IMG/VR virus record: IMGVR_UViG_3300020392_000011
Span: 1-64,000 of that record
Strand: one strand, 5' to 3'
DNA from: a virus
Length of the DNA stretch: 64,000 nucleotides
Shown here: positions 1 through 64,000 of the stretch, piece by piece
Numbering within the stretch: position 1 is the stretch's first letter
Layout of the letters: each line of letters starts with the position of its first letter
Position numbers and translations under genes: made by a program
The notes under the pieces: generated by a model
What the model saw: the letters and a program-made list of their open reading frames with translations, nothing else
Database searches by the model: none
What the model was told of the DNA's origin: nothing

Positions 1-2
1 GA

Positions 3-3000
3 CATTTAAAATTTACTGACTTCGACCAACAACTTGAATTCGGTAGTACTAGTAATAAGCTTGGTTATAATCAATGGCTAATGAGTGCAAGTGGTGGAGC
101 ATCAATTAAGAATGTTGCAGGTCCACTTACATTAAACCCAGATGATTTTACAGCATTTCAAGTTAATGACGTAGAAAAGGCCAGGATAAATGCTACAGGT
201 CTTGGTATAGGAACGAGTTCGCCAGGATATAAATTAGATATAGGTGGAACAACTGGAAATACTGCAAATACACTTAGGTTACATCAAACTAATGGTGGAA
301 CTGCTTTGCGAATTGGTGCAGGTGGCGGTAGTAGCGATGTCGTTCTTTGGAGAATAGATGGTGATTCTGTAAACTCGCCTGATAAACATGCAGGGGCAAC
401 TAATTTTGGTGCTTATGGATATTCATTAAAGTATTTCGGCACAGGTTCAGGACAAGAAAATAGATTAAAATTATTAGCAGATAATCAAAATGCAAGTTCA
501 CAGAAGGTTGTATATAATGTTGGTCAAAATGGAGATATAACCTTTGAACAAAAAGTTGGTATTGGAACTACTGCACCATCACAAGAATTACACGTATCAA
601 AAGCTTCAGGTGGTGATACAACAATTAGAATTGACTCATTAGATTCTCCAAGAAATAACTTTATAGGTATTACGGGTCATGACAATTTAGTATTAGCAGC
701 CGACCATAATAATCAAGGCGCCAGTAGTTCTATTAGAATGAGTGTCGATGGCACTGAAAGATTAAGAATAGATGCCGATGGCAATGTTGGTATTGGAACA
801 AATTCACCTGAACAAAAACTTCATATTGTAGATACAAGTAATCCAGCATCAACCACAGGTTCAGTAATTATTGAAGGTCAAAGAGATGGCACTGCTAATT
901 TATTAGAATTAAGAGCAAGAGATAACTCATCTTCAGGTTCAGCTTTGCCTAATGGTCAAGGTAGTATTATAAGATTTACTGGATTTGATGGAACTGACTT
1001 TGAAGAAATGGCATTCATCGGTGCACAGGCTGATGGTGCAGCAATTGCTAATGCTGATGCACCAAGTAGATTAATATTTGGAACAACTGTTGATGGTGGA
1101 GGTGAAGCAACTGAAAAAATGCGAATAGACAGTTCAGGTGCTATAACATTTAATACAGCATATACATTCCCTACCGCAGACGGTAATGCTGGTCAGGTAT
1201 TAAAAACAAATGGTTCTGGAGTATTATCTTTTGCAGATGATACTGGAGGAGGTGGTTCATCTGCTTCTTTAACTGATGCAGATGCTGATACAAAAATACA
1301 AGTAGAAGAAGGTACAGATGATGATACAATTAGATTTGATACAGCTGGTACAGAACGTATGCTACTTGAGGCGGATGGTAATTTAAGAGTCTATGATGTA
1401 ATTGATAACATTGCAAATAGCTTAACTTTAAATGCTAGAAATACAGGTATTTTATTATTTCAATCAGGCGGTAATGAAAAGGCTAGGATAGACAGTGGAG
1501 GTAATCTTTGTATAGGTAACACAAGTGCTGCCGCTAAACTAGATATTAGACAAGATAGTGGTTATGCAATCAGAGCAGAGAACGGAAGTGGACATTACTT
1601 TAGAGTAGCCGCAACAGGTCAAGTAGAAATTACAAATAATGCTGTTGATGGAACAGCTTCACTATTATTAAACTGTACAGAAGATAGTGCCTTAGCAAGT
1701 CCAATACTTGAGTTTAATAGAGACTCAGCTTCTCCAGCAGATGCAGACTATTTAGGTCAGATTAAATTTACAGGAGAAAATGATCAAGATCAAAATGTTC
1801 TATATGCAAAAATTACAGGTAAAATACAAGATGCAACTGATACTACTGAAGATGGTCTTATAGAGTTTATGACCAAGAAAGCTGGTGCAAATAACATCAG
1901 TATGAGACTTCGTTCTGATTCATTACAATTATTAAATGATACATCTCTTGCACTTAAGAGTGATGGAGCACAACTTCAATTTGGTAATGATAATGATATG
2001 CAACTTTTCCATAACGGGGCAAATGGCTTTTTAAGATCAGCTGGGGTATTAGAAATAGATGTTGCTGACGATATTACGCTTGATGCTGGTGGCGGAGATA
2101 TTAGATTAAAAGATGATGGAACTCAATTTGGTAGATTAGCTAACTTCTTAGGTTCACTAGTTATAACATCTGGTCCTTCTGATACTGCAATTATTATTGG
2201 TGACGCAAATGGTAATCAGATTGTAGGTGGAGATATATCTCTTACTGATAATAAAAAATTAAAACTTGGTGCTGGTAATGATTTACAAATTTACCACAAT
2301 GGTACAGATAGTTATATTCAAGATACAGGAACAGGAATTTTAGCATTACTAGGAAGTGAAACAAGAATACAAAATGCAGCAGGTAATGAAAACTGTGCAA
2401 AGTTTATTCCAGATGGTGCGGTAGAACTCTATCATAATAATAGTAAAAAGTTTGAGACATCATCTGCTGGAGCTTCGGTTACTGGTGACCTAGCTATAAG
2501 TGGAAATCTTACGGTCAGTGGAACTACAACATCAGTAAGTACTACCAATACAACAATTACAGATGCTCTTATAGAATTAGGTTCTGGTAATACAGGTGCA
2601 AATACAAATGACTTAGGATTAATATTAGAAAGAGGTACAACAGGAAACAATGTATTTATTGGTTGGGACGAAAGTGAAGATAAAGTAGCCTTTGGTACTA
2701 CAACCGCAACAGGGTCATCAACTGGAAATGTATCATATAGTAGAGCAAGTATTTTAGCAAACGCTATTGATTTAACAAACCATCTTGATATGGCAGATAA
2801 TGCTAAAATACGTTTAGGAAATTCTGATGATTTAGAAATATACCACGATGCTATAAATACTCATATTTTAAATAAAACAGGAGATTTAGTAATAAAGAAT
2901 ACTCTTGATGATATTAAAATATTAGCTGAAGATGATGTTGTTATAGGTGATGTCGATGATACAACAAGGTTTGCAACATTCATTAATGGTGGAGCAGTTT

Positions 3001-3893
3001 ATCTTTTCCATAATGGTACAGCAAGATTAGAAACAACTTCTACTGGAATAAACGTAACTGGAACGGGAACATTTACAGGTGGAGAACTATTCTTAGGTAC
3101 TGCTGATACAAGCAGTGGTCATATTAATGCTTTTGAAAATATGACATTTAATATTGATAGCGATAATGATGATACAAATAGATTTTTTGAATGGAATAAA
3201 AATGGAAATAGTGGCTCCGGTACAGAACTTATGCGTCTTACGGAAGACGGAAAGCTTGGTATAGGAACAAGTAGCCCATCAACTGCATTACATGTAAATG
3301 GCGAAATAACAATACCAGCATCTATTGTACACGAAGGAGATAGTGATACCTTCTTTGGATTCCATACTAATAACCAATGGAGAGTCGTAACTGGTGGCAC
3401 TGAAAGAATTGAAGTAAGAGATAGTGAAATAGTAATTAATGATGGCAGTAATGATTATGACTTTAGAGTTGAATCGGATGGCGATTCAAATTGTTTCGTT
3501 GTTAATGGTGGACTTAATAGAGTAGGTATTGGCACATCTTCACCAGGCGCTAAACTTCAAGTAGAAGAATATGGAATAGAAACAACAACAACTTCAACAT
3601 CTGCAACAACTGAAGTCGCAGTTGCAAGTATGTCAGCAACTACATTCCGTTCAGCAAGATTTACTATTCAAATAACTAATAGTGCAGATGATACATATCA
3701 TACTACAGAATTACTAGCATTACATGATGGCACAACAGCTAATATTACAGAGTTTGGTACAATATTTACTGGTGCAGCTGTAGAGGCAACCTTTGATGCT
3801 GATATTGATTCAGGTAACTTTAGATTATTAGCTACACCATCATCTACAGACGCAATGGTATTTAAAGTTATTTCACATTCAATCAACGTTTAA
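3..3893 (+). CDS. Giant repeat-rich tail fibre-like protein (5' end outside the window)
   Basis: The frame is open from base 3 into the first ATG at 81, so the gene very probably begins upstream and only its last ~1,297 residues are seen. The protein is a series of beta-rich fibre modules: repeated G-x-GIGT-x-SP-x-x-KL units, units with a QIYHNGTDSYIQDTG core, and a TDALIELGSG...DESEDKVAF unit near window bases 2500-2700. Similar units occur in the proteins at 3956 and 13489. I see no enzyme motif. By position next to other fibre-like genes and by composition (Gly/Thr/Asn/Asp rich, no cysteine clusters) it is inferred to be a long fibre or adhesin subunit. Exact role in the virion is unknown. 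Confidence 0.8.
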   Translation, partial: HLKFTDFDQQLEFGSTSNKLGYNQWLMSASGGASIKNVAGPLTLNPDDFTAFQVNDVEKARINATGLGIGTSSPGYKLDIGGTTGNTANTLRLHQTNGGTALRIGAGGGSSDVVLWRIDGDSVNSPDKHAGATNFGAYGYSLKYFGTGSGQENRLKLLADNQNASSQKVVYNVGQNGDITFEQKVGIGTTAPSQELHVSKASGGDTTIRIDSLDSPRNNFIGITGHDNLVLAADHNNQGASSSIRMSVDGTERLRIDADGNVGIGTNSPEQKLHIVDTSNPASTTGSVIIEGQRDGTANLLELRARDNSSSGSALPNGQGSIIRFTGFDGTDFEEMAFIGAQADGAAIANADAPSRLIFGTTVDGGGEATEKMRIDSSGAITFNTAYTFPTADGNAGQVLKTNGSGVLSFADDTGGGGSSASLTDADADTKIQVEEGTDDDTIRFDTAGTERMLLEADGNLRVYDVIDNIANSLTLNARNTGILLFQSGGNEKARIDSGGNLCIGNTSAAAKLDIRQDSGYAIRAENGSGHYFRVAATGQVEITNNAVDGTASLLLNCTEDSALASPILEFNRDSASPADADYLGQIKFTGENDQDQNVLYAKITGKIQDATDTTEDGLIEFMTKKAGANNISMRLRSDSLQLLNDTSLALKSDGAQLQFGNDNDMQLFHNGANGFLRSAGVLEIDVADDITLDAGGGDIRLKDDGTQFGRLANFLGSLVITSGPSDTAIIIGDANGNQIVGGDISLTDNKKLKLGAGNDLQIYHNGTDSYIQDTGTGILALLGSETRIQNAAGNENCAKFIPDGAVELYHNNSKKFETSSAGASVTGDLAISGNLTVSGTTTSVSTTNTTITDALIELGSGNTGANTNDLGLILERGTTGNNVFIGWDESEDKVAFGTTTATGSSTGNVSYSRASILANAIDLTNHLDMADNAKIRLGNSDDLEIYHDAINTHILNKTGDLVIKNTLDDIKILAEDDVVIGDVDDTTRFATFINGGAVYLFHNGTARLETTSTGINVTGTGTFTGGELFLGTADTSSGHINAFENMTFNIDSDNDDTNRFFEWNKNGNSGSGTELMRLTEDGKLGIGTSSPSTALHVNGEITIPASIVHEGDSDTFFGFHTNNQWRVVTGGTERIEVRDSEIVINDGSNDYDFRVESDGDSNCFVVNGGLNRVGIGTSSPGAKLQVEEYGIETTTTSTSATTEVAVASMSATTFRSARFTIQITNSADDTYHTTELLALHDGTTANITEFGTIFTGAAVEATFDADIDSGNFRLLATPSSTDAMVFKVISHSINV

Positions 3894-3905
3894 ATACATT
3901 AGTTG

Positions 3906-3913
3906 TATAAATA
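3906..3913 (+). promoter_or_regulatory. Late promoter TATAAATA
   Basis: Exact TATAAATA box, the sequence recognised by T4-type gp55 late sigma factor, 43 bases before the start of the 2,124-residue fibre gene and just after the stop of the preceding gene. A matching gp55 gene is present at 35200. Confidence 0.75.
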
Positions 3914-3955
3914 GTATAGTACAATAATTACCGTGGAAAGTGAAACGGAGAAAAC

Positions 3956-6900
3956 ATGGCAACAGATCACAATTTTAAAGTCAAAAATGGCCTTGATGTA
4001 GAAGGCGCAAATCTAAAAATAATCGATGGCGGAAGTGGAGCAGCACTTGTAGACGCTAGTGGTGATATTATCCTTGATGCAGATGGTGCAGATATAATTT
4101 TAAAAGATGGTGGCACTGAATTCGGTAGATTTACTCAATTAATAGGTAGTCTTGCAATTGGTGCAGGTTCGCCGGGTGGAACTTACCCGATGTTAGTTAC
4201 ATCAAACAAAGTTCTTTTCTTTAAAGATATTAACCTTGGTGATAATGAAAAAATACAATTTGGTGATGGTGCTACTGGTAATTTACATATATTCCATGAT
4301 GGAACAGATAGTTTTCTTGATGATGTAGCCGAAGGTAATTTAATACTTCGAACAAATGGCACAAGTGTTAAGATGATGACAGGCACCGAAAATATGGTTG
4401 TCGCAACTAAAGATGGTTCAGTAGATTTATATTATGATAATTCCAAAAAGTTTGAAACAACCTCAACTGGTGTACAAATTACTGGAACGCTTGATGTAGA
4501 TGTTATTAGTAATGCATCAGGTTCAGTACATTTAAACGATACACTATTTTTCCAAGATAATAGTCAAGCCGTCTTTGGTGATTCTTCAGATTTAAAATTA
4601 TTTCATAATGGTTCTAATTCTCATATACAAAATGCAACTGGGGATTTATATGTTGAAAATTTAGCTGATGATAAGGATGTAATATTTAGAAGTGATGATG
4701 GCTCAGGTGGTTTTGCAACCTATTTCTTCCTAGATGGATCCCAACATAATACAAACTTCCAAAAAGATATAATATTTGCAGATAATAAAAAAGCAATGTT
4801 TGGTGGTTCTGGCGATTTACAAATCTATCACAATGGTACAGATAGTTATATTCAAGATGCAGGAACTGGTAATCTTAATATAAAGTCTAACGGATCATTT
4901 ATAAACTTTCTAGATAATAGTAATAACTTAATGGCCTTTATGGTTCCTGGCGGGTCTGTAGGACTATATCATAATACTTCTAAGAAGTTAGAAACAAAAG
5001 CAGCAGGTGTTGAAGTTACAGGACAGCTTTCAGCTACAGGCAAAGTAGGTATTAATACCACTGATCCCGATGGTCAGGGTTATAGTTTTGCTGAAGATTT
5101 AGTTATCAGAGGTGGTAATTCAGCAAGTGATGGTGTGGGTATCACACTCAGAGGTAATGGTAAGCGATATGGAGTTATTGCTTTTGGTGATAATGCTGAT
5201 CCTAATACTGGTGAGATATTTTATGACCATACTGCTAACTCTATGACATTTAGAACAAATGACCAGCAAAATGTAATTATTGGTAGCACAGGTAATCTTA
5301 ATATAGCAAATGGTGATCTTAAGATCGGTGATACTTCAGTTATTACATCTGCTAGAAATCTTACTAATATCGGTACTATCAGTAGTGGAAATATTACAAG
5401 TACAGGGTCAATAACTTCTGGTACTAACTTAAAAACTTCAAATGGAATTATTACTTTAACACATTCAGGAAATACTCACGATTATAATATTTATGGTAGA
5501 GATAATACCTTTAGAATTCTTTGGGGCGGTGGTACAAAACTTTATGCTAAGACGGGACATAGTTTACATTTCGGTAATTACAATGGAGATCAGGGTGGAT
5601 CAAATGCTGATAATCAAGACCCAAGAATAATTGCAACAGGTGCAACTACCATTAATGGATTAGCTGTTAAGGGATTACATTTTGCGACTAATGATACAAA
5701 TAGATTTACAATAGCAGCTGATGGTAAAGCTAGCTTTAGTGAACATGTAACCTTAGATGATAATAAGCAATTAAGAATAGGTACTGGTGATGATTTAGCA
5801 ATATATCATACTGGATTTGATTCATACATAGATAATGCAAATGGTCATTTAGTAATTAGACAAACAGATAACGACAGAGATATTGTATTACAATCAGATG
5901 ATGGAAGTGGTGGAACTGCAGATTATATTAGACTAGATGGAAGCACAGGTTTAACTCAATTTGATAAAGATACTAAGCATAGTGATGGTATTAAAGCAAC
6001 ATTTGGTGCAGGTGCTGATTTACAAATTTATCACGATCCACATAATTCATTTATATTGCATAATAATTCTAATGGATATTTTGCAATTAAAAATGAAAAT
6101 GGTTCATTATTTCTACACGGTAATAGAGTCGATTTAAGAAGCTCAACTGGCAATGAAACAATGCTACAAGCATTTCATAATGGTGCAGTAAAGTTATATC
6201 ACGATGCAGTATTAAAATTAGAAACAAATGCATCTGGCATAGATGTTACTGGCTCAGTCGTTAGTGATAGTTTAAGTGTAGGTTCAGATACTGATACTAT
6301 TTCAACTTTAGGTAGAGCTAAGATTGGTGCCTTTGTTACAGACTATGCTTACTTCTCACATATTGATAATGCAACATCAACTAACTATGCGTTAAATCAA
6401 AATAGTACAGGTGCAACTTCCGTAAATGCTAAAGCTGGTGCAAGTGTATCTTTAAAAATTAATAATTCAAGTAAGCTCACAGTCGATTCTTCTGGAAATA
6501 CAACTATTGCTGGTAACCTAACAGTAAATGGTACTACAACTACTGTAAGTTCAACTAACACAACTGTTACTGATGCTTTAATCGAATTAAACTCAGGTCT
6601 TACTGGTTCTAATACAAACGACATTGGTTTTATATTTGAAAGAGGCTCAACCGGTAGTAATATGGGTATCATATTTGATGAATCGGAAGATAGCTTTGCT
6701 TTCATCAATACAGCTTCAAGTACAGGAGCTACAACAGGTAATGTTGTAATTGATGGTTACCAAAAAATAAGAGCTGGAGCAAACTCAAGATTCTCTGGTA
6801 CTTTAACGATTGGTAATAATAGTCAAACATCAGTAGGAAGTCCAAACACACATGTAGTAGTAAGTTCAAATGTAAATAATCAAAGAGTTGCATATACACT

Positions 6901-9900
6901 TAACGTAATGGAAGGCGCTAACAATAGAAGAGCTACGTTCTTCCTAGATGATAATGATGGAACATACGGATTTGATGCAACGGCTTCGTCAGGTGTACCT
7001 CGTTTTGTTATTAGAAATGCTCTGACAGAAACTTTTACAGTTAATCAGTCAGGTAGAGTTGGTATAGGTGAATCTAGCCCAGTACATAGAGTAGAAGCTA
7101 AGGGCACTGATGCTGCATTTATTGCTCATTACAGCGCGCAATCAAGAGGTGGTTTTGCCGCTTTAACAGGTCAAAGAGTAGCTTTCCTTACAACATCTAC
7201 AAATGATGATTTAGTATTTGGTAGAGCGTCTAATCCAGTAGCTTCATCCGGCTTTGTTGAAAGAATGAGAATTGACAACGGAACTGGCCATGTTGGTATA
7301 GGTACGACTTCACCAGGCAGAAAATTAGAGGTTAGTTCAAATGCTTCTGATGTTCCACAAATAAGAGCGGCATATAACGCAACTAACTTTTTAGATTTAA
7401 AACATAATTTAATAAATGCTGTATCCTCTGGTGGTAATGATACACTTCAATTACAAACTGCTGGTACAACTGGATTAACGATTAATGTTAACCAAAATGT
7501 TGGTATAGGTACAACAAGTCCCACTCATAAGTTACATACCAGTACTTCTGCTACCGGAGTTTTTATTCAGAGAGAAATCTCATCTAATGCCGCTAACCTC
7601 TCAGAGTTTAATTCTAACAGATCACTAATTATAAAAAATAGAGCGAGTGGATCCTTCCTAATGTTTGGTGGAAACGGATCAAGAACTGATATTCAAGCTA
7701 GTGATGGCGCAGGCTCACCAACTGCTAAAAACATTGCTTTAAATCCTTTCGGTGGCAACGTTGGAATTGGAACTGCAAGTCCTACTTCTTCTTTAGATGT
7801 TTTTTCAAGCGATTCTAGTATTGCTAAATTTACTAGAGATTTAACAACTGATGTTTCTTTAAATGTATCAGCAGATAATGATGGAACTATTTTGTCAACT
7901 GGTGGTGTTCATGCTTTTAGGGTCTTTACTAATAGCGCAGAAAGAATGCGTATTAATTCTTCTGGTAATGTTAGTATTGGAAGTGATGCAAATATGTCAG
8001 GAGTAAAACTAAATGTACGTAGTGGTAATATTCATGTAGGAGCATTTGGAGCTACAGGAAGTAAATTTGGAGTGCGTTATTCTTCTGATGATGGCTCAAG
8101 TCACTGGTATACATATTCCGCTACTGGTGGAGAACTTGTTTTTGGTAGAAGTGGTGTAATAGGAGATTCCGAAAAGGTTCGCTTTGATTCATCAGGTAAT
8201 GTTGGTATAGGAACAAACAATCCTATTTTAAAATTACAAGTTGTTGGAGATATATATGCTAACAATGGTTCTATGTTTATTGACAGTGGTCGAAGATTAA
8301 AATGGGGTAATTCACAACAATTTATAGAAGGCACAAATAGTGGTCCACTAGAATTCGGTGCAGGTAATGCTGTCAGAATGACAATTGCAAATGGTGGTAA
8401 TGTTGGAATCGGAACTACTTCACCTACAGCTAAATTAGATATTAGTGGTACTACTAAATTAAATGGTGGCACTTTCTCAGGAAGTATTGATACTGTAAAC
8501 GATGCAGCTTTAGTCTTACCTCAAACAAAAGTAATGTACTCTTTATCAAGTTCTGGAGAATATTTAAGAAAAATCTTCCACCATGAATCAGGTAATGGTC
8601 ATTTCATATTTGGTCAACAGGGTACAAGTTTAATTGCTGATATGCTATTCTATCCAGGTTCTTCTGGTAATATTAGATTTTACGGAAGTGGAAGTGAAGA
8701 TGTCAGGATTACTTCAGCTGGTAAAGTTGGTATAGGAACCGCTGCACCAGTAGGAACATTCCACGCAGTAGGAACTGGACATACATTCGATACATCAGAT
8801 GGTTCAGGAGTACAGATAATAAGAACGGGCAATTCTGCTCATTTACATTTATTCCCAGCATTCTCATCAGTTCCAACAATACAAGGACAGGGTGCAGGTG
8901 GATTACATTTAGGATATGATAGTGCTACAGATGGTATTAGAATAGATACAAATAATTCTGTCATACTTGGAGGAACTAGTGCTATACATTCAGCGGCTGA
9001 CTTAAGTATTTATGGAGGCTCTGGTGACTATGTTAGAATAGCTTTACAAGACCAAGACGGAACAAATCAAACTGCATTTATTGATAAATCAGGTGGTGAA
9101 TTATCTTTAGTTAGTCAAAATGGTACTTCACATGGTACATTCTCAGTAAGATCATTTAACGGTACAACAACAGCAATAAGATTAGCAGTAAATAGTGCAG
9201 GAGCAGTTACTTTTAATTCAGCATATACATTCCCAATATCTGATGGGTCTTCTGGCCAGGTATTAATATCTGATGGGTCAGGTGCTTTAAGCTTTGGAGA
9301 TGTTACAGCAAGTAATGCTGATACAGTAGATAGTTTACATGCAGCATCATTCCTTAGAAGTGATGCAGCAGATACAGGAACTGGTAATATAACACTTACT
9401 GGTACTAGTGACTTTCCACTTACAATAGGAAATGGTAGTGCAAGAAGAGCAATTAAAATTAATAGTAGCCAATGGCCTGAAGTAAGATTCTTTAATGCTG
9501 GAACAGAAAACGCAAGGATAGGTACCGCACAACAGAGTAGTAGTTATAATACATCTGCAGGTGACTTCTTTGTTTATTGCCCAAGCACAGATAAAGTGAA
9601 TTTAATGGTTCCAAAAGATGGTGGATCATTTAAAAGATTTAATGGTGCTCATACAGTTTGGGATTCAGGTAATGATGGCTCAGGTTCAGGTCTAGATGCT
9701 GATACAGTTGACGGTGTTCAAGCATCTGCATTAACAAAAACTACTGCAACCACAACTCAAAACATGAATAACTTTGATATTACTGGTGTTAATAGACTTA
9801 CATTTAATGATCCTGGAGTTACTGAAGGTATTAAGTGGGCAGGTGGTAATCAATGGCAAATATATGAATCTGGAAATGACCAAACAAATACTTCGGGTAA

Positions 9901-10330
9901 TTTACAATTCACAAGTGGAAGTGGTAATGGTACAATAAGAATGACACTTGATACAAGTGGTGGTTTAAATGTTACTGGAACACTTACAGCAACTGCTAAA
10001 TCATTTGATATAAAACATCCGACAAAAGAAGGTATGCGTTTACATCACGGTGTTTTAGAGGGACCAGAGCATGCCGTATATATTAGAGGTAAAACAAATA
10101 GCTATATAATAGAATTGCCAGATTATTGGGAAGGTCTTGTTCACGAAGATACAATTACTGTTCAGCTGACTCCAATCGGTGGTCAAAATAATATGTGGGT
10201 AGAAAACATAGAAGATAATAAAGTATATATTGAATGTGAAAGAGAAATGAGACAATATTTCTATTTCATACAAGCCGAACGTAAAGATGTCGAAAGGTTT
10301 GAGGTAGAATATGACGATAGCATACAATAG
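3956..10330 (+). CDS. Giant modular tail fibre-like protein, 2124 aa
   Basis: Largest gene in the window. It starts after a GGAG-type ribosome site (AACGGAG). Most of the chain is repeated beta-structure modules shared with its neighbours: GIGTTSP...KL repeats (many copies between residues ~1000 and 1650), HNG-containing units near the N-terminus, a TDALIELNSG unit near residue 870, and a GSGLDADTVDG unit near residue 1905. The last ~110 residues form a different domain beginning FDIKHPTKEGMRLHHG and containing VLEGPEHAVYIRG, a C-terminal type that I recall from fibre/structural proteins of marine T4-like phages. Inferred distal or whisker-like adhesin; receptor unknown. Its last 20 bases overlap the next gene. 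Confidence 0.85.
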   Translation: MATDHNFKVKNGLDVEGANLKIIDGGSGAALVDASGDIILDADGADIILKDGGTEFGRFTQLIGSLAIGAGSPGGTYPMLVTSNKVLFFKDINLGDNEKIQFGDGATGNLHIFHDGTDSFLDDVAEGNLILRTNGTSVKMMTGTENMVVATKDGSVDLYYDNSKKFETTSTGVQITGTLDVDVISNASGSVHLNDTLFFQDNSQAVFGDSSDLKLFHNGSNSHIQNATGDLYVENLADDKDVIFRSDDGSGGFATYFFLDGSQHNTNFQKDIIFADNKKAMFGGSGDLQIYHNGTDSYIQDAGTGNLNIKSNGSFINFLDNSNNLMAFMVPGGSVGLYHNTSKKLETKAAGVEVTGQLSATGKVGINTTDPDGQGYSFAEDLVIRGGNSASDGVGITLRGNGKRYGVIAFGDNADPNTGEIFYDHTANSMTFRTNDQQNVIIGSTGNLNIANGDLKIGDTSVITSARNLTNIGTISSGNITSTGSITSGTNLKTSNGIITLTHSGNTHDYNIYGRDNTFRILWGGGTKLYAKTGHSLHFGNYNGDQGGSNADNQDPRIIATGATTINGLAVKGLHFATNDTNRFTIAADGKASFSEHVTLDDNKQLRIGTGDDLAIYHTGFDSYIDNANGHLVIRQTDNDRDIVLQSDDGSGGTADYIRLDGSTGLTQFDKDTKHSDGIKATFGAGADLQIYHDPHNSFILHNNSNGYFAIKNENGSLFLHGNRVDLRSSTGNETMLQAFHNGAVKLYHDAVLKLETNASGIDVTGSVVSDSLSVGSDTDTISTLGRAKIGAFVTDYAYFSHIDNATSTNYALNQNSTGATSVNAKAGASVSLKINNSSKLTVDSSGNTTIAGNLTVNGTTTTVSSTNTTVTDALIELNSGLTGSNTNDIGFIFERGSTGSNMGIIFDESEDSFAFINTASSTGATTGNVVIDGYQKIRAGANSRFSGTLTIGNNSQTSVGSPNTHVVVSSNVNNQRVAYTLNVMEGANNRRATFFLDDNDGTYGFDATASSGVPRFVIRNALTETFTVNQSGRVGIGESSPVHRVEAKGTDAAFIAHYSAQSRGGFAALTGQRVAFLTTSTNDDLVFGRASNPVASSGFVERMRIDNGTGHVGIGTTSPGRKLEVSSNASDVPQIRAAYNATNFLDLKHNLINAVSSGGNDTLQLQTAGTTGLTINVNQNVGIGTTSPTHKLHTSTSATGVFIQREISSNAANLSEFNSNRSLIIKNRASGSFLMFGGNGSRTDIQASDGAGSPTAKNIALNPFGGNVGIGTASPTSSLDVFSSDSSIAKFTRDLTTDVSLNVSADNDGTILSTGGVHAFRVFTNSAERMRINSSGNVSIGSDANMSGVKLNVRSGNIHVGAFGATGSKFGVRYSSDDGSSHWYTYSATGGELVFGRSGVIGDSEKVRFDSSGNVGIGTNNPILKLQVVGDIYANNGSMFIDSGRRLKWGNSQQFIEGTNSGPLEFGAGNAVRMTIANGGNVGIGTTSPTAKLDISGTTKLNGGTFSGSIDTVNDAALVLPQTKVMYSLSSSGEYLRKIFHHESGNGHFIFGQQGTSLIADMLFYPGSSGNIRFYGSGSEDVRITSAGKVGIGTAAPVGTFHAVGTGHTFDTSDGSGVQIIRTGNSAHLHLFPAFSSVPTIQGQGAGGLHLGYDSATDGIRIDTNNSVILGGTSAIHSAADLSIYGGSGDYVRIALQDQDGTNQTAFIDKSGGELSLVSQNGTSHGTFSVRSFNGTTTAIRLAVNSAGAVTFNSAYTFPISDGSSGQVLISDGSGALSFGDVTASNADTVDSLHAASFLRSDAADTGTGNITLTGTSDFPLTIGNGSARRAIKINSSQWPEVRFFNAGTENARIGTAQQSSSYNTSAGDFFVYCPSTDKVNLMVPKDGGSFKRFNGAHTVWDSGNDGSGSGLDADTVDGVQASALTKTTATTTQNMNNFDITGVNRLTFNDPGVTEGIKWAGGNQWQIYESGNDQTNTSGNLQFTSGSGNGTIRMTLDTSGGLNVTGTLTATAKSFDIKHPTKEGMRLHHGVLEGPEHAVYIRGKTNSYIIELPDYWEGLVHEDTITVQLTPIGGQNNMWVENIEDNKVYIECEREMRQYFYFIQAERKDVERFEVEYDDSIQ

Positions 10331-11234
10331 AAGAACAACGGGCCTGTTTGACAATGGTGCAGCTCAAAAAGGTGACCTTACTAATTTTACTATCTTTGAT
10401 TCAATAAGAACTACTTCTGGTGACTTTTTGAGCAATGGTGGTTCGTTCTTTATGAACCGAAATCGTTATGGTAATACAATTACAGGTTCGCAATATATTT
10501 ATGTAGATACATCATGTGTTTATCAGCTATCGTATTCAATAAAAACAATTACACAAAGTTATAATAATAGAAACGGAAGTGGACATTTAGGTTATATAGG
10601 TTACGATGAAAATAAAAATTTTATTGACTTAAGGCATTGCAAAGGCTTTGGAGATACTCAATTAACAAGAGCAGCATCTCCTGGCGATACAACCATATAC
10701 GTTGCTGATGCATCAGGATTTTCCACAAGCACATCTAGTCATCAAAGATGTATAATGTATTTTGGTGGATCATATCCTTATTCTGCTGGTTACACAAGAC
10801 ATGCTACATTTAATGATTCTTATTCAACTACAGCTCTTACAAACTTAGGAGGAGGAGAATGGTCAATTGCTTTAAATAGTGGTTTACCTACTTTTTCCGA
10901 TTTACAAGATGGTAACGGCCAATATCCTGTAGGTACTTATGTAGCTAACGGTAGAGCTGGTGGTACATATAACTATGCAATGGGTGCACCAGTATATCCA
11001 CAAGATTGGACTACTTATACTGCAGTATGTACTGGAGAAACAAGAGGTAGTGGTTCTACATTTAGATACGGAGTAAAATATATTAGGTTTATGAATTTAT
11101 CAAATTATAATTTTAGGACAGAACAGGCAGGAGATTCAGCAAGATATGTAATGGATAATTTATTTTTTGGAAAAATACCTTCAACAAATGATACACTGCC
11201 AAATAGCTTTTTACAATCAGATAGGTTTAGATAA
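10311..11234 (+). CDS. Probable virion adhesin/structural protein, 307 aa
   Basis: Starts inside the end of the preceding fibre gene (20-base overlap, GAGG ribosome site) and ends in a TAATG junction with a 38-codon gene, so it is translationally coupled on both sides. The protein is rich in Tyr, Gly, Ser and Asn, has no transmembrane segment and shows no enzyme motif. Its C-terminal part (TAVCTGETRG...YIRFMNLSNY...YVMDNLFFGK) has the look of a CBM-like jelly-roll ending, comparable with residues ~150-240 of the protein at 12117. Function inferred only from the context of fibre and LamG-type genes. Confidence 0.7.
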   Translation: MTIAYNRRTTGLFDNGAAQKGDLTNFTIFDSIRTTSGDFLSNGGSFFMNRNRYGNTITGSQYIYVDTSCVYQLSYSIKTITQSYNNRNGSGHLGYIGYDENKNFIDLRHCKGFGDTQLTRAASPGDTTIYVADASGFSTSTSSHQRCIMYFGGSYPYSAGYTRHATFNDSYSTTALTNLGGGEWSIALNSGLPTFSDLQDGNGQYPVGTYVANGRAGGTYNYAMGAPVYPQDWTTYTAVCTGETRGSGSTFRYGVKYIRFMNLSNYNFRTEQAGDSARYVMDNLFFGKIPSTNDTLPNSFLQSDRFR

Positions 11235-11350
11235 TGGAATATATAGAAATAGACGGAGAGTACTTTGTAATAGATAGTAATGAATTAGATCCAAATGGCG
11301 AACCATTGTTCGTGCAAATTACAAAGGAAGAATACGAAGAAAACAAATGA
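11234..11350 (+). CDS. Small acidic protein, 38 aa
   Basis: A 38-codon gene whose ATG overlaps the stop of the 307-residue gene (TAATG) and whose stop overlaps the ATG of the next gene (ATGA). The tight two-sided coupling is the main reason to accept it. The peptide (MEYIEIDGEYFVIDSNELDP at the start) is strongly acidic, with no membrane segment. It may be a small virion accessory or chaperone for the adjacent adhesins; function not recognised. Confidence 0.6.
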   Translation: MEYIEIDGEYFVIDSNELDPNGEPLFVQITKEEYEENK

Positions 11351-12117
11351 TAGGAAATAATATTAAATTACATCCCGCTCTATGCTTTAGCTTTGATGCA
11401 TTAAATACAAAATGCTATTCAGGTTCTGGTACAACATTTACTGAAATGGTAAGTGGACAAACAGGAACAGCAACAACTGCTAGTGGAGGAACTCTTGCAT
11501 TAGATAGTACATTAGGCTCAAGTCATTTAAAATTTACTAATACAAATGCTGCTGATAGAACTGCATATATTTCTTTTCCTGTAAATATAACAAGTAATAG
11601 TGGCGGTGTATATGTACCACAAGGATCAAATGCTACATGGAATTGGTGGCATTATTTTCAGGATGCAGGTAATGTTGATCATCCAAATTATGGTTGGGAA
11701 ACTGGTAATGGTTGGAATGGAATTGCAGGATTTGTTTTTGGTACAGGGTTTGGTACAGATGGTCCAAGATGGGGAATAGCTGGTGAAGATTATACAGTGT
11801 ATAATGAAACGGGTTCTACAACTGGAGATTATAGAACTAATGAATGGCAAAATTATTGTGTAACATTCAATGGCAATGATTCATCAAATAATGTAAAGAC
11901 ATATTTAAATGGTACTCTAGTTGATGAAAGAAATGTAGGAAGTTCAAATAAAGTAATTCCTGCTACTAATACTAACAATTTATTTATTGGTGCGACTAAT
12001 AACAGAGGTGGCAATTGGAATGGTTATATGGATATAGTGCAAATGTATGAAGCTACTTTAAATGCATCAGAAGTAAAAGAATTATACAATTCATATAAAG
12101 GAAGGTTTGGTTTATAA
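11347..12117 (+). CDS. LamG/concanavalin-like virion protein, 256 aa
   Basis: Single-domain protein resembling the LamG / concanavalin A-like lectin fold. An N-terminal strand reads LCFSFDALNTKCYSGSG, the middle has EWQNYCVTFNGNDSSNNVKT and a turn with YLNGTLVDE, and the end is NWNGYMDIVQMYEATLNASE followed by a short helix. Such domains bind glycans, so it is inferred to be a surface-exposed recognition protein of the particle. It overlaps the 38-codon gene by 4 bases and the next LamG gene by 1 base (TAATG). Confidence 0.75.
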   Translation: MIGNNIKLHPALCFSFDALNTKCYSGSGTTFTEMVSGQTGTATTASGGTLALDSTLGSSHLKFTNTNAADRTAYISFPVNITSNSGGVYVPQGSNATWNWWHYFQDAGNVDHPNYGWETGNGWNGIAGFVFGTGFGTDGPRWGIAGEDYTVYNETGSTTGDYRTNEWQNYCVTFNGNDSSNNVKTYLNGTLVDERNVGSSNKVIPATNTNNLFIGATNNRGGNWNGYMDIVQMYEATLNASEVKELYNSYKGRFGL

Positions 12118-13466
12118 TGGCAATAGGAAGTCCAGTATCAAATGCTAATCTAGAATTTTGGTGGGATATGGATAGCCGTAAGTCATTTAAAGGTAAGCCT
12201 ACTACTAATTTTTGTTATCATAGAAATTCTATTCATCAACCCAAAGAGAATTTATCATTTCATAATTATAATAATGATGCAACTTTTAATAAAAATCATC
12301 CTGGTAGAGTAGTTGTAAATTCGCCTACGGGTGGTACATTATCAACAAACGTTAATACTGGAGTTAATAGTGGTAATTGGCAAGTAACACATCATGGATA
12401 TTGGAAGTGGGATTTTCAAAGAAGAAAAGCTTGTTTTTTTATGAATGATGTTGATGCCCAATGGAAAGCAAACTCATTTGGTTTAGGCCAAAGTTTAACC
12501 AATTATAATTTAGCTGCAGGTGATACGTTTTCTCTGTCATGGGATCAATGGACGAGTAGAATTGATAAATGTGCTCGAGCAGGTTTATATATGCGAAATA
12601 CCTCTGGCACTAGGGGGTTTCATGCTGGTCAATCTACTGGTGCAACTGCAAAAAATACTATACCTTATAAATGGCAAAGAGTATATCATACATTTACAGT
12701 ACCGTCGAATATGGATATGAGTTATCATGTACAAATATATTGTTATGGTTTTTATAATGCTCGCGGTGTAGTTAAAATGGATAACTTACAATTTGAAAAA
12801 GGTAACCCATCTTATTTTGTACAAGACTCAAAAGGCGATCCTGTAAGTACTAGAAGTTCTACTGAAGGATTAATAGATTTGAGTGGTAATAATACAATTA
12901 CAATTAATGATTTTAACTATTTGGCTGATGCAAGCTTTAATCTTACTGGTAGTTCTCATTATGCATCCGTCAGTGGTAGCTTAGCAACTGATTGCGATGG
13001 TAATGTTACAATGATGAGTTGGTTTAAACAATTAAGTAGAAATGGTCCACATCAAACTATTGTATGTACAAATACGGGTTATAGACAAGGTATGAAATTA
13101 ATGAGTGCATACCATGCTCAAGGTGGAGCATTTTGGGTTGCAAATGCAGATGGAACGGGCGATACATTACTAAATACAGGTGGTACAACATTAGAAAATA
13201 CTGGTATTCATCATATAGCAGCTACAAGAAATAGTAGTACAGGAGCATTAAAAATATATTTAGATGGAGTTTTAGTTAATACTGCTACTGGCTCGACTGG
13301 AGATGTATCTAATACTAGTACATCAAATGCAAAGATAGGCTTAGAGTATCATTCAGGAAGTTATGGTGCTAACTCTACAATTTATGATACAAGAGTTTAT
13401 AGTAGAGAACTTTCTTCAAATGAAATATTAACAATATATAACTCAACCAAATCTAAATACTTATAA
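12117..13466 (+). CDS. CBM-like plus LamG-like virion protein, 449 aa
   Basis: Two parts. Residues ~30-240 look like a carbohydrate-binding jelly roll ending VVKMDNLQFEKGNPSYFV, a typical CBM-like closing strand. Residues ~265-449 form a LamG-like domain (DGNVTMMSWFKQLSRNG..., HHIAATRNSSTGALKIYLDG, and TIYDTRVYSRELSSNEI near the end). Inferred glycan-binding adhesin component. The stop codon lies inside the late promoter of the following gene, so the cluster 10311-13466 is probably one transcriptional unit with the upstream fibre gene. Confidence 0.75.
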   Translation: MAIGSPVSNANLEFWWDMDSRKSFKGKPTTNFCYHRNSIHQPKENLSFHNYNNDATFNKNHPGRVVVNSPTGGTLSTNVNTGVNSGNWQVTHHGYWKWDFQRRKACFFMNDVDAQWKANSFGLGQSLTNYNLAAGDTFSLSWDQWTSRIDKCARAGLYMRNTSGTRGFHAGQSTGATAKNTIPYKWQRVYHTFTVPSNMDMSYHVQIYCYGFYNARGVVKMDNLQFEKGNPSYFVQDSKGDPVSTRSSTEGLIDLSGNNTITINDFNYLADASFNLTGSSHYASVSGSLATDCDGNVTMMSWFKQLSRNGPHQTIVCTNTGYRQGMKLMSAYHAQGGAFWVANADGTGDTLLNTGGTTLENTGIHHIAATRNSSTGALKIYLDGVLVNTATGSTGDVSNTSTSNAKIGLEYHSGSYGANSTIYDTRVYSRELSSNEILTIYNSTKSKYL

Positions 13467-13469
13467 ATA
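13462..13469 (+). promoter_or_regulatory. Late promoter TATAAATA
   Basis: Exact TATAAATA overlapping the stop codon of the upstream LamG gene and 20 bases before the ATG of the S74-domain fibre gene, which also has an AAAGGAAA ribosome site. Confidence 0.75.
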
Positions 13470-13488
13470 GTATAAAGGAAACATATTT

Positions 13489-16400
13489 ATGGCATTAACT
13501 GATAAAGATATTTTAATTACCCCAAACGACGGGTCATCTACCGCTGATCCAAAACAGGAGTTTACTGGTGCAAGTTCTAGTGCAAGTGATACAATTACAC
13601 TTGAAACTCAATTTGATGGCAGTATTACTACACTAAGTTTTGATGGAAGCGAGGGTCAATTATTTTCTATTAGTAACGATTTAACTGGAACAATATTTGC
13701 AGTAAACGATTCTGCCGGTGTACCATCTCTTGAAATAGATAACGATGGCGAAGTACGGATAGCAGAATTTAGTGGTAATGTTGGTATTGGACTTACAGCT
13801 CCAGCTGATAAATTGCATGTCAAAGGTACTAGAATTAGGTTAGACGGAACTCAATATGAGTTACGAACTTCAGCTGGTGTATTCAGAGCTGCACTTAAAG
13901 ATGATGGTGGCCAAACAACATTATTTGCAGATGGCAATGGATCACAACCATATCTTAAATTTAATGGTTCTGATGTTATTATTGGTGATGGCACTTCAGG
14001 ACAAGCCAAAGCATTGCAATTATTTGTAGGTTCAGCTGCAGTAACTACTGATAATACTGGTCTTACATTTACACTGGACGGAACATATTCCGACGGTAGA
14101 TTCGAACACAGATTTAGAAAAAGAGATGAAGGTGGTGGAATACCACTTTATATCGATAAAACTGATGGAACTGCAAATTCTCATACAGCTATAGCTAGAT
14201 TTGGGAGTTATACAAGTAATGCTGATCAATTTGAAGTCTATGGTGGTGCAAAAGTATCAGGTAACTTAACAGTTACAGGTGTTGCTAATATTACTGGTGG
14301 TGTAACATGCTCTACAGTAAATACTGGCCAGGGTTCAACTGAAGTACACTTAATGAACCAAAATGTTAGAACATCAGATGCAGTAACATTCACTACAGTT
14401 AATACGGGACAAGGTGCAACAGAAGTTCATTTAATGAACCAAAATTTAAGAACAACTGATGATGTTACATTTGATGATTTAACTGTTACAGGCAACTTAA
14501 CTATTACTGGTGATCTTAACACTGTATCAGTTACCGATTTAGATGTAGCTGATAAAACAATTACATTAGGTAGAGGCCAAACGGAAGCTAACTCAGGAGG
14601 AAGTGGTATTATAATTGATGGTTCTGGTGCATCTCTACTTTGGGACGAAGCCGATAATTATTGGGCTTTTAATAAAAAAATAGCGTTTGACACAACACCT
14701 ACAACTACTAACCAAGCTCTTGGTATCAGATGGACAGGATTTGATAAAGAAGGAACTACTGATTTTTCTGATGTAGCAGAGATAATTCATACTACAAATA
14801 CTGGAGGTCACTCAGGATCTGTACTTTTAATAAAGTCTCAAAACGACTCAAACGATGGTATCGCCTTTAACACAAATACTAGTTCATTCTTATATCGTAA
14901 TAGTAATAAAATTTGGGATGCTGGTAATGATGGTTCAGGTTCAGGATTAGATGCCGATAAACTTGACGGTGTACAAGGTTCATCATTCTTAAGAAGTGAT
15001 GCAAATGATACTGCAACAGGCGTAATTACATTTGCTAATACTCCTACCTTGGGAGGAACAACCTCTAATGAAGGTGGAGAAATAAACTTTGGTGCACCAA
15101 CAGGTGGTGTACATTCATCATTTGCTTTAGATAATTACCAAGGGCATTTTAGAGTACACACTCTTCAGTCAGGAAAAGAATTTAGAATACATAGTGCTTC
15201 AAGTGGATTAACAACTATAGGCTCAAATATAGGAACTGTATGGGCATCTGGTAACGATGGTAGCGGTTCAGGATTAGATGCAGATACATTAGATGGTGTT
15301 AACAGTGGTTCATTCTTAAGAAGTGATGCAAACGATACTTATACTGGAACTTTATCATTAGCTGGTGTCATAAAAGATAGTGGTGATAACAGACAAATCC
15401 GATTAATGCATGGCACTACAAGCTCTCAACCTGCAATCGGGGTTGGTGAACAAGGCGTCTATGGTATGAAAATACGTTGGAACTCAGGCAGCAATATTGA
15501 GTTTGATGGATTCTGGAATACAAGTGTTACTGGTTCAAGAAATAGAGATTTAGGTAGCATTAATGTAAATAGTGCAGTATGGGATTTACCTACTGGTGTA
15601 TTAATAAACGGAAGCACAGCATGGCATGCTGGTAATGACGGTTCAGGTTCAGGTCTAGATGCAGATACTCTTGATGGACAACATGGTTCACATTATTTAA
15701 ATGCTAGTAATATTTCTTCAGGAACTCTTGCAGCAGCTAGAATACCAAACTTAGATGCGTCCAAGATTACGGCAGGAACATTCGCAGACGCTAGGATTCC
15801 TAATTTAGCGGGCTCTAAGATTACAAGTGGTACAGTTCCTGTAGCAAGAATAAACTCTTCCAGTTCTACGTTTTTACTTGGTGGTATAAAAATTGCAGCT
15901 ACTAATAATTCTCAAAATTTTATTGCTTTTTCGGGAACAACAGGAGATCAGCCTGGTAACTTTAATCACTCTTATATTGGAGAACAAATTTACGGTGGCA
16001 GTGAAAAATCAGAATTAGTTTTAGCAAAATATAATGATGTACAAGGTTCTTCTGGTTCAGATAGAATTAGAATGATCGGTAACAATATTGTATTCGATAC
16101 TTATAATTCTGTTATTACACCATCTACAAATGCATCATTAAGTACTGCGGTAGGAACAGGAAGTCCAAGTACGAGAATGACTATAAATCAAAATGGTTTA
16201 GTGACTATAAATTCTGTTAATAATGCTTATGCCTTCCAGGTGTTTGGTGGAGATACTGATTCATTTTTTGGTGTATCAGATGATGCAAATAACAGTGCTA
16301 ATATTATTGTTACTAGGTCTAATGGAGTAACATCTTTTCAGCATTTAGGTCATACTGGTGCAACTACAATAAACGGTACTTTAACAGTCTCAGGAAACAT

Positions 16401-17868
16401 CATTGGTAATGACATTAAAGCAGCAGGTTCAGGTGGTCTTTCTTTACAAACAGATGAAGGTACAAAAAGATTAGAAATAACGGATGGTGGAACAGTTGAT
16501 ATTAAAAACGCAAGTCTAAGAATTGGCACAACCACAGTTATAGATTCATCAAGAAATTTAACTAATATAGGAACTATCTCTAGTAGCCACATTACAACGG
16601 TTGATGGTAGTACTATACAATTATTTAATAGTTCTAGCACATCTGGTGGTGGTATAAAAATACCACGAGGGGGTCATATAACTTTCTATGGAGATGGTAG
16701 TTCTCATCATGGTATTGGCTCAAGGAATCAAAGTAATACCGTAGATGATGATTTAATGATTAGTTCTTATGGAGCAGTTTATATTGACCTTGATTCTAAT
16801 AATAATAATTCATCTGGTGCTGACTTTGTAATTGGTAGACATAACGCTACTAATCAAGATTTATTAACTGTAAGTGGAGAAACTGGTCTTGTACAAACAA
16901 CTGGTAATATTGTAAATGATATAGGTAATTCAGGTAATGACTCATATATCGAATTAAAAAATACTGGTTATACTGGTAATGTTACATCATTAAGACAAAA
17001 CGCTGATGCTGCAAGGTCAGAACTTAACGCAACAGAAAGACCAATATATATTCAGGCTGGTAGCGGAGGCGGTGTCAGTGGCGCGGAAGTAAGATTATTA
17101 TGCAACCAAGTATTGGGTTTAAGAGTAGATGATGCTGGTGATTTACATATGCCCGCAAGATTAAGACATCAAGGTGATGCAAATACTTATATACAATTCC
17201 ATTCGGCAGATCAATTTAGAGTTGTTACAGGTGGTAATGAAAGATTAGAGGTTAACAGCTCGGGTGTATCAATTGGTACATCGTCTGCCAGAATTCCATT
17301 ATCATTTGCAAATGTTTCTGCAATATCATCTACAGCGAATACTCTTAGGGTAGGTGATGTCGATGAAAACGATGACTATTCAGCAGTAGACATACTTGCC
17401 ATGGCTGGTACAGGTAGAGTTTATATAGAAGATGGTGCCGTGTTTATTCATGGAACAGGTACTTCTAGTGCAAAATTTAGATTTAACAGTAGTGGCCAAT
17501 TAGATGCTGCTAATGATATTGTTGCATTCTCATCAGCCTTTTCTTCTGATAGAAAGCTTAAAGAAAATATACGCCCCTTAGAAAATTCATTAAATAAAGT
17601 ATTAACGCTAGAAGGAGTAAAGTTTGACTGGAAATCTAAAGAAAGAAAAAATGATCAATTAGGATTTATAGCACAAGATGTAGAAAAAGTGTTACCAGAA
17701 CTTGTAAATGAAGTGGATACATTAGGGACAGAAGATGAAAAACATAAGGTTGTAAACTATGATGGTGTAATACCAGTCCTAGTAGAAGCAATGAAAGAAC
17801 AACAAAAACTTATAAATAGACTAGAGGAAAGAATAAAAGACCTCGAAGATAAAAGCGGAGAAAATTAA
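13489..17868 (+). CDS. Giant fibre protein with C-terminal S74 autoprotease/chaperone domain, 1459 aa
   Basis: Long repeat region followed by an intramolecular chaperone auto-processing domain (Peptidase_S74). The repeats include several copies of a W-x-x-GNDGSGSGLDAD-x-LDG unit and the LTVTG...ITLGRGQTEANSGG module. The C-terminal ~107 residues hold SSDRKLKENIRPLENSL, then FDWKSKERKNDQLGFIAQDV and VPELVNE-like motifs, and finish with a coiled coil. In the S74 family the chaperone drives trimer folding and cuts itself off at a serine with the help of a lysine; here the candidates are Ser1353 in S-D-R-K and Lys1356 or Lys1358. It is therefore inferred to be a trimeric fibre or spike whose last ~107 residues are removed. 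Confidence 0.88.
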   Translation: MALTDKDILITPNDGSSTADPKQEFTGASSSASDTITLETQFDGSITTLSFDGSEGQLFSISNDLTGTIFAVNDSAGVPSLEIDNDGEVRIAEFSGNVGIGLTAPADKLHVKGTRIRLDGTQYELRTSAGVFRAALKDDGGQTTLFADGNGSQPYLKFNGSDVIIGDGTSGQAKALQLFVGSAAVTTDNTGLTFTLDGTYSDGRFEHRFRKRDEGGGIPLYIDKTDGTANSHTAIARFGSYTSNADQFEVYGGAKVSGNLTVTGVANITGGVTCSTVNTGQGSTEVHLMNQNVRTSDAVTFTTVNTGQGATEVHLMNQNLRTTDDVTFDDLTVTGNLTITGDLNTVSVTDLDVADKTITLGRGQTEANSGGSGIIIDGSGASLLWDEADNYWAFNKKIAFDTTPTTTNQALGIRWTGFDKEGTTDFSDVAEIIHTTNTGGHSGSVLLIKSQNDSNDGIAFNTNTSSFLYRNSNKIWDAGNDGSGSGLDADKLDGVQGSSFLRSDANDTATGVITFANTPTLGGTTSNEGGEINFGAPTGGVHSSFALDNYQGHFRVHTLQSGKEFRIHSASSGLTTIGSNIGTVWASGNDGSGSGLDADTLDGVNSGSFLRSDANDTYTGTLSLAGVIKDSGDNRQIRLMHGTTSSQPAIGVGEQGVYGMKIRWNSGSNIEFDGFWNTSVTGSRNRDLGSINVNSAVWDLPTGVLINGSTAWHAGNDGSGSGLDADTLDGQHGSHYLNASNISSGTLAAARIPNLDASKITAGTFADARIPNLAGSKITSGTVPVARINSSSSTFLLGGIKIAATNNSQNFIAFSGTTGDQPGNFNHSYIGEQIYGGSEKSELVLAKYNDVQGSSGSDRIRMIGNNIVFDTYNSVITPSTNASLSTAVGTGSPSTRMTINQNGLVTINSVNNAYAFQVFGGDTDSFFGVSDDANNSANIIVTRSNGVTSFQHLGHTGATTINGTLTVSGNIIGNDIKAAGSGGLSLQTDEGTKRLEITDGGTVDIKNASLRIGTTTVIDSSRNLTNIGTISSSHITTVDGSTIQLFNSSSTSGGGIKIPRGGHITFYGDGSSHHGIGSRNQSNTVDDDLMISSYGAVYIDLDSNNNNSSGADFVIGRHNATNQDLLTVSGETGLVQTTGNIVNDIGNSGNDSYIELKNTGYTGNVTSLRQNADAARSELNATERPIYIQAGSGGGVSGAEVRLLCNQVLGLRVDDAGDLHMPARLRHQGDANTYIQFHSADQFRVVTGGNERLEVNSSGVSIGTSSARIPLSFANVSAISSTANTLRVGDVDENDDYSAVDILAMAGTGRVYIEDGAVFIHGTGTSSAKFRFNSSGQLDAANDIVAFSSAFSSDRKLKENIRPLENSLNKVLTLEGVKFDWKSKERKNDQLGFIAQDVEKVLPELVNEVDTLGTEDEKHKVVNYDGVIPVLVEAMKEQQKLINRLEERIKDLEDKSGEN

Positions 17869-17869
17869 A

Positions 17870-18097
17870 ATGAATATCACACATACATATGACGCACCAT
17901 CAGGTGACGAAAAAGTTGTTGAAGTAACATTTGAATGTGATGAACCCGATGTAACTCACATTAGAACAATAAATGCAGTATTTGATGCAGATGGAGATTA
18001 TAATGCTGGATTAACTGAAGAGCGTGTTGTTGAGGTTGGATTAGGCGTTAAAAATAAAATCGCAGTAGGTGCTATTTCAACACAAGAAGAGGAATAA
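17870..18097 (+). CDS. Small conserved-looking protein, 75 aa
   Basis: ATG one base after the stop of the S74 fibre gene, with GCGGAGAAAA as ribosome site. It ends one base before gp13. The 75-residue acidic product (starts MNITHTYDAPSGDEKVV) has no membrane segment; the pattern VEVTFECDEPDVTHIRTINAVFDADG suggests a small beta domain. Not recognised. Its position between fibre and neck genes argues for a structural or assembly role. Confidence 0.65.
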   Translation: MNITHTYDAPSGDEKVVEVTFECDEPDVTHIRTINAVFDADGDYNAGLTEERVVEVGLGVKNKIAVGAISTQEEE

Positions 18098-18098
18098 A

Positions 18099-18848
18099 AT
18101 GGCAGTACCAAATAGCAGAGATACATTAATTGATTATTGCTTAAGGGCACTTGGTGCACCTGTAATTGAAATTAATGTTGATGATGACCAAGTTTCAGAT
18201 AGAGTCGATGAAGCTTTACAGTTTTATCAACATTATCATGCAGATGCTATTGAAAAGGTATTTTTAAAACATCAAGTTACACAAACAGATATTAACAATA
18301 AATATCTAACTTTAAATGGATTAGTTACTGAAGTAATTAGAGTCCTACCTATTAGAGATACTATAAGCTCAAATAATTTATTTGATATTAAATATCAGAT
18401 GCATTTAAATGATATGTTTAGTTTAGGTTACATGGGTTCACTATTAGAATACTCCATGGCACAACAATATCTAAGCACATTAGATTTAATTATAGATTCT
18501 GATAGTAAGTTTGCACAATTTGATAAACATAGAAATAGATTAGAAATACATATGAAATGGGACGAGGAACTTGCAGTAGGCGACTTTCTAGTAGTTGAAG
18601 CATATCGTATTATTGATCCAGAAACTTTTACAGAAGTTTATAACGACTATTATTTAAAGAAATATCTAACAGCATTACTAAAAAGACAATGGGGTGCTAA
18701 CCTATTAAAATTTGAAGGAATGCAAATGCCAGGTGGAGTAACATTCAATGGCCGACAGCTATTTGATGATGCAAATGAAGAACTACAAAGGTTGGAAGAA
18801 GAAGTTAGACTTAATTGGGAAGAGCCAGTCGATTTTTACACAGGATAA
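18099..18848 (+). CDS. gp13: Neck protein gp13
   Basis: Homologue of T4 gp13, which with gp14 forms the neck that closes the filled head and receives the tail. The N-terminus (LIDYCLRALGAPVIEINVDD) is the typical signature of marine T4-like gp13. I place the start at ATG 18099, directly after AGAGGAAT, rather than at the in-frame upstream codon at 18069, which would add ten atypical residues and overlap the previous gene. 249 residues. It lies in the order gp13-gp14-gp15-gp16-gp17 as in T4. Confidence 0.9.
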   Translation: MAVPNSRDTLIDYCLRALGAPVIEINVDDDQVSDRVDEALQFYQHYHADAIEKVFLKHQVTQTDINNKYLTLNGLVTEVIRVLPIRDTISSNNLFDIKYQMHLNDMFSLGYMGSLLEYSMAQQYLSTLDLIIDSDSKFAQFDKHRNRLEIHMKWDEELAVGDFLVVEAYRIIDPETFTEVYNDYYLKKYLTALLKRQWGANLLKFEGMQMPGGVTFNGRQLFDDANEELQRLEEEVRLNWEEPVDFYTG

Positions 18849-18851
18849 AAA

Positions 18852-19793
18852 ATGCCTAGGAATGTTTATTTTTCACAGGCAGTAAGATCCGAACAAAACT
18901 TATACGAAGATCTTATTGTCGAATCACTAAAAATATATGGACAAGATGTCTATTATATTCCGCGCACGTTAGTAAATAGAGATACTATATTGAACGAGGA
19001 TCCTGGATCCAAGTTTGATGATGCATATTTAATGGAAGCATACATTGAAAATGTTGATGGATTTGAAGGAGCAGGCGATTTATATTCTAAATTTGGTTTA
19101 GAAATTAGAGATGAAGCTACATTTATAATATCTAGAAAGGTATGGAACCACTCTGTGGGTTTAAACGAAGACTCATCAAAACCTAGGGAAGGAGATTTAC
19201 TATTCTTTCCAATGACAAATAAGTTCTTTGAAATATCATATGTAGAACACGATTCTCCGTTTTTCCAACTATCTAATTTGCCAGTATACAAATTAGTATG
19301 TAACTTATTTGAATATTCTGATGAGCAAATAGAAACTGGTGTCGAAGAAATAGATGATAAGACTGGTGCAGAAGCTTATCAGATAGCTATGGATCTAACA
19401 GTAAATAGTGGTAATCATTTTGAGCACTCAGAAATAGTAACTCAAGAATTAGTACCAGCTTCTGGTGGAACACCAGCAATTAAAATATTTGGTGAAGTAC
19501 AAACTATTACGAAAACTTCAGACCTAGCTGCAACCATATCAGTTTCCAATATTGGTGTTAGTGGATCTGAAACATATAGACAATTCGTAGCTTCAGGAAC
19601 CAAACCACTTGTTGGACAAACAAGTACAAACTCTTGTATAATAACTAAAGTATATGATATTGGCGATAATGATACAACTAAGGTATTAGCTTCTGACGGA
19701 GCTGCACAAAATGTTGCATTTGAAGCAATCGGCGATAACTTTATAGACTTTACCGAATCTAATCCATTCGGCGATCCATCGGAGACATTCTAA
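18852..19793 (+). CDS. gp14: Neck protein gp14
   Basis: Homologue of T4 gp14 neck protein: N-terminal EQNLYEDLIVESLKIYGQDV and YYIPRTLVNRDTILNED motifs, then LMEAYIENVDGFEGAGDLYSKFG. 313 residues. It acts with gp13 at the portal vertex after packaging. Starts three bases after gp13 and ends in a TAATG overlap with gp15. Confidence 0.9.
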   Translation: MPRNVYFSQAVRSEQNLYEDLIVESLKIYGQDVYYIPRTLVNRDTILNEDPGSKFDDAYLMEAYIENVDGFEGAGDLYSKFGLEIRDEATFIISRKVWNHSVGLNEDSSKPREGDLLFFPMTNKFFEISYVEHDSPFFQLSNLPVYKLVCNLFEYSDEQIETGVEEIDDKTGAEAYQIAMDLTVNSGNHFEHSEIVTQELVPASGGTPAIKIFGEVQTITKTSDLAATISVSNIGVSGSETYRQFVASGTKPLVGQTSTNSCIITKVYDIGDNDTTKVLASDGAAQNVAFEAIGDNFIDFTESNPFGDPSETF

Positions 19794-20548
19794 TGTTTGG
19801 AGGTCACTTTTATCACGCAACAATGAGAAAATCAGTAGCTGTATTTGGTACATTATTTAATAACATAAATGTAATACGAAAAGACGGCAGTGGAGGAATA
19901 TTAAATCAAGTTAAAGTTCCATTAGCGTATGGGCCTAAACAAAAATTCTTAGCTCGATTAGATCAGGAAACTGGCATTGATGCACCTTTGGCAATTAAGT
20001 TACCAAGAATGGCATTTGAAATTACATCATTAGAAATAGATGATAGCCAAAAATTGCAAAAGAAAAATAAAATAGTAGAAACACACGGCAGTGATATTAC
20101 AAAAAGAAAAACAATTAATCATTATACATCGTATAATATTGGAATGTCACTATTTATTTTAACAAAAAACCAAGACGATGGTTTACAAATTATGGAACAA
20201 ATATTACCATATTTTCAGCCAGATTACACAGTAACAATAAAACCTGTAGATAATTTTACATATAAGCAGGATGTTCCTATCGTATTAGATTCAGTATCTA
20301 TTGATGACCAATACGAAGGAGATTTTACAGAACGAAGAGTATTAACTTATCAGCTTGATTTCACTATGAAAATGAAGTTCTATGGACCAACTAAAGATGT
20401 TGGTTTAATTAGAGAAGTAAATGTTGATATTGAAAAATTTGGAACACAAAACATTATGGAGGAAATAGATTTTACAGTTGGAGCTAGTGATACTGCAGAA
20501 AACTTTACTGTAACTACTACAATTGATAATAATCCATTAGTAGATTAA
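19793..20548 (+). CDS. gp15: Tail sheath stabiliser/completion protein gp15
   Basis: 251 residues matching T4 gp15, the hexameric ring at the top of the tail that terminates the sheath and binds the neck. Diagnostic N-terminus: MFGGHFYHATMRKSVAVFGT and LFNNINVIRK, then VPLAYGPKQKFLARL. It overlaps gp14 and the next gene by one base at each end. Confidence 0.9.
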   Translation: MFGGHFYHATMRKSVAVFGTLFNNINVIRKDGSGGILNQVKVPLAYGPKQKFLARLDQETGIDAPLAIKLPRMAFEITSLEIDDSQKLQKKNKIVETHGSDITKRKTINHYTSYNIGMSLFILTKNQDDGLQIMEQILPYFQPDYTVTIKPVDNFTYKQDVPIVLDSVSIDDQYEGDFTERRVLTYQLDFTMKMKFYGPTKDVGLIREVNVDIEKFGTQNIMEEIDFTVGASDTAENFTVTTTIDNNPLVD

Positions 20549-20970
20549 TGACTGATAAATTAGAAAAAATGAAAACATCACTGACTAAAAATTTGCCAGT
20601 GAAAGAAAAGCTACCAAAAATAGCAATTGATAAAGATATAAAAGATGATTATGAGTTTTCTCGTGAAACATATAAGAACCTTATAAAGGTAGGTTCCAGG
20701 TCTCTAGATATATTAGCAGACTTAGCCAGAGAGTCAGAACACCCCAGAGCATTTGAAGTATTATCCAAATCTATAAAAGATATCGGTGACACAACTGAAA
20801 AATTGATGGCTCTACAAAAAGCTCATCAAGATTTAACAGCTGAAGAACGAGAAGAAGTGAAAAAGCTAACGCAGAATAATGTGTTTATTGGTAGCACTAC
20901 CGATTTACAAAGATTATTGTTAGATAAAGATAAGGATAGAGTCATAGATGCACCAAAAGATAAAGAATAG
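20548..20970 (+). CDS. gp16: Small terminase subunit gp16
   Basis: Position directly before gp17, length (140 aa) and all-helical charged composition with a coiled-coil core (ETYKNLIKVGSRSLDILADL) fit T4 gp16, the DNA-recognition ring that regulates packaging. Sequence similarity in this family is low, so context carries much of the call. It overlaps gp15 by one base and gp17 by 23 bases. Confidence 0.85.
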   Translation: MTDKLEKMKTSLTKNLPVKEKLPKIAIDKDIKDDYEFSRETYKNLIKVGSRSLDILADLARESEHPRAFEVLSKSIKDIGDTTEKLMALQKAHQDLTAEEREEVKKLTQNNVFIGSTTDLQRLLLDKDKDRVIDAPKDKE

Positions 20971-22561
20971 CGAATTTGGATATTTAGGCAATCCCTCAGT
21001 AAAGAGAGATGGCATAGAGTCTGAATTTACTAAAGATGAAGTTATTGAATACCAAAAGTGTATGCGTGATCCAGCATACTTTGCTAGAAAATACATAAAA
21101 ATTATTTCTCTTGATGAAGGATTAGTTCCATTTGATTTATACCCATACCAAGAAAAAATGTTTAATCATTTCTGCGAAAATAGATTTAATATTGTATTAG
21201 CATGTAGACAAAGCGGTAAATCAATTTCATCAGTTGTATTCTTATTATGGTATGCAATATTCCATCCAGAAAAAACTATTGCAATATTAGCTAACAAGGG
21301 CGCAGTTGCCAGAGAGATGTTAGCAAGAATTACTTTAGCACTAGAAAACTTGCCATTCTTTTTACAGCCAGGTTGTAAGGCCCTTAATAAAGGATCTATA
21401 GAATTTAGTAATAACTCTAAGATTATAGCCAATGCAACATCAGCAAGCTCAATAAGAGGTTTATCAGTTAACTTACTATTCTTAGATGAGTTTGCATTTG
21501 TAGATAAAGATGCTGATTTTTATACTTCAACATATCCAGTAGTATCTGCAGGTGACGATACTAAAGTAATAATAACATCTACCGCTAATGGTATTGGTAA
21601 TGTATATCATAAGTTATGGGAAGGTGCTACTCAAAAAACTAATGAATTCGTACCATTTAGAGTTGATTGGTGGGATGTACCAGGAAGAGACGAAAAATGG
21701 AAAGAGTCTACAGTAGCTAATACATCTGCATTACAATTTGAACAAGAGTTTGGTAATACATTCCATGGCCGAGGTAATACATTAATAGATGCGAATCATT
21801 TATTAGCTCAAATGGCTAAGGATCCAATACATATAAAAGAAAATGTATATCTGTATGATAAGCCTAAAGAAGGACATAGTTATGTTATATGTGTCGATGT
21901 GGCAAAGGGCAGAGGACAAGACTATTCTACATTTAATATAATTGACGTATCTGAAAAGCCATTTCAGCAAGTTGGTGTATTTAGAGATAATAAATTATCG
22001 CCAATGCTATTTCCCGACATTATATACAAATACGCAATGATGTACAATGAGGCTTATGTAGTAGTTGAAAGTAATGACCAAGGGTCAGTTGTTTGTAATG
22101 GCTTATACTACGATCTAGAATACGAAAATTTATTTGTAGAATCATCTATAAAAGCTAATGCTGTCGGCGTAACTATGACGAAAAGAGTTAAAAGGATTGG
22201 TTGTTCTACTATAAAAGATTTAATCGAAGAAAAAAGATTAATGATACACGATGCTCAGACGATTGTAGAATTAAGTACATTCGTATCTAAAGGTAACTCA
22301 TTTCAAGCTATTGCACCTAATCACGATGACCTTATGATGAATTTAGTATTGTTTGGTTGGTTTACTTCAACCGATGTTTTTGAATCATTAACAAATATTA
22401 ATATGAAAGATTTATTATATCGCGAAAGATTAAAAGAAATACAGGATGATATGCTCCCGTTTGGTATTATACGAGATAGTCACGGAGTTAAAGCTGATAA
22501 ATATATAAAAGACGATGATGGAAACATCTGGTTTGAAACAGAATGGAAGAGTAATTACTAA
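20948..22561 (+). CDS. gp17: Large terminase subunit gp17 (packaging ATPase/nuclease)
   Basis: 537 residues. N-terminal ATPase: Walker A at residues ~86-92 (CRQSGKS), Walker B at 176-181 (LLFLDE, with Asp180 and Glu181), and the coupling motif TSTANG. C-terminal RNase H-like nuclease: first acidic strand near residue 316 (VICVDVAKGRGQDYS), second near VVESNDQG, third in the NHDDLMMNLVLF helix. Headful-packaging motor that docks on the gp20 portal. The N-terminus overlaps gp16 in another frame; the start at ATG 20948 keeps the usual short N-terminal arm. Confidence 0.95.
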   Translation: MHQKIKNSEFGYLGNPSVKRDGIESEFTKDEVIEYQKCMRDPAYFARKYIKIISLDEGLVPFDLYPYQEKMFNHFCENRFNIVLACRQSGKSISSVVFLLWYAIFHPEKTIAILANKGAVAREMLARITLALENLPFFLQPGCKALNKGSIEFSNNSKIIANATSASSIRGLSVNLLFLDEFAFVDKDADFYTSTYPVVSAGDDTKVIITSTANGIGNVYHKLWEGATQKTNEFVPFRVDWWDVPGRDEKWKESTVANTSALQFEQEFGNTFHGRGNTLIDANHLLAQMAKDPIHIKENVYLYDKPKEGHSYVICVDVAKGRGQDYSTFNIIDVSEKPFQQVGVFRDNKLSPMLFPDIIYKYAMMYNEAYVVVESNDQGSVVCNGLYYDLEYENLFVESSIKANAVGVTMTKRVKRIGCSTIKDLIEEKRLMIHDAQTIVELSTFVSKGNSFQAIAPNHDDLMMNLVLFGWFTSTDVFESLTNINMKDLLYRERLKEIQDDMLPFGIIRDSHGVKADKYIKDDDGNIWFETEWKSNY

Positions 22562-23994
22562 TGGAAAAATTTAATCAATATTTTACAGAAAAGTTTGAAG
22601 AGCCATTAGAGCAAAATGAGCTTCATGTAGTAGTATTAGGTAAAGGTGGAGAAGAAGGAACCTTTGCCGATTTAGCTGAAGAAGTCTGTAAAGATAAAAA
22701 AATAAAATATAATCTAATAAATGTAGATGAAGCTTGGATATCACAAAAAGATGTTGAAATCGGTAAAGTAACTATTCAAAATGCTGATGGTAAAGACACA
22801 TCAGTGGAAATTGAGACACATAACTCTATTATATTTGTTAGAGCTGGTGCCATAAGCACATTAGCTGCACAAGCAATTGTATCATCATTACAAGTTATTG
22901 GATTCTTTCTTGTAAATGACCTAGAGTCTATGTTAGCATGTGACAATAAAATGTCAAATGTTATTATGCTAGAAAGAAATAATATACCTACACCTAGATC
23001 TTCCATTTTATCAAATAAAAAATCTATAGAAGATGCACATAAAAGAATTGGTGGCAAATTTCCAGTAATTATAAAAACATTAACAGGTACTCAAGGTGTT
23101 GGAGTATCTAAGGTTAACGATATGGCCTCATTAGTTTCGGTTGCACAATCTTTATGGAAATTTAATGCACAAATACTAATACAAGAATATTTTAATATGG
23201 AATCTGATGTTAGAACATTAGTCGTAAATGGTAAAATAATAGCATCAGCTGAAAGAGTTAGAACAGACGAAAAAGACTTTAGAAACAATGTACATTTAGG
23301 TGCATCAACTAAACCTTATAAATTATCAAGAGAAGAAGCTGATATTATAGTAAATGCAGCTAGAAGCAGTGGTGCTTTATATTGTGGAGTTGATAGTTGT
23401 TTACATAAAGGTAAACCATACATATTAGAAGTAAATGGTTCGCCAGGTATTAGATCACATTTTAATGCTTATGATCCTAATACTGGAAAATCATTAGGTA
23501 GAAAAAATGATAAAGCTGTTATTGGTACAATAATAGATTATTTTAGTGGAGAAAGAGCTAGAAGACCACTAATGAGATTAGAAGCTGGTTATATAGAGAC
23601 AGTTATATTAGATGGATTAGAAGATGATCCTATTAGAGCTAAATTTGATACAGGTAATAGTGCAGTGGCTACTATGTTTCATGTAGATAGCATGGAAGCT
23701 GACGGTGATTATGTTAAATGGACCAAGAATGGTAAAGCATTTAGAAGTGAAGTACTATATGTATCTGAACCAAAAAGAGGCCTTAAAGAGTTTGATAAAA
23801 GGCCAGTAATAGAACACGAACTAAGATTTAATAATAAAACATATAATGCGGAGATTGGATTGAGTACTAAAGATACTGCATCTGAAATGTTAGTTAATAG
23901 AAAACTAATGACTAAATTTAAGGTGTCAGTTAACCCTAACCGTAAATTTATATTAAGTAATGTGACCGAAGCTAACGACGATACGGACCACTAA
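22561..23994 (+). CDS. RimK-like ATP-grasp ligase fused to a RimB-like retropepsin domain
   Basis: 477 residues in two domains. Residues ~85-330 match RimK (glutamate ligase for ribosomal protein S6): IIKTLTGTQGVGV phosphate-binding loop, QEYFNMESDVRTLVVNGK, FRNNVHLG, and metal-binding YILEVNGSPG with Glu290 and Asn292. Residues ~340-465 resemble the RimB / ATP-dependent zinc protease family, with a retropepsin-like Asp363-Thr-Gly triad (KFDTGNSAVATMFHV) and a C-terminal block NRKLMTKFKVSVNPNRKFIL. In bacteria RimK and RimB are separate genes and modulate S6 modification. T4 has no such gene between gp17 and gp18. It overlaps gp17 by one base (TAATG) and ends before the late promoter of gp18. 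Substrate unknown: S6 or a virion protein. Confidence 0.8.
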   Translation: MEKFNQYFTEKFEEPLEQNELHVVVLGKGGEEGTFADLAEEVCKDKKIKYNLINVDEAWISQKDVEIGKVTIQNADGKDTSVEIETHNSIIFVRAGAISTLAAQAIVSSLQVIGFFLVNDLESMLACDNKMSNVIMLERNNIPTPRSSILSNKKSIEDAHKRIGGKFPVIIKTLTGTQGVGVSKVNDMASLVSVAQSLWKFNAQILIQEYFNMESDVRTLVVNGKIIASAERVRTDEKDFRNNVHLGASTKPYKLSREEADIIVNAARSSGALYCGVDSCLHKGKPYILEVNGSPGIRSHFNAYDPNTGKSLGRKNDKAVIGTIIDYFSGERARRPLMRLEAGYIETVILDGLEDDPIRAKFDTGNSAVATMFHVDSMEADGDYVKWTKNGKAFRSEVLYVSEPKRGLKEFDKRPVIEHELRFNNKTYNAEIGLSTKDTASEMLVNRKLMTKFKVSVNPNRKFILSNVTEANDDTDH

Positions 23995-24006
23995 GAACAA
24001 AAATAT

Positions 24007-24037
24007 TATAAATAATACTAGTGAATAACCGTATTAT
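24007..24037 (+). promoter_or_regulatory. Late promoter TATAAATA with overlapping hairpin
   Basis: TATAAATA at 24007-24014, 61 bases before gp18. ATAATAC (24012-24018) can pair with GTATTAT (24031-24037) around a 12-base loop, so a stem-loop could form at or near the 5' end of the late gp18 message; the left arm partly overlaps the promoter box. Confidence 0.7.
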
Positions 24038-24074
24038 GTAACATATAAACTAACTCAAATGAGAGGATAAAGCG

Positions 24075-25775
24075 ATGGCATTTCAAGTATCACCAGGCGT
24101 TCAAGTCAAAGAAATTGACGCTACGAACGTCGTCCCAGCGGTATCTACCAGTATTGGTGGATTTACGGGGCAATTTAAATGGGGATCAGCGGACGAGGTA
24201 ATTCAAGTAGGTTCTGAAAACGAACTTGTTGAACTATTTGGTGCGCCAGATTCAAGCACCGCAGAACACTTTCTTCAAGCGGCATCATTCTTAAAGTATG
24301 GAAACGCTTTGAAAGTAGTAAGAGTTGTAGCATCAGATGCGCGTAATGCGTCAGTTGGAGCAACAGAACTCTTATTGAAAAACGAATCGGAATATCTAGC
24401 AGCATCATTAAACGTGTCAGACCACGGAGAATGGGTAGCAAGATGTCCGGGAGTCTTGGGTAATGCATTAAGTGTAGACATTGTGACACAAAGTATTAGT
24501 TCTTCAGATTTTGACGCATGGCAACATGCATCACAATTTGATGGAATACCTGGTACTTCACAAAAAGCCCTAGACTTAGGCTTAACGACTAATGACGAAA
24601 TGCATGTTGTAGTATATGATAGAACTGGTGCAATTACTGGTACACCTAACACTGTATTAGAAACTTACCAATTCTTATCACAAGCATCAGATGCTAAGAA
24701 CCCAGAAGGTTCTTCAATATTCTACAAAGATGTAATTAACGCACAATCAGAGTATATCAGATGGGCAGCTCATTCTGCAGCTTTAAACGAAGCAGGATCG
24801 ACCCTAGCTGGTGTAGCTGGTGGAAGCTTCACCGTATCATCATCTGTAATTACAGATAATTTAGACGGTGGATTAGATGGAGCTAATGTAGCTCATGGCC
24901 AAGTAGTTGGTGGATTAGATCTACTAAAAGACGCATCAACAGTGGATGTAAATTTATTATTTGCACCTGCAGATGTCGGTGCTGGTGTTCAGATTGGAAC
25001 AAAACTTCACGAAGTTGCTGAACACAGAAAAGATTTAGTAGCATTTGTATCACCACCAGTTGCTGATACAGCTAATGTAGCAGCTGCTACAGCTGTAACT
25101 AATGTATTAGGCTACCATACCGATCTAGGTAAATCATCATCATATATGGTAATGGATTCAGGATCCGTATATGTATACGATAAGTATAACGATGTATTTA
25201 GATATATACCAGCAAATGGCTTAATGGCTGGCCTTTGTGCAAACACAGATGAAGTTGCGGATGCATGGTTCTCACCTGCAGGAGTCAACAGAGGTCAATT
25301 ACGTGGCGTTACTAAATTAGCGTATAACCCAACTAAAGCTCAAAGAGATTCATTATACAAATCACAAATTAACCCATTAGTATCTTTCCCAGGCCAAGGT
25401 ACAATGCTTTTCGGAGATAAAACAATGTTAAGCAGAGCATCAGCCTTTGATAGAATTAATGTAAGAAGGTTATTTATTGCGATAGAAAAAGCAATCTCAA
25501 CAGCAGCAGAAGCACAACTCTTTGAATTCAACGATGAATTTACAAGGGCTCAATTTAGAAATTTATTAGAGCCATTCCTAAGAGATGTGAAAGGTAGAAG
25601 AGGAATTACAGACTTTTTAGTGGTTTGTGATGACTCAAATAACACAAGTGCGGTTGTGGACTCTAATAGATTTGTAGCTGACATTTTTGTCAAGCCAGCA
25701 AGATCTATTAATTTCATAACTCTTAACTTTATTGCAACCAGAACTGGCGTAAGCTTCAACGAAGTAGCCGGATAA
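24075..25775 (+). CDS. gp18: Tail sheath protein gp18
   Basis: 566 residues. N-terminus FQVSPGVQVKEIDATNVVPA is the classical contractile sheath signature, followed by IGGFTGQFKWG and the C-terminal AEAQLFEFNDEFTRAQFRN and IFVKPARSINFI blocks found in T4-type sheath proteins. Forms the contractile tube around gp19. Ribosome site GAGAGGATAAAG. Gene order gp18-gp19-gp20 is as in T4. The first ~400 bases are visibly richer in G and C than the neighbours (several GCG codons), which may reflect selection on a highly expressed gene start. Confidence 0.95.
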   Translation: MAFQVSPGVQVKEIDATNVVPAVSTSIGGFTGQFKWGSADEVIQVGSENELVELFGAPDSSTAEHFLQAASFLKYGNALKVVRVVASDARNASVGATELLLKNESEYLAASLNVSDHGEWVARCPGVLGNALSVDIVTQSISSSDFDAWQHASQFDGIPGTSQKALDLGLTTNDEMHVVVYDRTGAITGTPNTVLETYQFLSQASDAKNPEGSSIFYKDVINAQSEYIRWAAHSAALNEAGSTLAGVAGGSFTVSSSVITDNLDGGLDGANVAHGQVVGGLDLLKDASTVDVNLLFAPADVGAGVQIGTKLHEVAEHRKDLVAFVSPPVADTANVAAATAVTNVLGYHTDLGKSSSYMVMDSGSVYVYDKYNDVFRYIPANGLMAGLCANTDEVADAWFSPAGVNRGQLRGVTKLAYNPTKAQRDSLYKSQINPLVSFPGQGTMLFGDKTMLSRASAFDRINVRRLFIAIEKAISTAAEAQLFEFNDEFTRAQFRNLLEPFLRDVKGRRGITDFLVVCDDSNNTSAVVDSNRFVADIFVKPARSINFITLNFIATRTGVSFNEVAG

Positions 25776-25787
25776 TAGGAGAGAATA

Positions 25788-26315
25788 ATGGCAATTTTAG
25801 GCGTAGATGATTTTAAATCAAAGCTAACAGGCGGAGGCGCAAGGCCGAACCTTTTCAAAGTGACATGTAACTTTCCAACATATGTAGGAGCTGACGTAGA
25901 GAAAGCTTCATTTATGGTAAGGGCTGCACAGCTTCCAGCATCTGTACTAGGTATGGTAGAAGTACCATTCAGAGGCAGAAAATTAATGATGGCTGGAGAT
26001 AGAACATTTGAACCGTGGACAATCACAGTTTTAAATGATACTGACTTTGCAGTAAGGGACGCATTTGAAATATGGAGCAACGGTATTAATGCACACAGTG
26101 CTAATACTGGTCTTGCAAACCCAACAGATTACTTTGCAGATATGATAGTTGAACAACTAGATAACTCAGGTAGTACTGTTAAAAAATACGATTTCCGTGG
26201 AACATGGCCATCAAACGTTGGAGCTATAGAGCTCAACTATGATGAAGCAACTGCGATTGAAGAATTCGAAGTTGAATTACAGATCCAATATTGGGAATCA
26301 AATACAACATCTTAA
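25788..26315 (+). CDS. gp19: Tail tube protein gp19
   Basis: 175 residues, start after TAGGAGAGAATA. MAILGVDDFKSKLTGGGARP, then KVTCNFPTYVGAD and the block VEVPFRGRKLMMAGDRTFEP, are typical of the T4-like tail tube. The C-terminal ELQIQYWES strand is also typical. It stacks as hexamers inside the sheath. A late promoter and a hairpin follow. Confidence 0.95.
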   Translation: MAILGVDDFKSKLTGGGARPNLFKVTCNFPTYVGADVEKASFMVRAAQLPASVLGMVEVPFRGRKLMMAGDRTFEPWTITVLNDTDFAVRDAFEIWSNGINAHSANTGLANPTDYFADMIVEQLDNSGSTVKKYDFRGTWPSNVGAIELNYDEATAIEEFEVELQIQYWESNTTS

Positions 26316-26321
26316 TTGATG

Positions 26322-26329
26322 TATAAATA
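26322..26329 (+). promoter_or_regulatory. Late promoter TATAAATA before gp20
   Basis: Exact late box 48 bases upstream of the gp20 ATG and 7 bases after the gp19 stop. The following bases (ATAATATTAG) are identical to those after the Hsp20 late promoter at 46564. Confidence 0.75.
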
Positions 26330-26364
26330 ATATTAGAGGAGGGAGAAATCCCTCCAATAATATT
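26329..26364 (+). terminator. Strong stem-loop between gp19 and gp20 (terminator or 5' mRNA hairpin)
   Basis: AATATTA (26329-26335) pairs with TAATATT (26358-26364), and GGAGGGA (26338-26344) pairs with TCCCTCC (26349-26355) around a GAAA tetraloop. No U-run follows, only TTTG. It lies immediately downstream of a late promoter, so it could either weakly end gp19 transcripts or cap and stabilise the gp20 late message. Confidence 0.65.
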
Positions 26365-26376
26365 TGAGGTAATTAT

Positions 26377-27876
26377 ATGGCAGAATTTTTTGGTTTCGAA
26401 ATCAAAAGAAAAACAGCAGAAAAGCCAAGTGCACTTTCATTTGTACCAAAAACAGATGAAGATGGAGCTGGTGTTATTCAAGCTGGTGGACACTTTGGAG
26501 CTTACCTAGACATAGATGGTGATAAAGCTAAAAGTGAAATAGATTTAATATTAAAATACAGAGACATAGCATCTCAACCTGAGTGCGATGCAGCTGTAGA
26601 AGATATAGTGAATGAATCCATTGTAGGTAACCACGATGGAGCACCTCTAAATTTAATATTAGATGAAGTTGATGCATCTAGTAAAATTAAAAAATCTGTG
26701 CAAGCAGAGTTTACACACATATTAAGGTTATTAAACTTTAATTCATATGCACATGATATATACAGAAGATGGTATGTAGATGGTAGATTACCATATCATA
26801 TAATCATCGACCAGAACAATCCAAAGGGTGGTATAAAAGAATTAAGATATATTGACCCTACTAAATTAAGAAAAGTTAAAGAGGTCACAGAAAAGGATGA
26901 CCCTAAAACTGGAGCTAAGGTTATAACCAAGCAGAAGGAATATTATATGTTCCAAGATAATGCAATGGGTAAATATAATCAAGGTTTAAAAATACATCCA
27001 GATTCTATAGCATACGCTACATCTGGTGTTATGGACCAATCCAGAAAAAGAATCATGAGTTATTTACAAAAGGCTATTAAGCCAGTAAATCAACTTAGAA
27101 TGATGGAGGACTCACTTGTTATATACAGAATAAGTAGAGCTCCAGAACGAAGAATATTTTATATTGATGTTGGTAACTTACCTAAAGGTAAGGCGGAAGA
27201 ATATCTAAAAAATATTATGAATCAATATAGAAATAAACTAATATATGATGCTCAAACTGGTGATATAAAAGACGATAAGAAACATATGTCAATGTTAGAA
27301 GACTTCTTCTTACCAAGAAGAGAAGGTGGAAGAGGTACTGAAATATCAACATTACCAGGTGGAGATAATTTAGGACAAATAGATGATATAATCTATTTCC
27401 AAAAGAAATTATATAGAAGTTTAAATGTTCCAATTAATAGATTAGAACAAGAATCACAATTTTCTTTAGGTAGAGCTTCTGAAATAACAAGAGATGAAGT
27501 TAAGTTTAAGAAATTTATTGATAGATTAAGGAAGAGATTCTCAGATTTATTTATGCAATTACTTAAAACACAATTAATACTTAAAGGTATTATTACTAAA
27601 GAAGATTGGGGCAATTGGAAAGAAGATATCGCTTTTGATTATATCGAGGATAATTATTTTGCTGAATTAAAAGAAGCAGAAATTTGGAAAGAGCGATTTG
27701 ATATGCTTGGTTCATTAGATGAATTTGTTGGTACATATATTTCTAATGAATGGGTAAGAAAACATGTTCTTAGGTTATCTGATGAGGATATAGATCTAAT
27801 GCAGAAGCAAATAGATAAAGAAACTCAATCGGGTGATAATATAATGCCGGATCCAGATGATCCAAGGTTTGGTTAA
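26377..27876 (+). CDS. gp20: Portal protein gp20
   Basis: 499 residues. Portal motifs of the T4 family: IDLILKYRDIASQPECDAAV, DIVNESIV, RWYVDGRLPYH, the LRYIDPTKLRKV block, FYIDVGNLPKGKAEEYLKNI, MLEDFFLPRREGGRGTEI and TLPGGDNLGQIDDI. Dodecameric vertex through which gp17 packages DNA and to which gp13/14 bind. Start ATG 26377 follows GAGG. Confidence 0.96.
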   Translation: MAEFFGFEIKRKTAEKPSALSFVPKTDEDGAGVIQAGGHFGAYLDIDGDKAKSEIDLILKYRDIASQPECDAAVEDIVNESIVGNHDGAPLNLILDEVDASSKIKKSVQAEFTHILRLLNFNSYAHDIYRRWYVDGRLPYHIIIDQNNPKGGIKELRYIDPTKLRKVKEVTEKDDPKTGAKVITKQKEYYMFQDNAMGKYNQGLKIHPDSIAYATSGVMDQSRKRIMSYLQKAIKPVNQLRMMEDSLVIYRISRAPERRIFYIDVGNLPKGKAEEYLKNIMNQYRNKLIYDAQTGDIKDDKKHMSMLEDFFLPRREGGRGTEISTLPGGDNLGQIDDIIYFQKKLYRSLNVPINRLEQESQFSLGRASEITRDEVKFKKFIDRLRKRFSDLFMQLLKTQLILKGIITKEDWGNWKEDIAFDYIEDNYFAELKEAEIWKERFDMLGSLDEFVGTYISNEWVRKHVLRLSDEDIDLMQKQIDKETQSGDNIMPDPDDPRFG

Positions 27877-27888
27877 GAACAACATTAT

Positions 27889-27896
27889 TATAAATA
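27889..27896 (+). promoter_or_regulatory. Late promoter TATAAATA before the prohead genes
   Basis: Exact late box 13 bases after the gp20 stop and 19 bases before the ATG of the 54-codon gene. The ribosome site TAGGAAAT lies between. Confidence 0.72.
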
Positions 27897-27914
27897 AAGG
27901 TATAGGAAATAAAT

Positions 27915-28079
27915 ATGAGTATTGAGAATTTAATTAATGATTTGAAAAATGGTGATAATGTTTCAGCTAATAAAAACTTTGATAAAGTAATGGCTGATAA
28001 AATTTCACAAGGTTTAGACGCCAAGAAGATAGAAATAGCATCTAATATTGGTAAAAAGCCAGAGGAAACAGAAGATTAA
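27915..28079 (+). CDS. Probable prohead core protein (gp67-like), 54 aa
   Basis: A 54-codon gene with TAGGAAAT upstream. The peptide is helical and charged (MSIENLINDLKNGDNVSANK at the start), with a central FDKVMADKI and a C-terminal DAKKIEIASNIG. Small proteins with this L-x-x-KIE-A ending lie between portal and protease in T4-like phages, where gp67 is a short core-scaffold protein cut by gp21. The position is exactly right (gp20 - small gene - gp21). Homology is inferred from pattern and context. Confidence 0.65.
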   Translation: MSIENLINDLKNGDNVSANKNFDKVMADKISQGLDAKKIEIASNIGKKPEETED

Positions 28080-28093
28080 TCTAGAGGATTAAC

Positions 28094-28750
28094 ATGAAGC
28101 TAATAGCAGAATATAACGATAGCCATTTAGAAGTTATCGAAGAAAAAGTAAACGGTAAGAAATCTCTTGCAATTGAAGGCGTATTCATGCAAGCAGATAA
28201 GAAAAACCGTAACGGCCGAGTTTATGAGAGAAAAATCTTAGAAAAAGCCGTAGATAAATACGTTACAGAACAAGTAAAGACTGGTAGAGCGGTCGGAGAG
28301 TTAAATCACCCTGACGGACCGACTATCAATCTTGATAAAGTTTCACATAAGATCACAGATCTCAGATTTGAGGGAAGTGATGTTATTGGAAAAGCTTCAA
28401 TCTTAAAAACCCCTATGGGACAAATCGTTGAAGGTTTGCTCGATGGCGGTGTAAAGCTTGGAGTATCAAGTCGTGGTATGGGTAGTCTTGTGCAGAAACA
28501 AGGTACGACATTCGTGAATGACGACTTTTTATTAGCCACTGTTGATATAGTACAGGATCCTAGTGCTCCTGAGGCTTTTGTCAATGGTATAATGGAAGGC
28601 GTTGATTGGATATGGGAGAATGGCGTATTAGTTCCACAGGAAATTGAAAGAATTGAGACTGAAATAAAAGAAGCTAGACCGTCGGTTAGACCGGCCGTCG
28701 AAATAAGAGCTTTCAAAAATTTCCTCTCTAAACTCAAAAACTCTAATTAA
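28094..28750 (+). CDS. gp21: Prohead core protease gp21
   Basis: 218 residues. Herpes/T4-type serine protease: catalytic His72 in VGELNHPDGP and Ser125 or Ser126 in LGVSSRGMGSL, plus NRNGRVYERKILEKAV near residue 40. It cuts scaffold and capsid proteins after L/I-x-E during head maturation. Ribosome site AGAGGATTA. Placed between the small core gene and the scaffold gp22. Confidence 0.95.
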   Translation: MKLIAEYNDSHLEVIEEKVNGKKSLAIEGVFMQADKKNRNGRVYERKILEKAVDKYVTEQVKTGRAVGELNHPDGPTINLDKVSHKITDLRFEGSDVIGKASILKTPMGQIVEGLLDGGVKLGVSSRGMGSLVQKQGTTFVNDDFLLATVDIVQDPSAPEAFVNGIMEGVDWIWENGVLVPQEIERIETEIKEARPSVRPAVEIRAFKNFLSKLKNSN

Positions 28751-28762
28751 GGGAGAAAAATT

Positions 28763-29920
28763 ATGTCAATCGACGAAAATAAAGTAGAAAACGAAATAGT
28801 CGAAGGCGTTGAAGAGGAGCAACTTCAAGAGAGCGAAGAAGTTTCTGAAGAGCTTGTTGAAAATGAGAATTTAGACGAGGAAGCAGAAGCGGAAGCTGAA
28901 GAAGTTACTGAAATGCACGGTAAGGAAGAAGAAGAGGAAGAAGACGAGGACGACAAAAAGGAATCCAAAGTCAAAGAAATTACTATTCCAAAAACTAAAG
29001 CTGGTGTAATTCAAGCTGCTGTCGAAATGCTTAAAAAGGCTAGAAAAGAAGACGCGCAAAAACTTTTTGCTAAAATGTCAAAAATGGACGAATCCGAAGA
29101 TGACGGTTCAGTTAAGAAAGCTATTGATGCTGTAAAACCTGAAAAGGACAAATCAATTAAAGCTAAGCCTAGCGATGCTAGTGCTAAAATTGAATCAGTT
29201 GACTTTGAAGAAGATTTAGATGCATTAGTTGCAGAAGAAGCTACACTTTCTGATGAATTCAGAGGAAAAGCTGGAGCTATCTTTGAAGCAGTATTAACAT
29301 CTAAGCTTTCAGCTCAAATTGATAGATTAGAAAGCGAATACGCGCAAAACCTCGAAGAAGAAGTAACTGAAATTCAGAACGGCTTAGTCGAGAAGGTAGA
29401 TTCATACCTAAACTATGTAGTTGAAAACTGGATGAAAGAAAATGAAATAGCAGTAACTGAAGGTTTAAGAACTGAAATTGCTGAAGAATTCATGTCTTCA
29501 TTACAAACAGTATTCAAGGAACATTATATTGAAGTTCCAGAAGGAAAAGATGATCTAGTGGAAGATTTACATTCACAGGTTTCTGAACTAGAAGAACAAC
29601 TCAATAAATCCACAGAAGATTCAATCGATCTATTTAATAAAGTTCAATCTTACGAGAGAGCTGAAGTAGTAAGAGAAGCATCTTCAGGGCTTGCTGAAAC
29701 TGAAGCTGAAAAATTAGCATCTTTAGTTGAAGATATAGAATTTGATAACAAAGAAAATTTCGAAATGAAAGTAGTAACTGTTAAAGAATCTTACTTCAAG
29801 AAAGAAGTTAACGAATCAGTTGACGAAGTAGACAGTCTCTTAGGAGAAGATAATCAAGAAGTTGATATGTCAGATTCTATGACTAGATACACACAAGCTA
29901 TAACAAAATTTAATAAGTAA
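28763..29920 (+). CDS. gp22: Prohead scaffold protein gp22
   Basis: 385 residues with an extremely acidic N-terminal third (runs of Glu/Asp around residues 30-75) and a long coiled coil in the C-terminal half (LHSQVSELEEQLNKS). This matches the main scaffold of T4-like proheads, which is destroyed by gp21. The call rests mainly on position between gp21 and gp23 and on composition. Starts after GGGAGAAAAATT. Confidence 0.88.
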   Translation: MSIDENKVENEIVEGVEEEQLQESEEVSEELVENENLDEEAEAEAEEVTEMHGKEEEEEEDEDDKKESKVKEITIPKTKAGVIQAAVEMLKKARKEDAQKLFAKMSKMDESEDDGSVKKAIDAVKPEKDKSIKAKPSDASAKIESVDFEEDLDALVAEEATLSDEFRGKAGAIFEAVLTSKLSAQIDRLESEYAQNLEEEVTEIQNGLVEKVDSYLNYVVENWMKENEIAVTEGLRTEIAEEFMSSLQTVFKEHYIEVPEGKDDLVEDLHSQVSELEEQLNKSTEDSIDLFNKVQSYERAEVVREASSGLAETEAEKLASLVEDIEFDNKENFEMKVVTVKESYFKKEVNESVDEVDSLLGEDNQEVDMSDSMTRYTQAITKFNK

Positions 29921-29941
29921 AACATATAGGGGAAAACTAAA

Positions 29942-31270
29942 ATGTTTAATGCAGACGCAAATTTAATGGAAAAATGGGGTCCTGTTTTAGAGCACGATAG
30001 TGCACCTGAAATTAAGGATCGATACAAGAAAAGCGTAACAGCTAGATTGTTAGAAAACCAAGAAGTTGCCCTAAGACAAGAAGCTCAATACTCACAAGGT
30101 AATATGATATCTGAGGTTGCTGCAAACGCAACAGGTTCAAGTATCGATAACTTTGATCCAGTATTAATCTCTCTTGTTAGAAGAGCAATGCCAAACTTAA
30201 TTGCATACGATATCTGTGGTGTTCAACCAATGACTGGACCAACAGGTTTAATCTTTGCAATGAAAGCAAGATATGGTACTCAAGCTGGTGCTGAAGCTCT
30301 AGGTCTTGATGAAGCTGATACTGATTTCTCAGGAGCAGGAACTCATCAGAACGACGCAGGCGGCCCAACAGGTCTAGGCGGAGTTACAGACGCAGATACA
30401 GACGGTACTATTACTGATAATACTGACACAGTATCTACATTCGGTACAGGTATGACTACAGCAGCTGCTGAAGGACTAGGCGCATCAGGCGGCGGTTCAT
30501 TCGGTGAGATGGCTTTCTCAATCGAGAAATCAACTGTCGAAGCTAAGTCAAGAGCTTTAAAAGCTGAGTACACAATGGAATTAGCACAAGACTTAAAAGC
30601 AATCCACGGTTTAGATGCTGAAGGCGAATTAGCTAACATCCTATCTGCTGAGATCCTAGCGGAAATCAACAGAGAAGTAGTTAGAACTATTCTCGAAAAA
30701 GCAAAAATCGGTGCTTTACAATCTTCAACAGCTGTATCTGGTATCTTCGATGTCAACACTGACTCAGATGGTAGATGGATGGTTGAAAGATTTAAAGGTC
30801 TTATCATGCAACTCGAAAGAGAAGCTAATGTTATTGCTAAAGAAACAAGACGTGGAAAAGGTAACTATGTTATCGTTTCTTCAGACGTAGCTTCAGCACT
30901 AGCAGCAGCTGGTCAAATGGATTATACTCCAGCATTGTCAACAGACTTAAACGTTGACGATACAGGTAACACTTTCGCAGGTGTTCTTAACGGTAAGCTA
31001 AAGGTCTACATTGATCCTTATGCAAACGTTGATTTCGCATGTGTTGGTTACAGAGGTAATAACCCATACGACGCTGGTTTATTCTATTGCCCATACGTAC
31101 CTTTAACTATGGTTAAAGCAGTTGGCGAGAGCGACTTCCAGCCAAGAATCGGATTCAAAACAAGATATGGAATGCAACAAAACCCATTCGTGGGAAGTGC
31201 AACAGGTGCTGGTACAGCCAGATCTAACCCATACTTCAGAATCTTCAGAATTGATGACATCATGGTGTAA
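29942..31270 (+). CDS. gp23: Major capsid protein gp23
   Basis: 442 residues. T4-like capsid features: N-terminal LMEKWGPVLEHD and SVTARLLENQE, the core block SLVRRAMPNLIAYDICGVQP-MTGPTG, EMAFSIEKSTVEAKSRALKA, YTMELAQDLKAIHGLDAEGE and C-terminal FQPRIGFKTRYGM. A prohead protease site of the L/I-x-E type is visible at Ile56-Ser-Glu58, which would release the N-terminal 58 residues; this is inferred from the motif. Ribosome site GGGGAAAACTAAA. A strong terminator follows. Confidence 0.97.
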   Translation: MFNADANLMEKWGPVLEHDSAPEIKDRYKKSVTARLLENQEVALRQEAQYSQGNMISEVAANATGSSIDNFDPVLISLVRRAMPNLIAYDICGVQPMTGPTGLIFAMKARYGTQAGAEALGLDEADTDFSGAGTHQNDAGGPTGLGGVTDADTDGTITDNTDTVSTFGTGMTTAAAEGLGASGGGSFGEMAFSIEKSTVEAKSRALKAEYTMELAQDLKAIHGLDAEGELANILSAEILAEINREVVRTILEKAKIGALQSSTAVSGIFDVNTDSDGRWMVERFKGLIMQLEREANVIAKETRRGKGNYVIVSSDVASALAAAGQMDYTPALSTDLNVDDTGNTFAGVLNGKLKVYIDPYANVDFACVGYRGNNPYDAGLFYCPYVPLTMVKAVGESDFQPRIGFKTRYGMQQNPFVGSATGAGTARSNPYFRIFRIDDIMV

Positions 31271-31296
31271 GCCACTGATTAATTAATCAGATTCAC

Positions 31297-31324
31297 GAGA
31301 GGGATCCTAGATCCCTCTCTTTTT
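31297..31324 (+). terminator. Rho-independent terminator after gp23
   Basis: GAGAGGGATC (31297-31306) pairs perfectly with GATCCCTCTC (31310-31319) around a three-base loop and is followed by TTTTT. Ends the capsid transcript. Confidence 0.9.
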
Positions 31325-31327
31325 GCT

Positions 31328-31335
31328 TATAAATA
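31328..31335 (+). promoter_or_regulatory. Late promoter TATAAATA very close to the start codon
   Basis: Exact late box only 5 bases before ATG 31341. A late transcript starting the usual few bases downstream would be leaderless or nearly so for this gene. No ribosome site is visible between them. Confidence 0.6.
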
Positions 31336-31340
31336 GATAT

Positions 31341-31802
31341 ATGGCAACATTAACTACAAATAAAAACTTTCTATCACCTGTCGGGTTTCAATTTACTATT
31401 AACCGACAGAAATTCCCTAACATTGAATATTTCTGCACTGCAGCTAGTTTACCATCGTTAAGTTTAGGTTCAGTCGAATTACCTTATCGTGGTGTAACAC
31501 TAACAGATGCTGGTAACAGATTAGATTTCGGTGAGCTAACATTAGCATTTAATGTAACTGAAGACTTGGAAAATTATATAGAAACATTTAATTGGATGCA
31601 CGATTTTGTAAACAAAAAAGGTGACTTCAAAGAAGATGCAACTTTATTAATTCTTAATAGTCATAGTAATTTATCAAAAGAAGTTAGATTTAATGGCATA
31701 TTTCCAACGGCTTTAGATGCATTAGAATTTGATACAAAGGCAGGCGTTGAATATTTAAGTGCAACTGTAACATTTGAATATACATCATACGAATTTAAAT
31801 AA
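31341..31802 (+). CDS. Tail tube-related / gp3-position tail completion protein, 153 aa
   Basis: Start chosen at ATG 31341 (MATLTTNKNFLSPVGF) because the only upstream in-frame start lies inside the late promoter. The pattern NFLSPVGFQFTINRQKFPNI, VELPYRGVTLTDAGNRLDFG, LENYIETFNWMHDF and EFDTKAGVEYLSATVTFEY resembles tail-tube/tail-terminator folds. In marine T4-like phages the gene between gp23 and uvsY is usually the gp3 tail completion protein, which is the inferred role; a second gp19-like tube or baseplate protein is the alternative. Confidence 0.7.
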   Translation: MATLTTNKNFLSPVGFQFTINRQKFPNIEYFCTAASLPSLSLGSVELPYRGVTLTDAGNRLDFGELTLAFNVTEDLENYIETFNWMHDFVNKKGDFKEDATLLILNSHSNLSKEVRFNGIFPTALDALEFDTKAGVEYLSATVTFEYTSYEFK

Positions 31803-31805
31803 ACC

Positions 31806-31834
31806 TGTACTTTTATATAATCTTATGGTATAAT
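31806..31834 (+). promoter_or_regulatory. Middle/early-class promoter (TGTACt-17-TATAAT)
   Basis: TGTACT at 31806, 17-base spacer ending TGG, TATAAT at 31829-31834. Member of the conserved promoter family of this window, with the sixth -35 base changed (T for A). Drives uvsY. Confidence 0.8.
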
Positions 31835-31859
31835 ATATACTATATGATATGAGGATATT

Positions 31860-32306
31860 ATGAATACATTAGAACAAATATTAGAAATGTGGAAAAAAGA
31901 TTCTGAAATAAAGGATCTTGCACTTGATGAATCATCTAGGGACTCGGCAAAGCTCCACGGTAAATACCTAGAATTACTTAGCGTTAATCGTCTCAGATTA
32001 AAAAAGCTTGAACTTGAATTTAAAGTGCTACTTAAGGACAAATGGTCGCATTATAACGGCAAATTAAGTCAAGAAGAAATGGACGATAAAGGATGGGATT
32101 ATGATCCATTAAATGGACTCACTGTCTTAAAAGGCGATATGGATAAATTTTATGACTCAGATCCAGTGATACAAGAGCATCAAGCTAGAATTCAATACAC
32201 ACAAGAAATATGCGATACACTTAAAGAAATAATGGACACTATTAAGTGGAGACATCAGACAATTAAGAATATGATTGAGTGGAGAAAATTCACTAGTGGA
32301 ATATAA
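31860..32306 (+). CDS. uvsY: UvsY recombination mediator
   Basis: 148 residues, slightly longer than T4 UvsY. Conserved core: YLELLSVNRLRLKKLELEF, then DKWSHYNGKLSQEEMDDKGW and DYDPLNGL. It loads the UvsX recombinase onto gp32-covered single-stranded DNA. Ribosome site ATGAGGATATT. It overlaps the next gene. Confidence 0.92.
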   Translation: MNTLEQILEMWKKDSEIKDLALDESSRDSAKLHGKYLELLSVNRLRLKKLELEFKVLLKDKWSHYNGKLSQEEMDDKGWDYDPLNGLTVLKGDMDKFYDSDPVIQEHQARIQYTQEICDTLKEIMDTIKWRHQTIKNMIEWRKFTSGI

Positions 32307-33153
32307 GATACATCAATATAGACATTCTAATTTTACACAATACGAAAAAGTTATTAGACAGGCTCTAAATGAGCTTGGTCATACTGAGTCAGATAATCCA
32401 GAGTTAAACATATATAATCACTGCCATTTATCAGAACTAAGCACAGAAAATAATTTAATATTTAAACCAACAGCACCTTCAGCTAATTATTTTGCTATAG
32501 ATACAATAGGATATGCAAGTGCATCTAAACTTGCTTTTGAAGAACCTCATACTTTAAACTACATATTTTCTAATAACATATTTAATCTAATAAATGAGAA
32601 ATCTAATAAATGGGATGATTCTATAATGTTAAAATGGCGTAAACCAAAAAATGTTCCAAAGGATCATATCTTAATTATAGGGCAAATGCCAGATGACGAA
32701 AGTGTAACAGGGCATAGTTTTGGTGGACATATAGAAAAGATTACAGCAATAATAAAAGAATTAAAAGGTGAAAATATATTACTAAAATTGCACCCTAGAT
32801 ATAAGCCTACTAAAAAATTTATGGTATTATGCGAACAATATGGTGTAGAAGTAATGAAAGGATACTATAGTATTCATGACATATTACCACATACTAAAGT
32901 AGCAATAATAGAAAATAGCACAGCTGGAATAGAATGTTTAATGCATAATGTTCCTATAATATCTTATGGTTGGCCAGAATATCATTGGGCTACTCATAAA
33001 TTGCAATCACTTACAGAATTAAAAGGATTGGTAAATAACCTAGATTGGTACGATGAGCTATATGCTGGTGATTTTATAAATTGGTATATAAATAGTTATT
33101 TGTGCAGTGATGTACATAGCACTAAAGAAAGATTGAAAGAACTTGGATATTAA
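32296..33153 (+). CDS. Capsule-type (KpsC/KpsS-like) glycosyltransferase domain protein
   Basis: About 285 residues. The C-terminal half has the marks of the capsule polysaccharide KpsC/KpsS GT-B family: ILLKLHPRYKP (H-P-R), then AIIENSTAGIECLMHNVPII and SYGWPEYHW, the nucleotide-sugar binding segment. The N-terminal half is not recognised. Start is uncertain: I favour GTG 32296, ten bases after GGAGA and inside the end of uvsY; TTG 32275 in the same frame has no clear ribosome site. It lies between uvsY and uvsW, where T4 has no such gene, and overlaps uvsW by 11 bases. Acceptor (DNA base, virion or host glycan) cannot be read. Confidence 0.6.
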   Translation: MEYKIHQYRHSNFTQYEKVIRQALNELGHTESDNPELNIYNHCHLSELSTENNLIFKPTAPSANYFAIDTIGYASASKLAFEEPHTLNYIFSNNIFNLINEKSNKWDDSIMLKWRKPKNVPKDHILIIGQMPDDESVTGHSFGGHIEKITAIIKELKGENILLKLHPRYKPTKKFMVLCEQYGVEVMKGYYSIHDILPHTKVAIIENSTAGIECLMHNVPIISYGWPEYHWATHKLQSLTELKGLVNNLDWYDELYAGDFINWYINSYLCSDVHSTKERLKELGY

Positions 33154-34636
33154 AATAAAGAAAAAGAACGAAGCGTTCTTACATATTACTACTGAAGCTA
33201 GCATAGAGCAAGAGTTATCAGAACATTTTTGTTTCTATGTACCTGGATATAAATTCATGCCTGCATATAAAAACCGTATGTGGGACGGAAAAATACGGCT
33301 TTTTGACATGCGTAAAAAGGTATTATATACAGGTCTTTTTGAGTATCTTAAGGAATTCGCAGAGCTACGGAATTATACAATTACGGTCGAAGAAGATGCC
33401 TTCTATGGAAGGCCTGACGAGGACCTAAACCACGACATAGATGCCTTTTTAAGTGAAATACGGCTTAGTGTGAACAAAGAGGGTATAACCCCTCGCGATT
33501 ACCAACTAACGGCACTCTCGCTCTTGCTAAATAAATCTAGAAGCCTTTTATTATCACCAACGGCATCTGGTAAATCATTAATCATATATCTAGCCTTAAG
33601 ATATTACCTAGAATTTTATGATAATGATGTATTGATTGTAGTCCCTACTACATCACTTGTCGAACAGATGTATTCAGACTTTGCTGATTACTCAGAATTT
33701 GATAGTTGGAATGCACAAACCGAATGCCACAGAATTTATGCAGGTAAAGAAAAATATAACTTTAGGGAAAGGGTTACTATCACTACATGGCAATCAATTT
33801 ATAAAGAGAAACACGAATGGTTCCAAAGATATGGTATGGTAATCGGCGACGAGGCTCACAATTTTAAAGCTAAATCATTGACAGCTATATTAGAAAAATG
33901 CACGGAGGCTAAATTTAGAATAGGAACTACTGGTACATTAGATGGAACACAAACTCATCAGTTAGTATTGGAAGGTTTATTTGGTCCTGTGCATAAGGTC
34001 ACTACGACCAAAGAACTTATAGATAGAAGTGCACTAGCTAATTTAGATATTAAAGTATTATTATTGAAGTATAAAGATGATATATGTAAAATGGTGGCAA
34101 AATCTAAATACCAGGAAGAGGTCGACTTTATAGTTAAGTATGAACCTCGTAATAATTTTATTGCTAATTTAGCTACAGATTTAAAAGGAAATACATTAGT
34201 GCTATTCCAATTTGTTGAAAAACATGGAAAGCCTTTACATGATATTTTAAAAACTAAAATAGAAAAGGGTAGAAAACTGTTTTATGTATCAGGAGAAACA
34301 GACGTCGATACGAGAGAGTCGATCCGTGAGATTACCGAGACCCAAGAGAATGCCATTATTGTTGCTTCCATGGGTACTTTTTCTACAGGGATTAACATTA
34401 GGCGTCTTCATAATATTATATTTGCTTCACCGTCTAAAAGCCAAATTAGAGTCCTTCAGTCAATCGGCCGAGGATTAAGAAAAACTAAAGACGGTATGGA
34501 CACAAAAGTATTTGATATAGCTGATGATTTGCATTGGAAATCTAAAAAGAATTATACATTAAATCATGCAGCTGTAAGAATTAAAATATATGCAAAAGAG
34601 AAATTTAATTACGAAATTCATGAAGTACCCTTATAA
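33143..34636 (+). CDS. uvsW: UvsW helicase
   Basis: 497 residues. Superfamily 2 helicase: Walker A SPTASGKS (Lys144), DEAH box at 236-239, and C-terminal motif VI SIGRGLRK. The N-terminal MDIKIKKKNE...FYVPGYKFMPAYKNRMWDGKIR corresponds to the T4 UvsW N-domain, and T4 UvsW also begins MDIK, which supports the TTG start at 33143 inside the end of the glycosyltransferase gene. It resolves R-loops and recombination branches and switches off origin replication. Confidence 0.93.
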   Translation: MDIKIKKKNEAFLHITTEASIEQELSEHFCFYVPGYKFMPAYKNRMWDGKIRLFDMRKKVLYTGLFEYLKEFAELRNYTITVEEDAFYGRPDEDLNHDIDAFLSEIRLSVNKEGITPRDYQLTALSLLLNKSRSLLLSPTASGKSLIIYLALRYYLEFYDNDVLIVVPTTSLVEQMYSDFADYSEFDSWNAQTECHRIYAGKEKYNFRERVTITTWQSIYKEKHEWFQRYGMVIGDEAHNFKAKSLTAILEKCTEAKFRIGTTGTLDGTQTHQLVLEGLFGPVHKVTTTKELIDRSALANLDIKVLLLKYKDDICKMVAKSKYQEEVDFIVKYEPRNNFIANLATDLKGNTLVLFQFVEKHGKPLHDILKTKIEKGRKLFYVSGETDVDTRESIREITETQENAIIVASMGTFSTGINIRRLHNIIFASPSKSQIRVLQSIGRGLRKTKDGMDTKVFDIADDLHWKSKKNYTLNHAAVRIKIYAKEKFNYEIHEVPL

Positions 34637-34639
34637 ATA
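34632..34639 (+). promoter_or_regulatory. Late promoter TATAAATA overlapping the uvsW stop
   Basis: Exact late box; the uvsW stop codon TAA (34634-34636) lies inside it. ATG of the next gene is 7 bases downstream, so the late message would have almost no leader. Confidence 0.65.
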
Positions 34640-34646
34640 GTATTGT

Positions 34647-35057
34647 ATGACAGAAAAAGCTTTAGATATAAGACATTTTAAAATGATTAATGGCGACGAA
34701 GTGTTGGCACTCGTTAATCAAAATAATGATACTAATATGTTAGTTGAAAGGCCCGTGTTGGTAAATCAGAACATGCTAGGTGGCTATACATTTGCACCAT
34801 GGTTTCCTTTCAGTAAAGCTTCTTTATTTCGTATTATGAAAAACAGAATCATTGCATCAGTTAAGATCGATGAAAAAATACAACAGAATTACATTAACTT
34901 CGTGTTACAAAAAGAACAACCAGAAGCTAAAATACAGTCGACATCTGAGTTGTTAGATAATTATCGCGATGCTTTAATGGCTGAACATGCTGCCAGAGAA
35001 GAGGTATATGAGGACTATGTGGAAGAGGAAGAGATAAATGACCCGACCATTCATTAG
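34647..35057 (+). CDS. Small protein with SH3/LSm-like N-terminal pattern, 136 aa
   Basis: N-terminal FKMINGDEVLALVNQNNDTN and VERPVLVNQN resemble the small beta-barrel pattern of the protein at 50294 (MKLVRLVSGEEIVGDVVE), so the two may be distant paralogues with an LSm/SH3-like fold. The C-terminal ~50 residues are charged (AREEVYEDYVEEEE). It has a late promoter at 34632, unlike its replication neighbours, and an antisense-facing promoter lies 40 bases past its 3' end. Function unknown. Confidence 0.7.
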   Translation: MTEKALDIRHFKMINGDEVLALVNQNNDTNMLVERPVLVNQNMLGGYTFAPWFPFSKASLFRIMKNRIIASVKIDEKIQQNYINFVLQKEQPEAKIQSTSELLDNYRDALMAEHAAREEVYEDYVEEEEINDPTIH

Positions 35058-35095
35058 CCTAGATCTATATTCCACCTTCCCCGGTATGCTATATT

Positions 35096-35124
35096 ATTAT
35101 ACCACGTTTCTAATGCTTTGTACA
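35096..35124 (-). promoter_or_regulatory. Minus-strand promoter of the middle/early class
   Basis: Read on the minus strand: TGTACA (35124-35119), 17-base spacer ending GTGG, TATAAT (35101-35096). An upstream TGCA lies exactly 8 bases from the -35, as in four plus-strand members. It points leftward into the 3' end of the 34647 gene; no minus-strand gene is there, so the product would be an antisense RNA. Confidence 0.75.
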
Positions 35125-35149
35125 GTGTTATTTGCAAATTAAATAAACC

Positions 35150-35178
35150 TGTACATTGTAACTGAAGTATGGTATAAT
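35150..35178 (+). promoter_or_regulatory. Middle/early-class promoter for gp55
   Basis: TGTACA 35150-35155, 17-base spacer, TATAAT 35173-35178 preceded by TATGG. 21 bases upstream of gp55. It is divergent from the minus-strand promoter, with the two -35 boxes 25 bases apart. The rest of the gap 35058-35199 shows no gene. Confidence 0.85.
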
Positions 35179-35199
35179 AGAACATTATGGAGAAAAGTA

Positions 35200-35760
35200 A
35201 TGAGTAAAAATAAAGCACATTATATTAACAATAAAGAATTCTCATTGGCCGTAGTAGATTATGTCAGTGATAAGAATGAAGCTGAAGCTAAAGGTAAGCC
35301 TATTCCAAAGGTAACCGATTATATAGCAAGATGTTTTATTAAAATCGCTGAAGGCCTTTCACACAGACCAAACTTTGTACGATATACTTATCGTGAAGAA
35401 ATGGTTATGGATGCTGTAGAGAATTGCTTAAGAGCTATTGGTAATTATAATTTGGAAACAGCAACTAGAACTGGAAAGCCTAACGCATTTTCTTATTTCA
35501 CACAAATTTGTTATTTTGCTTTTATTAGAAGAATCACAAAAGAGAAGAAGCAACAAGACATAAAATTTAGATTTATTGAAAAAATGGGTATTGAAGAATT
35601 TGTTGAAGCTGGTATGGATAACGAAATGGCAGCAGAAACTATGGCTTATGTAGATACATTAAAACAAAGAATATCACAAGTAAGAGCGGTAGACAACAAA
35701 ATTAAGAAATTTGCAAAAGCGGAGAAGGCTCGAGAGAAACTAGAGCTATTCATGAGATGA
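35200..35760 (+). CDS. gp55: Late sigma factor gp55
   Basis: 186 residues. Sigma region 2-like core: DYIARCFIKIAEGLSHRPNF, YREEMVMDAVENCLRAIGNY, NAFSYFTQICYFAFIRRITK. In T4, gp55 directs host RNA polymerase to TATAAATA boxes with gp33 and the gp45 clamp; matching boxes occur throughout this window. Ribosome site GGAGAAAAGTA. Ends with an ATGA overlap with gp47. Confidence 0.95.
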   Translation: MSKNKAHYINNKEFSLAVVDYVSDKNEAEAKGKPIPKVTDYIARCFIKIAEGLSHRPNFVRYTYREEMVMDAVENCLRAIGNYNLETATRTGKPNAFSYFTQICYFAFIRRITKEKKQQDIKFRFIEKMGIEEFVEAGMDNEMAAETMAYVDTLKQRISQVRAVDNKIKKFAKAEKAREKLELFMR

Positions 35761-36818
35761 AGGTAGCAATAATAAACGACACACATTGTGGTGTCAGAAA
35801 TTCTAGTGACATATTCTTAAAATACCAGGAAAGATTCTATGAAGAGATATTCTTTCCATATTTAAAAGAACATAACATCACACAGATATTACATTTAGGA
35901 GATTATTATGAACATCGTAAGTTCGTTAATTTTAAAGCTCTCAACCAAAATAGAAAACATTTTCTCGAACCCTTACGGGATGCTGGGATTTCTATGGATA
36001 TTATTCCTGGTAATCACGATGTTTATTTTAAGAACACAAACGAACTTTGCAGTTTAAAAGAATTACTTGGTTACTTTACCTCAAATGTAAATATTATAAT
36101 GAAGCCTAAAGTATTAGATTACGATGGCTGTAAAGTCGCAGTAATACCTTGGATTAATAATAGCAATTACCAAGAGTATACAGACTGGGCAATGAAATGT
36201 AATGCATCTATTCTTGGAGCTCACCTAGAGCTAAAAGGATTTGATATGATGGCAGGAGTACCTAATGCTCATGGTATGAGTGCTGATGTATTTTCAAGGT
36301 TTGAAATGGTTCTATCGGGGCACTTTCATACCAAATCACATAGGGATAATGTTCATTACCTTGGTGCTCAATTTGAGTTTACCTGGGCTGATGTAGATGA
36401 CCCTAAGTATTTTCATATATTAGATACTGAAACAAGAGAAATTACGCCAGTGCGTAATCCAATCACAATGTTTAAGAAAGTAATATATGACGATAAAAAA
36501 GTTAATTACGATGAAGTCGATGTATCTCAATTTGAGAATAAATTCATTAAATTAATTGTAATAAATAAAAACGACCTTTACATGTTTGATAAATTTGTAG
36601 ATAGATTACAAAGCGTTAATACATACGAACTAAAAATAGCTGAAAGCTTTGAAGAGTATTTAGGTGATAGCGTAGAAGACGAGAAAATTTCACTAGAAGA
36701 CACTACTCATTTATTAGATTCCTATGTTGAAGCGGTTGAAACAGATTTAGATAAAGAGCATATTAAGGTTGAATTGAGAAAGCTCTATACAGAAGCTCAA
36801 AATTTAGAGGTAGTATGA
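35757..36818 (+). CDS. gp47: gp47 recombination nuclease subunit (Mre11/SbcD-like)
   Basis: 353 residues. Metallophosphoesterase motifs in order: IINDTHCG, LHLGDYYEHR, PGNHDVY, GAHLELKGF and SGHFHTKSH. Works with gp46 to resect double-strand ends for recombination-dependent replication. Overlaps gp55 by 4 bases and the next small gene by 4 bases. Confidence 0.95.
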   Translation: MKVAIINDTHCGVRNSSDIFLKYQERFYEEIFFPYLKEHNITQILHLGDYYEHRKFVNFKALNQNRKHFLEPLRDAGISMDIIPGNHDVYFKNTNELCSLKELLGYFTSNVNIIMKPKVLDYDGCKVAVIPWINNSNYQEYTDWAMKCNASILGAHLELKGFDMMAGVPNAHGMSADVFSRFEMVLSGHFHTKSHRDNVHYLGAQFEFTWADVDDPKYFHILDTETREITPVRNPITMFKKVIYDDKKVNYDEVDVSQFENKFIKLIVINKNDLYMFDKFVDRLQSVNTYELKIAESFEEYLGDSVEDEKISLEDTTHLLDSYVEAVETDLDKEHIKVELRKLYTEAQNLEVV

Positions 36819-36988
36819 TGGAAGGAATTATTATTATACCAATAATATGGGTCGTAATGATTACATTATATCTTTTTCTAACTAAAAATTTAGAAGGCAC
36901 TAAAGGTATAGAAAAAGAACAATATTATGGAAGAAAAACAGGTACTAAGTATACCGCAAAAGAAAGTAGGAAAGACTATATAGTATGA
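36815..36988 (+). CDS. Small membrane protein between gp47 and gp46, 57 aa
   Basis: ATGATG overlaps the gp47 stop, and its own stop overlaps the gp46 ATG (ATGA), so it is coupled on both sides. N-terminal ~22 residues (GIIIIPIIWVVMITLYLFL) form one membrane helix; the rest is basic and hydrophilic. T4 also has small genes in this interval, but I do not recognise this one. Confidence 0.7.
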   Translation: MMEGIIIIPIIWVVMITLYLFLTKNLEGTKGIEKEQYYGRKTGTKYTAKESRKDYIV

Positions 36989-38700
36989 TACATTTTAAAT
37001 CCGTTTCCTGGAAGAATTTTTTATCTACGGGAAACGACCCTATAACGATAAATTTATCTAAATCACCAACAACATTAATCGTAGGTCAAAATGGAGCTGG
37101 TAAATCAACTTTACTTGATGCTTTATCATTTGGCTTATTTGGCAAACCACATAGAGACATTAATAAAAAGCAATTAATGAATTCTATTAATAGAAAAGCT
37201 ACAGAGGTTATAGTAGAATTTGATATTGGTGGTTCACAATTTAAAATTGTTAGAGGTATAAAACCAACTAAATTTGAAATATGGCAAAATGGTAATATGA
37301 TTAACCAAGCATCTAATGTAAGGGATTACCAAAAGTTTTTAGAAAGTAACATTTTAAAACTAAACCATAAGTCATTTCACCAAGTAGTTGTATTAGGAAG
37401 TAGTTCCTTTATACCATTTATGCAATTACCAGCTTGGTCACGAAGGCAAGTAATTGAAGACCTATTAGATATTAATATATTTAGTAAGATGAATCAATTA
37501 CTAAAAGAGCGTAATGCAAAAATACGAGAAGATTTAGTTGATATTAATCACAATATTGATTTATTTAAAGCTAAGATTGATGGCCAATCTAAATATATTA
37601 AAGATTTACAATCTCTAAACGAAGAACAAATAGATAAGAAAAGAGAATCTATCGAAGTTTATAAAACCGACATTAAAGAAATATTTGAAGAATCAAAAGA
37701 TTTAGGAAAAAATCTTACAACTCTTATTTCTGGCGAAGAAAAAAATTATAAATTCTTTAACGATAAAATGTCAGATATGAAAGCATACGATAAAGACTTT
37801 AATAATAAAATTAATGCACTTGTTGCTGATGCTAGGTTCTTTGAAGAAAACGACAATTGTCCTACATGCGACCAAGAAATATCTGACTATATTAAAGCTG
37901 AAAAGTTAGGCGGATTAAAAGAACAAGCTAAACACGTACAAGATCAAAAAACTCAGTTATTAAAAGAAGTAAATACCTTAGAAAAAGAAGGTAAAGAAAT
38001 CTTAAATAGTTTAAATCAATTAAGACAAAAGCAAACAAAGATTAATTCTAATAACGAAAAGATTGCTGTATTGCAAAAAGAAGTTGGTAAAACTCAAAAG
38101 GAAATAGACAATTTACAAAACCAAAGTGGAGATGTTAAAACTGCTAAAAAAGAAATGACATCACTGCGTAAGAAAAAAGATACTGCTACAGAAAAGAAAT
38201 TAGCCTATGTAGAAGAACGAACTTATAATGAAGTTATAGGCGAAATGTTAAAAGATACGGGTATAAAGACGAAAGTAATTAAACAATACCTACCAGTTAT
38301 GAATCGTCTTATTAATCAGTATCTGCAAGTATTGGACTTCTTTGTAGCATTCCATTTAGACGAAAACTTTGCTGAAACAATTAGATCAAGACATAGAGAC
38401 ACATTTAATTATGCATCATTTAGTGAAGGCGAAAAACAAAGGATTGATTTAGCATTACTCTTTACATGGAGACAAATAGCTAAAATGAAAAATAGTGCAT
38501 CGACTAATCTATTAGTATTAGACGAAACATTTGATTCAAGTTTAGATATGGACGGTATTGATAACCTTACAAAAATATTGGATACGCTAGAAGATGGTTC
38601 TAATGTATTCATCATATCTCATAAAGGCGATGTATTAGAGAATAAATTTAGAAGTAAAATAGAGTTCTTTAAAGATAGAAACTTTTCAAAGATTAGGTAA
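36985..38700 (+). CDS. gp46: gp46 recombination nuclease subunit (Rad50/SbcC-like)
   Basis: 571 residues. N-terminal Walker A GQNGAGKST (Lys40), long coiled coil interrupted by a zinc hook Cys292-Pro-Thr-Cys295, then the ABC signature FSEGEKQR (479-486) and Walker B NLLVLDETFD near residue 510. ATPase partner of gp47. The stop codon directly abuts the tRNA gene. Confidence 0.95.
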   Translation: MIHFKSVSWKNFLSTGNDPITINLSKSPTTLIVGQNGAGKSTLLDALSFGLFGKPHRDINKKQLMNSINRKATEVIVEFDIGGSQFKIVRGIKPTKFEIWQNGNMINQASNVRDYQKFLESNILKLNHKSFHQVVVLGSSSFIPFMQLPAWSRRQVIEDLLDINIFSKMNQLLKERNAKIREDLVDINHNIDLFKAKIDGQSKYIKDLQSLNEEQIDKKRESIEVYKTDIKEIFEESKDLGKNLTTLISGEEKNYKFFNDKMSDMKAYDKDFNNKINALVADARFFEENDNCPTCDQEISDYIKAEKLGGLKEQAKHVQDQKTQLLKEVNTLEKEGKEILNSLNQLRQKQTKINSNNEKIAVLQKEVGKTQKEIDNLQNQSGDVKTAKKEMTSLRKKKDTATEKKLAYVEERTYNEVIGEMLKDTGIKTKVIKQYLPVMNRLINQYLQVLDFFVAFHLDENFAETIRSRHRDTFNYASFSEGEKQRIDLALLFTWRQIAKMKNSASTNLLVLDETFDSSLDMDGIDNLTKILDTLEDGSNVFIISHKGDVLENKFRSKIEFFKDRNFSKIR

Positions 38701-38776
38701 GGGGCTGTAGCTCAGTTGGGAGAGCATCTGCTTTGCACGCAGAGGGTCGTAAGTTCGAATCTTATCAGCTCCACCA
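38701..38776 (+). tRNA. tRNA-Ala: tRNA-Ala (anticodon TGC)
   Basis: Full cloverleaf: acceptor GGGGCTG pairs with CAGCTCC (one G-U), D arm GCTC/GAGC, anticodon stem TCTGC/GCAGA with loop TTTGCAC (anticodon TGC), T arm GTAAG-TTCGAAT-CTTAT, and encoded CCA at the 3' end. 76 bases. It begins at the base after the gp46 stop, so it is presumably processed from the gp46 message. No other tRNA gene was seen in the window. Confidence 0.95.
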
Positions 38777-38783
38777 GTCACGG

Positions 38784-38839
38784 AACATGCATGTTTTTTG
38801 CAGAAAACACTGTACAAATCAACTGAGACCTGGTACAAT
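38784..38839 (+). promoter_or_regulatory. Palindrome plus middle/early-class promoter
   Basis: AACATGCATGTT palindrome (38784-38795), 15-base gap containing TGCA, TGTACA (38811-38816), 17-base spacer ending ACCTGG, TACAAT (38834-38839). Same layout as at 41040 and 62377. Drives the CobT-like gene; the leader ends in AAAGGAGTGAA. Confidence 0.8.
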
Positions 38840-38868
38840 ACATATATAAATTAATAAAGGAGTGAATT

Positions 38869-41040
38869 ATTAATACACAAATAGCAAAATTACTAGCAAA
38901 AGAAAATGTAACAGTTAAAACTGGTAACTATTCTACTGCTTGGTTCGACATTAAAAACAGAGTTTTAGGTTTACCAGCTTGGAAAGATAAAGGTAAAGAC
39001 GTTACTGATCTACTTATTGGTCACGAAGTTGGCCACGCACTATACACACCATTTGAAGGTTGGCACGATAGCCCTGAAAAATTAGAAGGTTGTCCAAGGT
39101 CATACATTAATGTTGTAGAAGATGCTAGAATTGAAAAGAAAATTAGAAGAGACTATCCTGGTCTTATAGGTCCAATGTTAAGAGGCTACAAAGTTTTAGT
39201 AGCTGATAAGTTTTTCGGTAATGTCGATAATATTGATTGGGACCAAGTAAAATTAATAGATAAAATTAATCTAGAAGCTAAAATTGGTAATTTGGTAGAT
39301 GTACCATTTAATGACGAAGAAAAAGCTTTATTTCTAAAAACTATGCACACAGAAGAATTTTCAGAAGTTCTAGATGTAGTTAGAGAAATCCTTGCATACT
39401 CAAAAGATAAACAAGAAGACTTAATGAATCCACCAAAAATGCCAGACTTTGATGATACAGAAAATGATGATAATGAAGACCCAACATCTAATATGGGTCA
39501 CGATGATATGGAGGCAAAAGATGGTGAAGATGAACAACAGCAAAACTCAGGTAACCAATCCGGTGATGATAATGAAACTGAGGAAGATGAAGAGCAAACA
39601 ATTATTAGCACAAACCCAGAACACTCAGACGAAGATTTTTCCGTCACTGATAGAATTTTTAGAAATATGGAAAAAACTTTAATCCCTGAGTCGTCAGAGT
39701 TTCATTATGGTAATGAAATTAAAGGTTGGAAAAAACATGTAGTTGATCATGATACTCTTATGAAAAAAAGAGAAATTCATTTTAATAAGCAATTTAATAT
39801 GTATAGTCCAGAAAGTCATTGGGTCGAAGAAAATTTTGTAAACCAAATGCCTTTAAAGCATAATCAAGAAGTTGAGTTTATAGATTATATTAAAAGAGCT
39901 AAAAAGGCTATTCAACCTGCAGTAAAAGAATTTGAGCAGAAAAAAGCTGCACACAGATGGATGCATGCATCTACAGCTAAAACGGGTAGATTAGATGTTA
40001 ATAAATTACATAACTATAAATTAACTGAGGATATATTCCTTAAAACTACACGACTAGCAGATGATAAAAACCATGGAATGTTTATGTTAATAGATTATTC
40101 TGGGTCAATGTCTTATCAGTTAAGTCCAGTTTTAGAGCAAGTTATACACAGTATTTTATTCTGTAAAGCTGTAAATATTCCATTTGATGTATATTCATTT
40201 AGTACAAACTGTTGGGATGCTCAAAGAGAATTCTCTGATGGTGATATACAAATGGATGACTTATCTATGTGTCAATTAATACACAGTGGTCTTAAAAAGA
40301 AAGAATTAGAAAATGCTTTAAAATGGTTATATGCTAGAACAGACCATGCTAGAGGTTGTACTAATGATTGGATTAAATGCAAAGAAGAAGACTGGGGTTC
40401 AACACCTTTAAATCAAGCATTAATTATTTCACATAAACTAATTAAACAATTTAGAAATAAACATAACATAGAAAAAGTTACATTACTTTCTATTACTGAT
40501 GGAGACACCAACAGATTAAGAGTAGTAGACGATAGAAAAATAGAAAAAATAGATACAGCTCATTGGGATAGCCAAATTAAAATAAATCTTGATGGACAAA
40601 ATCTAGCTATATGGGGTGGAAGAAAAGGAACCAAAACTTTATACGAAAACTTAAGAAATAGATATGATGTAAATGTTATGGGATTCTTTGTAGCAGATTG
40701 CAATAGCCAATTCAGAAGAAAAATACATGATGCATACTGTGACCAAGTAGGAAGAGAAGTTTTTGAATGTGATTATGATTACGAAGAGTTTAGAAAAGCT
40801 AAGGTAAAAGAAAATACAAAAAACAGATGTATAGAATTTAAAGATACTTTAGGTTATAATAATTTCTTCCTGGTAAAAGGAACCAGCTTTAACATTGAAG
40901 ATGAAGAGCTAGATAACTTTATTGATACAGATGAAGAAGTTACCGACTCACAAATAAAATCAGCTTTTAGAAAAATGGCTAAAAACAAAAAGACAAATAA
41001 GAATTTAATGACAAAATTTGGAGAAGCAGTAGCATCATAA
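38869..41040 (+). CDS. CobT-like zinc metalloprotease/VWA protein, probable AUU start
   Basis: About 723 residues if started at ATT 38869. The frame has no ATG, GTG or TTG after its stop at 38863 until residues well inside; the first ATG at 39175 would remove the zinc-protease motif. ATT 38869 lies 6 bases after GGAG and gives (M)NTQIAKLLAKEN. Domains: gluzincin-like HEVGH (His52, Glu53, His56) with a downstream VVEDARIE; a highly acidic linker (~185-250); and a C-terminal VWA domain with MIDAS DYSGSMS (Asp409, Ser411, Ser413). Resembles CobT of the CobS/CobT chelatase-type pair; the AAA+ partner follows. Substrate unknown. Confidence 0.8.
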   Translation: MNTQIAKLLAKENVTVKTGNYSTAWFDIKNRVLGLPAWKDKGKDVTDLLIGHEVGHALYTPFEGWHDSPEKLEGCPRSYINVVEDARIEKKIRRDYPGLIGPMLRGYKVLVADKFFGNVDNIDWDQVKLIDKINLEAKIGNLVDVPFNDEEKALFLKTMHTEEFSEVLDVVREILAYSKDKQEDLMNPPKMPDFDDTENDDNEDPTSNMGHDDMEAKDGEDEQQQNSGNQSGDDNETEEDEEQTIISTNPEHSDEDFSVTDRIFRNMEKTLIPESSEFHYGNEIKGWKKHVVDHDTLMKKREIHFNKQFNMYSPESHWVEENFVNQMPLKHNQEVEFIDYIKRAKKAIQPAVKEFEQKKAAHRWMHASTAKTGRLDVNKLHNYKLTEDIFLKTTRLADDKNHGMFMLIDYSGSMSYQLSPVLEQVIHSILFCKAVNIPFDVYSFSTNCWDAQREFSDGDIQMDDLSMCQLIHSGLKKKELENALKWLYARTDHARGCTNDWIKCKEEDWGSTPLNQALIISHKLIKQFRNKHNIEKVTLLSITDGDTNRLRVVDDRKIEKIDTAHWDSQIKINLDGQNLAIWGGRKGTKTLYENLRNRYDVNVMGFFVADCNSQFRRKIHDAYCDQVGREVFECDYDYEEFRKAKVKENTKNRCIEFKDTLGYNNFFLVKGTSFNIEDEELDNFIDTDEEVTDSQIKSAFRKMAKNKKTNKNLMTKFGEAVAS

Positions 41041-41095
41041 ACATGCATGTTCCTGCAAATAAACACTGTACATTTGGTCTTAAACCTGGTACAAT
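41040..41095 (+). promoter_or_regulatory. Palindrome plus middle/early-class promoter
   Basis: AACATGCATGTT (41040-41051), 15-base gap with TGCA, TGTACA (41067-41072), 17-base spacer ending ACCTGG, TACAAT (41090-41095), then leader with AAAAGGAGTGAA. Near copy of the module at 38784. Drives the CobS-like gene separately from its partner. Confidence 0.8.
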
Positions 41096-41131
41096 ACAAC
41101 TATAAATTATTAAAAGGAGTGAATTTATATT

Positions 41132-42256
41132 ATGATAAACGTGAATACTAAGAACATTGTAGAAAAATTGGTGAGTAATAATCCCGATACATCTATATTC
41201 AGAAAGGCAACAATTGTCGATACTGCAAAATCTTTAGGTTTTGCTAAAAGAGATTGGATGCCATTATTAAAAACTAAAGGCGAGGTCAGAGGTCAATATG
41301 ACTTATCTGCTGTAATCTTACCTTTAAGGCAAGAATCCCATGCGAATAATACTACCCTAAGTATGCAATCAATTGTAAATAAGGAAAAATCCTTTGCTTC
41401 AGTTGATAAAACATTCGTACCTTGGGGCTCATTTAAAGATATTAGTAAAGTAATATCTTCAGAGATGTTTTATCCAATATACATATCTGGTCTATCAGGT
41501 AATGGTAAAACATTTATGGTTGAACAATCATGTGCTAAACTCAATAGAGAGTTTATTAGAGTACAAATAAATCCGGAGACAGACGAAGATGATTTACTCG
41601 GAGGTTTTAGACTTATTGATGGAGAAACTGTATTCGCTAAAGGCCCAGTTCTTAAAGCGATGGAAAACGGTGCAATTCTACTTCTCGATGAGATTGATAG
41701 AGCTACAAATAAAATTATGTGTCTGCAAGGCATATTGGAAGGTAAACCTGTACTTGTTAAGAAAACAGGTGAAACAATATCTCCAGCACCTGGCTTCAAT
41801 GTTATAGCAACAGCTAATACAAAAGGTAAAGGTTCAGACGATGGTAGATTTACTGCAGCTTCAATTATTGACGAAGCATTCCTAGAAAGATTTACTATAT
41901 CTATCGACCAAAAGTTTCCTTCTAAAAAGATTGAAACTAAAATAGTAGAAAAGCACATGGATAAATTTGGAACACAAGATCCAGAGTTTGCTGATAAACT
42001 AACAACATGGGCTGATATTATCAGAAAAACATTTGATGATGACGGAGTTGATGAAGTAATTTCAACTAGAAGATTATGTCACATTGTACAATCTTACGCT
42101 ATCTTTAAAAATAGATTAAAAGCAATAGATTTATGTATCACAAGATTTGATGATGATACTAAGGAAGCATTCCTAGACTTATACACTAAAGTAGATTCCG
42201 GAGTTCTAGTCCATGAAGAAGAAACAACTGTAACGGAGAATAATAATGAAGAATAA
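41132..42256 (+). CDS. CobS/MoxR-like AAA+ ATPase
   Basis: 374 residues. Walker A GLSGNGKT (Lys126), NPETDEDDLLGGFRL, Walker B AILLLDEIDRA, sensor VIATANTKGKG and arginine finger region EAFLERF: the CobS/MoxR branch of AAA+. Such ATPases act with a VWA protein, here the product of 38869, as a remodelling machine. Pairs of this kind are frequent in marine T4-like phages, and the target is not established. It overlaps the next gene by 11 bases. Confidence 0.9.
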   Translation: MINVNTKNIVEKLVSNNPDTSIFRKATIVDTAKSLGFAKRDWMPLLKTKGEVRGQYDLSAVILPLRQESHANNTTLSMQSIVNKEKSFASVDKTFVPWGSFKDISKVISSEMFYPIYISGLSGNGKTFMVEQSCAKLNREFIRVQINPETDEDDLLGGFRLIDGETVFAKGPVLKAMENGAILLLDEIDRATNKIMCLQGILEGKPVLVKKTGETISPAPGFNVIATANTKGKGSDDGRFTAASIIDEAFLERFTISIDQKFPSKKIETKIVEKHMDKFGTQDPEFADKLTTWADIIRKTFDDDGVDEVISTRRLCHIVQSYAIFKNRLKAIDLCITRFDDDTKEAFLDLYTKVDSGVLVHEEETTVTENNNEE

Positions 42257-42875
42257 TATTATTCATACCACAGATTGGATTACTGCTGAAGAAGTACCAA
42301 CAATGTCAATGCCATTATATAAAGATTTATTTACACAATATGGTAAGTATACAGGAACATCAGATCCCTATGGTAATAGCCTACATGGTTGTTACCAATG
42401 GGCTCACTCCAAAGACATAGAAGCTATTGGAGAGGACTTAATTCATAAAGATATTGGCTATATAGGCACAGCTAAAAGAGATATAGTCGGTAGAACAAGA
42501 GCAGTTATTTTACCAGCTGGAAGACATCCAGTTAAAATGGCAATATCAGCTGGCGATATCGCATTAGAAGATTTAAGAGTAAGATACTTAATTACATCTT
42601 CAGATCCAGATAGTGTCGAAGCTAAACACGGTTCTAAACTAGAGAAATATCTACACGAAAACATGGATAAAAAGTTTGGATATAGATACAAATGGTTAAA
42701 TGCACAACTAAGTAATGATAATAAACATAATTATGTGTTACAAAATTGGAGAGAACTAACGTTCGAGCAGGCAGAAAAGATTTTGCCAGAAGTAATAGCA
42801 ATAACAAAGCAACTCGGAGCCGAATATATTGATGCTAGAGTTGATGCAATAGTAAATGGAGACAATATTGAGTAA
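42246..42875 (+). CDS. Unknown protein with GIY-YIG-like pattern, 209 aa
   Basis: Starts within the end of the CobS-like gene (ACGGAGAATAATA upstream). The central segment HGCYQWAHSKDI, then IGYIGTAKRDIVGRT and PAGRHPVKM, resembles the GIY...YIG...R...H order of GIY-YIG nucleases, but the first motif is G-C-Y-Q and the later catalytic Glu is not obvious. Residue count and the charged helical C-terminus do not settle it. Could be a nuclease-derived protein without activity. Confidence 0.6.
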   Translation: MKNNIIHTTDWITAEEVPTMSMPLYKDLFTQYGKYTGTSDPYGNSLHGCYQWAHSKDIEAIGEDLIHKDIGYIGTAKRDIVGRTRAVILPAGRHPVKMAISAGDIALEDLRVRYLITSSDPDSVEAKHGSKLEKYLHENMDKKFGYRYKWLNAQLSNDNKHNYVLQNWRELTFEQAEKILPEVIAITKQLGAEYIDARVDAIVNGDNIE

Positions 42876-43158
42876 AATTAATTATAAGTTTAATGAAGGA
42901 GATCTTATTAAAGAACTCCATAATTATATTGATAGCACTTACGATAGTCATTATAGTCGTAATAAATTTCAATCTACTGAGTTTATTAATGACTGTGGCC
43001 ATGGTATGGGCTTCGCAATTGGTAATGTATTGAAATACGCACAAAGGTATGGACGTAAAGGTAACTCTGTAGATGCAAGAAAAGATCTACAGAAAGTTTT
43101 ACACTATGCTATAATTGCTCTTTCAATCCATGATAGTGAAAATAATCCTGTACAATAA
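42856..43158 (+). CDS. DUF3310-like small protein, 100 aa
   Basis: The segment GHGMGFAIGNVLKYAQRYGRKG followed by DARKDLQKVLHYAIIAL is the DUF3310 pattern, common in phages and of uncertain function (often noted as a nucleotide kinase-associated domain). Start is ambiguous: ATG 42856 has no ribosome site, while TTG 42868 in the same frame follows GGAGACAATA. The stop lies inside the promoter for gp45. Confidence 0.7.
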   Translation: METILSKINYKFNEGDLIKELHNYIDSTYDSHYSRNKFQSTEFINDCGHGMGFAIGNVLKYAQRYGRKGNSVDARKDLQKVLHYAIIALSIHDSENNPVQ

Positions 43159-43177
43159 CAGGCATATATGGTATAAT
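43149..43177 (+). promoter_or_regulatory. Middle/early-class promoter for gp45
   Basis: TGTACA 43149-43154, 17-base spacer ending TATGG, TATAAT 43172-43177, overlapping the end of the DUF3310-like gene. gp45 starts 26 bases downstream after AAAAGGAAATAAT. Confidence 0.85.
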
Positions 43178-43202
43178 ATATGATATTAAAAAAGGAAATA
43201 AT

Positions 43203-43874
43203 ATGCAATTAAGTAATGAAACGATAAATGTATTAAAGAACTTTGCAACGGTTAATCCAAACGTTGTGTTTAAGCCTGGTCAGAAACTAAAAACTATCTC
43301 GGAAGCCAAGACAATTTTAGCAAGTGCAGAAATTGTAGAGGACTTTCCAGTAGAGTTTGGTATCTATGACCTAAACGAATTTCTTTCAGTATATAATCTT
43401 ATTGAAAATCCAGTATTAAGCTTTGAAGACAAGTCACTTCTTATCTCTGGCTCAGGACAAAAAATAAGATATTACTTTTCTGAAACAGAAATTTTAACTC
43501 AACCTTCAAAAGATATTACAATGCCTGACTGTGAAGTTGGTATTAATATAACTGATGAGCAATTAAAATCTTTAAAACAAGCTAGTGCTGTGTTAGGTCA
43601 CAGTGATTTAGCAATTACCGGAACTAACGGTAATGTAGTTGCAAAAGTATTTGACGAAAAAGATTCGACCTCAAATACTTTTGAAATGGAACTTGACAGA
43701 GATAACGCATGTAAGGAAGACTTTAACTTTGTGGTAAATATGCCAAACTTAAAGTTATTACCTGGCGATTACTTTGTTAACATTTCTTCAAAGCTAATAT
43801 CTAATTGGACAAATAACGACTATCCAATAGATTATTTCATAGCTTTAGAGAAATCAAGCACTTTTGCTGTATAA
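43203..43874 (+). CDS. gp45: Sliding clamp gp45
   Basis: 223 residues, the usual length for T4 gp45. N-terminal LSNETINVLKNFATVNPNVV, FKPGQKLKTISEAKTILASA, FPVEFGIYDLNEFLSVYNL are clamp signatures. Trimeric processivity ring for gp43 and co-activator of late transcription. A late promoter begins inside its last codons. Confidence 0.95.
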   Translation: MQLSNETINVLKNFATVNPNVVFKPGQKLKTISEAKTILASAEIVEDFPVEFGIYDLNEFLSVYNLIENPVLSFEDKSLLISGSGQKIRYYFSETEILTQPSKDITMPDCEVGINITDEQLKSLKQASAVLGHSDLAITGTNGNVVAKVFDEKDSTSNTFEMELDRDNACKEDFNFVVNMPNLKLLPGDYFVNISSKLISNWTNNDYPIDYFIALEKSSTFAV

Positions 43875-43877
43875 ATA
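43870..43877 (+). promoter_or_regulatory. Late promoter TATAAATA after gp45
   Basis: Exact late box overlapping the gp45 stop. A perfect inverted repeat CTCATAA-A-TTATGAG lies about 25 bases downstream in the leader of the next gene. Confidence 0.7.
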
Positions 43878-43976
43878 ATATGGCAGAAAGTATTCTCATA
43901 AATTATGAGGATAACATGAAAGATGCTACATGGGGTAGGTCTTTCAAGATTAGTCTACTTTGCAAAGGAGAAGAAA

Positions 43977-44255
43977 ATGACTGAAGAAGTAAAAGGTATG
44001 GAGCAACCAGAAACTCCACAACTCGGTCTTAATGACATCGCGACTATGGTACAAATCATTGATTTAGTATCAAGACGTGGCGGATTTGAAGGTCCAGAGC
44101 TAGAAGCAGTTGGTGGCATGAGGTCACGAATTGTAACTTTTCTTCAAGCAGCACAAGACGCACAAGGTCAACAAGGGGAAGGACAACTTCCAGTTGACGG
44201 AGTAGCTGAAGTGGATGCAGAAGCAGAAGTTGATGTCGTCTTAGACGACGAATAA
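43977..44255 (+). CDS. Small acidic protein under late control, 92 aa
   Basis: Start at ATG 43977 after AAGGAGAAGAAA; an upstream in-frame ATG at 43923 would add 18 residues without a ribosome site. The product is acidic, with a helical core (LNDIATMVQIIDLVSRRGGF) and a Gln/Glu/Asp-rich tail. It has its own late promoter (43870) and its own terminator (44259), so it is a single-gene late unit inside the replication region. A virion or assembly role is inferred from expression class only. Confidence 0.75.
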   Translation: MTEEVKGMEQPETPQLGLNDIATMVQIIDLVSRRGGFEGPELEAVGGMRSRIVTFLQAAQDAQGQQGEGQLPVDGVAEVDAEAEVDVVLDDE

Positions 44256-44258
44256 TAC

Positions 44259-44285
44259 AAGGGGGAGCAATTCCCCCTTTATTTT
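44259..44285 (+). terminator. Rho-independent terminator
   Basis: AAGGGGGA pairs with TTCCCCCTT-type arm (44259-44266 with 44272-44279) around GCAAT and is followed by TTTATTTT. Confidence 0.88.
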
Positions 44286-44297
44286 ATAGGATATATT

Positions 44298-44558
44298 ATG
44301 GAACTAAATGAAAAACAACAATTATTAACAGCACTTAAGAATGGAACCGTTACGGTAACATTTCAAAAAATAGGCACAGGCGAAATCAGAGTTATGCCTT
44401 GTACCCTTAACCCAACAGTATTGAAAGCAGAAGGCGTAGATGTCACATTAGATATGAATGCTGACTCAGATAACTTTGCTGTATGGTCACTAGACAAAAC
44501 AGCATGGAGAAGTTTTGTATTAGATACTGTAAAAGGATGGGAGGTTCTAGGTGAATGA
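44298..44558 (+). CDS. DUF2693-like small beta-barrel protein, 86 aa
   Basis: LLTALKNGTVTVTFQKIGTG followed by EIRVMPCTLNPTVL is the DUF2693 pattern seen in T4-like phages. The C-terminus has FAVWSLDKTAWRSFVLDTV. Small SH3-like fold; possibly nucleic acid binding, not established. Its stop overlaps the GTG start of gp44. Start after TATAGGATATATT. Confidence 0.75.
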   Translation: MELNEKQQLLTALKNGTVTVTFQKIGTGEIRVMPCTLNPTVLKAEGVDVTLDMNADSDNFAVWSLDKTAWRSFVLDTVKGWEVLGE

Positions 44559-45486
44559 ATTTCTATGGGTTGAAAAATACCGACCAAAAACAATAGATGA
44601 CTGTGTATTACCTGCACATATAAAAACTACCTTTAAGCAAATTGTTAACGGAGGTGAATTACACAATATGCTTTTGACTGGCACAGCTGGTCTTGGTAAA
44701 ACGACAGTTGCTAAAGCTTTATGTAACGAATTAGATTTAGATTATTTACTTATAAATGGTTCAGAAGAGTCAGGTATCGATACACTCAGAAATAAGATTA
44801 AGCAATTCGCTTCGTCGGTCTCACTCCAAGGAGGCTACAAAGTAGTTATCCTCGACGAAGCGGATTACCTTAATCCACAATCTACTCAGCCAGCACTTCG
44901 TGGTTTTATCGAAGAGTTTAGCGGTAATTGTAGATTTATATTAACATGCAATTTTAAGAATAGAATTATTGAGCCATTGCATTCAAGATGCTCAGTAGTA
45001 GAATTCAACATTCCTAAAAAAGAATCAGAACGCTTATGCTCTGTTATGATGGCTCGTTTAATGCTTATATTAGATGACGAAGGAATTAAATACGAAACTA
45101 AAGTATTGGCTGAGCTTATAATGAAGTATATGCCAGACTGGCGTAGAGTAATAAACGAATTGCAAAGATATAGCACATCGGGTGTTATAGATTCTGGTAT
45201 ATTAGTTTCATTAAGCGATATATCAGTAAATGAATTAATGAGTTCTTTAAAAATAAAGGACTTTAAAAAGATGCGACAATGGGTTGCTGATAATATAGAC
45301 TCAGATCCTGCATCTTTATTTAGAAAATTATACGATAATATGAATGAGTATGTTGTGCCAGAAAGCATACCGCAAATGGTTCTTATACTTGCAGATTATC
45401 AGTACAAAAATAGCTTTGTTTCAGACCATGAGCTCAATTTAGTAGCTTGTTGTACTGAACTTATGGCAGGAGTTAAATTCAAATGA
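44551..45486 (+). CDS. gp44: Clamp loader large subunit gp44
   Basis: 311 residues. AAA+ clamp loader: LWVEKYRPKTIDDCVLP at the N-terminus, Walker A GTAGLGKTT (Lys50), Walker B VVILDEADYL and the SRC motif (LHSRCSVVEF). Start is GTG 44551 after GGGAGGTTCTAG; the nearby ATG 44555 is out of frame. Loads gp45 together with gp62. Confidence 0.95.
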   Translation: MNEFLWVEKYRPKTIDDCVLPAHIKTTFKQIVNGGELHNMLLTGTAGLGKTTVAKALCNELDLDYLLINGSEESGIDTLRNKIKQFASSVSLQGGYKVVILDEADYLNPQSTQPALRGFIEEFSGNCRFILTCNFKNRIIEPLHSRCSVVEFNIPKKESERLCSVMMARLMLILDDEGIKYETKVLAELIMKYMPDWRRVINELQRYSTSGVIDSGILVSLSDISVNELMSSLKIKDFKKMRQWVADNIDSDPASLFRKLYDNMNEYVVPESIPQMVLILADYQYKNSFVSDHELNLVACCTELMAGVKFK

Positions 45487-45653
45487 TAATAAAATCAAAT
45501 GACGAAATGTTAAAAAGAGAAATTGCAGAAATGCAAAAACAAGTACACGATTTACAAATGAGAGTGATGGAATTGCAAGACGAAAACATTGAACTCAAAA
45601 GGAAAGCTAAATTATTAGATGATTTAGTATATGATAGGTTAATGACAAAATGA
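45483..45653 (+). CDS. Small coiled-coil protein between gp44 and gp62, 56 aa
   Basis: ATGA overlap with the gp44 stop and ATGA overlap with gp62. Almost the entire peptide is one coiled coil (MLKREIAEMQKQVHDLQMRV). Inserted between the two clamp loader subunits, which are adjacent in T4, so it may bind the loader. Not recognised. Confidence 0.7.
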   Translation: MIIKSNDEMLKREIAEMQKQVHDLQMRVMELQDENIELKRKAKLLDDLVYDRLMTK

Positions 45654-46033
45654 ATCCATTTGACTTTTTAAAATCTATTAACACAACCAAAAAGAATATT
45701 ATGGTTGATGATATTATAGAAAAAGAGTATAATGCATTTATCATTAATAGAGGACTATCGTTTTTCCCAGATACTATTCTTTACGCTAACGAGATGAATC
45801 TAAACCATCATCTAGATAGTCGGCTTCAATATGATTTTCTTATAAATATAATTAAGAAAAAGAAAAGGTTTACAAAGTGGGTAAAGCCACAAGAGATAGC
45901 CAATCTTGAAATAGTAAAAGAATACTATGGATATAGCGATGAAAAAGCTAAATCCGTATTGTCATTACTTAATAATGAACAAATAGAAGAATTGAACAGA
46001 AGGATTTATAAAGGTGGAAAACGAAAGTATTGA
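45650..46033 (+). CDS. gp62: Clamp loader small subunit gp62
   Basis: 127 residues, shorter than T4 gp62 (about 187), as in other marine relatives. MNPFDFLKSINTTKKNIM, then YNAFIINRGLSFFPDTILYA with NHHLDSRLQYDFLINIIKKK is the gp62 pattern. Partner of gp44. Overlaps RegA by 20 bases. Confidence 0.9.
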   Translation: MNPFDFLKSINTTKKNIMVDDIIEKEYNAFIINRGLSFFPDTILYANEMNLNHHLDSRLQYDFLINIIKKKKRFTKWVKPQEIANLEIVKEYYGYSDEKAKSVLSLLNNEQIEELNRRIYKGGKRKY

Positions 46034-46451
46034 AGTAAAGAATTGGTCTCCAGCAGATATGTTGGAAGTATCATTAAACGAACCTGACGATTTTCTTAAA
46101 ATCAGAGAGACTCTAACACGTATCGGAGTCGCATCAAGAAAAGATCAGAAATTATACCAGTCATGTCACATATTGCACAAACAAGGAAGATATTTCATTG
46201 TGCATTTTAAAGAATTATTCTTATTAGATGGTAAGCCATCTAATCTTGTGGAAAATGACCTAGAAAGAAGGAACACAATTGCTACACTTCTTGCTGACTG
46301 GGGCTTAGTAAATATGGTAAACTCAGAGACTGCAAAAAGTCTAGCACCATTGAGGCAGATAAAGGTAATACCTTTTAAAGAAAAAGCCCATTGGGAACTG
46401 TGTCCTAAATACAACATAGGAAACAGTAATGCTAAAGAAGATAACACATAA
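46014..46451 (+). CDS. regA: RegA translational repressor
   Basis: RegA core LNEPDDFLKIRETLTRIGVA, QKLYQSCHILHKQGRYFIVH, NTIATLLADWGL. It represses translation of replication mRNAs at their start sites. Start is uncertain: GTG 46014 (after AAAGG, inside gp62) gives a 15-residue extension; ATG 46059 (MLEVSL, matching the usual MIEI start of RegA) has no clear ribosome site. Length 145 or 130 residues. Confidence 0.9.
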   Translation: MENESIEVKNWSPADMLEVSLNEPDDFLKIRETLTRIGVASRKDQKLYQSCHILHKQGRYFIVHFKELFLLDGKPSNLVENDLERRNTIATLLADWGLVNMVNSETAKSLAPLRQIKVIPFKEKAHWELCPKYNIGNSNAKEDNT

Positions 46452-46530
46452 AATATTTAACAAATTTCATAAGCTTATGAAATCTGGGCGAATACCAAAA
46501 GTTTGTAAAAAATTTGGTGTCGCAAAATAA
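46429..46530 (+). CDS. Possible very small basic protein, 33 aa
   Basis: ATG 46429 overlaps the 3' end of regA, with AGGAAACAGTA upstream at good spacing, and reads 33 codons. The product is strongly basic (MLKKITHKIFNKFHKLMKSG at the start, ending KFGVAK). It could bind nucleic acid, or it may be a chance frame. Confidence 0.4.
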   Translation: MLKKITHKIFNKFHKLMKSGRIPKVCKKFGVAK

Positions 46531-46563
46531 TACAGGTTTTTATTGACTTACAAATTAAACTTG

Positions 46564-46601
46564 TATAAATAATATTAGGATGTCGCATTGGGCGAGTCCT
46601 A
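46564..46601 (+). promoter_or_regulatory. Late promoter TATAAATA with 5' leader hairpin for hsp20
   Basis: TATAAATA at 46564-46571, followed by ATATTAG as at gp20. TAGGA (46576-46580) pairs with TCCTA (46597-46601), and TCGC (46583-46586) with GCGA (46592-46595). The hairpin ends 19 bases before the AGGAGGAAAG ribosome site. Confidence 0.7.
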
Positions 46602-46633
46602 TTAACCTTGCTAAATTATAGGAGGAAAGCAAA

Positions 46634-47089
46634 ATGGTAAGAACTAACTTGAACGTACCTCGTTCACTATTCGTAGGATTCGAAGGTTTATTCGATGAAC
46701 TAGAAAGAATCCACACTTCAGCTCGATCCGGTTCGGATAATTATCCACCTCACAATATTGTGAAGATCGATGATGAGAAATTCTTAATTGAGATGGCAAT
46801 TGCCGGATTCACAAAAGAAGAAATCGCACTAGAAGTAAAAGATGGAATTCTAAAGATTACGGGTAACCGTGAATCTGATGATAGGGAATATGCGTGGAAA
46901 GGTATTTCATCCCGCAAATTTGAGAAGAGCTTCCGTCTCTCAGAATTTGTCGTAATAGATGGTGCCGACTTAGAGAATGGAATACTCGTGGTGTATGCCA
47001 GAGTTGAACTTCCAGAAGAGAGGCGTCCTAGGAAGATCGAAATAGGGTCTGCTGGGGCATCAAAGAAAAAATCTTTTTTGAAAGGCTAG
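46634..47089 (+). CDS. hsp20: Small heat shock protein Hsp20
   Basis: 151 residues. Alpha-crystallin domain in the middle: NIVKIDDEKFLIEMAIAGFT, KEEIALEVKDGILKITGNRE, KFEKSFRLSEFV and the C-terminal I-x-I-like RPRKIEIG. ATP-independent holdase; related genes are common in marine T4-like phages. With a late promoter it is probably made with virion proteins and may aid assembly. Very strong ribosome site (AGGAGGAAAG). Confidence 0.92.
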   Translation: MVRTNLNVPRSLFVGFEGLFDELERIHTSARSGSDNYPPHNIVKIDDEKFLIEMAIAGFTKEEIALEVKDGILKITGNRESDDREYAWKGISSRKFEKSFRLSEFVVIDGADLENGILVVYARVELPEERRPRKIEIGSAGASKKKSFLKG

Positions 47090-47141
47090 TATCAGCGAAC
47101 ACTCAGTAGATTAGTATAAACTTTTTTACTGGAGAACAGCT

Positions 47142-47282
47142 ATGAAACATATTATATTGTTTATGAATAAGTATGAAGATTTAGCAGAGACCCTTGGTGG
47201 ATTAATTATAATGGCATTGACGGCAGGAGCAATTTTAGGATTAGCACCAATGTTAATGTGGTTAGAAATCAATTCCAGGTAA
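47142..47282 (+). CDS. Small membrane protein, 46 aa
   Basis: ATG 47142 after ACTGGAGAACAGCT. One long hydrophobic stretch (GGLIIMALTAGAILGLAPML) predicts a single membrane helix with a charged N-terminal segment. It shares the late unit with hsp20 and is followed by a strong terminator. A holin-like role is possible but not supported by a family match. Confidence 0.65.
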   Translation: MKHIILFMNKYEDLAETLGGLIIMALTAGAILGLAPMLMWLEINSR

Positions 47283-47297
47283 CTCTACTATTCATGC

Positions 47298-47326
47298 GGG
47301 GGTAAGAAATTACCCCCATTTTTTTG
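47298..47326 (+). terminator. Rho-independent terminator ending the hsp20 unit
   Basis: GGGGGTAA (47298-47305) pairs with TTACCCCC (47310-47317) around GAAA, followed by ATTTTTTTG. Confidence 0.92.
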
Positions 47327-47336
47327 CATAAAACAC

Positions 47337-47364
47337 TGTACATTTTAGTTGAACCTGGTATAAT
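47337..47364 (+). promoter_or_regulatory. Middle/early-class promoter
   Basis: TGTACA 47337-47342, spacer 16 bases (one shorter than usual) ending ACCTGG, TATAAT 47359-47364. TGCA lies 8 bases upstream of the -35 as in the palindrome modules, but here the upstream element is the terminator stem rather than AACATGCATGTT. Confidence 0.82.
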
Positions 47365-47370
47365 AGTCTA

Positions 47371-47458
47371 TAGGAATCGAGGAAAAGCTGTAGATGGATG
47401 GTTGATGTGAAGCTTTATCGAAACTCCTGGTTATAACTGATTTAAAATCAATTAAGAC
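47371..47458 (+). other. Structured non-coding leader
   Basis: About 90 bases between a promoter and the GTG of the next gene carry no reading frame. AAAGCT (47384-47389) can pair with AGCTTT (47411-47416), extended by CGA (47378-47380) with TCG (47418-47420), and TGATT (47438-47442) with AATCA (47446-47450). A regulatory leader or small RNA is possible; no known family recognised. Confidence 0.4.
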
Positions 47459-47677
47459 GTGAAATATTGTGTTGAGGTTATAACAGAAGGAAACAATGAA
47501 GTATCTGAAATTCTTGGAGTGAGTTGGGACGATATGGAAAACGAGATTCTTTATGGTGGCTGCTATCCACCTAAAAAAATTCAGGTAAGGCCTGACCTAG
47601 AAGGACACGCTGTAGAAAATGGGATTCCCAGAATTGAAACACAAAAAACTCCACTTAACACTGTACATTATGACTGA
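47459..47677 (+). CDS. Small unknown protein, 72 aa (GTG start)
   Basis: The frame opens after TAA at 47453, and GTG 47459 is the first usable start. The ribosome site is weak, so its translation may depend on the structured leader. The acidic product starts MKYCVEVITEGNNEVSEILG and contains a Tyr-Gly-Gly-Cys-Tyr-Pro-Pro turn. The last codons overlap the -35 of the gp43 promoter. Not recognised. Confidence 0.55.
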   Translation: MKYCVEVITEGNNEVSEILGVSWDDMENEILYGGCYPPKKIQVRPDLEGHAVENGIPRIETQKTPLNTVHYD

Positions 47678-47690
47678 ACTATGGTATAAT
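47662..47690 (+). promoter_or_regulatory. Middle/early-class promoter for gp43
   Basis: TGTACA 47662-47667, 17-base spacer containing ACTGAA and ending TATGG, TATAAT 47685-47690; gp43 begins 26 bases later. Confidence 0.85.
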
Positions 47691-47716
47691 AGATACTATT
47701 ACAAGGTGACACTTAT

Positions 47717-50239
47717 ATGATGAAATTTTACACAAATGTATCGCGATATGGAAACATGTTGCTATATCGTGGTTATGAGAATGGAAAAAAAATCCAACAA
47801 AAAGTAAAATACGCACCTACACTTTATGTATCAACGAATCGACCTACTAATTGGAAAGCCTTAGACGGAACTCCAGTTGGTGAAGTTAATTTTGATTCTA
47901 TGCGTGAAGCTAATGAATGGGTATCGCGTAACAAACATGTAGCTGGTAGAGATATCTTTGGTAACACTCGTTACATATCAGCATTTATTAACGAACAATT
48001 TCCTGGACATATTGAGTTTAATCGTAACTTAATTAATGTAACTACAATCGATATCGAGGTTCAATCTGATGATGGTTTTCCAGAGCCAGAGCGTGCCGAT
48101 AATGTAATTACAGCTATTACAATTAAAAATAATATTGACAACACATACTATGTCTGGGGCCTAGGCAGTTACGATACTGAAAAATCGCTAATGAAAACAC
48201 ACAGAGTTGTGTATAAAAAGTTTGATACAGAAGCAAACTTACTTATTGATTTTGTAACTCATTGGTCACAACCTTCACAATGTCCAGATGTAATTACTGG
48301 TTGGAACACAAGGTTCTTCGATATACCATACTTAATTAATCGTATATCTAAACTAATTGGTGAAGTATATGCTAAAAGATTATCGCCATGGGGAATGGTC
48401 GAACGAAGAGAAATAACCAAACAGGGTAGAACACAAGTTGCCTATGAATTAAAAGGTATTTCTATGATGGATTATATGGAACTATTCATTAAGTTTGGTT
48501 ACTCATACGGTGCACAAGAATCATACAGATTAGATCATATTGCCAATGTTGTTCTTGGTGAGAAAAAGTTATCTTACGAAGAGCATGGTAGTTTATTCTC
48601 ACTTTATAAAAACGACTTCCAAAAGTTTATTGATTATAATATTAAAGACGTAGAGTTAGTTGATAGACTAGAAGATAAAATGGGATTAATTACTTTGGCC
48701 ATGACTATCGCTTATAAAGGCGGTGTCAATTACCAAGACACTTTTGGTACTACTGCAATCTGGGATACTATTATTTACCGTAAGTTGCACGAAAATAAAA
48801 TCGTAGTACCATTCTCAGAAGATAAAACCAAATCCAGTTATCCTGGCGGATATGTAAAAGATCCACATGTCGGGATACATGATAATGTGGTCAGCTTCGA
48901 CCTCAACTCGCTATATCCGTCTATTATTATGCAATATAATATGTCACCTGAAACGATTGCGGAAGGCGAAGTCACCAAAGTTGATATCGAAGCTGTACTC
49001 ACACATTCACAAAAACTCGACAATAAAGGCAAAGCACTTGCCGCCAACGGCCAATACTTTAATACAAATAAAGTTGGTATTGTTCCAATGATTATTGACG
49101 AGATGTATAACGAAAGAGTTGGTATAAAACAACAAATGATTACCGCTCAAAAAGCTAAAGAAAAGGTAGATAAAAATGATAAACAAGAACTATATAAAAT
49201 TGAAAGAGATATATCAATCGCTGAGAATAGACAAATGGCCATTAAGATTCTTCTTAACTCTCTTTATGGCGCTATGGGCAACAAATACTTTCGTTTCTTC
49301 GACCAACGAATTGCAGAAGCCATTACTCTTACCGGACAGCTTACTATACGATGGGCCGAATATGCACTCAATGCCCATCTCAACAAAGCATTGCGACATA
49401 ATAATACATACAAAGACTTCGTACTGGCCATCGACACTGACAGTTTGTATGTTTGCCTAGATGATATTGTTAAAGCTATTAAACCAGATAACCCTATTGA
49501 TTTTTTAGATAAAGTCTGTGAGAAAGATTTAGAGCCAGTATTATCTAAATCATATGACCAATTATACAATATTCTTGGCGGTATAGATAATAGGATGGTT
49601 ATGAAACGAGAAGCTATTGCGGATCGTGGTCTCTGGACAGCTAAGAAAAGATATATTCTAAATGTACACGATAACGAAGGCGTAAGATATAAAACACCTA
49701 AACTAAAAATTATGGGTATTGAAGCTATTAAATCTTCGACACCAGAGCCATGTCGTGATGCACTAAAAGAAATATTTAAAGTTATTATTTCTGGCTCAGA
49801 AGCAGAAACACAAAAAGCTATTAATCAATTTAAAGAACACTTTAATACTTTACCTCCACATAAGATTGCATTCCCACGAGGTATATCAAAAGTAAGTACA
49901 TTTAAAGGCACTGATGGTATCTATAAAAAAGGTACACCAATACATGTACGAGGTGCATTATTGTATAATAGCCAAATAAATGACTTATCATTAAATAAAA
50001 AGTACACAAAAATACAAAATGGCGAAAAGATTAAATTCGTCTATTTGAAAAAACCTAATCGTATACATGAAAATGTAATTGCATTCCCTGATTACTTACC
50101 AGAAGAATTTAACTTACATAAGTATATTGATTATGACTTACAGTTCCAAAAAACATTTCTGGATCCTATCGATCCGATACTATCAGCAGTAGGCTGGTCA
50201 TCGGAAGAGATATCTACCCTGGAGGATTTCTTTGGATAA
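47717..50239 (+). CDS. gp43: DNA polymerase gp43 (family B)
   Basis: 840 residues, near the T4 length of 898. Exonuclease motifs [21 protein letters not shown] and [10 protein letters not shown]; polymerase motifs [26 protein letters not shown] and IDTDSLYV; C-terminal [11 protein letters not shown]. Replicative polymerase working with gp45/44/62 and gp41. No intein or intron is seen. Start at ATGATG 47717 after CAAGGTGACACTT. Confidence 0.97.
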
Positions 50240-50243
50240 ACAC

Positions 50244-50272
50244 TGTACATTTAAACTTGAATATGGTATAAT
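50244..50272 (+). promoter_or_regulatory. Middle/early-class promoter
   Basis: TGTACA 50244-50249, 17-base spacer with ACTTGAA ending TATGG, TATAAT 50267-50272, directly after the gp43 stop. Leads into the gene run 50294-52832. Confidence 0.85.
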
Positions 50273-50293
50273 AGTACCTACGGAGAAACAAAA

Positions 50294-50584
50294 ATGAAAT
50301 TAGTAAGATTAGTGTCCGGCGAAGAAATTGTCGGAGATGTAGTAGAAAATAAAGATGGTAGTTATACTATCAGCAATGCATTTAATTTATTGCCAGGCGG
50401 TGAAGGTAAAATACAATTCATTCCATTTATGGCATACACAGAAGCACATGCTGGTGTAACACTTAAAGCTGAACATGTTTTATTTGCAGTTAAACCAATT
50501 GCACAATTAGTAGAACAAATCAGTAATATAAAAAGACAATTAGATAGCGGAATTGTAGTACCAGAACAGAAGATAGTAACATGA
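50294..50584 (+). CDS. LSm/Hfq-like small protein, 96 aa
   Basis: N-terminal MKLVRLVSGEEIVGDVVENK and NAFNLLPGGEGKIQFIPFM form the small beta-barrel pattern seen in marine T4-like phages and compared with LSm folds; a short helical tail follows (LVEQISNIKRQLD). Could bind RNA. Possible distant paralogue of the protein at 34647. Overlaps the next gene by 4 bases. Confidence 0.7.
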   Translation: MKLVRLVSGEEIVGDVVENKDGSYTISNAFNLLPGGEGKIQFIPFMAYTEAHAGVTLKAEHVLFAVKPIAQLVEQISNIKRQLDSGIVVPEQKIVT

Positions 50585-50982
50585 GTATAGATTGGGTAGA
50601 AGATATCCATAAGATGCAAACAAAATATAAGACTCGTGAATGGGTTGAAAATAATCCAGACAAGTTAAGAGCCTTTTTAGAGTTTAGAATAGACTTCCTA
50701 AGGGAAGAACTAGATGAAACAGAAGCTGCATTATGTAATATGGATTCAGAAGAAATCGTTGATGGTCTTATAGATCTATGCGTTGTTGCAATTGGAACAC
50801 TCGATGCATTTGACATCGATCCATATACAGCATGGGACGAAGTACTTAAAGCAAATATGAAAAAAGAAGTTGGCAAAAAATCAACAAGGCCTAATCCATT
50901 AGGTGTACCTGATTTAGTAAAGCCAGATGACTGGGAGGCTCCATCACACAAAGGTAATTATGGTAAGTTTGACAATATTTGA
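50581..50982 (+). CDS. All-alpha NTP pyrophosphohydrolase (MazG/PRA-PH-like)
   Basis: 133 residues. Metal-binding helices EFRIDFLREELDETEAAL (E-E-x-x-E) and EEIVDGLIDLCVVAIGTL (E-x-x-D) are the marks of the all-alpha NTP-PPase superfamily, which includes MazG, HisE and T4 gp56 dCTPase. The C-terminal RPNPLGVPDLVKPDDWEAP is typical of the marine phage version. It might clear dCTP/dUTP, but specificity cannot be read. The neighbouring nucleotide genes support a pool-shaping role. Confidence 0.82.
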   Translation: MSIDWVEDIHKMQTKYKTREWVENNPDKLRAFLEFRIDFLREELDETEAALCNMDSEEIVDGLIDLCVVAIGTLDAFDIDPYTAWDEVLKANMKKEVGKKSTRPNPLGVPDLVKPDDWEAPSHKGNYGKFDNI

Positions 50983-51877
50983 TTCGATATACGATAACAA
51001 AACAGAAAAGCGTATGGATTATACTTCATTCGATGAGTTTGAAAAAGTATTATATAGCTTATCTAAATCTAAAAAATATCCAAACAAAAAAGATGCACCA
51101 CTTATATCTCCAGCTACATACGTAGCAGATACAACCAGAGCAAACGCACATGTCGTTAACTGGGCATCATGGGCAGCAATTGATGTCGATGATTATGAAG
51201 GCGATATAAAAGATATTGAAGCAAAGTATTCTAAATACAAATATGTTTGTTACTCTACAGCATCATCAACCAAAGAAAATCCAAAGTTTCGTTTAGTATT
51301 TCCACTTACAAAAGAAGTAGAAGCTGGTAATATTAAACATTTTTGGTTTGCTTTAAATAAAGAAATAGGCGATATTGGCGATGCACAAACAAAAGATTTA
51401 TCTCGTATGTATTATATTCCAGCTAAATATAAGAAAGCATTTAACTTTATTTTTTCACATGATGGTGCAATAATAGATCCAGATGCTCTAATGGAAAAAC
51501 ATAAGTATGTAGTACCAAACGAATCTTTCTTTGACAAATTACCAGAAGCAATTAAGAAAGGTTTAATCGAACATCGTAAAGGTCAATTAAATAATAAAAA
51601 CTATACTTGGACAGGCTATGCAGATTGTCCATTTATGAATAAAACACAAGTTGAAGAATATAAAGCAATTCAAGGTTCAGGCTGGTATGCTAAAATGTAT
51701 CAGATTATGGTATCTACAGCTGGTAATGCAATGTCCAGAGGCTATCCAATTACTGCAAAAGAAATAGAATATCTTTGTAGAGATTTAGATAACGATACTG
51801 GTGGCTGGTATCACAAACGTGATTTTGCTAGAGAGGCCGAACGAGCTATTGAATTTGTATTTAGGAATAACTTGTAG
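50960..51877 (+). CDS. Primase-like (AEP/RepB-type) replication protein, 305 aa
   Basis: Start taken at ATG 50960 (AAAGGTAATT upstream), overlapping the previous gene. The order WAAIDVDDYEGD (D-x-D), then CYSTASSTKENPKFRLVFPL, then KDLSRMYYIPAKY resembles the catalytic core of archaeo-eukaryotic primase-like proteins used by plasmids and phages. The C-terminal YPITAKEIEYLCRDLDND is a primase-C-terminal-type helical tail. A gp61-type primase was not found in the window. Similarity is by pattern only. Confidence 0.6.
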   Translation: MVSLTIFDSIYDNKTEKRMDYTSFDEFEKVLYSLSKSKKYPNKKDAPLISPATYVADTTRANAHVVNWASWAAIDVDDYEGDIKDIEAKYSKYKYVCYSTASSTKENPKFRLVFPLTKEVEAGNIKHFWFALNKEIGDIGDAQTKDLSRMYYIPAKYKKAFNFIFSHDGAIIDPDALMEKHKYVVPNESFFDKLPEAIKKGLIEHRKGQLNNKNYTWTGYADCPFMNKTQVEEYKAIQGSGWYAKMYQIMVSTAGNAMSRGYPITAKEIEYLCRDLDNDTGGWYHKRDFAREAERAIEFVFRNNL

Positions 51878-51885
51878 GAGATAAT

Positions 51886-52401
51886 ATGGAAAAATGGTTT
51901 TATGATAATGTATTAAAGATAGCTATGATAATTAGTATGCCTTTAATGTTAGCGTTTTTAACTCAAGAGATGAAAGCATCGGACGCAAATATGGACAGAT
52001 ATTGCATGGCTCAGAACATTTACTTTGAAGCTGCAAATCAATCATTTGCTGGTAAATTAGCTGTAGCTCATGTTGTTATAAATAGAACAGAGGACTTGCA
52101 ATTTCCTAATGAAATTTGTGATGTAATATATCAAGCAAAAACTAAAGTTAATTGGAAAGGAAATGTAGTCCCAATTAGAAATCAATGCCAATTTAGTTGG
52201 TATTGTGATGGGTTATCTGATGAGCCAGTCGACTCAGTAACATGGATAAAATCTTTGCGTATTGCAGACCTAGTTCTAACGGGTGAATATAAAGATATCA
52301 CTGAAGGAGCTCTTTGGTATCATGCAGACTACATTTATCCATATTGGGCAGATGAATTGGAAGAAGTAACTCAAATCGATAATCATCGATTTTATAAGTA
52401 A
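51886..52401 (+). CDS. SleB-like cell wall hydrolase (endolysin candidate)
   Basis: 171 residues. N-terminal hydrophobic segment at residues ~10-27 (LKIAMIISMPLMLAFL) is a signal or anchor helix. Then the SleB hydrolase_2 domain: CMAQNIYFEAANQSFAGKLA with the catalytic-type Glu, AVAHVVINRTED, QCQFSWYCDG, GALWYHADYIYP. Acts on peptidoglycan. The N-terminal anchor suggests export by the host secretion system (SAR-like or anchored), so a holin need not deliver it. It lies in the nucleotide metabolism run, transcribed with its neighbours. Confidence 0.88.
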   Translation: MEKWFYDNVLKIAMIISMPLMLAFLTQEMKASDANMDRYCMAQNIYFEAANQSFAGKLAVAHVVINRTEDLQFPNEICDVIYQAKTKVNWKGNVVPIRNQCQFSWYCDGLSDEPVDSVTWIKSLRIADLVLTGEYKDITEGALWYHADYIYPYWADELEEVTQIDNHRFYK

Positions 52402-52409
52402 AGGAAAAT

Positions 52410-52832
52410 ATGTATAGATATAAAGTAGAAGTAACAAGAGTCGTAGATGGCGATACAGTAGATGTTGATGTTGATTTAGGTTTTGGTATGGTTTACAAAA
52501 AACAAAGAGTAAGAATGATGGGTATAGATACTCCAGAGTCTCGTACTCGTAATTTAGAAGAAAAGTTTTATGGTAAAGCATCAAAGGCTAACTTAATTAA
52601 AATATTGGATGGTAAAGATATCCAAATGGTGTCACATGATAAAGGTAAGTTTGGTAGAATACTTGGAGAGTTATTCATTGGAGATTCTAAGTATAGTATA
52701 AACCAACAACAGATTGATGAATTCCATGCTGTTCCTTATTATGGACAATCTAAAGATGATACCGAACAAGGTCATCTTTGGAACAGAGCTGCGCTAATTG
52801 AAAAAGATGGATTAATTTACGTTGCAAAATAG
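52410..52832 (+). CDS. SNase-like thermonuclease
   Basis: 140 residues. Staphylococcal nuclease fold: VTRVVDGDTVDVDVDLGFG (metal-binding Asp), RVRMMGIDTPESRTRN (Arg and Glu of the active site), GKASKANLIKIL, and GKFGRILGELFI. No signal peptide is visible, so it may be cytoplasmic and act on host nucleic acid. Ribosome site AAGGAAAAT. Confidence 0.88.
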   Translation: MYRYKVEVTRVVDGDTVDVDVDLGFGMVYKKQRVRMMGIDTPESRTRNLEEKFYGKASKANLIKILDGKDIQMVSHDKGKFGRILGELFIGDSKYSINQQQIDEFHAVPYYGQSKDDTEQGHLWNRAALIEKDGLIYVAK

Positions 52833-52843
52833 CAAAATAATCC

Positions 52844-52872
52844 TGTACATTATTAATTAAACGTGGTATAAT
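52844..52872 (+). promoter_or_regulatory. Middle/early-class promoter
   Basis: TGTACA 52844-52849, 17-base spacer ending CGTGG, TATAAT 52867-52872. Heads the run 52897-58596 of nucleotide and DNA-modification genes. Confidence 0.85.
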
Positions 52873-52896
52873 ATTACTAAATTATGGAGTATTGAT

Positions 52897-53277
52897 ATGA
52901 AAGAATCATTAAAAGTTTTACAAGAGTGTGCTGAACTACAGACAAAAAAATCTAACGATTATCAGAATCCAAATTCTAAGATAACTCAAGCAGATTATTA
53001 TCCAAATGGTATTACTACCATTCACGACATTATGCATGCAAAAATGCTAAGAATGTTGTCTGTTATGGAAGCAATGCAATCAGATGATTATAAACCAAAC
53101 TTTGAATCACTCGAAGACTCAGGTAAAGATTTAATTAATTATACATCATTTTTCGTTGCATATTGCAGACATGGCATTCCTGGCCAAGTCAAAAACAAAG
53201 ATGTATTTAATAAACCAATAAATAAAGTACCAACAGCTGGTGCTGCAATGTATAACGTCCAGGAAGAACATGAATAA
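52897..53277 (+). CDS. Nmad1-like (DUF1599-type) protein, 126 aa
   Basis: LQECAELQTKKSNDYQNPNS and GITTIHDIMHAKMLRMLSVM resemble the nucleotide modification associated domain 1 pattern (K-x-x-DY ... K-x-x-R). The C-terminus is short and neutral. It is immediately upstream of, and overlaps, the thymidylate synthase homologue, consistent with a role in base or nucleotide modification, but the biochemical function of this family is not established. Confidence 0.65.
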   Translation: MKESLKVLQECAELQTKKSNDYQNPNSKITQADYYPNGITTIHDIMHAKMLRMLSVMEAMQSDDYKPNFESLEDSGKDLINYTSFFVAYCRHGIPGQVKNKDVFNKPINKVPTAGAAMYNVQEEHE

Positions 53278-53938
53278 TACTAAAGATATAGCTAAAATAT
53301 TTGTTAATGCTCTTAATAACGAAGAGTATGTAATCGATAAAACCGGTTGTAAAACTATTGAAATTATTGGTGCATCCTTTATTGCAGATGAACCTGCAAT
53401 ATTTGGTGAACCAAACGAAGACTATATAGAAAAAGAATTAATGTGGTACGAAAGACAATCAACTAATGTTTATGATATATACGGCCATGATAATCCACCA
53501 AAGGCTTGGCAATATTCTGCAAATAAACATGGTGAAATTAATTCTAATTATGGCCACTTAATTTATTCCAAAAAGTATTTTAAGCAATACGATAAAGTAT
53601 TTAAAGAATTGCTTTCAAATCCAGACTCAAGACGTGGCTCTATGATATATCAAAGACCAAGCATTTGGCATGAGTATAAAGAAAATGGTAAAAATGATTT
53701 TATCTGCACTAATGCTGTAACATATTATATTCGCGATAATAAATTACATTGCGTAGTTCAAATGCGTTCTAACGATGTGATATTCGGTTATCGTAATGAT
53801 TTTGCTTGGCAAGAATATGTGTTAAGAAAATTACAAGAAGACTTATACTACAATGGAATACATTGCGAATTAGGTGATATCCATTGGCAAGTACAAAACT
53901 TACATGTGTACGAGAGGCACTTTGATTTAGTCAAATGA
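53270..53938 (+). CDS. Thymidylate synthase / dCMP hydroxymethylase homologue
   Basis: 222 residues from ATG 53270 (AGGAAGAAC upstream). ThyA-fold motifs: catalytic Cys146 (DFICTNAVTYYIRDN), Arg166-Ser-Asn-Asp169 (QMRSNDVIFGYRNDFAWQEY), C-terminal HWQVQNLHVYERHFD. By ungapped comparison the residue equivalent to E. coli ThyA Asn177, which reads the uracil ring, is Asp177 here; T4 dCMP hydroxymethylase also has Asp at this place. So dCMP may be the substrate, giving hydroxymethyl- or methyl-dCMP. Plain dTMP synthesis is the alternative. Confidence 0.8.
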   Translation: MNNTKDIAKIFVNALNNEEYVIDKTGCKTIEIIGASFIADEPAIFGEPNEDYIEKELMWYERQSTNVYDIYGHDNPPKAWQYSANKHGEINSNYGHLIYSKKYFKQYDKVFKELLSNPDSRRGSMIYQRPSIWHEYKENGKNDFICTNAVTYYIRDNKLHCVVQMRSNDVIFGYRNDFAWQEYVLRKLQEDLYYNGIHCELGDIHWQVQNLHVYERHFDLVK

Positions 53939-54231
53939 GTAAAATGTTTTATGGAAAATCTGATCCTTTTGTTAATGAAGATGAAAGAGGATATGCAGAT
54001 GGCTCAATTAGAATACCAATAGGCAAAGATGTTGAAGTGTTTAAAGATGAATATGATGCTGACAAAAATATCCATTTTGTTATGTTCAAGTTTTGGAATG
54101 ACATAGCCTTAAATGTTGAACATTGTTTATATAAAATAGATTGGAATACGCACCTTTTAACATCTTATATTAAGAATTCATATTTTGAATGGGAAGAGGA
54201 TTCAGTTCAGAGGTTAAGTTTTTATGGATAA
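53935..54231 (+). CDS. Unknown protein, 98 aa
   Basis: ATGA overlap with the thymidylate synthase homologue and 8-base overlap with the deaminase gene. Acidic, aromatic-rich product (starts MSKMFYGKSDPFVNEDERGY; HFVMFKFWNDIALNVEHCLY in the middle). No motif recognised. Tight coupling between two nucleotide enzymes suggests a partner or regulator. Confidence 0.65.
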   Translation: MSKMFYGKSDPFVNEDERGYADGSIRIPIGKDVEVFKDEYDADKNIHFVMFKFWNDIALNVEHCLYKIDWNTHLLTSYIKNSYFEWEEDSVQRLSFYG

Positions 54232-54676
54232 ATGGGATAAGCGATGGTTCCAAATCGCAGAGGTAATTAGTTGGTGGTCGAAAGACCCAAGCACTAAAAT
54301 AGCAGCTATAGCTGTCAAAGACAAAAGACTTATATCAACTGGGTATAATGGATTTCCTCGTGGTATTCAAGACACCGATGAACGATGGAATAATAAAGAA
54401 GAAAAATATAGAAGAGTTGTACATGCAGAAATGAATTGTATTTACAACGCAAACTATCATAACCAATCACTAAGAGGTGCAACTATGTATATTACTGGTT
54501 TACCTGTTTGTCATGAATGTGCAAAAGGTATTATTCAAGTTGGTGTAAAAAGAGTGGTTGCAAAATATGATAGTGTACCAATGAAATGGTCAAAGAGTAA
54601 TGAGATAACTGAAAATATGTTTAAAGAGGCAGGAGTAATTTATGACAAAGTTCGATCAAAAAGAAATAGAGAATAG
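54224..54676 (+). CDS. dCMP deaminase-like enzyme
   Basis: 150 residues. Zinc deaminase motifs VVHAEMNCIYNA (H-A-E) and GLPVCHECAKGI (P-x-C-x-x-C), with the N-terminal STKIAAIAVKDKRLISTGYN and GFPRGIQD typical of deoxycytidylate deaminase. Converts dCMP to dUMP, feeding dTMP synthesis and lowering dCMP. In T4 the same enzyme (cd) works beside gp42 and td. Confidence 0.92.
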   Translation: MDKWDKRWFQIAEVISWWSKDPSTKIAAIAVKDKRLISTGYNGFPRGIQDTDERWNNKEEKYRRVVHAEMNCIYNANYHNQSLRGATMYITGLPVCHECAKGIIQVGVKRVVAKYDSVPMKWSKSNEITENMFKEAGVIYDKVRSKRNRE

Positions 54677-54938
54677 TAAAAGAATATTTAAATCAGCCAC
54701 ACCAAAATATACAATTGACTGGTATTTAAAATGGATAGCATCAGCTTTTGTTTTAGTAGCAATGTCAGTTAGAGGTGTTGAGGGTATGCAAATATATGAT
54801 TTATACCTATCCATAGTGGGTATATTTTTATGGCTGATAGTATCAGTCTTATGGAAAGACAGAGCATTAATTATGCTAAACGGAGTAGGATTAATGTTTT
54901 TATTAAGAAATATAGCAGAGGCGACAGCTGGAGGATAA
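54642..54938 (+). CDS. Membrane protein, 98 aa
   Basis: Start at ATG 54642 after CAGGAGT, overlapping the deaminase gene by 35 bases. Three hydrophobic stretches (around residues 28-45, 52-70 and 76-90) predict a small multi-pass membrane protein. Not recognised. It is not obviously part of nucleotide metabolism despite its position. Confidence 0.7.
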   Translation: MTKFDQKEIENSKRIFKSATPKYTIDWYLKWIASAFVLVAMSVRGVEGMQIYDLYLSIVGIFLWLIVSVLWKDRALIMLNGVGLMFLLRNIAEATAGG

Positions 54939-54939
54939 T

Positions 54940-55773
54940 ATGGAACATTTGATTATACCAACTTTAGGCAGAACACATAAGCAAAAGACTTATAATAATT
55001 TGCCAGATAAGTGGAAAGCAAAAGTTAAATTTACAGTTCAACCGCATGAGGTTGACGAAATGAGAGATATTTATGGCGATAAAGTTCTACCATTACCAGA
55101 GTCTATAAAAGGTTTATCACCTACACGACAATGGATATGGGATGAGTTTTATGGCACAAGACACATGGTACTTGATGACGATATGGAATACTTTAAATAT
55201 AAAGGTCCAGCACCAGAACATCTAGATACTAAATGGGAAACTCGTGATATGACGGACGAAGAGTATGACGATGCTTTTGACACATTTAATAAATGGTGTG
55301 ATGAAGAGCAAATTTATCATGGTGGTTTTTCAACATCATGGGTTGTACCAGATTTAAAATACTGGCCACATCAGAACAATGTAAGAATTATGACGAATAG
55401 TTATTTTGATTCTAAAAACTTGCCAAGAAATATCGTTTGGGATAAATTACAAACCTCACAAGATTTCCATGCAAATTTACAGCTATTAACACAAGGATTT
55501 GCTAACAGAATTACAACAAGATATAGAGTTTCTATATCAGCTACTAACGCAAAAGGCGGTTGTTCAGAATATAGAACGGTAGAATTAAGTAATCAAGTAC
55601 ACAGACAATTAGCTGAAATGTACCCAGATTATGTAAAATTAAAAACTAAAGTATTAGCTAATGGGCCATGGAAAGGTGAAGAACGAGTTACTTGTTTTAT
55701 ATCTTGGTCAAAAGCGTATAAGGATGCTATAAAAGCTAAAAATGCATCTACACTCGAGGACTTTTTAGGATGA
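54940..55773 (+). CDS. TAGT-like (DNA base) glycosyltransferase
   Basis: 277 residues. Start IIPTLGRTHKQKTYNNLPDK, then LSPTRQWIWDEFYG and HMVLDDDMEYF with a GT-A metal motif Asp79-Asp-Asp81. The IPT-x-GR...LP and T-R-x-W patterns are those of TET-associated glycosyltransferases (TAGT), which in phages sugar-modify oxidised 5-methyl pyrimidines in DNA. No TET/JBP oxygenase is seen in this window. ATGA overlap with the methyltransferase gene that follows. A glycan-acceptor GT-A enzyme is the alternative. Confidence 0.68.
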   Translation: MEHLIIPTLGRTHKQKTYNNLPDKWKAKVKFTVQPHEVDEMRDIYGDKVLPLPESIKGLSPTRQWIWDEFYGTRHMVLDDDMEYFKYKGPAPEHLDTKWETRDMTDEEYDDAFDTFNKWCDEEQIYHGGFSTSWVVPDLKYWPHQNNVRIMTNSYFDSKNLPRNIVWDKLQTSQDFHANLQLLTQGFANRITTRYRVSISATNAKGGCSEYRTVELSNQVHRQLAEMYPDYVKLKTKVLANGPWKGEERVTCFISWSKAYKDAIKAKNASTLEDFLG

Positions 55774-56987
55774 AACATGCAGGTATAGTACCACTCATTG
55801 GTGGAGAAATTTTAGCATCAGACGATGCTTATGGTAAAATACCAGAATACTTAATGACATATTCTGGATTTACAGGTAATGAAGAACATTTAGTTAAATA
55901 CTATAAGGATAAAGGGCATAATGTTCCTTATCATATACTAGATGAAAACCCTGGTATAAAACTAGAAAACGTCGACGTTGTATCGTCAGTATGTCCATGT
56001 GCTGGTTTAAGTACCTATCATAATTCACATGGTGAACAAAACGAAAATAACCAATGGATGGAAAAATCATCAGAGTATGTACTAAAACAGGTTAGGCCGA
56101 AAGTACTGTGGGGAGAGAATGCACCAGGCCTAGCTGGAAAGATAGGTGCATTCATGAGAGAGAAGTTGTACCATCTTGGCCAAGAAAATGGGTACAACTT
56201 CTCCATTTTCTTGACAAAGAGTTTATTACATGGCAATCCACAATATCGTAAAAGAACATTTTTCTTTTTTTGGCAGAAAGAACATTTTGGCGATCAAGTA
56301 CCAGTATTAAATTTCATTAAAAAGGAAAGACCTACAATACAAGAATTAATACTTAGCGTAAAAACAAATTTTCAAACTGAAATATTAAATAAAAAAACAC
56401 CAAGTAAAGATGATCCATATTATAGATTTATGCTAGAAGAAGTCATGGGCGGAATGACACATGCTGAATATTCTAAATCAGTAGCTCATGAACCTAAATC
56501 AGTTACCATTGAATCTAGGTTAATGAAAATGGGTTATAGGCATTCATTGATAGCTGAGTGGATGGATGGATTTGGAGAAGAGTTTGAAAGAGAAGCTGCC
56601 AAAGCTAGACGTAAAGATGCTAAAATTGCTAGTGGTGGTAACATAATGCTTAGAGGTACAATTATACCAGTAAGCTACATAGGAGCATTTGTAGTACATT
56701 TACCAAAAGTAGTAGCACATCCAGTTGAAGATAGATATTTAAATATCGCAGAAGCAAAAGCTATTATGGGTTTACCAGATGACCTAGAAGTTATTGATCC
56801 ACTAAAGAACTATAATCATATATGCCAAAATGTACCATTTCATACAGCTAGAGATATGGCAGTTGAAGTACAAGCTTGTCTAAATAATAAAAGAGATAAG
56901 ATAGAAACTAAATACTTATTTCAAAATAATTTAGCTCAAAAGTATGATTATACGAGAGACGAAAATAATTTGGAGGCTTTTTTATGA
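55770..56987 (+). CDS. DNA cytosine C5-methyltransferase
   Basis: 405 residues. Motif IV with catalytic Cys77 (VSSVCPCAGLSTYH), motif VI WGENAPGL (Glu), motif VIII GNPQYRKRTFFF, a target recognition region (~200-300), and motifs IX-X NIAEAKAIMGLPDDLEV and CQNVPFHTARDMA. Motif I (ILASDDAYG region) is degenerate compared with FAGxGG, so SAM binding should be checked. Transfers methyl (or possibly another C1 group) to cytosine C5. 4-base overlaps on both sides tie it to the TAGT and epimerase genes. Confidence 0.85.
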   Translation: MKHAGIVPLIGGEILASDDAYGKIPEYLMTYSGFTGNEEHLVKYYKDKGHNVPYHILDENPGIKLENVDVVSSVCPCAGLSTYHNSHGEQNENNQWMEKSSEYVLKQVRPKVLWGENAPGLAGKIGAFMREKLYHLGQENGYNFSIFLTKSLLHGNPQYRKRTFFFFWQKEHFGDQVPVLNFIKKERPTIQELILSVKTNFQTEILNKKTPSKDDPYYRFMLEEVMGGMTHAEYSKSVAHEPKSVTIESRLMKMGYRHSLIAEWMDGFGEEFEREAAKARRKDAKIASGGNIMLRGTIIPVSYIGAFVVHLPKVVAHPVEDRYLNIAEAKAIMGLPDDLEVIDPLKNYNHICQNVPFHTARDMAVEVQACLNNKRDKIETKYLFQNNLAQKYDYTRDENNLEAFL

Positions 56988-57736
56988 TGAAAAAAATATT
57001 ATTAACTGGCACACAATTCCATCGTAGAGGATTTATTGCTAATCATTTTTTAGATTTATATCGCGATAAATACGAAATTATAGAATATCAAGGAGATATT
57101 CGAAATGCTTATCAGATACAAATTTCTGATTTTGATATGGTTATACATTTAGCAGCATTAGCAGGTGTTCGTAAATCGCATGAAGAACCAGAAGAATATT
57201 GGGAAACAAATGTAGTAGCATCGCAATATTTTTTCGATGCATGTAGATTTCAAAATGTACCAATTATTTATGCATCGTCATCGTCAATATACGAATGGTG
57301 GCAATCACCTTATGCAACGACTAAATGGGCAATGGAACATATTGCAAAAGAGGTAAATTCAATTGGACTTAGGTTTCATACAGTTTACGGACCTGATAGC
57401 AGAACTGATATGTTATACGATGCTTTATTAAAAAAGGATCCAAAAATAACTTATCTTACAAATCATACACGTGATTGGACACATGTTACAGATGTATGCA
57501 CAGCTATTGAAATTTGTATTGAAAACTTTTGGGATATATCATCTAAGCATAAAGCAATAGATGTAGGTAACGGAAAGCCAGTATCAGTAGTTGATATGGC
57601 AAATAAAGTTTGGCCAGATAATAATCTACCAATCAAAGAAGTTACAGGCGAAAGAGAACATACTTGTGCAGATCCTACAATTTTAAAAGAATATGGTTGG
57701 GATCCACAGTACCACATATTAGAGGAAGAATTATGA
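56984..57736 (+). CDS. NAD-dependent nucleotide-sugar epimerase/dehydratase (SDR)
   Basis: 250 residues. Extended SDR: N-terminal ILLTGTQFHRRGFIANHFL (glycine motif with an insertion relative to G-x-x-G-x-x-G), MVIHLAALAGV, ASSSSIYE and catalytic Tyr110-x-x-x-Lys114. Later RFHTVYGPDSRTDM and DWTHVTDVC are typical of UDP-glucuronate epimerases and decarboxylases. Shorter than usual (~310-340). Next to a UDP-glucose dehydrogenase, so it probably acts on a UDP-uronate, making UDP-galacturonate or a UDP-pentose. Confidence 0.82.
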   Translation: MMKKILLTGTQFHRRGFIANHFLDLYRDKYEIIEYQGDIRNAYQIQISDFDMVIHLAALAGVRKSHEEPEEYWETNVVASQYFFDACRFQNVPIIYASSSSIYEWWQSPYATTKWAMEHIAKEVNSIGLRFHTVYGPDSRTDMLYDALLKKDPKITYLTNHTRDWTHVTDVCTAIEICIENFWDISSKHKAIDVGNGKPVSVVDMANKVWPDNNLPIKEVTGEREHTCADPTILKEYGWDPQYHILEEEL

Positions 57737-58596
57737 CAATGTTTGAAAAAAGAAGAATTAAGACTAGGATAGCCATAATAGGCCATGGCTTTGTTGGTAA
57801 AGCAGTAGATTATGGATTTAGTAACCCTAAAGTAGAAAAGAAAATATTAGATCCAATATATGGAACTACATCTGAAGATATAAAAAATCTAAAAGATTGG
57901 GGACCTAATCTTACATTTGTTTGTGTACCTACACCGATGGGAGATGATGGAGATATAGATTCATCGATACTAGATGAAGTAATGCAAGATTTAAGAGACA
58001 TTAAGACTCTAATTGTAATTAAATCTACTATCACACCATCTATAATCGATAAATATTATCAAACAAATGTAGTTTATAATCCAGAGTTCTTAACTGAAAG
58101 GTCAGCATGTGAACAATTCGTAAATCCAGAGTTTCATATATTTGGAGGAACTGAACAAGCTTGTCAAGAATTAGATGAACTATATGAAAAATATAGCTTA
58201 TGTACTCCTTGTATGACTTATTATTTAAATAAAGCGGAAGCAAGCTTTGTTAAATATGCTATTAATTCATTTTTAGCTACTAAAGTCACATTCTTTAATC
58301 AGCTATATGATGCATGCAATAGTTATGGTCATGTTAATTTTAATAAAGTAATTAAAGCTGTAGGAGCTGACGATAGAGTAAGTATATCACATACTAAAGT
58401 TCCTGGATTTGATGGTAAGCAAGGTTACGGTGGAGCGTGTTTTCCAAAAGATACATTTGCATTTTCACAATTTAGCGATAAACTAACTTTATTAAGAAAA
58501 GCTATAGAAATTAATAACGATTATCGTTCTCAATACGAAAGAGACGATAGAGAAAAAGAACAAAACATTCAATTTAACCATGTACAAAATGACTGA
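57733..58596 (+). CDS. UDP-glucose/GDP-mannose 6-dehydrogenase, short form
   Basis: 287 residues from ATG 57733 (ATGA overlap with the epimerase gene; an upstream in-frame codon at 57664 would overlap by 73 bases). N-terminal NAD-binding IAIIGHGFVGKAVDYG, TFVCVPTPMGDDGDID, VYNPEFLTER, central helix EASFVKYAINSFLATKVTFF, and catalytic Cys236 in GYGGACFPKD. Oxidises UDP-glucose to UDP-glucuronate. It ends ~50 residues after the active Cys, lacking the usual ~130-residue C-terminal sugar-nucleotide-binding domain. Confidence 0.88.
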   Translation: MTMFEKRRIKTRIAIIGHGFVGKAVDYGFSNPKVEKKILDPIYGTTSEDIKNLKDWGPNLTFVCVPTPMGDDGDIDSSILDEVMQDLRDIKTLIVIKSTITPSIIDKYYQTNVVYNPEFLTERSACEQFVNPEFHIFGGTEQACQELDELYEKYSLCTPCMTYYLNKAEASFVKYAINSFLATKVTFFNQLYDACNSYGHVNFNKVIKAVGADDRVSISHTKVPGFDGKQGYGGACFPKDTFAFSQFSDKLTLLRKAIEINNDYRSQYERDDREKEQNIQFNHVQND

Positions 58597-58609
58597 AGTA
58601 TGGTATAAT
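58581..58609 (+). promoter_or_regulatory. Middle/early-class promoter inside the dehydrogenase 3' end
   Basis: TGTACA 58581-58586, 17-base spacer with ACTGAA ending TATGG, TATAAT 58604-58609. The stop codon of the dehydrogenase gene lies within the spacer. Drives the peroxiredoxin-bS21-UvsX-gp41 run. Confidence 0.85.
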
Positions 58610-58632
58610 AGTACATTAATGAGGAAACAACT

Positions 58633-59136
58633 ATGAAAACAGTAGGAGAAAAATTCCCTGATTTTTCATTACAGGGAGTAGATAATTGTAACGACCTTGT
58701 CCAGATATCATTAAATAAAAATGACTGGAATGTCGTATATTTTTATCCAAAAGATTTTACATTTATTTGTCCAACTGAAATATCTGCAATGGATATTTTA
58801 AACGATGAAGCTTATGTAATTGGTTTAAGTGGAGACAATGAGTTTTGCAAATTAGCATGGAAACAATCCAACGAGCTAATCTGTGGAATAAAACATTCAC
58901 TTGCCGCAGATTGTGGCTTAGGGTTAAGTCACGCACTTGGTATTGTAAATAAAACAGATGGTGTAAGTTATAGAGCAACGTTCATCATCGATCCAAACCA
59001 AGTTATTCAACATGTGTCTGTAAATGCACTTGATACTGGTAGAAATGCAAAAGAAGTATTAAGAACATTAAAGGCACTCAAAGCTGGAGGCTTAACTGGA
59101 TGCAGTTGGGAACCAGGGGAGGATTTCGTTGCCTAA
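58633..59136 (+). CDS. AhpC/Prx-type peroxiredoxin
   Basis: 167 residues. [16 protein letters not shown] carries the peroxidatic Cys46 in the F-x-x-x-C-P-T-E motif; later [20 protein letters not shown] and a C-terminal [11 protein letters not shown] with a possible resolving Cys. Reduces peroxides. An auxiliary metabolic gene that could protect infected cells from oxidative damage. Overlaps the bS21 gene by 8 bases; ribosome site GAGGAAACAACT. Confidence 0.9.
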
Positions 59137-59392
59137 AATAGATTTAAGAGCTAGGAAAAGACATCCTAGAGATAAAAGACCAGCAAAGCCAATGCCTTTT
59201 GATGTGGCACTCAGAAAGTTTAAAAAGGCTTGCGATAGAGCAGGTATTGTTCAAGAAGTTCGTAAAAGAGAATTTTATGAAAAGCCAAACCAAAAAAGAA
59301 AAAGAAAAAAGGCCGAAGCTAGATCTCGACATCTAAAAGAGTTGAGAATTCAAAGAGCTTCAGGCTTTCCAGATAGGAGGACTAGAAGATAA
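59129..59392 (+). CDS. rpsU: Ribosomal protein bS21
   Basis: 87 residues, strongly basic. [20 protein letters not shown] and [20 protein letters not shown] are the bS21 signature; the N-terminal ~20 residues and the RRTRR tail are extensions. bS21 sits in the 30S subunit near the anti-Shine-Dalgarno and aids initiation. Start is TTG 59129 nine bases after GGGGAGGA, inside the peroxiredoxin gene. Phage-borne bS21 is known from marine phages; it may replace the host copy and favour phage messages. TAATG junction with uvsX. Confidence 0.92.
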
Positions 59393-60456
59393 TGTCAATA
59401 ATGGATAAATTAAAAAAGAATAGTAGAATTAAAGGAACGGAAGTTCTAGAAGATTCTGTTTATTTCGGCGATAAAGACTATGTTACCACAGATGTACCAA
59501 TGATAAATGTTGCACTGTCAGGTGATTTAGATGGAGGATTAACTAATGGTTTAACCGTATTAGCTGGTCCAAGTAAACATTTTAAAACATCATTTGCCCT
59601 ACTAATGGCAGGTGCTTATTTGAAAGAGCATGATGATGCTGTATTAATGTTTTATGATTCAGAGTTTGGTTCACCACAATCATACTTTGAAGCATTCGGT
59701 ATTGATACATCTAGAGTATTACATACACCTATTACAGATGTAGAGCAACTAAAATTTGATTTAGTTAATCAGCTAGATGCAATTGAAAGAGACGATAAAG
59801 TAATTGTTGTTATTGATTCAATTGGTAACTTAGCATCTAAGAAAGAATTAGAAGATGCACTTAATGAAAAGTCAGTGGCTGATATGTCAAGAGCTAAAGC
59901 ATTAAAAGGGCTATTCAGAATGGTCACTCCTTATTTAACTATGAAGAATATCCCTTTACTTGCAGTTAATCATACATATCAAGAAATTGGATTGTTTCCA
60001 AAAGCAATTGTATCAGGCGGAACTGGTATTTACTACTCAGCGGATAATATCTGGATTGTAGGAAGACAACAGCAGAAAAAATCAGGCCAGGTACAAGGCT
60101 ATAACTTTGTAATTAATGTAGAGAAATCTAGGTTTGTAAAAGAAAAATCCAAGATTCCAGTATCAGTTACATGGGAAGGCGGTATTGCACCTTACGGCGG
60201 ATTGTTAGAAGTTGGTTTAGCTGGCGGATATGTAACCAAACCAAATGTTGGTTGGTATGCTAGAGTCGATAGAGAAACTGGCGAAATAGCAGAAGCTAAA
60301 GTTAGAGAAAAAGATACTATGACCAAAAAGTTTTGGGATCCAATCTTTAAAGAAACTGATTTTAAAGAATTTGTAAAATCGTATTATTCCATTGGCCATA
60401 AGCCATTATTAGATGTTGAAATTGATTTAGAAGAAGACACTGTACAAGAGAACTAG
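59392..60456 (+). CDS. uvsX: UvsX recombinase (RecA-like)
   Basis: 354 residues. Walker A GPSKHFKTS (Lys65), LMFYDSEFGSPQSYFEAFGI, Walker B KVIVVIDSIGNLASK, and AVNHTYQEIG (L2 region). T4-type recombinase for repair and recombination-dependent replication with UvsY and UvsW. Starts at the last base of bS21. Confidence 0.95.
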   Translation: MSIMDKLKKNSRIKGTEVLEDSVYFGDKDYVTTDVPMINVALSGDLDGGLTNGLTVLAGPSKHFKTSFALLMAGAYLKEHDDAVLMFYDSEFGSPQSYFEAFGIDTSRVLHTPITDVEQLKFDLVNQLDAIERDDKVIVVIDSIGNLASKKELEDALNEKSVADMSRAKALKGLFRMVTPYLTMKNIPLLAVNHTYQEIGLFPKAIVSGGTGIYYSADNIWIVGRQQQKKSGQVQGYNFVINVEKSRFVKEKSKIPVSVTWEGGIAPYGGLLEVGLAGGYVTKPNVGWYARVDRETGEIAEAKVREKDTMTKKFWDPIFKETDFKEFVKSYYSIGHKPLLDVEIDLEEDTVQEN

Positions 60457-60457
60457 A

Positions 60458-60793
60458 ATGTTGTATAATATAACCGATGATGATTTTAAAATAGTAGAAA
60501 ATGCTGCAAGTGAGTTCTACTCAATAAAATTATTAGCCGGAAAATGGAAAGATGTTATATTCACATACGGAGCCGTTTCAGTCAAAGAAGATAAAGCAAA
60601 CGATACAGCAACTTTATCTTTTAACTGGCAACTAAACGACTCCGCAGAATGTGAACCTGACGATTTAACAAATAACGAAGAGTTCCAAAATTATCTAGGT
60701 GCTTTATTGCAATATATAATTACGGACTCTTTACAAACTAAGGACGCACAGATTGGAACTGCAAACACACATATTAAATCATCTAATACATAA
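60458..60793 (+). CDS. Unknown protein between uvsX and gp41, 111 aa
   Basis: ATG two bases after the uvsX stop; its 3' end overlaps the gp41 start by 41 bases in another frame. Acidic product (starts MLYNITDDDFKIVENAASEF) with a predicted two-strand plus helix arrangement (FTYGAVSVKEDKANDTATLS). I recall similar unknown genes at this place in marine T4-like phages, but no function. Confidence 0.7.
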   Translation: MLYNITDDDFKIVENAASEFYSIKLLAGKWKDVIFTYGAVSVKEDKANDTATLSFNWQLNDSAECEPDDLTNNEEFQNYLGALLQYIITDSLQTKDAQIGTANTHIKSSNT

Positions 60794-62132
60794 CGAAGAG
60801 TTTTGTAGAAGAGTTGTACCATATTTAAGAAAAGACTATTTTGAAGGAAGTAATAAAATAGTCTTTGACTTAATTGTTAAGTTTGTAGCTAAGCATAATA
60901 AAATACCAACTGATAAAATATTAGAACTTGAGCTTGGTAAAATATCTGCACCTGACGACATTATGTTAGGAGCTACAAATGTAATCAATGAAATAAAAGC
61001 TAAATCAGATGTTGATACTGAGTATCTTATCGCAGAAGCGGAAAAATGGTGTAGAGATAGAGCAGTGTATAATGCCATAATGGAAAGTATACAAATCATT
61101 GATGGCAAAGATAAAGATAGAAGCGAAGGCTCAATACCAGAAATATTATCAGATGCACTCGGTGTATCTTTTGACCAAGAAATCGGCCATGATTATATCG
61201 ATAATTCTGATGACCGATTTGATTTTTATAATAAAACAGAAAATCGTATACCTTTCGATTTAGATTACTTCAATAAAATTACAAAAGGCGGATTACCAAA
61301 TAAAACATTAAATATAGCTTTGGCTGGGACTGGTGTAGGTAAATCGTTATTTATGTGCCACTGTGCCGCATCAGTCCTAGAACAAGGCAAAAATGTTTTG
61401 TACATAACAATGGAAATGGCTGAGGAACGTATCGCTGAAAGAATCGATGCTAACCTTATGGATTTACCAATACAACAATTAGAGTCTTTACCTAAAAATG
61501 TATTCGATACAAAAATTGGTAAGATTGCAAAAGGAACAATTGGTAAATTAATTGTAAAAGAGTACCCAACTGGTGCAGCTCATACAGGCCATTTTAGAGC
61601 TTTACTAAACGAATTAAAGCTAAAAAAGAACTTCGCACCAGATATAATTTATGTGGATTATTTAAATATTTGTGCATCAAGCCGCATGAGAGGGCTCGGT
61701 GGAAGTATAAATAGTTATTCGTACATCAAAGCAATCGCAGAAGAAATGCGTGGCTTAGCTGTCGAATTCAATGTTCCGATAGTATCGGCAACTCAGACTA
61801 CAAGGTCAGGGTTCAGTAATACTGATGTCGGTCTAGAGGATACATCTGAATCATTTGGTTTACCAGCTACAGCAGACTTAATGTTTGCTCTTATATCAAC
61901 GGAGGAACTTGATGAGCTGGGGCAGATAATGGTAAAACAATTGAAAAATCGTTATAACGATCCAACCAAATTCAAACGTTTTGTAATTGGTATAGATCGT
62001 TCCCGCATGAAATTATACGATGTAGAGGAGTCGGCTCAGTCAGATATTATGTCTGATATGATACCCGACAAACCAATAAATAAGTTCGGGGACAGAGAAG
62101 GCTCTGATCCGTATGCGGACTTTAAAGTATAG
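60753..62132 (+). CDS. gp41: Replicative helicase gp41 (DnaB-like)
   Basis: 459 residues. N-terminal helical domain starting ELQTHILNHLIHNEEFCRRV, Walker A AGTGVGKSLF, Walker B DIIYVDYLN, and the C-terminal ATQTTRSGF and motif with VKQLKNRYNDPTKFKRFVIG. Hexameric 5'-3' helicase. The TTG start at 60753 gives the short arm seen in T4 gp41; there is no ATG before the conserved region. A TATAAATA inside the gene (near 61705) is judged a chance match. Confidence 0.95.
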   Translation: MELQTHILNHLIHNEEFCRRVVPYLRKDYFEGSNKIVFDLIVKFVAKHNKIPTDKILELELGKISAPDDIMLGATNVINEIKAKSDVDTEYLIAEAEKWCRDRAVYNAIMESIQIIDGKDKDRSEGSIPEILSDALGVSFDQEIGHDYIDNSDDRFDFYNKTENRIPFDLDYFNKITKGGLPNKTLNIALAGTGVGKSLFMCHCAASVLEQGKNVLYITMEMAEERIAERIDANLMDLPIQQLESLPKNVFDTKIGKIAKGTIGKLIVKEYPTGAAHTGHFRALLNELKLKKNFAPDIIYVDYLNICASSRMRGLGGSINSYSYIKAIAEEMRGLAVEFNVPIVSATQTTRSGFSNTDVGLEDTSESFGLPATADLMFALISTEELDELGQIMVKQLKNRYNDPTKFKRFVIGIDRSRMKLYDVEESAQSDIMSDMIPDKPINKFGDREGSDPYADFKV

Positions 62133-62141
62133 GAGAAATAT

Positions 62142-62321
62142 ATGGACATGTTACTAAATGTCAAAGACTGGGTTCTAGCTAGACTAGGCGAGAGAACATC
62201 TTACGATGGACTATTGCTAATCGGCGGATGTTTATCAGTCATCTTATTTGGCGGATTGGCCAAAATAGCAGCCTGGGTAGGATTAGTCTGGGGTGTATAT
62301 ACTCTGGTCAGAAGTGACTAA
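62142..62321 (+). CDS. Small membrane protein, 59 aa
   Basis: ATG 62142 after TAGGAGAAATAT. After an amphipathic N-terminus there are two hydrophobic stretches (LLLIGGCLSVILFGG and AAWVGLVWGVYTLV) that predict a hairpin of two membrane helices. Size and topology would suit a small holin or membrane effector, but I see no family match. Last gene before a strong terminator. Confidence 0.7.
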   Translation: MDMLLNVKDWVLARLGERTSYDGLLLIGGCLSVILFGGLAKIAAWVGLVWGVYTLVRSD

Positions 62322-62342
62322 TATATATAATTTATATTATAC

Positions 62343-62369
62343 GAGGGCTCGAAAGGGCCCTCTCTTTTG
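62343..62369 (+). terminator. Rho-independent terminator after the gp41 unit
   Basis: GAGGGCTC (62343-62350) pairs with GGGCCCTC (62355-62362, one G-U) around a GAAA tetraloop, followed by TCTTTT. Confidence 0.9.
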
Positions 62370-62372
62370 TCA

Positions 62373-62432
62373 AAAAAACATGCATGTTTTTTGCAAAAAA
62401 CCCTGTACATTTTGGCTTAAACCTGGTACAAT
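62373..62432 (+). promoter_or_regulatory. 20-base palindrome plus middle/early-class promoter
   Basis: Perfect 20-base palindrome centred on CATGCATG (62373-62392), containing AACATGCATGTT at 62377-62388; 15 bases later TGTACA (62404-62409), 17-base spacer ending ACCTGG, TACAAT (62427-62432); leader ends in AAAAGGAGTGAA. Third copy of the module at 38784 and 41040. Confidence 0.82.
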
Positions 62433-62460
62433 TACTATATATTAAAAAAAGGAGTGAAAA

Positions 62461-62673
62461 ATGAGTAATATAATAAATGACCAAATCCTCGAACAGATAG
62501 CTGAAGAGGTCAACGAACTATCAGATATAGTAGTTGTAAATGAAGTATTGGATAGACCAGAAGGGTCAGCATCACCAGCTTCAGATTCATGGGACGAGTT
62601 CTTTGCGTTCGCAGACATGGATAAATTTAGAGAAGATTTAGTAATGAAAAGATTTGAGGAGATGTCAAGATGA
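62461..62673 (+). CDS. Small acidic protein, 70 aa
   Basis: Starts 6 bases after AGGAGTG. Acidic, helical (ILEQIAEEVNELSDIVVVNE), then a Ser/Pro-rich linker and SWDEFFAFADMDKFREDLVM. First gene after a palindrome-type promoter, so it shares control with the CobS/CobT-like pair. Not recognised. ATGA overlap with the next gene. Confidence 0.7.
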   Translation: MSNIINDQILEQIAEEVNELSDIVVVNEVLDRPEGSASPASDSWDEFFAFADMDKFREDLVMKRFEEMSR

Positions 62674-62816
62674 ATGAAGCTGATATAAGAGATATGGTCG
62701 GAGCACCGACTATGGAAGAGGAGCTCGAAGCACAAGCTAGAGCTGAGAGAAACGAATGTGTATGTGGTACAATTGATTGTGATACTGCGTACTCATGTCA
62801 TACAATGGGGTATTAA
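62670..62816 (+). CDS. Small Cys-containing protein, 48 aa
   Basis: ATGA overlap with the previous stop, ribosome site GAGGAGATG. N-terminal acidic helix (MEEELEAQARAERNE), then four cysteines in C-x-C...C...C with a His (CVCGTIDCDTAYSCH), which could hold a zinc ion. Unknown function. Confidence 0.65.
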   Translation: MNEADIRDMVGAPTMEEELEAQARAERNECVCGTIDCDTAYSCHTMGY

Positions 62817-62817
62817 T

Positions 62818-63141
62818 ATGAGAACAGATGCTTATGTAATGACTGCACATACAAAAAGTGCTGGTGATATGTTAGAGATAGAAACAATTAGAAAGTCGGT
62901 AAAATCTATTAATAAACTCAATAAACGAAAAGAAAAAATAATGAAAAATAGATTTGAGTATGGTTATAGTAAAAACCCACCTCAACAATTGCCAAGATAT
63001 AGAGTTACTCTACACGGTAGAGGACCTAGAACTAAATACTCTATCTTGGACGATAAAGGATTTAGAGGTTATGATAGAGAATTACCTTTAAAATATGCGG
63101 AGAGAATAGATGTCTACATACATGAAAGATCTCAATGGTAA
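62818..63141 (+). CDS. Unknown basic protein, 107 aa
   Basis: Start ATG 62818 directly after the previous stop; an in-frame ATG at 62758 would lie inside the previous gene. Basic product: a helical first half rich in Lys (IRKSVKSINKLNKRKEKIMK) and a second half that may be a small beta domain (RYRVTLHGRGPRTKYSILDD). Overlaps the next gene by 32 bases. Not recognised. Confidence 0.65.
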   Translation: MRTDAYVMTAHTKSAGDMLEIETIRKSVKSINKLNKRKEKIMKNRFEYGYSKNPPQQLPRYRVTLHGRGPRTKYSILDDKGFRGYDRELPLKYAERIDVYIHERSQW

Positions 63142-63292
63142 TCCTGCTAATGTAGCATATAAAGTTATAGCAACTGGAGAAAAGGAACCAGTTGCAGAAT
63201 TTATTTTTAAATCATTGAAAGAGGCTTTAGCTTTTGAAATGGGAATGAGGGATAAGAAATACGAAACTACATTGGAGAGAATTAATGTTTGA
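63110..63292 (+). CDS. Small unknown protein, 60 aa
   Basis: ATG 63110 after GCGGAGAGAATAG inside the preceding gene. The pattern VAYKVIATGEKEPVAEFIF followed by a helix EALAFEMGMRDKK suggests a small alpha/beta fold. Overlaps the next gene by 8 bases. Function unknown. Confidence 0.6.
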   Translation: MSTYMKDLNGNPANVAYKVIATGEKEPVAEFIFKSLKEALAFEMGMRDKKYETTLERINV

Positions 63293-63473
63293 AATTTATT
63301 TTATAATTTTTATTATATGTACATTTGGTTGTGCATGGCAATCTTACGGTATAGGTAAAAAAGTTGGTCTTGAAGAAGGCACAGAAAAAGCCCTTGAAAT
63401 ATTACATGAGAATAAAGTAATATCTTTTGACGAGAAAGGGAATATTGTACCTAATCCATATTTTCGCAATTAA
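63285..63473 (+). CDS. Small membrane-anchored protein, 62 aa
   Basis: N-terminal hydrophobic helix MFEIYFIIFIICTFGCAWQS, with a Cys near its end (a lipobox-like G-C is present but not canonical), then a hydrophilic domain. Last gene of the small-gene run; a late promoter follows. Confidence 0.62.
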   Translation: MFEIYFIIFIICTFGCAWQSYGIGKKVGLEEGTEKALEILHENKVISFDEKGNIVPNPYFRN

Positions 63474-63478
63474 AAACT

Positions 63479-63486
63479 TATAAATA
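63479..63486 (+). promoter_or_regulatory. Late promoter TATAAATA
   Basis: Exact late box 29 bases before the ATG of the last gene, with ATAGAGGAAATAT as ribosome site. Marks the start of another late region to the right. Confidence 0.75.
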
Positions 63487-63515
63487 GATTTATATACTTT
63501 TTATAGAGGAAATAT

Positions 63516-64000
63516 ATGAAAAGATTTAAATCTCATTTAAAAGAAATGACCAAAAAGGCATTACAGCAAAAAATTGCTGATTTAGACGATAGATTAGATA
63601 CTCATTCAAATGCCGGTAGAATAATGAATACTGGCAAATTATCTAGCCAAGAATTTAAAAAATTATTAAAGAAAAAAGTAGCAGATTCAGATGTAAAAAT
63701 AGTACCACCAAGTACGGGTGCTAATAAATCATCTCAATTTGATTTATTTTCTTTTGAATTAGATGGTAAATCTATGGATATTACTCTATCTAATCCTGTC
63801 GCAGGTCGAGGTTCTAAATCGACAGACAAAAACGAAGAGTCTTTAATGTTAGTAATTTCAGCTATGTACGATGGTGCTGATGGTAAAGATGAAATAAAAT
63901 CCACTGCATTAGAAAAATCAGTATATTCTATATGTGTAGATAAATCTGGTAAAGAATTTGGTATTACACACGCCAGAGAATTAATGAATTATTTGGAAGA
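63516..64000 (+). CDS. Unknown late protein, 3' end outside the window
   Basis: Open from ATG 63516 to the window edge (161 codons seen). N-terminus MKRFKSHLKEMTKKALQQKI is a basic helix; later FDLFSFELDGKSMDITLSNP and GRGSKSTDKNEESLMLVISA, then MYDGADGKDEI. The late promoter suggests a virion or assembly protein. The K/R-rich start resembles other late proteins of marine T4-like phages, but no function is recognised. Confidence 0.7.
   Translation, partial: MKRFKSHLKEMTKKALQQKIADLDDRLDTHSNAGRIMNTGKLSSQEFKKLLKKKVADSDVKIVPPSTGANKSSQFDLFSFELDGKSMDITLSNPVAGRGSKSTDKNEESLMLVISAMYDGADGKDEIKSTALEKSVYSICVDKSGKEFGITHARELMNYLE

What the first reader, a model, noticed from the sequence alone, without database searches (positions are those of the whole stretch)
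22561..23994. RimK-RimB fusion enzyme embedded between terminase and tail sheath genes
Seen: one reading frame joins a complete RimK-type ATP-grasp domain (GTQGVGV loop, Glu290/Asn292 metal motif) to a retropepsin-like domain of the RimB / ATP-dependent zinc protease type (Asp363-Thr-Gly). Known: bacterial RimK adds glutamates to ribosomal protein S6, and RimB belongs to the same regulatory operon in pseudomonads. Inference: the fusion could both add and remove or trim a C-terminal tag, on S6 or on a virion protein. Its place in the structural run favours late expression. I do not know a described phage system of this form.
Basis: partly seen in the sequence, partly recalled or inferred. Interest (0 to 1): 0.85.

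Follow-up and report, generated by a model that had tools for sequence, protein, structure and literature searches.

The report
Capsid-tagged phage RimK–RimB fusion enzyme
Many T4-like viruses, one of them a phage of the abundant ocean bacterium Pelagibacter, carry a single enzyme predicted to add glutamates to a protein and to clip them off again; in most of them it begins with a signal like the one phage T4 uses to load proteins into its head, so it may be injected into the next cell to modify the ribosome.

Summary
ORF 22561-23994 (477 aa) joins a RimK-type ATP-grasp ligase (PF08443, 121 bits) to a RimB-type retropepsin (PF05618, 29.8 bits, cut-off 27); folds and active sites hold up.

RimB-RimK hybrids are already published in bacteria, with RimB first (PMC11957791). 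The phage protein has the opposite order (K-B). In the tree, 32 K-B rows and 4 phage K-only rows form one clade apart from cellular RimK and cellular B-K. A scan with the homologue from Pelagibacter phage Mosig matched 221 IMG/VR stretches; all 80 read are K-B.

New here: the N-terminus follows the T4 capsid-targeting sequence (T4 ipII/ipIII MKTYQEFIAE; window MEKFNQYFTE). The strict motif is in 78 of 78 Mosig-type starts and in 1 of 63 window ORFs, this one; a relaxed form is in 0 of 63 cellular RimK frames. Some members lack it. An untagged homologue in phage YerA41 is annotated 'structural protein'.

Best reading: a packaged, injected glutamate ligase/poly-Glu protease, probably acting on host S6. 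Packaging and substrate are inferred. A poly-Glu scaffold substrate was tested and is not conserved.

The parts
22561..22590 (+). Capsid-targeting-like N-terminal tag, residues 1-10 (MEKFNQYFTE): aromatic at 4 and 7, hydrophobic at 8, Glu at 10
   Evidence: Same register as T4 ipII/ipIII (residues 4, 7, 8, 10 named in PMC9026906, passages). In alignment A2 the columns of residues 1, 4, 7, 8 and 10 are M, F, Y/F, L/I/F and E in all 48 rows that reach the N-terminus. The only strict hit among 63 window ORFs.
22591..22620 (+). Variable linker before the first beta-strand (residues 11-20)
   Evidence: Alignment A1. In the model residues 1-14 have pLDDT under 50.
22621..23550 (+). RimK-type ligase half (residues 21-330): N-terminal domain plus ATP-grasp core (PF08443 at residues 128-299, 22942-23457)
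   Evidence: Pfam 121.4 bits; best fold match RimK 7qys.
23086..23106 (+). GTQGVGV nucleotide loop (residues 176-182)
   Evidence: G176, G179, G181 and V182 invariant in 50 sequences.
23392..23436 (+). Metal-binding residues D278, E290, N292 (ATP-grasp; role recalled from the family)
   Evidence: Invariant in 50 sequences; aligned with the GVD...EVN motif of cellular RimK.
23587..23952 (+). RimB-type retropepsin half (residues 343-464)
   Evidence: PF05618 29.8 bits against cut-off 27; profile and fold matches to 2pma, 9g58, 9g59.
23647..23655 (+). Catalytic Asp363-Thr-Gly
   Evidence: FDTGNS invariant in 50 sequences; D-T-G-N invariant in 32 B domains, jumbo-phage ones included.
24007..24014 (+). 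TATAAATA, T4-late-promoter-like site between the fusion and the sheath gene (consensus recalled)
   Evidence: The number of matches in the window is no more than chance (16 against 15.3); all 16 are on the + strand.
20948..22561 (+). Terminase large subunit gp17, upstream neighbour (1-nt overlap)
   Evidence: PF03237/PF17289, sequence.
24075..25775 (+). Tail sheath gp18, downstream neighbour
   Evidence: PF04984 and PF17482.
28094..28750 (+). Prohead core protease gp21, the enzyme expected to cut the tag
   Evidence: PF03420 Peptidase_S77, 144.3 bits.
28763..29920 (+). Scaffold gp22 with an EEEEEE run at residue 55; considered as a substrate
   Evidence: PF25623, 202.9 bits; Glu run; not conserved with the fusion.

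Best explanation
This is a phage enzyme that is packaged in the head. It is probably made late, coupled to gp17. Its N-terminal ten residues act as a T4-type capsid-targeting sequence that docks it on the prohead core. The prohead protease gp21 then cuts after hydrophobic-x-Glu, and the enzyme stays in the head with the DNA and is injected into the next host. [quoted passage not shown] The phage would thus bias translation from the first minute, as packaged T4 Alt does for RNA polymerase. Shown here: domains, folds, conserved catalytic residues, the K-B clade, and the tag and its counts. Inferred: late expression, packaging, cleavage and injection. Inferred from family biochemistry: glutamate as the ligated residue and S6 as the target.
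For: Domains and active sites. Tag: the strict motif [FYW]xx[FYW][FILVM]xE near the N-terminus hits only the fusion among 63 window ORFs (expected 0.12), only the fusion among 73 Mosig ORFs (0.09) and only ipII and ipIII among 58 T4 ORFs (0.18) (T4 names confirmed; the expectation counts one start per ORF although other starts in the first 40 codons were allowed, so it is too low). It is present in 78 of 78 Mosig-type starts. In several divergent (61-63%) window-type relatives the tag is closer still to T4: MEKFTEYLTED, MEKFTKFLTED, MKLFNNFLEEE, MEKFNEFLIEK. The relaxed motif is in 0 of 63 cellular RimK frames. PMC9026906 (passages): the first ten residues suffice for T4 targeting; 4 and 7 target, 8 and 10 govern processing. 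gp21, gp22 and gp23 are in the window. A full K-B homologue in phage YerA41 is labelled 'structural protein' in GenBank; that paper found 63 phage proteins in particles by LC-MS/MS and suggests injection for the enzymes among them (PMC7354516, passages). A looser form of the tag starts 20 of 70 ORFs in 60 kb of a 410-kb jumbo phage that also carries a K-B fusion. RimB cleaves poly-Glu and stimulates RimK; a bacterial hybrid is proteolytically active (PMC11957791).
Against: No proteomics of this phage or of Mosig was available. L017 (63% identical), L125 (52%), L126 and YerA41 lack the tag, and YerA41 is the one with a virion annotation. In L007-L016 and relatives the Glu sits one residue later than in T4; in L216, L218 and L268 it is later still, in L250 and L257 further on, and L244 has none at the place. 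Four jumbo-phage fusions (L129-L132) lack the Glu and L131 also one aromatic. In a hand-picked list of 29 subgroup members the aromatic pair is in 24 and the two-part motif in 19. I saw the YerA41 protein only as an annotation; the paper's table S2 was not readable. Mosig-type genes sit among replication genes. In 60 kb of G001, a window-type phage, the one strict hit is another ORF. The S6-specific NCBIfam equivalog is far from met (97.7 against 331 bits), so S6 rests on family resemblance. The host is unknown and no host S6 was examined. Homologous sequences are not independent.
Confidence: 0.5

Rival explanations
1. The same enzyme acts only inside the producing cell on host S6 or free glutamate, as an ordinary auxiliary gene. 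The N-terminal motif is a chance or another local signal.
For: Some members lack the tag (L017, L125, L126, YerA41). Mosig-type copies lie in the replication cluster. Cyanophage RimKs without tag or RimB exist (S-RIM8, S-RIM12).
Against: 78 of 78 Mosig-type starts keep the strict register, and 6 of 16 window-type starts do, 16 of 16 if the Glu may be one residue later. M1, F4 and E10 are the only nearly invariant positions in residues 1-20 of 50 relatives, and residue 7 is Y or F in all 48 rows that reach it. The motif picks ipII/ipIII in T4. YerA41 annotation.
Confidence: 0.28
2. The enzyme works during head assembly on a virion or core protein: it is targeted to the prohead and its retropepsin cuts, or its ligase adds, poly-Glu on the scaffold gp22 or another core protein.
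For: gp22 of the window has a 6-Glu run and relatives up to 9. RimB needs about six contiguous Glu and cuts an internal 8-Glu linker (PMC11957791). Runs of 6 or more Glu: 9 of 15 K-B-carrying contigs against 0 of 11 with an empty gp17-gp18 junction.
Against: 6 of 15 K-B carriers have runs of only 3-5 Glu, among them L215, whose partial fusion is about 90% identical to the window's. The Mosig stretches show no run of 5 or more, though gp22 was not shown to lie in them. Relatedness confounds the count. T4 heads mature without such an enzyme (T4 has no PF08443 match).
Confidence: 0.12
3. The ATP-grasp half ligates another amino acid or another substrate (as LysX, MptN and CofF do), so ribosomal S6 and glutamate are the wrong labels.
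For: The NCBIfam hits include MptN 115 bits and LysX 96 bits, and no equivalog cut-off is met among the 25 families shown. Identity to cellular RimK in the best matches is about 30-35%.
Against: Best matches by sequence and fold are RimK. The DFR-N-V/L-H motif is RimK-like. The partner domain belongs to the family whose tested members cleave poly-Glu (PMC12239564 passages).
Confidence: 0.1

Closest known systems
Bacterial RimBK hybrid (Desulfotalea psychrophila DP2392; PMC11957791)
   Same: One chain with a RimB-type retropepsin and a RimK ligase; the protease is active on poly-glutamylated RpsF.
   Different: Bacterial order is RimB then RimK; here RimK then RimB. The five cellular B-K rows in my tree form their own clade inside cellular RimK. 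The paper notes 136 rim proteins near possible mobile elements; a phage hybrid is not mentioned in what I read of it.
RimK and RimB as separate genes (Pseudomonas rimABK)
   Same: Same two activities by homology, functionally coupled there (RimB stimulates RimK and trims its product).
   Different: Fused, virus-borne and tagged here. A rimA gene was not searched for.
T4 internal proteins IPI-IPIII and Alt
   Same: IPII and IPIII start with a 10-residue targeting sequence of the same pattern; Alt is a packaged, injected enzyme that modifies a host machine (PMC9026906, passages).
   Different: Unrelated enzyme bodies; packaging of the fusion is not yet shown.
Cyanophage 'ribosomal protein S6 glutaminyl transferase' (phrog_2599; S-RIM8, S-RIM12)
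   Same: RimK-type ATP-grasp in marine T4-like phages; in S-RIM8 the gene lies upstream of gp17 with two small genes between.
   Different: No RimB half and no tag in the two examined; in the tree on the cellular side of the split.
Yersinia phage YerA41 QSM00767.1 and Pelagibacter phage Mosig QOI68969.1
   Same: Full-length K-B homologues (27.6-27.7% identity to the window protein over 79-90% of it).
   Different: Annotated 'structural protein' and 'putative glutathione synthetase'; YerA41 lacks the tag and Mosig has it.

Membership tests
RimK-type ATP-grasp ligase (PF08443) | Profile match over the curated cut-off | tested here: met
   121.4 bits against 21
RimK-type ATP-grasp ligase (PF08443) | ATP loop and metal residues conserved | tested here: met
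   K172, G179, G181, V182, D278, E290, N292 invariant in 50 sequences
S6-L-glutamate ligase (NCBIfam NF007764 / PRK10446 equivalog) | Equivalog score cut-off | tested here: not met
   97.7 bits against 331; the rimK_fam subfamily also just misses (142.4 against 143.4)
S6-L-glutamate ligase (NCBIfam NF007764 / PRK10446 equivalog) | Adds glutamate to the S6 C-terminus | not testable with these tools
   Needs an enzyme assay
RimB / retropepsin-like peptidase (PF05618) | Profile match over the curated cut-off | tested here: met
   29.8 bits against 27
RimB / retropepsin-like peptidase (PF05618) | Catalytic DTG and retropepsin fold | tested here: met
   DTG invariant in 32 B domains; VIA-align Z 14.1 to 2pma (rmsd 2.5, 113 aligned) and to 9g58 (rmsd 2.2, 109 aligned)
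RimB / retropepsin-like peptidase (PF05618) | Cleaves poly-Glu | not testable with these tools
   Shown for Pseudomonas RimB and RloA in PMC11957791 (sections) and PMC12239564 (passages)
Bacterial RimBK hybrid | RimB domain N-terminal to RimK | tested here: not met
   Order is K-B; tree places it outside cellular B-K
T4 capsid-targeting sequence proteins | First ~10 residues with the T4 pattern (aromatic 4 and 7, hydrophobic 8, Glu 10) | tested here: met
   MEKFNQYFTE; exceptions among relatives
T4 capsid-targeting sequence proteins | A T4-type prohead protease in the same genome | tested here: met
   PF03420 at 28094-28750, 144.3 bits
T4 capsid-targeting sequence proteins | Present in the virion and processed | not testable with these tools
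   Only an annotation for the untagged YerA41 homologue

The most novel reading that the evidence does not exclude
T4-type phages, a SAR11 phage among them, carry in their heads and inject a self-contained poly-glutamylation machine (ligase plus its own eraser) that retunes the host ribosome through S6 from the moment of entry. It is delivered by a capsid-targeting tag that such phages attach to many unrelated proteins.
Probability: 0.35. Interest if true: 0.87.

Novelty: new variant of a known kind. Interest (0 to 1): 0.72.

Why it matters
Ribosome modification by RimK/RimB is known as a bacterial regulatory device. A virus-borne version, fused in the reverse order, forming a clade of its own and probably delivered with the DNA, would be a packaged enzyme aimed at translation, parallel to T4 Alt for transcription. 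Relatives of the enzyme of the SAR11 phage Mosig are frequent in viral contigs (221 matching stretches, 80 read), and the idea is testable with that isolate (Mosig EXVC030M on HTCC1062). The tag result also suggests a simple sequence rule for predicting which proteins of T4-like and jumbo phages travel inside the head.

Tried and rejected
Poly-Glu scaffold as the substrate: the gp22 Glu run looked striking (6 in the window, 9 in G001), but only 9 of 15 K-B-carrying contigs have 6 or more in a row, so it is not a required partner. Of the 80 gp22 loci fetched plus six held before, contigs with an unreadable junction were left out, as were the two K-only carriers L250 and L257 (runs of 5 and 4); L013 and L235 are one contig, counted once; G001 was counted as a carrier by its other stretch.

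Vibrio plasmid hits that looked like K-B fusions in tblastn are two adjacent genes, rimK then rimB-like, with a stop between (the rimB-like gene was read in L028 only).

Bacterial K-B fusions: of the 80 loci kept from the genome scan (174 relatives), single-ORF K-B proteins were seen in L125-L127 and L129-L132 (L128 is broken by N stretches). L125, L127 and L128 have the phage regA-fusion-gp43 context. Two of the four Firmicutes-binned contigs (G007:C82, G008:C1) carry a T4-type portal; for L129 and L130 the portal is on another contig of the same bin. L126 is a 5.4-kb contig of unknown origin, so a cellular K-B protein is not excluded. These nine loci (L125-L133) were set aside by hand before the count of cellular frames: 63 frames with visible start, 15 of them over 420 aa, 7 with the DTG near the start (B-K), none near the end. 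L192, read later, is an eighth B-K frame; L191, L193, L194 and L204 have their matches in two frames and were not resolved further. The tree used 5 of the B-K frames.

A YerA41 query found no IMG/VR relative. A search for RimK and S6 in the family of the L128 bin says nothing firm about the host, since that contig is probably a misbinned phage; 2 of 26 genomes had a RimK match near 220 bits, the other hits were below 79 bits. The S6 tail was not examined.

TATAAATA sites are no more frequent than chance. The 'viral' fold library was not used.

Rows dropped before counts: in the window-type count L012 (internal stop), L014 (match starts at 18; its tag MKNFNDFFIPEE is visible), L017 (no tag) and L019 (partial) are not among the 16. 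In the Mosig-type count L091 and L093 (match not from residue 1) are not among the 78. The 29 family members were picked by hand, about one per subgroup.
Full report
OBSERVATION. Its ATG shares one base with the stop of the terminase gene. Pfam gives RimK PF08443 (121.4 bits, residues 128-299) and Zn_protease PF05618 (29.8 bits, cut-off 27, residues 343-464). An AlphaFold model built from 50 phage sequences (mean pLDDT 76.7) finds RimK crystal structures first (7qys, TM-score on target 0.85). The B half modelled alone (mean pLDDT 78.7) finds the DUF785/RimB-family structure 2pma (Z 14.1) and RloA 9g58 (Z 14.1), then RloA2 (12.9) and retroviral proteases (about 9-10). A sequence profile of the B halves alone hits the same chains (6.8e-9, 5.5e-7, 8.1e-6).

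DISTRIBUTION. Three named phage records hold K-B homologues in the window search: Pelagibacter phage Mosig (27.7% over 90%) and the Yersinia ruckeri phages GN1 and YerA41 (27.6% over 79%) (Mosig and YerA41 translated). IMG/VR gave 20 loci of the window type. A scan with the Mosig protein matched 221 stretches; in all 80 kept, the FDTGN motif lies in the same open frame, so all 80 are K-B. Among 13 probe genes, window-type copies have gp17 next before in 19 of 19 loci where a gene before is visible, and gp18 next after in 17 of 17. Mosig-type copies have regA next before in 79 of 79, and gp43 (or a homologue of window ORF 50294) next after in 70 of 70. The gp17-gp18 junction is empty in 11 contigs with readable junctions, counting C48C1, the isolate with the nearest terminase (68%), which has no match to the fusion anywhere. 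In two others the junction holds a RimK-only gene with a tag-like start (L250, L257). L125, 52% identical to the window protein, sits at the regA-gp43 site, so the gene has moved between two sites.

RELATION TO KNOWN FUSIONS. [quoted passage not shown] it was found in 12% of the rim-bearing accessions, the majority in Flavobacteriales and Rhodobacterales (PMC11957791: abstract, sections 5-8 and 13, and passages). The phage order is the reverse. In a 63-row tree of the ligase domain, 32 K-B rows and 4 phage K-only rows form one clade (100/99). The rows I labelled phage include contigs binned as bacteria or archaea (L125-L127, L129-L133), and L126 is of unknown origin. The 5 cellular B-K rows form another clade (100/100) within cellular RimK, and the two cyanophage RimKs fall on the cellular side. 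The program flags long branches at these splits, the one between window-type rows and cellular rows included, so deep joins are unsure; K-only rows nested in the clade suggest loss of the B half. Cellular frames: 8 B-K and no K-B once L125-L133 are set aside as phage or unassigned (details in Tried and rejected). K-B proteins in bacterial bins were on phage-like contigs where this could be judged, two of them 400-kb contigs with a T4-type portal.

THE TAG. T4 internal proteins are packaged by a ten-residue N-terminal sequence. Residues 4 and 7 govern targeting, 8 and 10 processing, and gp21 cuts after Glu (PMC9026906, passages). The window protein starts MEKFNQYFTE: Phe4, Tyr7, Phe8, Glu10. 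The strict pattern [FYW]xx[FYW][FILVM]xE in the first 14 residues was counted over ORFs of at least 60 aa, other starts in the first 40 codons allowed. Window: 1 of 63, the fusion (expected from internal positions 0.12). T4 stretches: 2 of 58, ipII and ipIII (expected 0.18; names confirmed). Mosig stretches: 1 of 73, the fusion (0.09). Melnitz: 4 of 47 (0.17), its RimK among them, one from an inner start. G001: 1 of 65 (0.11), not the fusion, whose Glu sits one residue later. C48C1: 1 of 44 (0.05), from an inner start. YerA41: 0 of 31. The expectations count one start per ORF and are therefore too low. Among family members the strict pattern holds in 78 of 78 Mosig-type and 6 of 16 window-type starts; with the Glu allowed one residue later, 16 of 16. 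Several window-type relatives at 61-63% identity resemble T4 more closely (MEKFTEYLTED, MEKFTKFLTED, MKLFNNFLEEE, MEKFNEFLIEK). In alignment A2, M1, F4 and E10 are the only nearly invariant positions in residues 1-20, and residue 7 is Y or F and residue 8 L, I or F in all 48 rows that reach the N-terminus (the aligner places a gap for the rows with the later Glu). The relaxed pattern is in 0 of 63 cellular RimK frames. A looser two-part pattern occurs in 9 of 338 phage ORFs; five of the nine are ipII, ipIII and three fusion/RimK genes. In 29 hand-picked family members the aromatic pair is in 24 and the two-part pattern in 19. Exceptions: L017, L125, L126 and YerA41 lack the tag; L131 lacks one aromatic; L129-L132 and L244 lack the Glu at its place; in L216, L218, L268, L250 and L257 it comes later. 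The window also encodes the T4-type prohead protease, scaffold, capsid and portal.

SUPPORT FOR PACKAGING FROM ELSEWHERE. The YerA41 homologue is labelled 'structural protein'. Its paper found 63 phage proteins in purified particles by LC-MS/MS and suggests that the enzymes among them are injected (PMC7354516, passages). The supplement was not readable here, so this rests on the annotation. In 60 kb of the 410-kb jumbo-phage contig carrying a K-B fusion, 20 of 70 ORFs start with a looser form of the tag without the Glu requirement (expected 0.56); in 100 kb of the 400-kb contig, 9 of 98 (expected 0.92). With the Glu required the counts are 8 (0.06) and 5 (0.19) (the expectation includes a factor 1.5 for other starts). 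Controls in the same call, looser form: T4 3 of 56, window 1 of 61, G001 2 of 62, Mosig 1 of 70, Melnitz 1 of 46, C48C1 0 of 43, YerA41 0 of 29. Several of the jumbo hits are paralogues of one another (DUF285 repeat proteins), and at least one per contig looks like a hydrophobic spurious frame. A NUDIX hydrolase is among them, so unrelated bodies share the leader.

MECHANISM. Best reading: late synthesis, docking on the prohead core through the tag, cut by gp21, injection, then glutamate ligation by the K half and poly-Glu trimming by the B half, most simply on host S6. In Pseudomonas, RimB cuts runs of about six Glu, also an internal run, and stimulates RimK (PMC11957791). The alternatives are a non-packaged enzyme and an assembly-time role on a core protein. 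The gp22 poly-Glu run (6-9 Glu in 9 of 15 carriers, 0 of 11 non-carriers) hints at the latter, but six carriers lack it, so it is not the general substrate.

NOVELTY. The pair of activities and hybrid RimBK proteins are known. The reverse-order phage clade and the capsid-type tag on it were not found in print in the held library: searches, of which mostly the listing was seen. Papers opened for it by term search only: PMC4431377, PMC7824862, PMC7029224, PMC6722890 (passages) and PMC9004378 (no occurrence of the terms). PMC5694885, PMC3012670 and PMC9391042 were seen as passages on capsid targeting. Iyer et al. 2009 on amidoligases, which from memory may discuss phage ATP-grasp enzymes, is not held, so prior mention of a phage fusion cannot be excluded.

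Noticed in passing
G007:C82 (loci L210-L212) and G008:C1 (loci L205-L209): 400-410 kb T4-portal-type jumbo-phage contigs sit in Firmicutes/Erysipelotrichaceae bins. In the stretches read, 20 of 70 and 9 of 98 ORFs start with a shared kind of leader such as MKKLNQFITEKF, MKSINSFLTEA or MQSFNRYITERE (some are paralogues): a possible widespread capsid-targeting tag.
   Followed up: partly
L320-L324 (DUF6267, PF19782, and neighbouring genes in C48C1, Melnitz, S-RIM8, S-RIM12, G001): DUF6267 in C48C1 (MLDFKNFITEQ) and Melnitz (INFSKYITED), and neighbouring 360-420 aa frames (MKKFSAFLTEAEK in both cyanophages, MKVKNFSDYIVEAS in G001, MQGFKTFLSEAK in Melnitz), begin with the same kind of tag; DUF6267 in the two cyanophages and in G001 does not. 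Candidates for internal head proteins of T4-like phages.
   Followed up: partly
window 28763-29920; loci L005, L007, L013, L033: The gp22 scaffold carries a run of 6-9 consecutive Glu in 9 of 15 fusion carriers and never 6 or more in 11 relatives with an empty gp17-gp18 junction.
   Followed up: yes
L026 4827-5705 (S-RIM8): An untagged RimK-only gene lies upstream of the terminase gene in cyanophage S-RIM8, with two small genes between. RimK-type genes thus occur near gp17 in two separate lineages.
   Followed up: no
L125, L127, L128, L133: Contigs of 3-11 kb in Pacearchaeota, Parcubacteria, alphaproteobacterial and Flavobacteriales bins carry the phage regA-RimK-gp43 block: probably misbinned phage DNA in public genomes.
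   Followed up: yes
window, 16 sites, e.g. 24007-24014: All 16 TATAAATA matches lie on the + strand, the strand of the long genes, though their total is no more than chance.
   Followed up: no
window 46634-47089: A small heat-shock protein (HSP20, 57.8 bits) lies between regA and the DNA polymerase, where Mosig-type phages keep the fusion.
   Followed up: no

Follow-up and report, generated by a model that had tools for sequence, protein, structure and literature searches.

The locus examined here raises the question of which modified base a T4-like aquatic virus places in its DNA, which sugar the base carries and where that sugar comes from. The window, by which we mean the whole 64-kb stretch of DNA analysed, is part of a 68.6-kb IMG/VR record (G000) whose closest isolates by DNA polymerase are phage C48C1 (52%) and cyanophages (46-48%). 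A first-pass annotation had proposed that a run of genes behind a single promoter encodes a cytosine hypermodification pathway with a TAGT glycosyltransferase and its own sugar supply made from UDP-glucose, a proposal that the present analysis supports. We consider it probable, from sequence comparisons, that one operon makes uronosyl-hydroxymethylcytosine (uronosyl-hmC) DNA, a version of the T-even scheme of hmC glycosylation that supplies its own uronic acid.

Organization of the operon

Every gene of the run was found at the place claimed for it, all on the + strand. The features are as follows:

50581-50982, +, MazG-like pyrophosphohydrolase, upstream of the operon (PF01503, 39.8 bits)
52844-52872, +, promoter-like element TGTACA-N17-TATAAT with an extended -10 (TGG), one of 10 copies of the motif in the window
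52897-53277, +, 126-aa protein matching positions 170-257 of phrog_18404, without Pfam match
53270-53938, +, dCMP hydroxymethylase, homologue of T4 gp42 (best PDB match 1b49, E=1.2e-72)
53935-54231, +, 98-aa protein without Pfam or PHROG match
54224-54676, +, dCMP deaminase (PF00383, 68.8 bits; phrog_174, E=8.6e-45)
54642-54938, +, small membrane protein, DUF6552 (PF20189, 69.2 bits)
54940-55773, +, TAGT glycosyltransferase, proposed DNA-hmC uronosyltransferase (PF20691, 54.4 bits; phrog_842, E=1.4e-36)
55770-56987, +, C5-methyltransferase-fold protein, C5MT (PF00145, 58.7 bits; predicted model matches M.HhaI, E=5e-10)
56984-57736, +, short SDR of the UDP-glucuronate 4-epimerase type (PDB matches 6kv9 and 6zl6)
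57733-58596, +, short UDP-glucose 6-dehydrogenase, UDPGDH, without C-terminal domain (PF00984, 64.2 bits; PF03721, 47 bits)
58581-58609, +, next copy of the promoter element, from a motif scan of the window, at the start of the following unit

The 4-base overlaps reported between the last four genes were all found, each with the sequence ATGA, at 55770-55773 (TAGT and C5MT), 56984-56987 (C5MT and epimerase) and 57733-57736 (epimerase and UDPGDH). The promoter placed at 52844 is one instance of TGTACA-N16-18-TATAAT, a motif enriched in the window (10 copies compared to 0.15 expected); a generic sigma-70 scan of the window, taken by itself, did not exceed chance (36 found compared to 38.6 expected). 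With the next copy of the motif (58581) positioned at its end, the run (52897-58596) probably forms one transcription unit. The motif copies span positions 22019-60469 of the window and several are found directly before replication genes. The gene order of the window is common to about 25 other IMG/VR contigs and is therefore no accident of assembly. The DUF6552 membrane protein inside the operon, which shows a weak resemblance to SemiSWEET, is absent from some relatives, none being seen in L010-L015. Downstream of the operon, an AhpC/TSA peroxiredoxin-like gene and a ribosomal protein S21-like gene (58633-59392) precede uvsX.

The predicted modified base and its precursors

The second gene of the run, annotated as a ThyA/dCMP hydroxymethylase homologue and scoring 60.7 bits with the thymidylate-synthase family, proved to be a dCMP hydroxymethylase of the T4 gp42 type. 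It belongs to the T4 gp42 clade, with about 49-58% identity to T4-type enzymes compared to 27% to RB69 ORF048c, and all 96 dereplicated relatives retain the equivalents of the catalytic Cys148 and of the dCMP-selecting Asp179. The RB69-type homologue makes 5-hydroxy-dCMP (PMC13390438). Both a thymidylate synthase and an RB69-type 5-hydroxy-dCMP synthase were ruled out as its identity by the gp42 clade, by Asp179 and by the 27% identity to RB69. The dCMP deaminase likewise held up, by the PF00383 and phrog_174 matches listed above. The modified base of the operon should be hmC, hydroxymethylated at the dCMP level. Whereas the first-pass annotation had allowed for methylated or hydroxymethylated cytosine, only the latter was retained, with the modification made as dCMP; methylated cytosine as the sugar-bearing base found no support, the C5MT-like gene accompanying the hydroxymethylase in 33 of 33 lineages (see below). 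As hydroxymethylation occurs at dCMP, no TET/JBP oxygenase is needed and its absence leaves no gap in the pathway. A TET/JBP search of G000 and 12 relatives gave no match but no control signal either, and for this reason absence of TET is not claimed.

The system resembles that of the T-even phages (T4, gp42 with alpha- and beta-GT; T2/T6, TAGT) in its gp42-type hydroxymethylase, its dCMP deaminase and its location between gp43 and uvsX, and that of T2/T6 in its TAGT-family transferase. In contrast to the T-even phages, the window has its own UDP-uronate supply and C5MT, no DNA glycosyltransferase other than TAGT (the only PF20691 match in G000) was recognised there, and gp1 and gp56 were not found. 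The search for gp1 kinase and gp56, suggested with the first-pass annotation, covered G000 and relatives of up to 137 kb, records that may be incomplete, with a positive T4 control; thymidylate kinase was not found either. The first gene of the operon had been called Nmad1-like, a label that could not be confirmed by any Pfam match. The C-terminal part of phrog_18404 matches this gene and its N-terminal part matches the MazG-like gene of the window; among 27 hydroxymethylase lineages, the two genes are present in 22 and 20, respectively. The 126-aa protein is possibly a partner of the MazG-like pyrophosphohydrolase, and the two genes may replace the gp56 dCTPase.

The proposed sugar and its transfer to DNA

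The TAGT assignment was borne out by the phrog_842 match and by a PF20691 score above the cut-off of 27.5, and the Asp motif DDD is present in 11/11. The T2/T6 TAGT family glycosylates hmC-derived bases in DNA, using glucose (PMC13216743), and the enzyme of the window is proposed to put a sugar on hmC in DNA. Because its AlphaFold model is poor (pLDDT 58), donor specificity is not readable from it. The UDP-glucose dehydrogenase, identified as such by both of its Pfam matches, keeps Cys260, Lys204, Asn208 and Asp264 in 14/14; it is 287 aa long, matches PF03721 and PF00984 only, lacks the C-terminal UDP-binding domain and is the only UDPGDH found in the near-whole relatives G001 and G002. Its neighbour, annotated as an NDP-sugar epimerase (NAD epimerase family, 78.3 bits), has UDP-glucuronate 4-epimerases as its nearest relatives and retains the residues that these use for catalysis and for binding the carboxylate. 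A single-sequence search gave MoeE5 (6kv9) as best PDB match, and the family profile gave 5u4q, deposited as a dehydratase, followed by 6zl6 of B. cereus (8e-47) and MoeE5 (7e-42), the last two being UDP-glucuronate 4-epimerases; no UDP-xylose synthase or ArnA name occurs among the 48 profile matches better than 1e-20. Numbered as in BcUGAepi, Tyr149/Lys153 and the carboxylate-binding Thr178/Arg185 are conserved in all 20 lineages; Thr280, at a site occupied by Val in UDP-xylose 4-epimerases and by Tyr in GalE (PMC12338863), is conserved in 18 of them. The SDR of the window has 250 aa compared to about 315 for a full-length extended SDR; the copies of L026, L110, L258, L269 and L291 have 310-317 aa. 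The grouping of the SDR with UDP-glucuronate 4-epimerases, together with the lack of any recognisable decarboxylase in the operon, favours the first branch of the original proposal (uronic acid or pentose) over the second. The donor made by the pair is expected to be UDP-galacturonate or UDP-glucuronate.

The linkage of the sugar genes was then compared across relatives. In L025-L028 the order is TAGT-SDR-UDPGDH-C5MT, compared to TAGT-C5MT-SDR-UDPGDH in the window; L110 and L111 carry TAGT-SDR-UDPGDH without C5MT, and in L269 a T4-type DNA alpha-glucosyltransferase (PF11440, 112 bits) is followed by SDR-UDPGDH-C5MT. L291 and L258 have the pair in reverse order, and whichever comes first, the two genes overlap (L269, L291). 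In all of these lineages, the pair is within an operon that holds the hydroxymethylase and the deaminase.

Combined, these observations are consistent with a pathway in five steps. Firstly, the gp42-type enzyme would convert dCMP into 5-hydroxymethyl-dCMP, the dCMP deaminase draining the remainder towards dUMP. Secondly, a host or phage kinase would raise 5-hydroxymethyl-dCMP to hmdCTP, to be incorporated into DNA by the phage polymerase. Thirdly, UDPGDH would oxidise UDP-glucose to UDP-glucuronate, which the SDR would convert to UDP-galacturonate. TAGT would then attach the uronic acid to the hydroxyl of hmC in DNA and, in the fifth step, the C5MT-fold partner would act on that DNA at C5, either of cytosine or of hmC. 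Homology, active-site residues and gene linkage are the basis for the first, third and fourth steps; the second and fifth steps and the exact sugar are what we infer. The shortened SDR, the missing domain of the dehydrogenase and the failure to find the gp1 and gp56 families count against this scheme.

It is rather unlikely that TAGT instead uses host UDP-glucose and puts plain glucose on hmC, with the UDP-uronate made by UDPGDH and the epimerase destined for another use, for example host surface polysaccharide. Such a division is suggested by the glucose used by the T2/T6 enzyme and by pelagimyophage sugar genes, which were interpreted as LPS-related (PMC7029224). In the available sequence of L113-L115 and L267, TAGT is present and the pair is absent, and the pair is therefore not required by TAGT; phage C48C1 has an SDR/UDPGDH pair and neither hydroxymethylase nor TAGT was found there, so that the pair can serve other ends. 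However, several arrangements place the pair within the hmC operon, beside two unrelated families of DNA glycosyltransferases, and in the window it is translationally coupled to that operon. A pentose end-product, with the SDR decarboxylating UDP-glucuronate or joining a UDP-xylose route and TAGT transferring xylose or arabinose, is quite improbable. In its favour, RB69 and Thanatos are known to carry pentosyl cytosines (PMC13390438, PMC12838424), mutation of the carboxylate site of BcUGAepi gives a primitive UDP-xylose synthase (PMC12338863), and Pro85 is replaced by Ala in the SDR, a feature shared with UDP-xylose 4-epimerases and its only residue to match those enzymes better. Arg185 and Thr178 are nevertheless invariant, Thr280 is not replaced by Val, UDP-xylose synthases are missing from the strong PDB matches and the operon has no recognised decarboxylase. 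The entire run as an LPS module was rejected, the idea being retained solely for the sugar pair.

Two known systems come close to the proposed transfer of a uronic acid by TAGT. The arabinosyl or pentosyl cytosine systems of RB69 and Thanatos also combine a phage-encoded sugar supply with an enzyme of the thymidylate-synthase family, and the RB69 module also lies between gp43 and uvsX. Unlike here, the RB69 enzyme is of the type that makes 5-hydroxy-dCMP, and the sugar enzymes of RB69 and Thanatos are a nucleotidyltransferase-phosphotransferase and a GutQ-like isomerase; neither of these is found in the operon of the window, and both are present in relatives such as L177 and XG4, the latter a cultured Pseudoalteromonas phage (vB_Psh_XG4) with a hydroxymethylase, C5MT and a pentose-type module. 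Bacillus phage SP-15 carries glucuronate on a modified DNA base (PMC5977210), as proposed here for a uronic acid, but its base is the thymine-derived dihydroxypentyluracil, with glucuronolactone linked via a phosphodiester, and not hmC. SP-15 was the only case that a literature search for uronic acids on phage DNA returned, and a sugar acid on hmC was not found in the accessible texts. If the proposal is true, these aquatic viruses, a widespread group, would contain a new DNA base, hmC bearing a negatively charged sugar, which might also give them a new means of evading restriction enzymes and CRISPR nucleases; TAGT, epimerase and dehydrogenase would form a three-gene kit that adds an acid handle to hmC DNA.

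The C5-methyltransferase-fold partner

The constant and least expected part of the operon is C5MT, which is more surprising than the sugar pathway. An IMG/VR scan anchored on C5MT matched at least 588 stretches, of which the nearest 80 were kept, giving 44 dereplicated lineages. At least 6.5 kb of upstream sequence is available for 33 of these 44 and, within this best 80 of at least 588, holds a dCMP hydroxymethylase in 33/33 and a deaminase in 31/33. When the scan was anchored on the hydroxymethylase, C5MT was found nearby on the same strand in 20 of 27 lineages. C5MT matches only 9 records of 50,697 phages, and the known T4-type hmC phages are without it. Cyanophage S-TIM54, considered as a phage with C5MT and without a dCMP enzyme, was overturned as such by the Asp at the dUMP/dCMP-deciding position (GVPLD) of a ThyA about 2 kb from its C5MT. 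In phage G, a distant relative of C5MT lies among alpha-glucosyltransferase genes. The cassette between hydroxymethylase and C5MT varies: TAGT, a 364-aa protein of family phrog_14998 in freshwater lineages (not recognisable as a T4 beta-GT), the L168 genes, which include inositol-phosphate-synthase-like and HMUDK-like genes, or the L177 module.

The annotation of this gene as a C5-cytosine methyltransferase is sound at the level of the family, with a PF00145 score above the cut-off of 22, an M.HhaI fold in the predicted model and an intact cytosine pocket (C77, E116, R160 and R162 invariant in 47/47 lineages). The roles of cofactor- and cytosine-site residues were taken from PMC12783734. Alignment of the C5MT profile to E. 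coli Dcm with hhalign was not meaningful and mafft misplaced motif I of Dcm; motifs I and II were therefore located manually, guided by the predicted strands and by the spacing of the GG. In the cofactor site, Gly-Gly and Asp60 are kept in 47/47 lineages and, by hand placement, Phe18 is replaced by V or I and Glu40 by A, G, P or V across the 47 lineages; the equivalent of Asn304 is Gln in 47/47. With motifs I and II so placed, the cofactor site appears remodelled. The best PDB profile match is CmoX, a DNA cytosine C5-carboxymethyltransferase (8yf3) that shares the C5-MTase fold. In contrast to CmoX, which has Arg350, its Cx-SAM-binding residue, at the Asn304 position, C5MT has Gln there in 47/47 lineages, and SPPC is VCPC in most; C5MT as CmoX was rejected on this Arg.

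This constant partner poses the question of what a cytosine-C5 enzyme does when the C5 of the phage's cytosines already carries a substituent. There is close to an even chance that C5MT is an ordinary SAM-dependent methylase, acting on leftover phage cytosines or on host DNA and merely carried along: it has the M.HhaI fold, its cytosine-attack residues are complete and its SAM site retains Gly-Gly and Asp60. Set against this are its association with the hydroxymethylase in both scans and the replacement, by hand placement, of the Phe18, Glu40 and Asn304 equivalents in all lineages, with which methylation is still compatible. It is unlikely, though conceivable, that the DNA carries galacturonosyl- or glucuronosyl-hmC and that C5MT is a non-methyltransferase and a core enzyme of hmC phages, which would attack C6 of hmC and alter the side chain at C5, using a different cofactor or no cofactor at all.

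Several relatives carry further genes in their hmC operons. In L168, a protein with an HMUDK_hel domain, the helical domain of 5-hmdU DNA kinase (5851-6942), adjoins UDPGDH, a glycosyltransferase and the inositol-phosphate-synthase-like gene, and a kinase acting on hmC is conceivable there. In L177, two tandem divergent C5MT genes (6778-9203) share an operon with an RB69-like sugar module and an SDR of the UDP-glucuronate-epimerase type. The hmC operons of L291 (11173-12153) and L168 (6955-7980) each encode a protein of about 330 aa that has a GDSH motif but no Pfam match.
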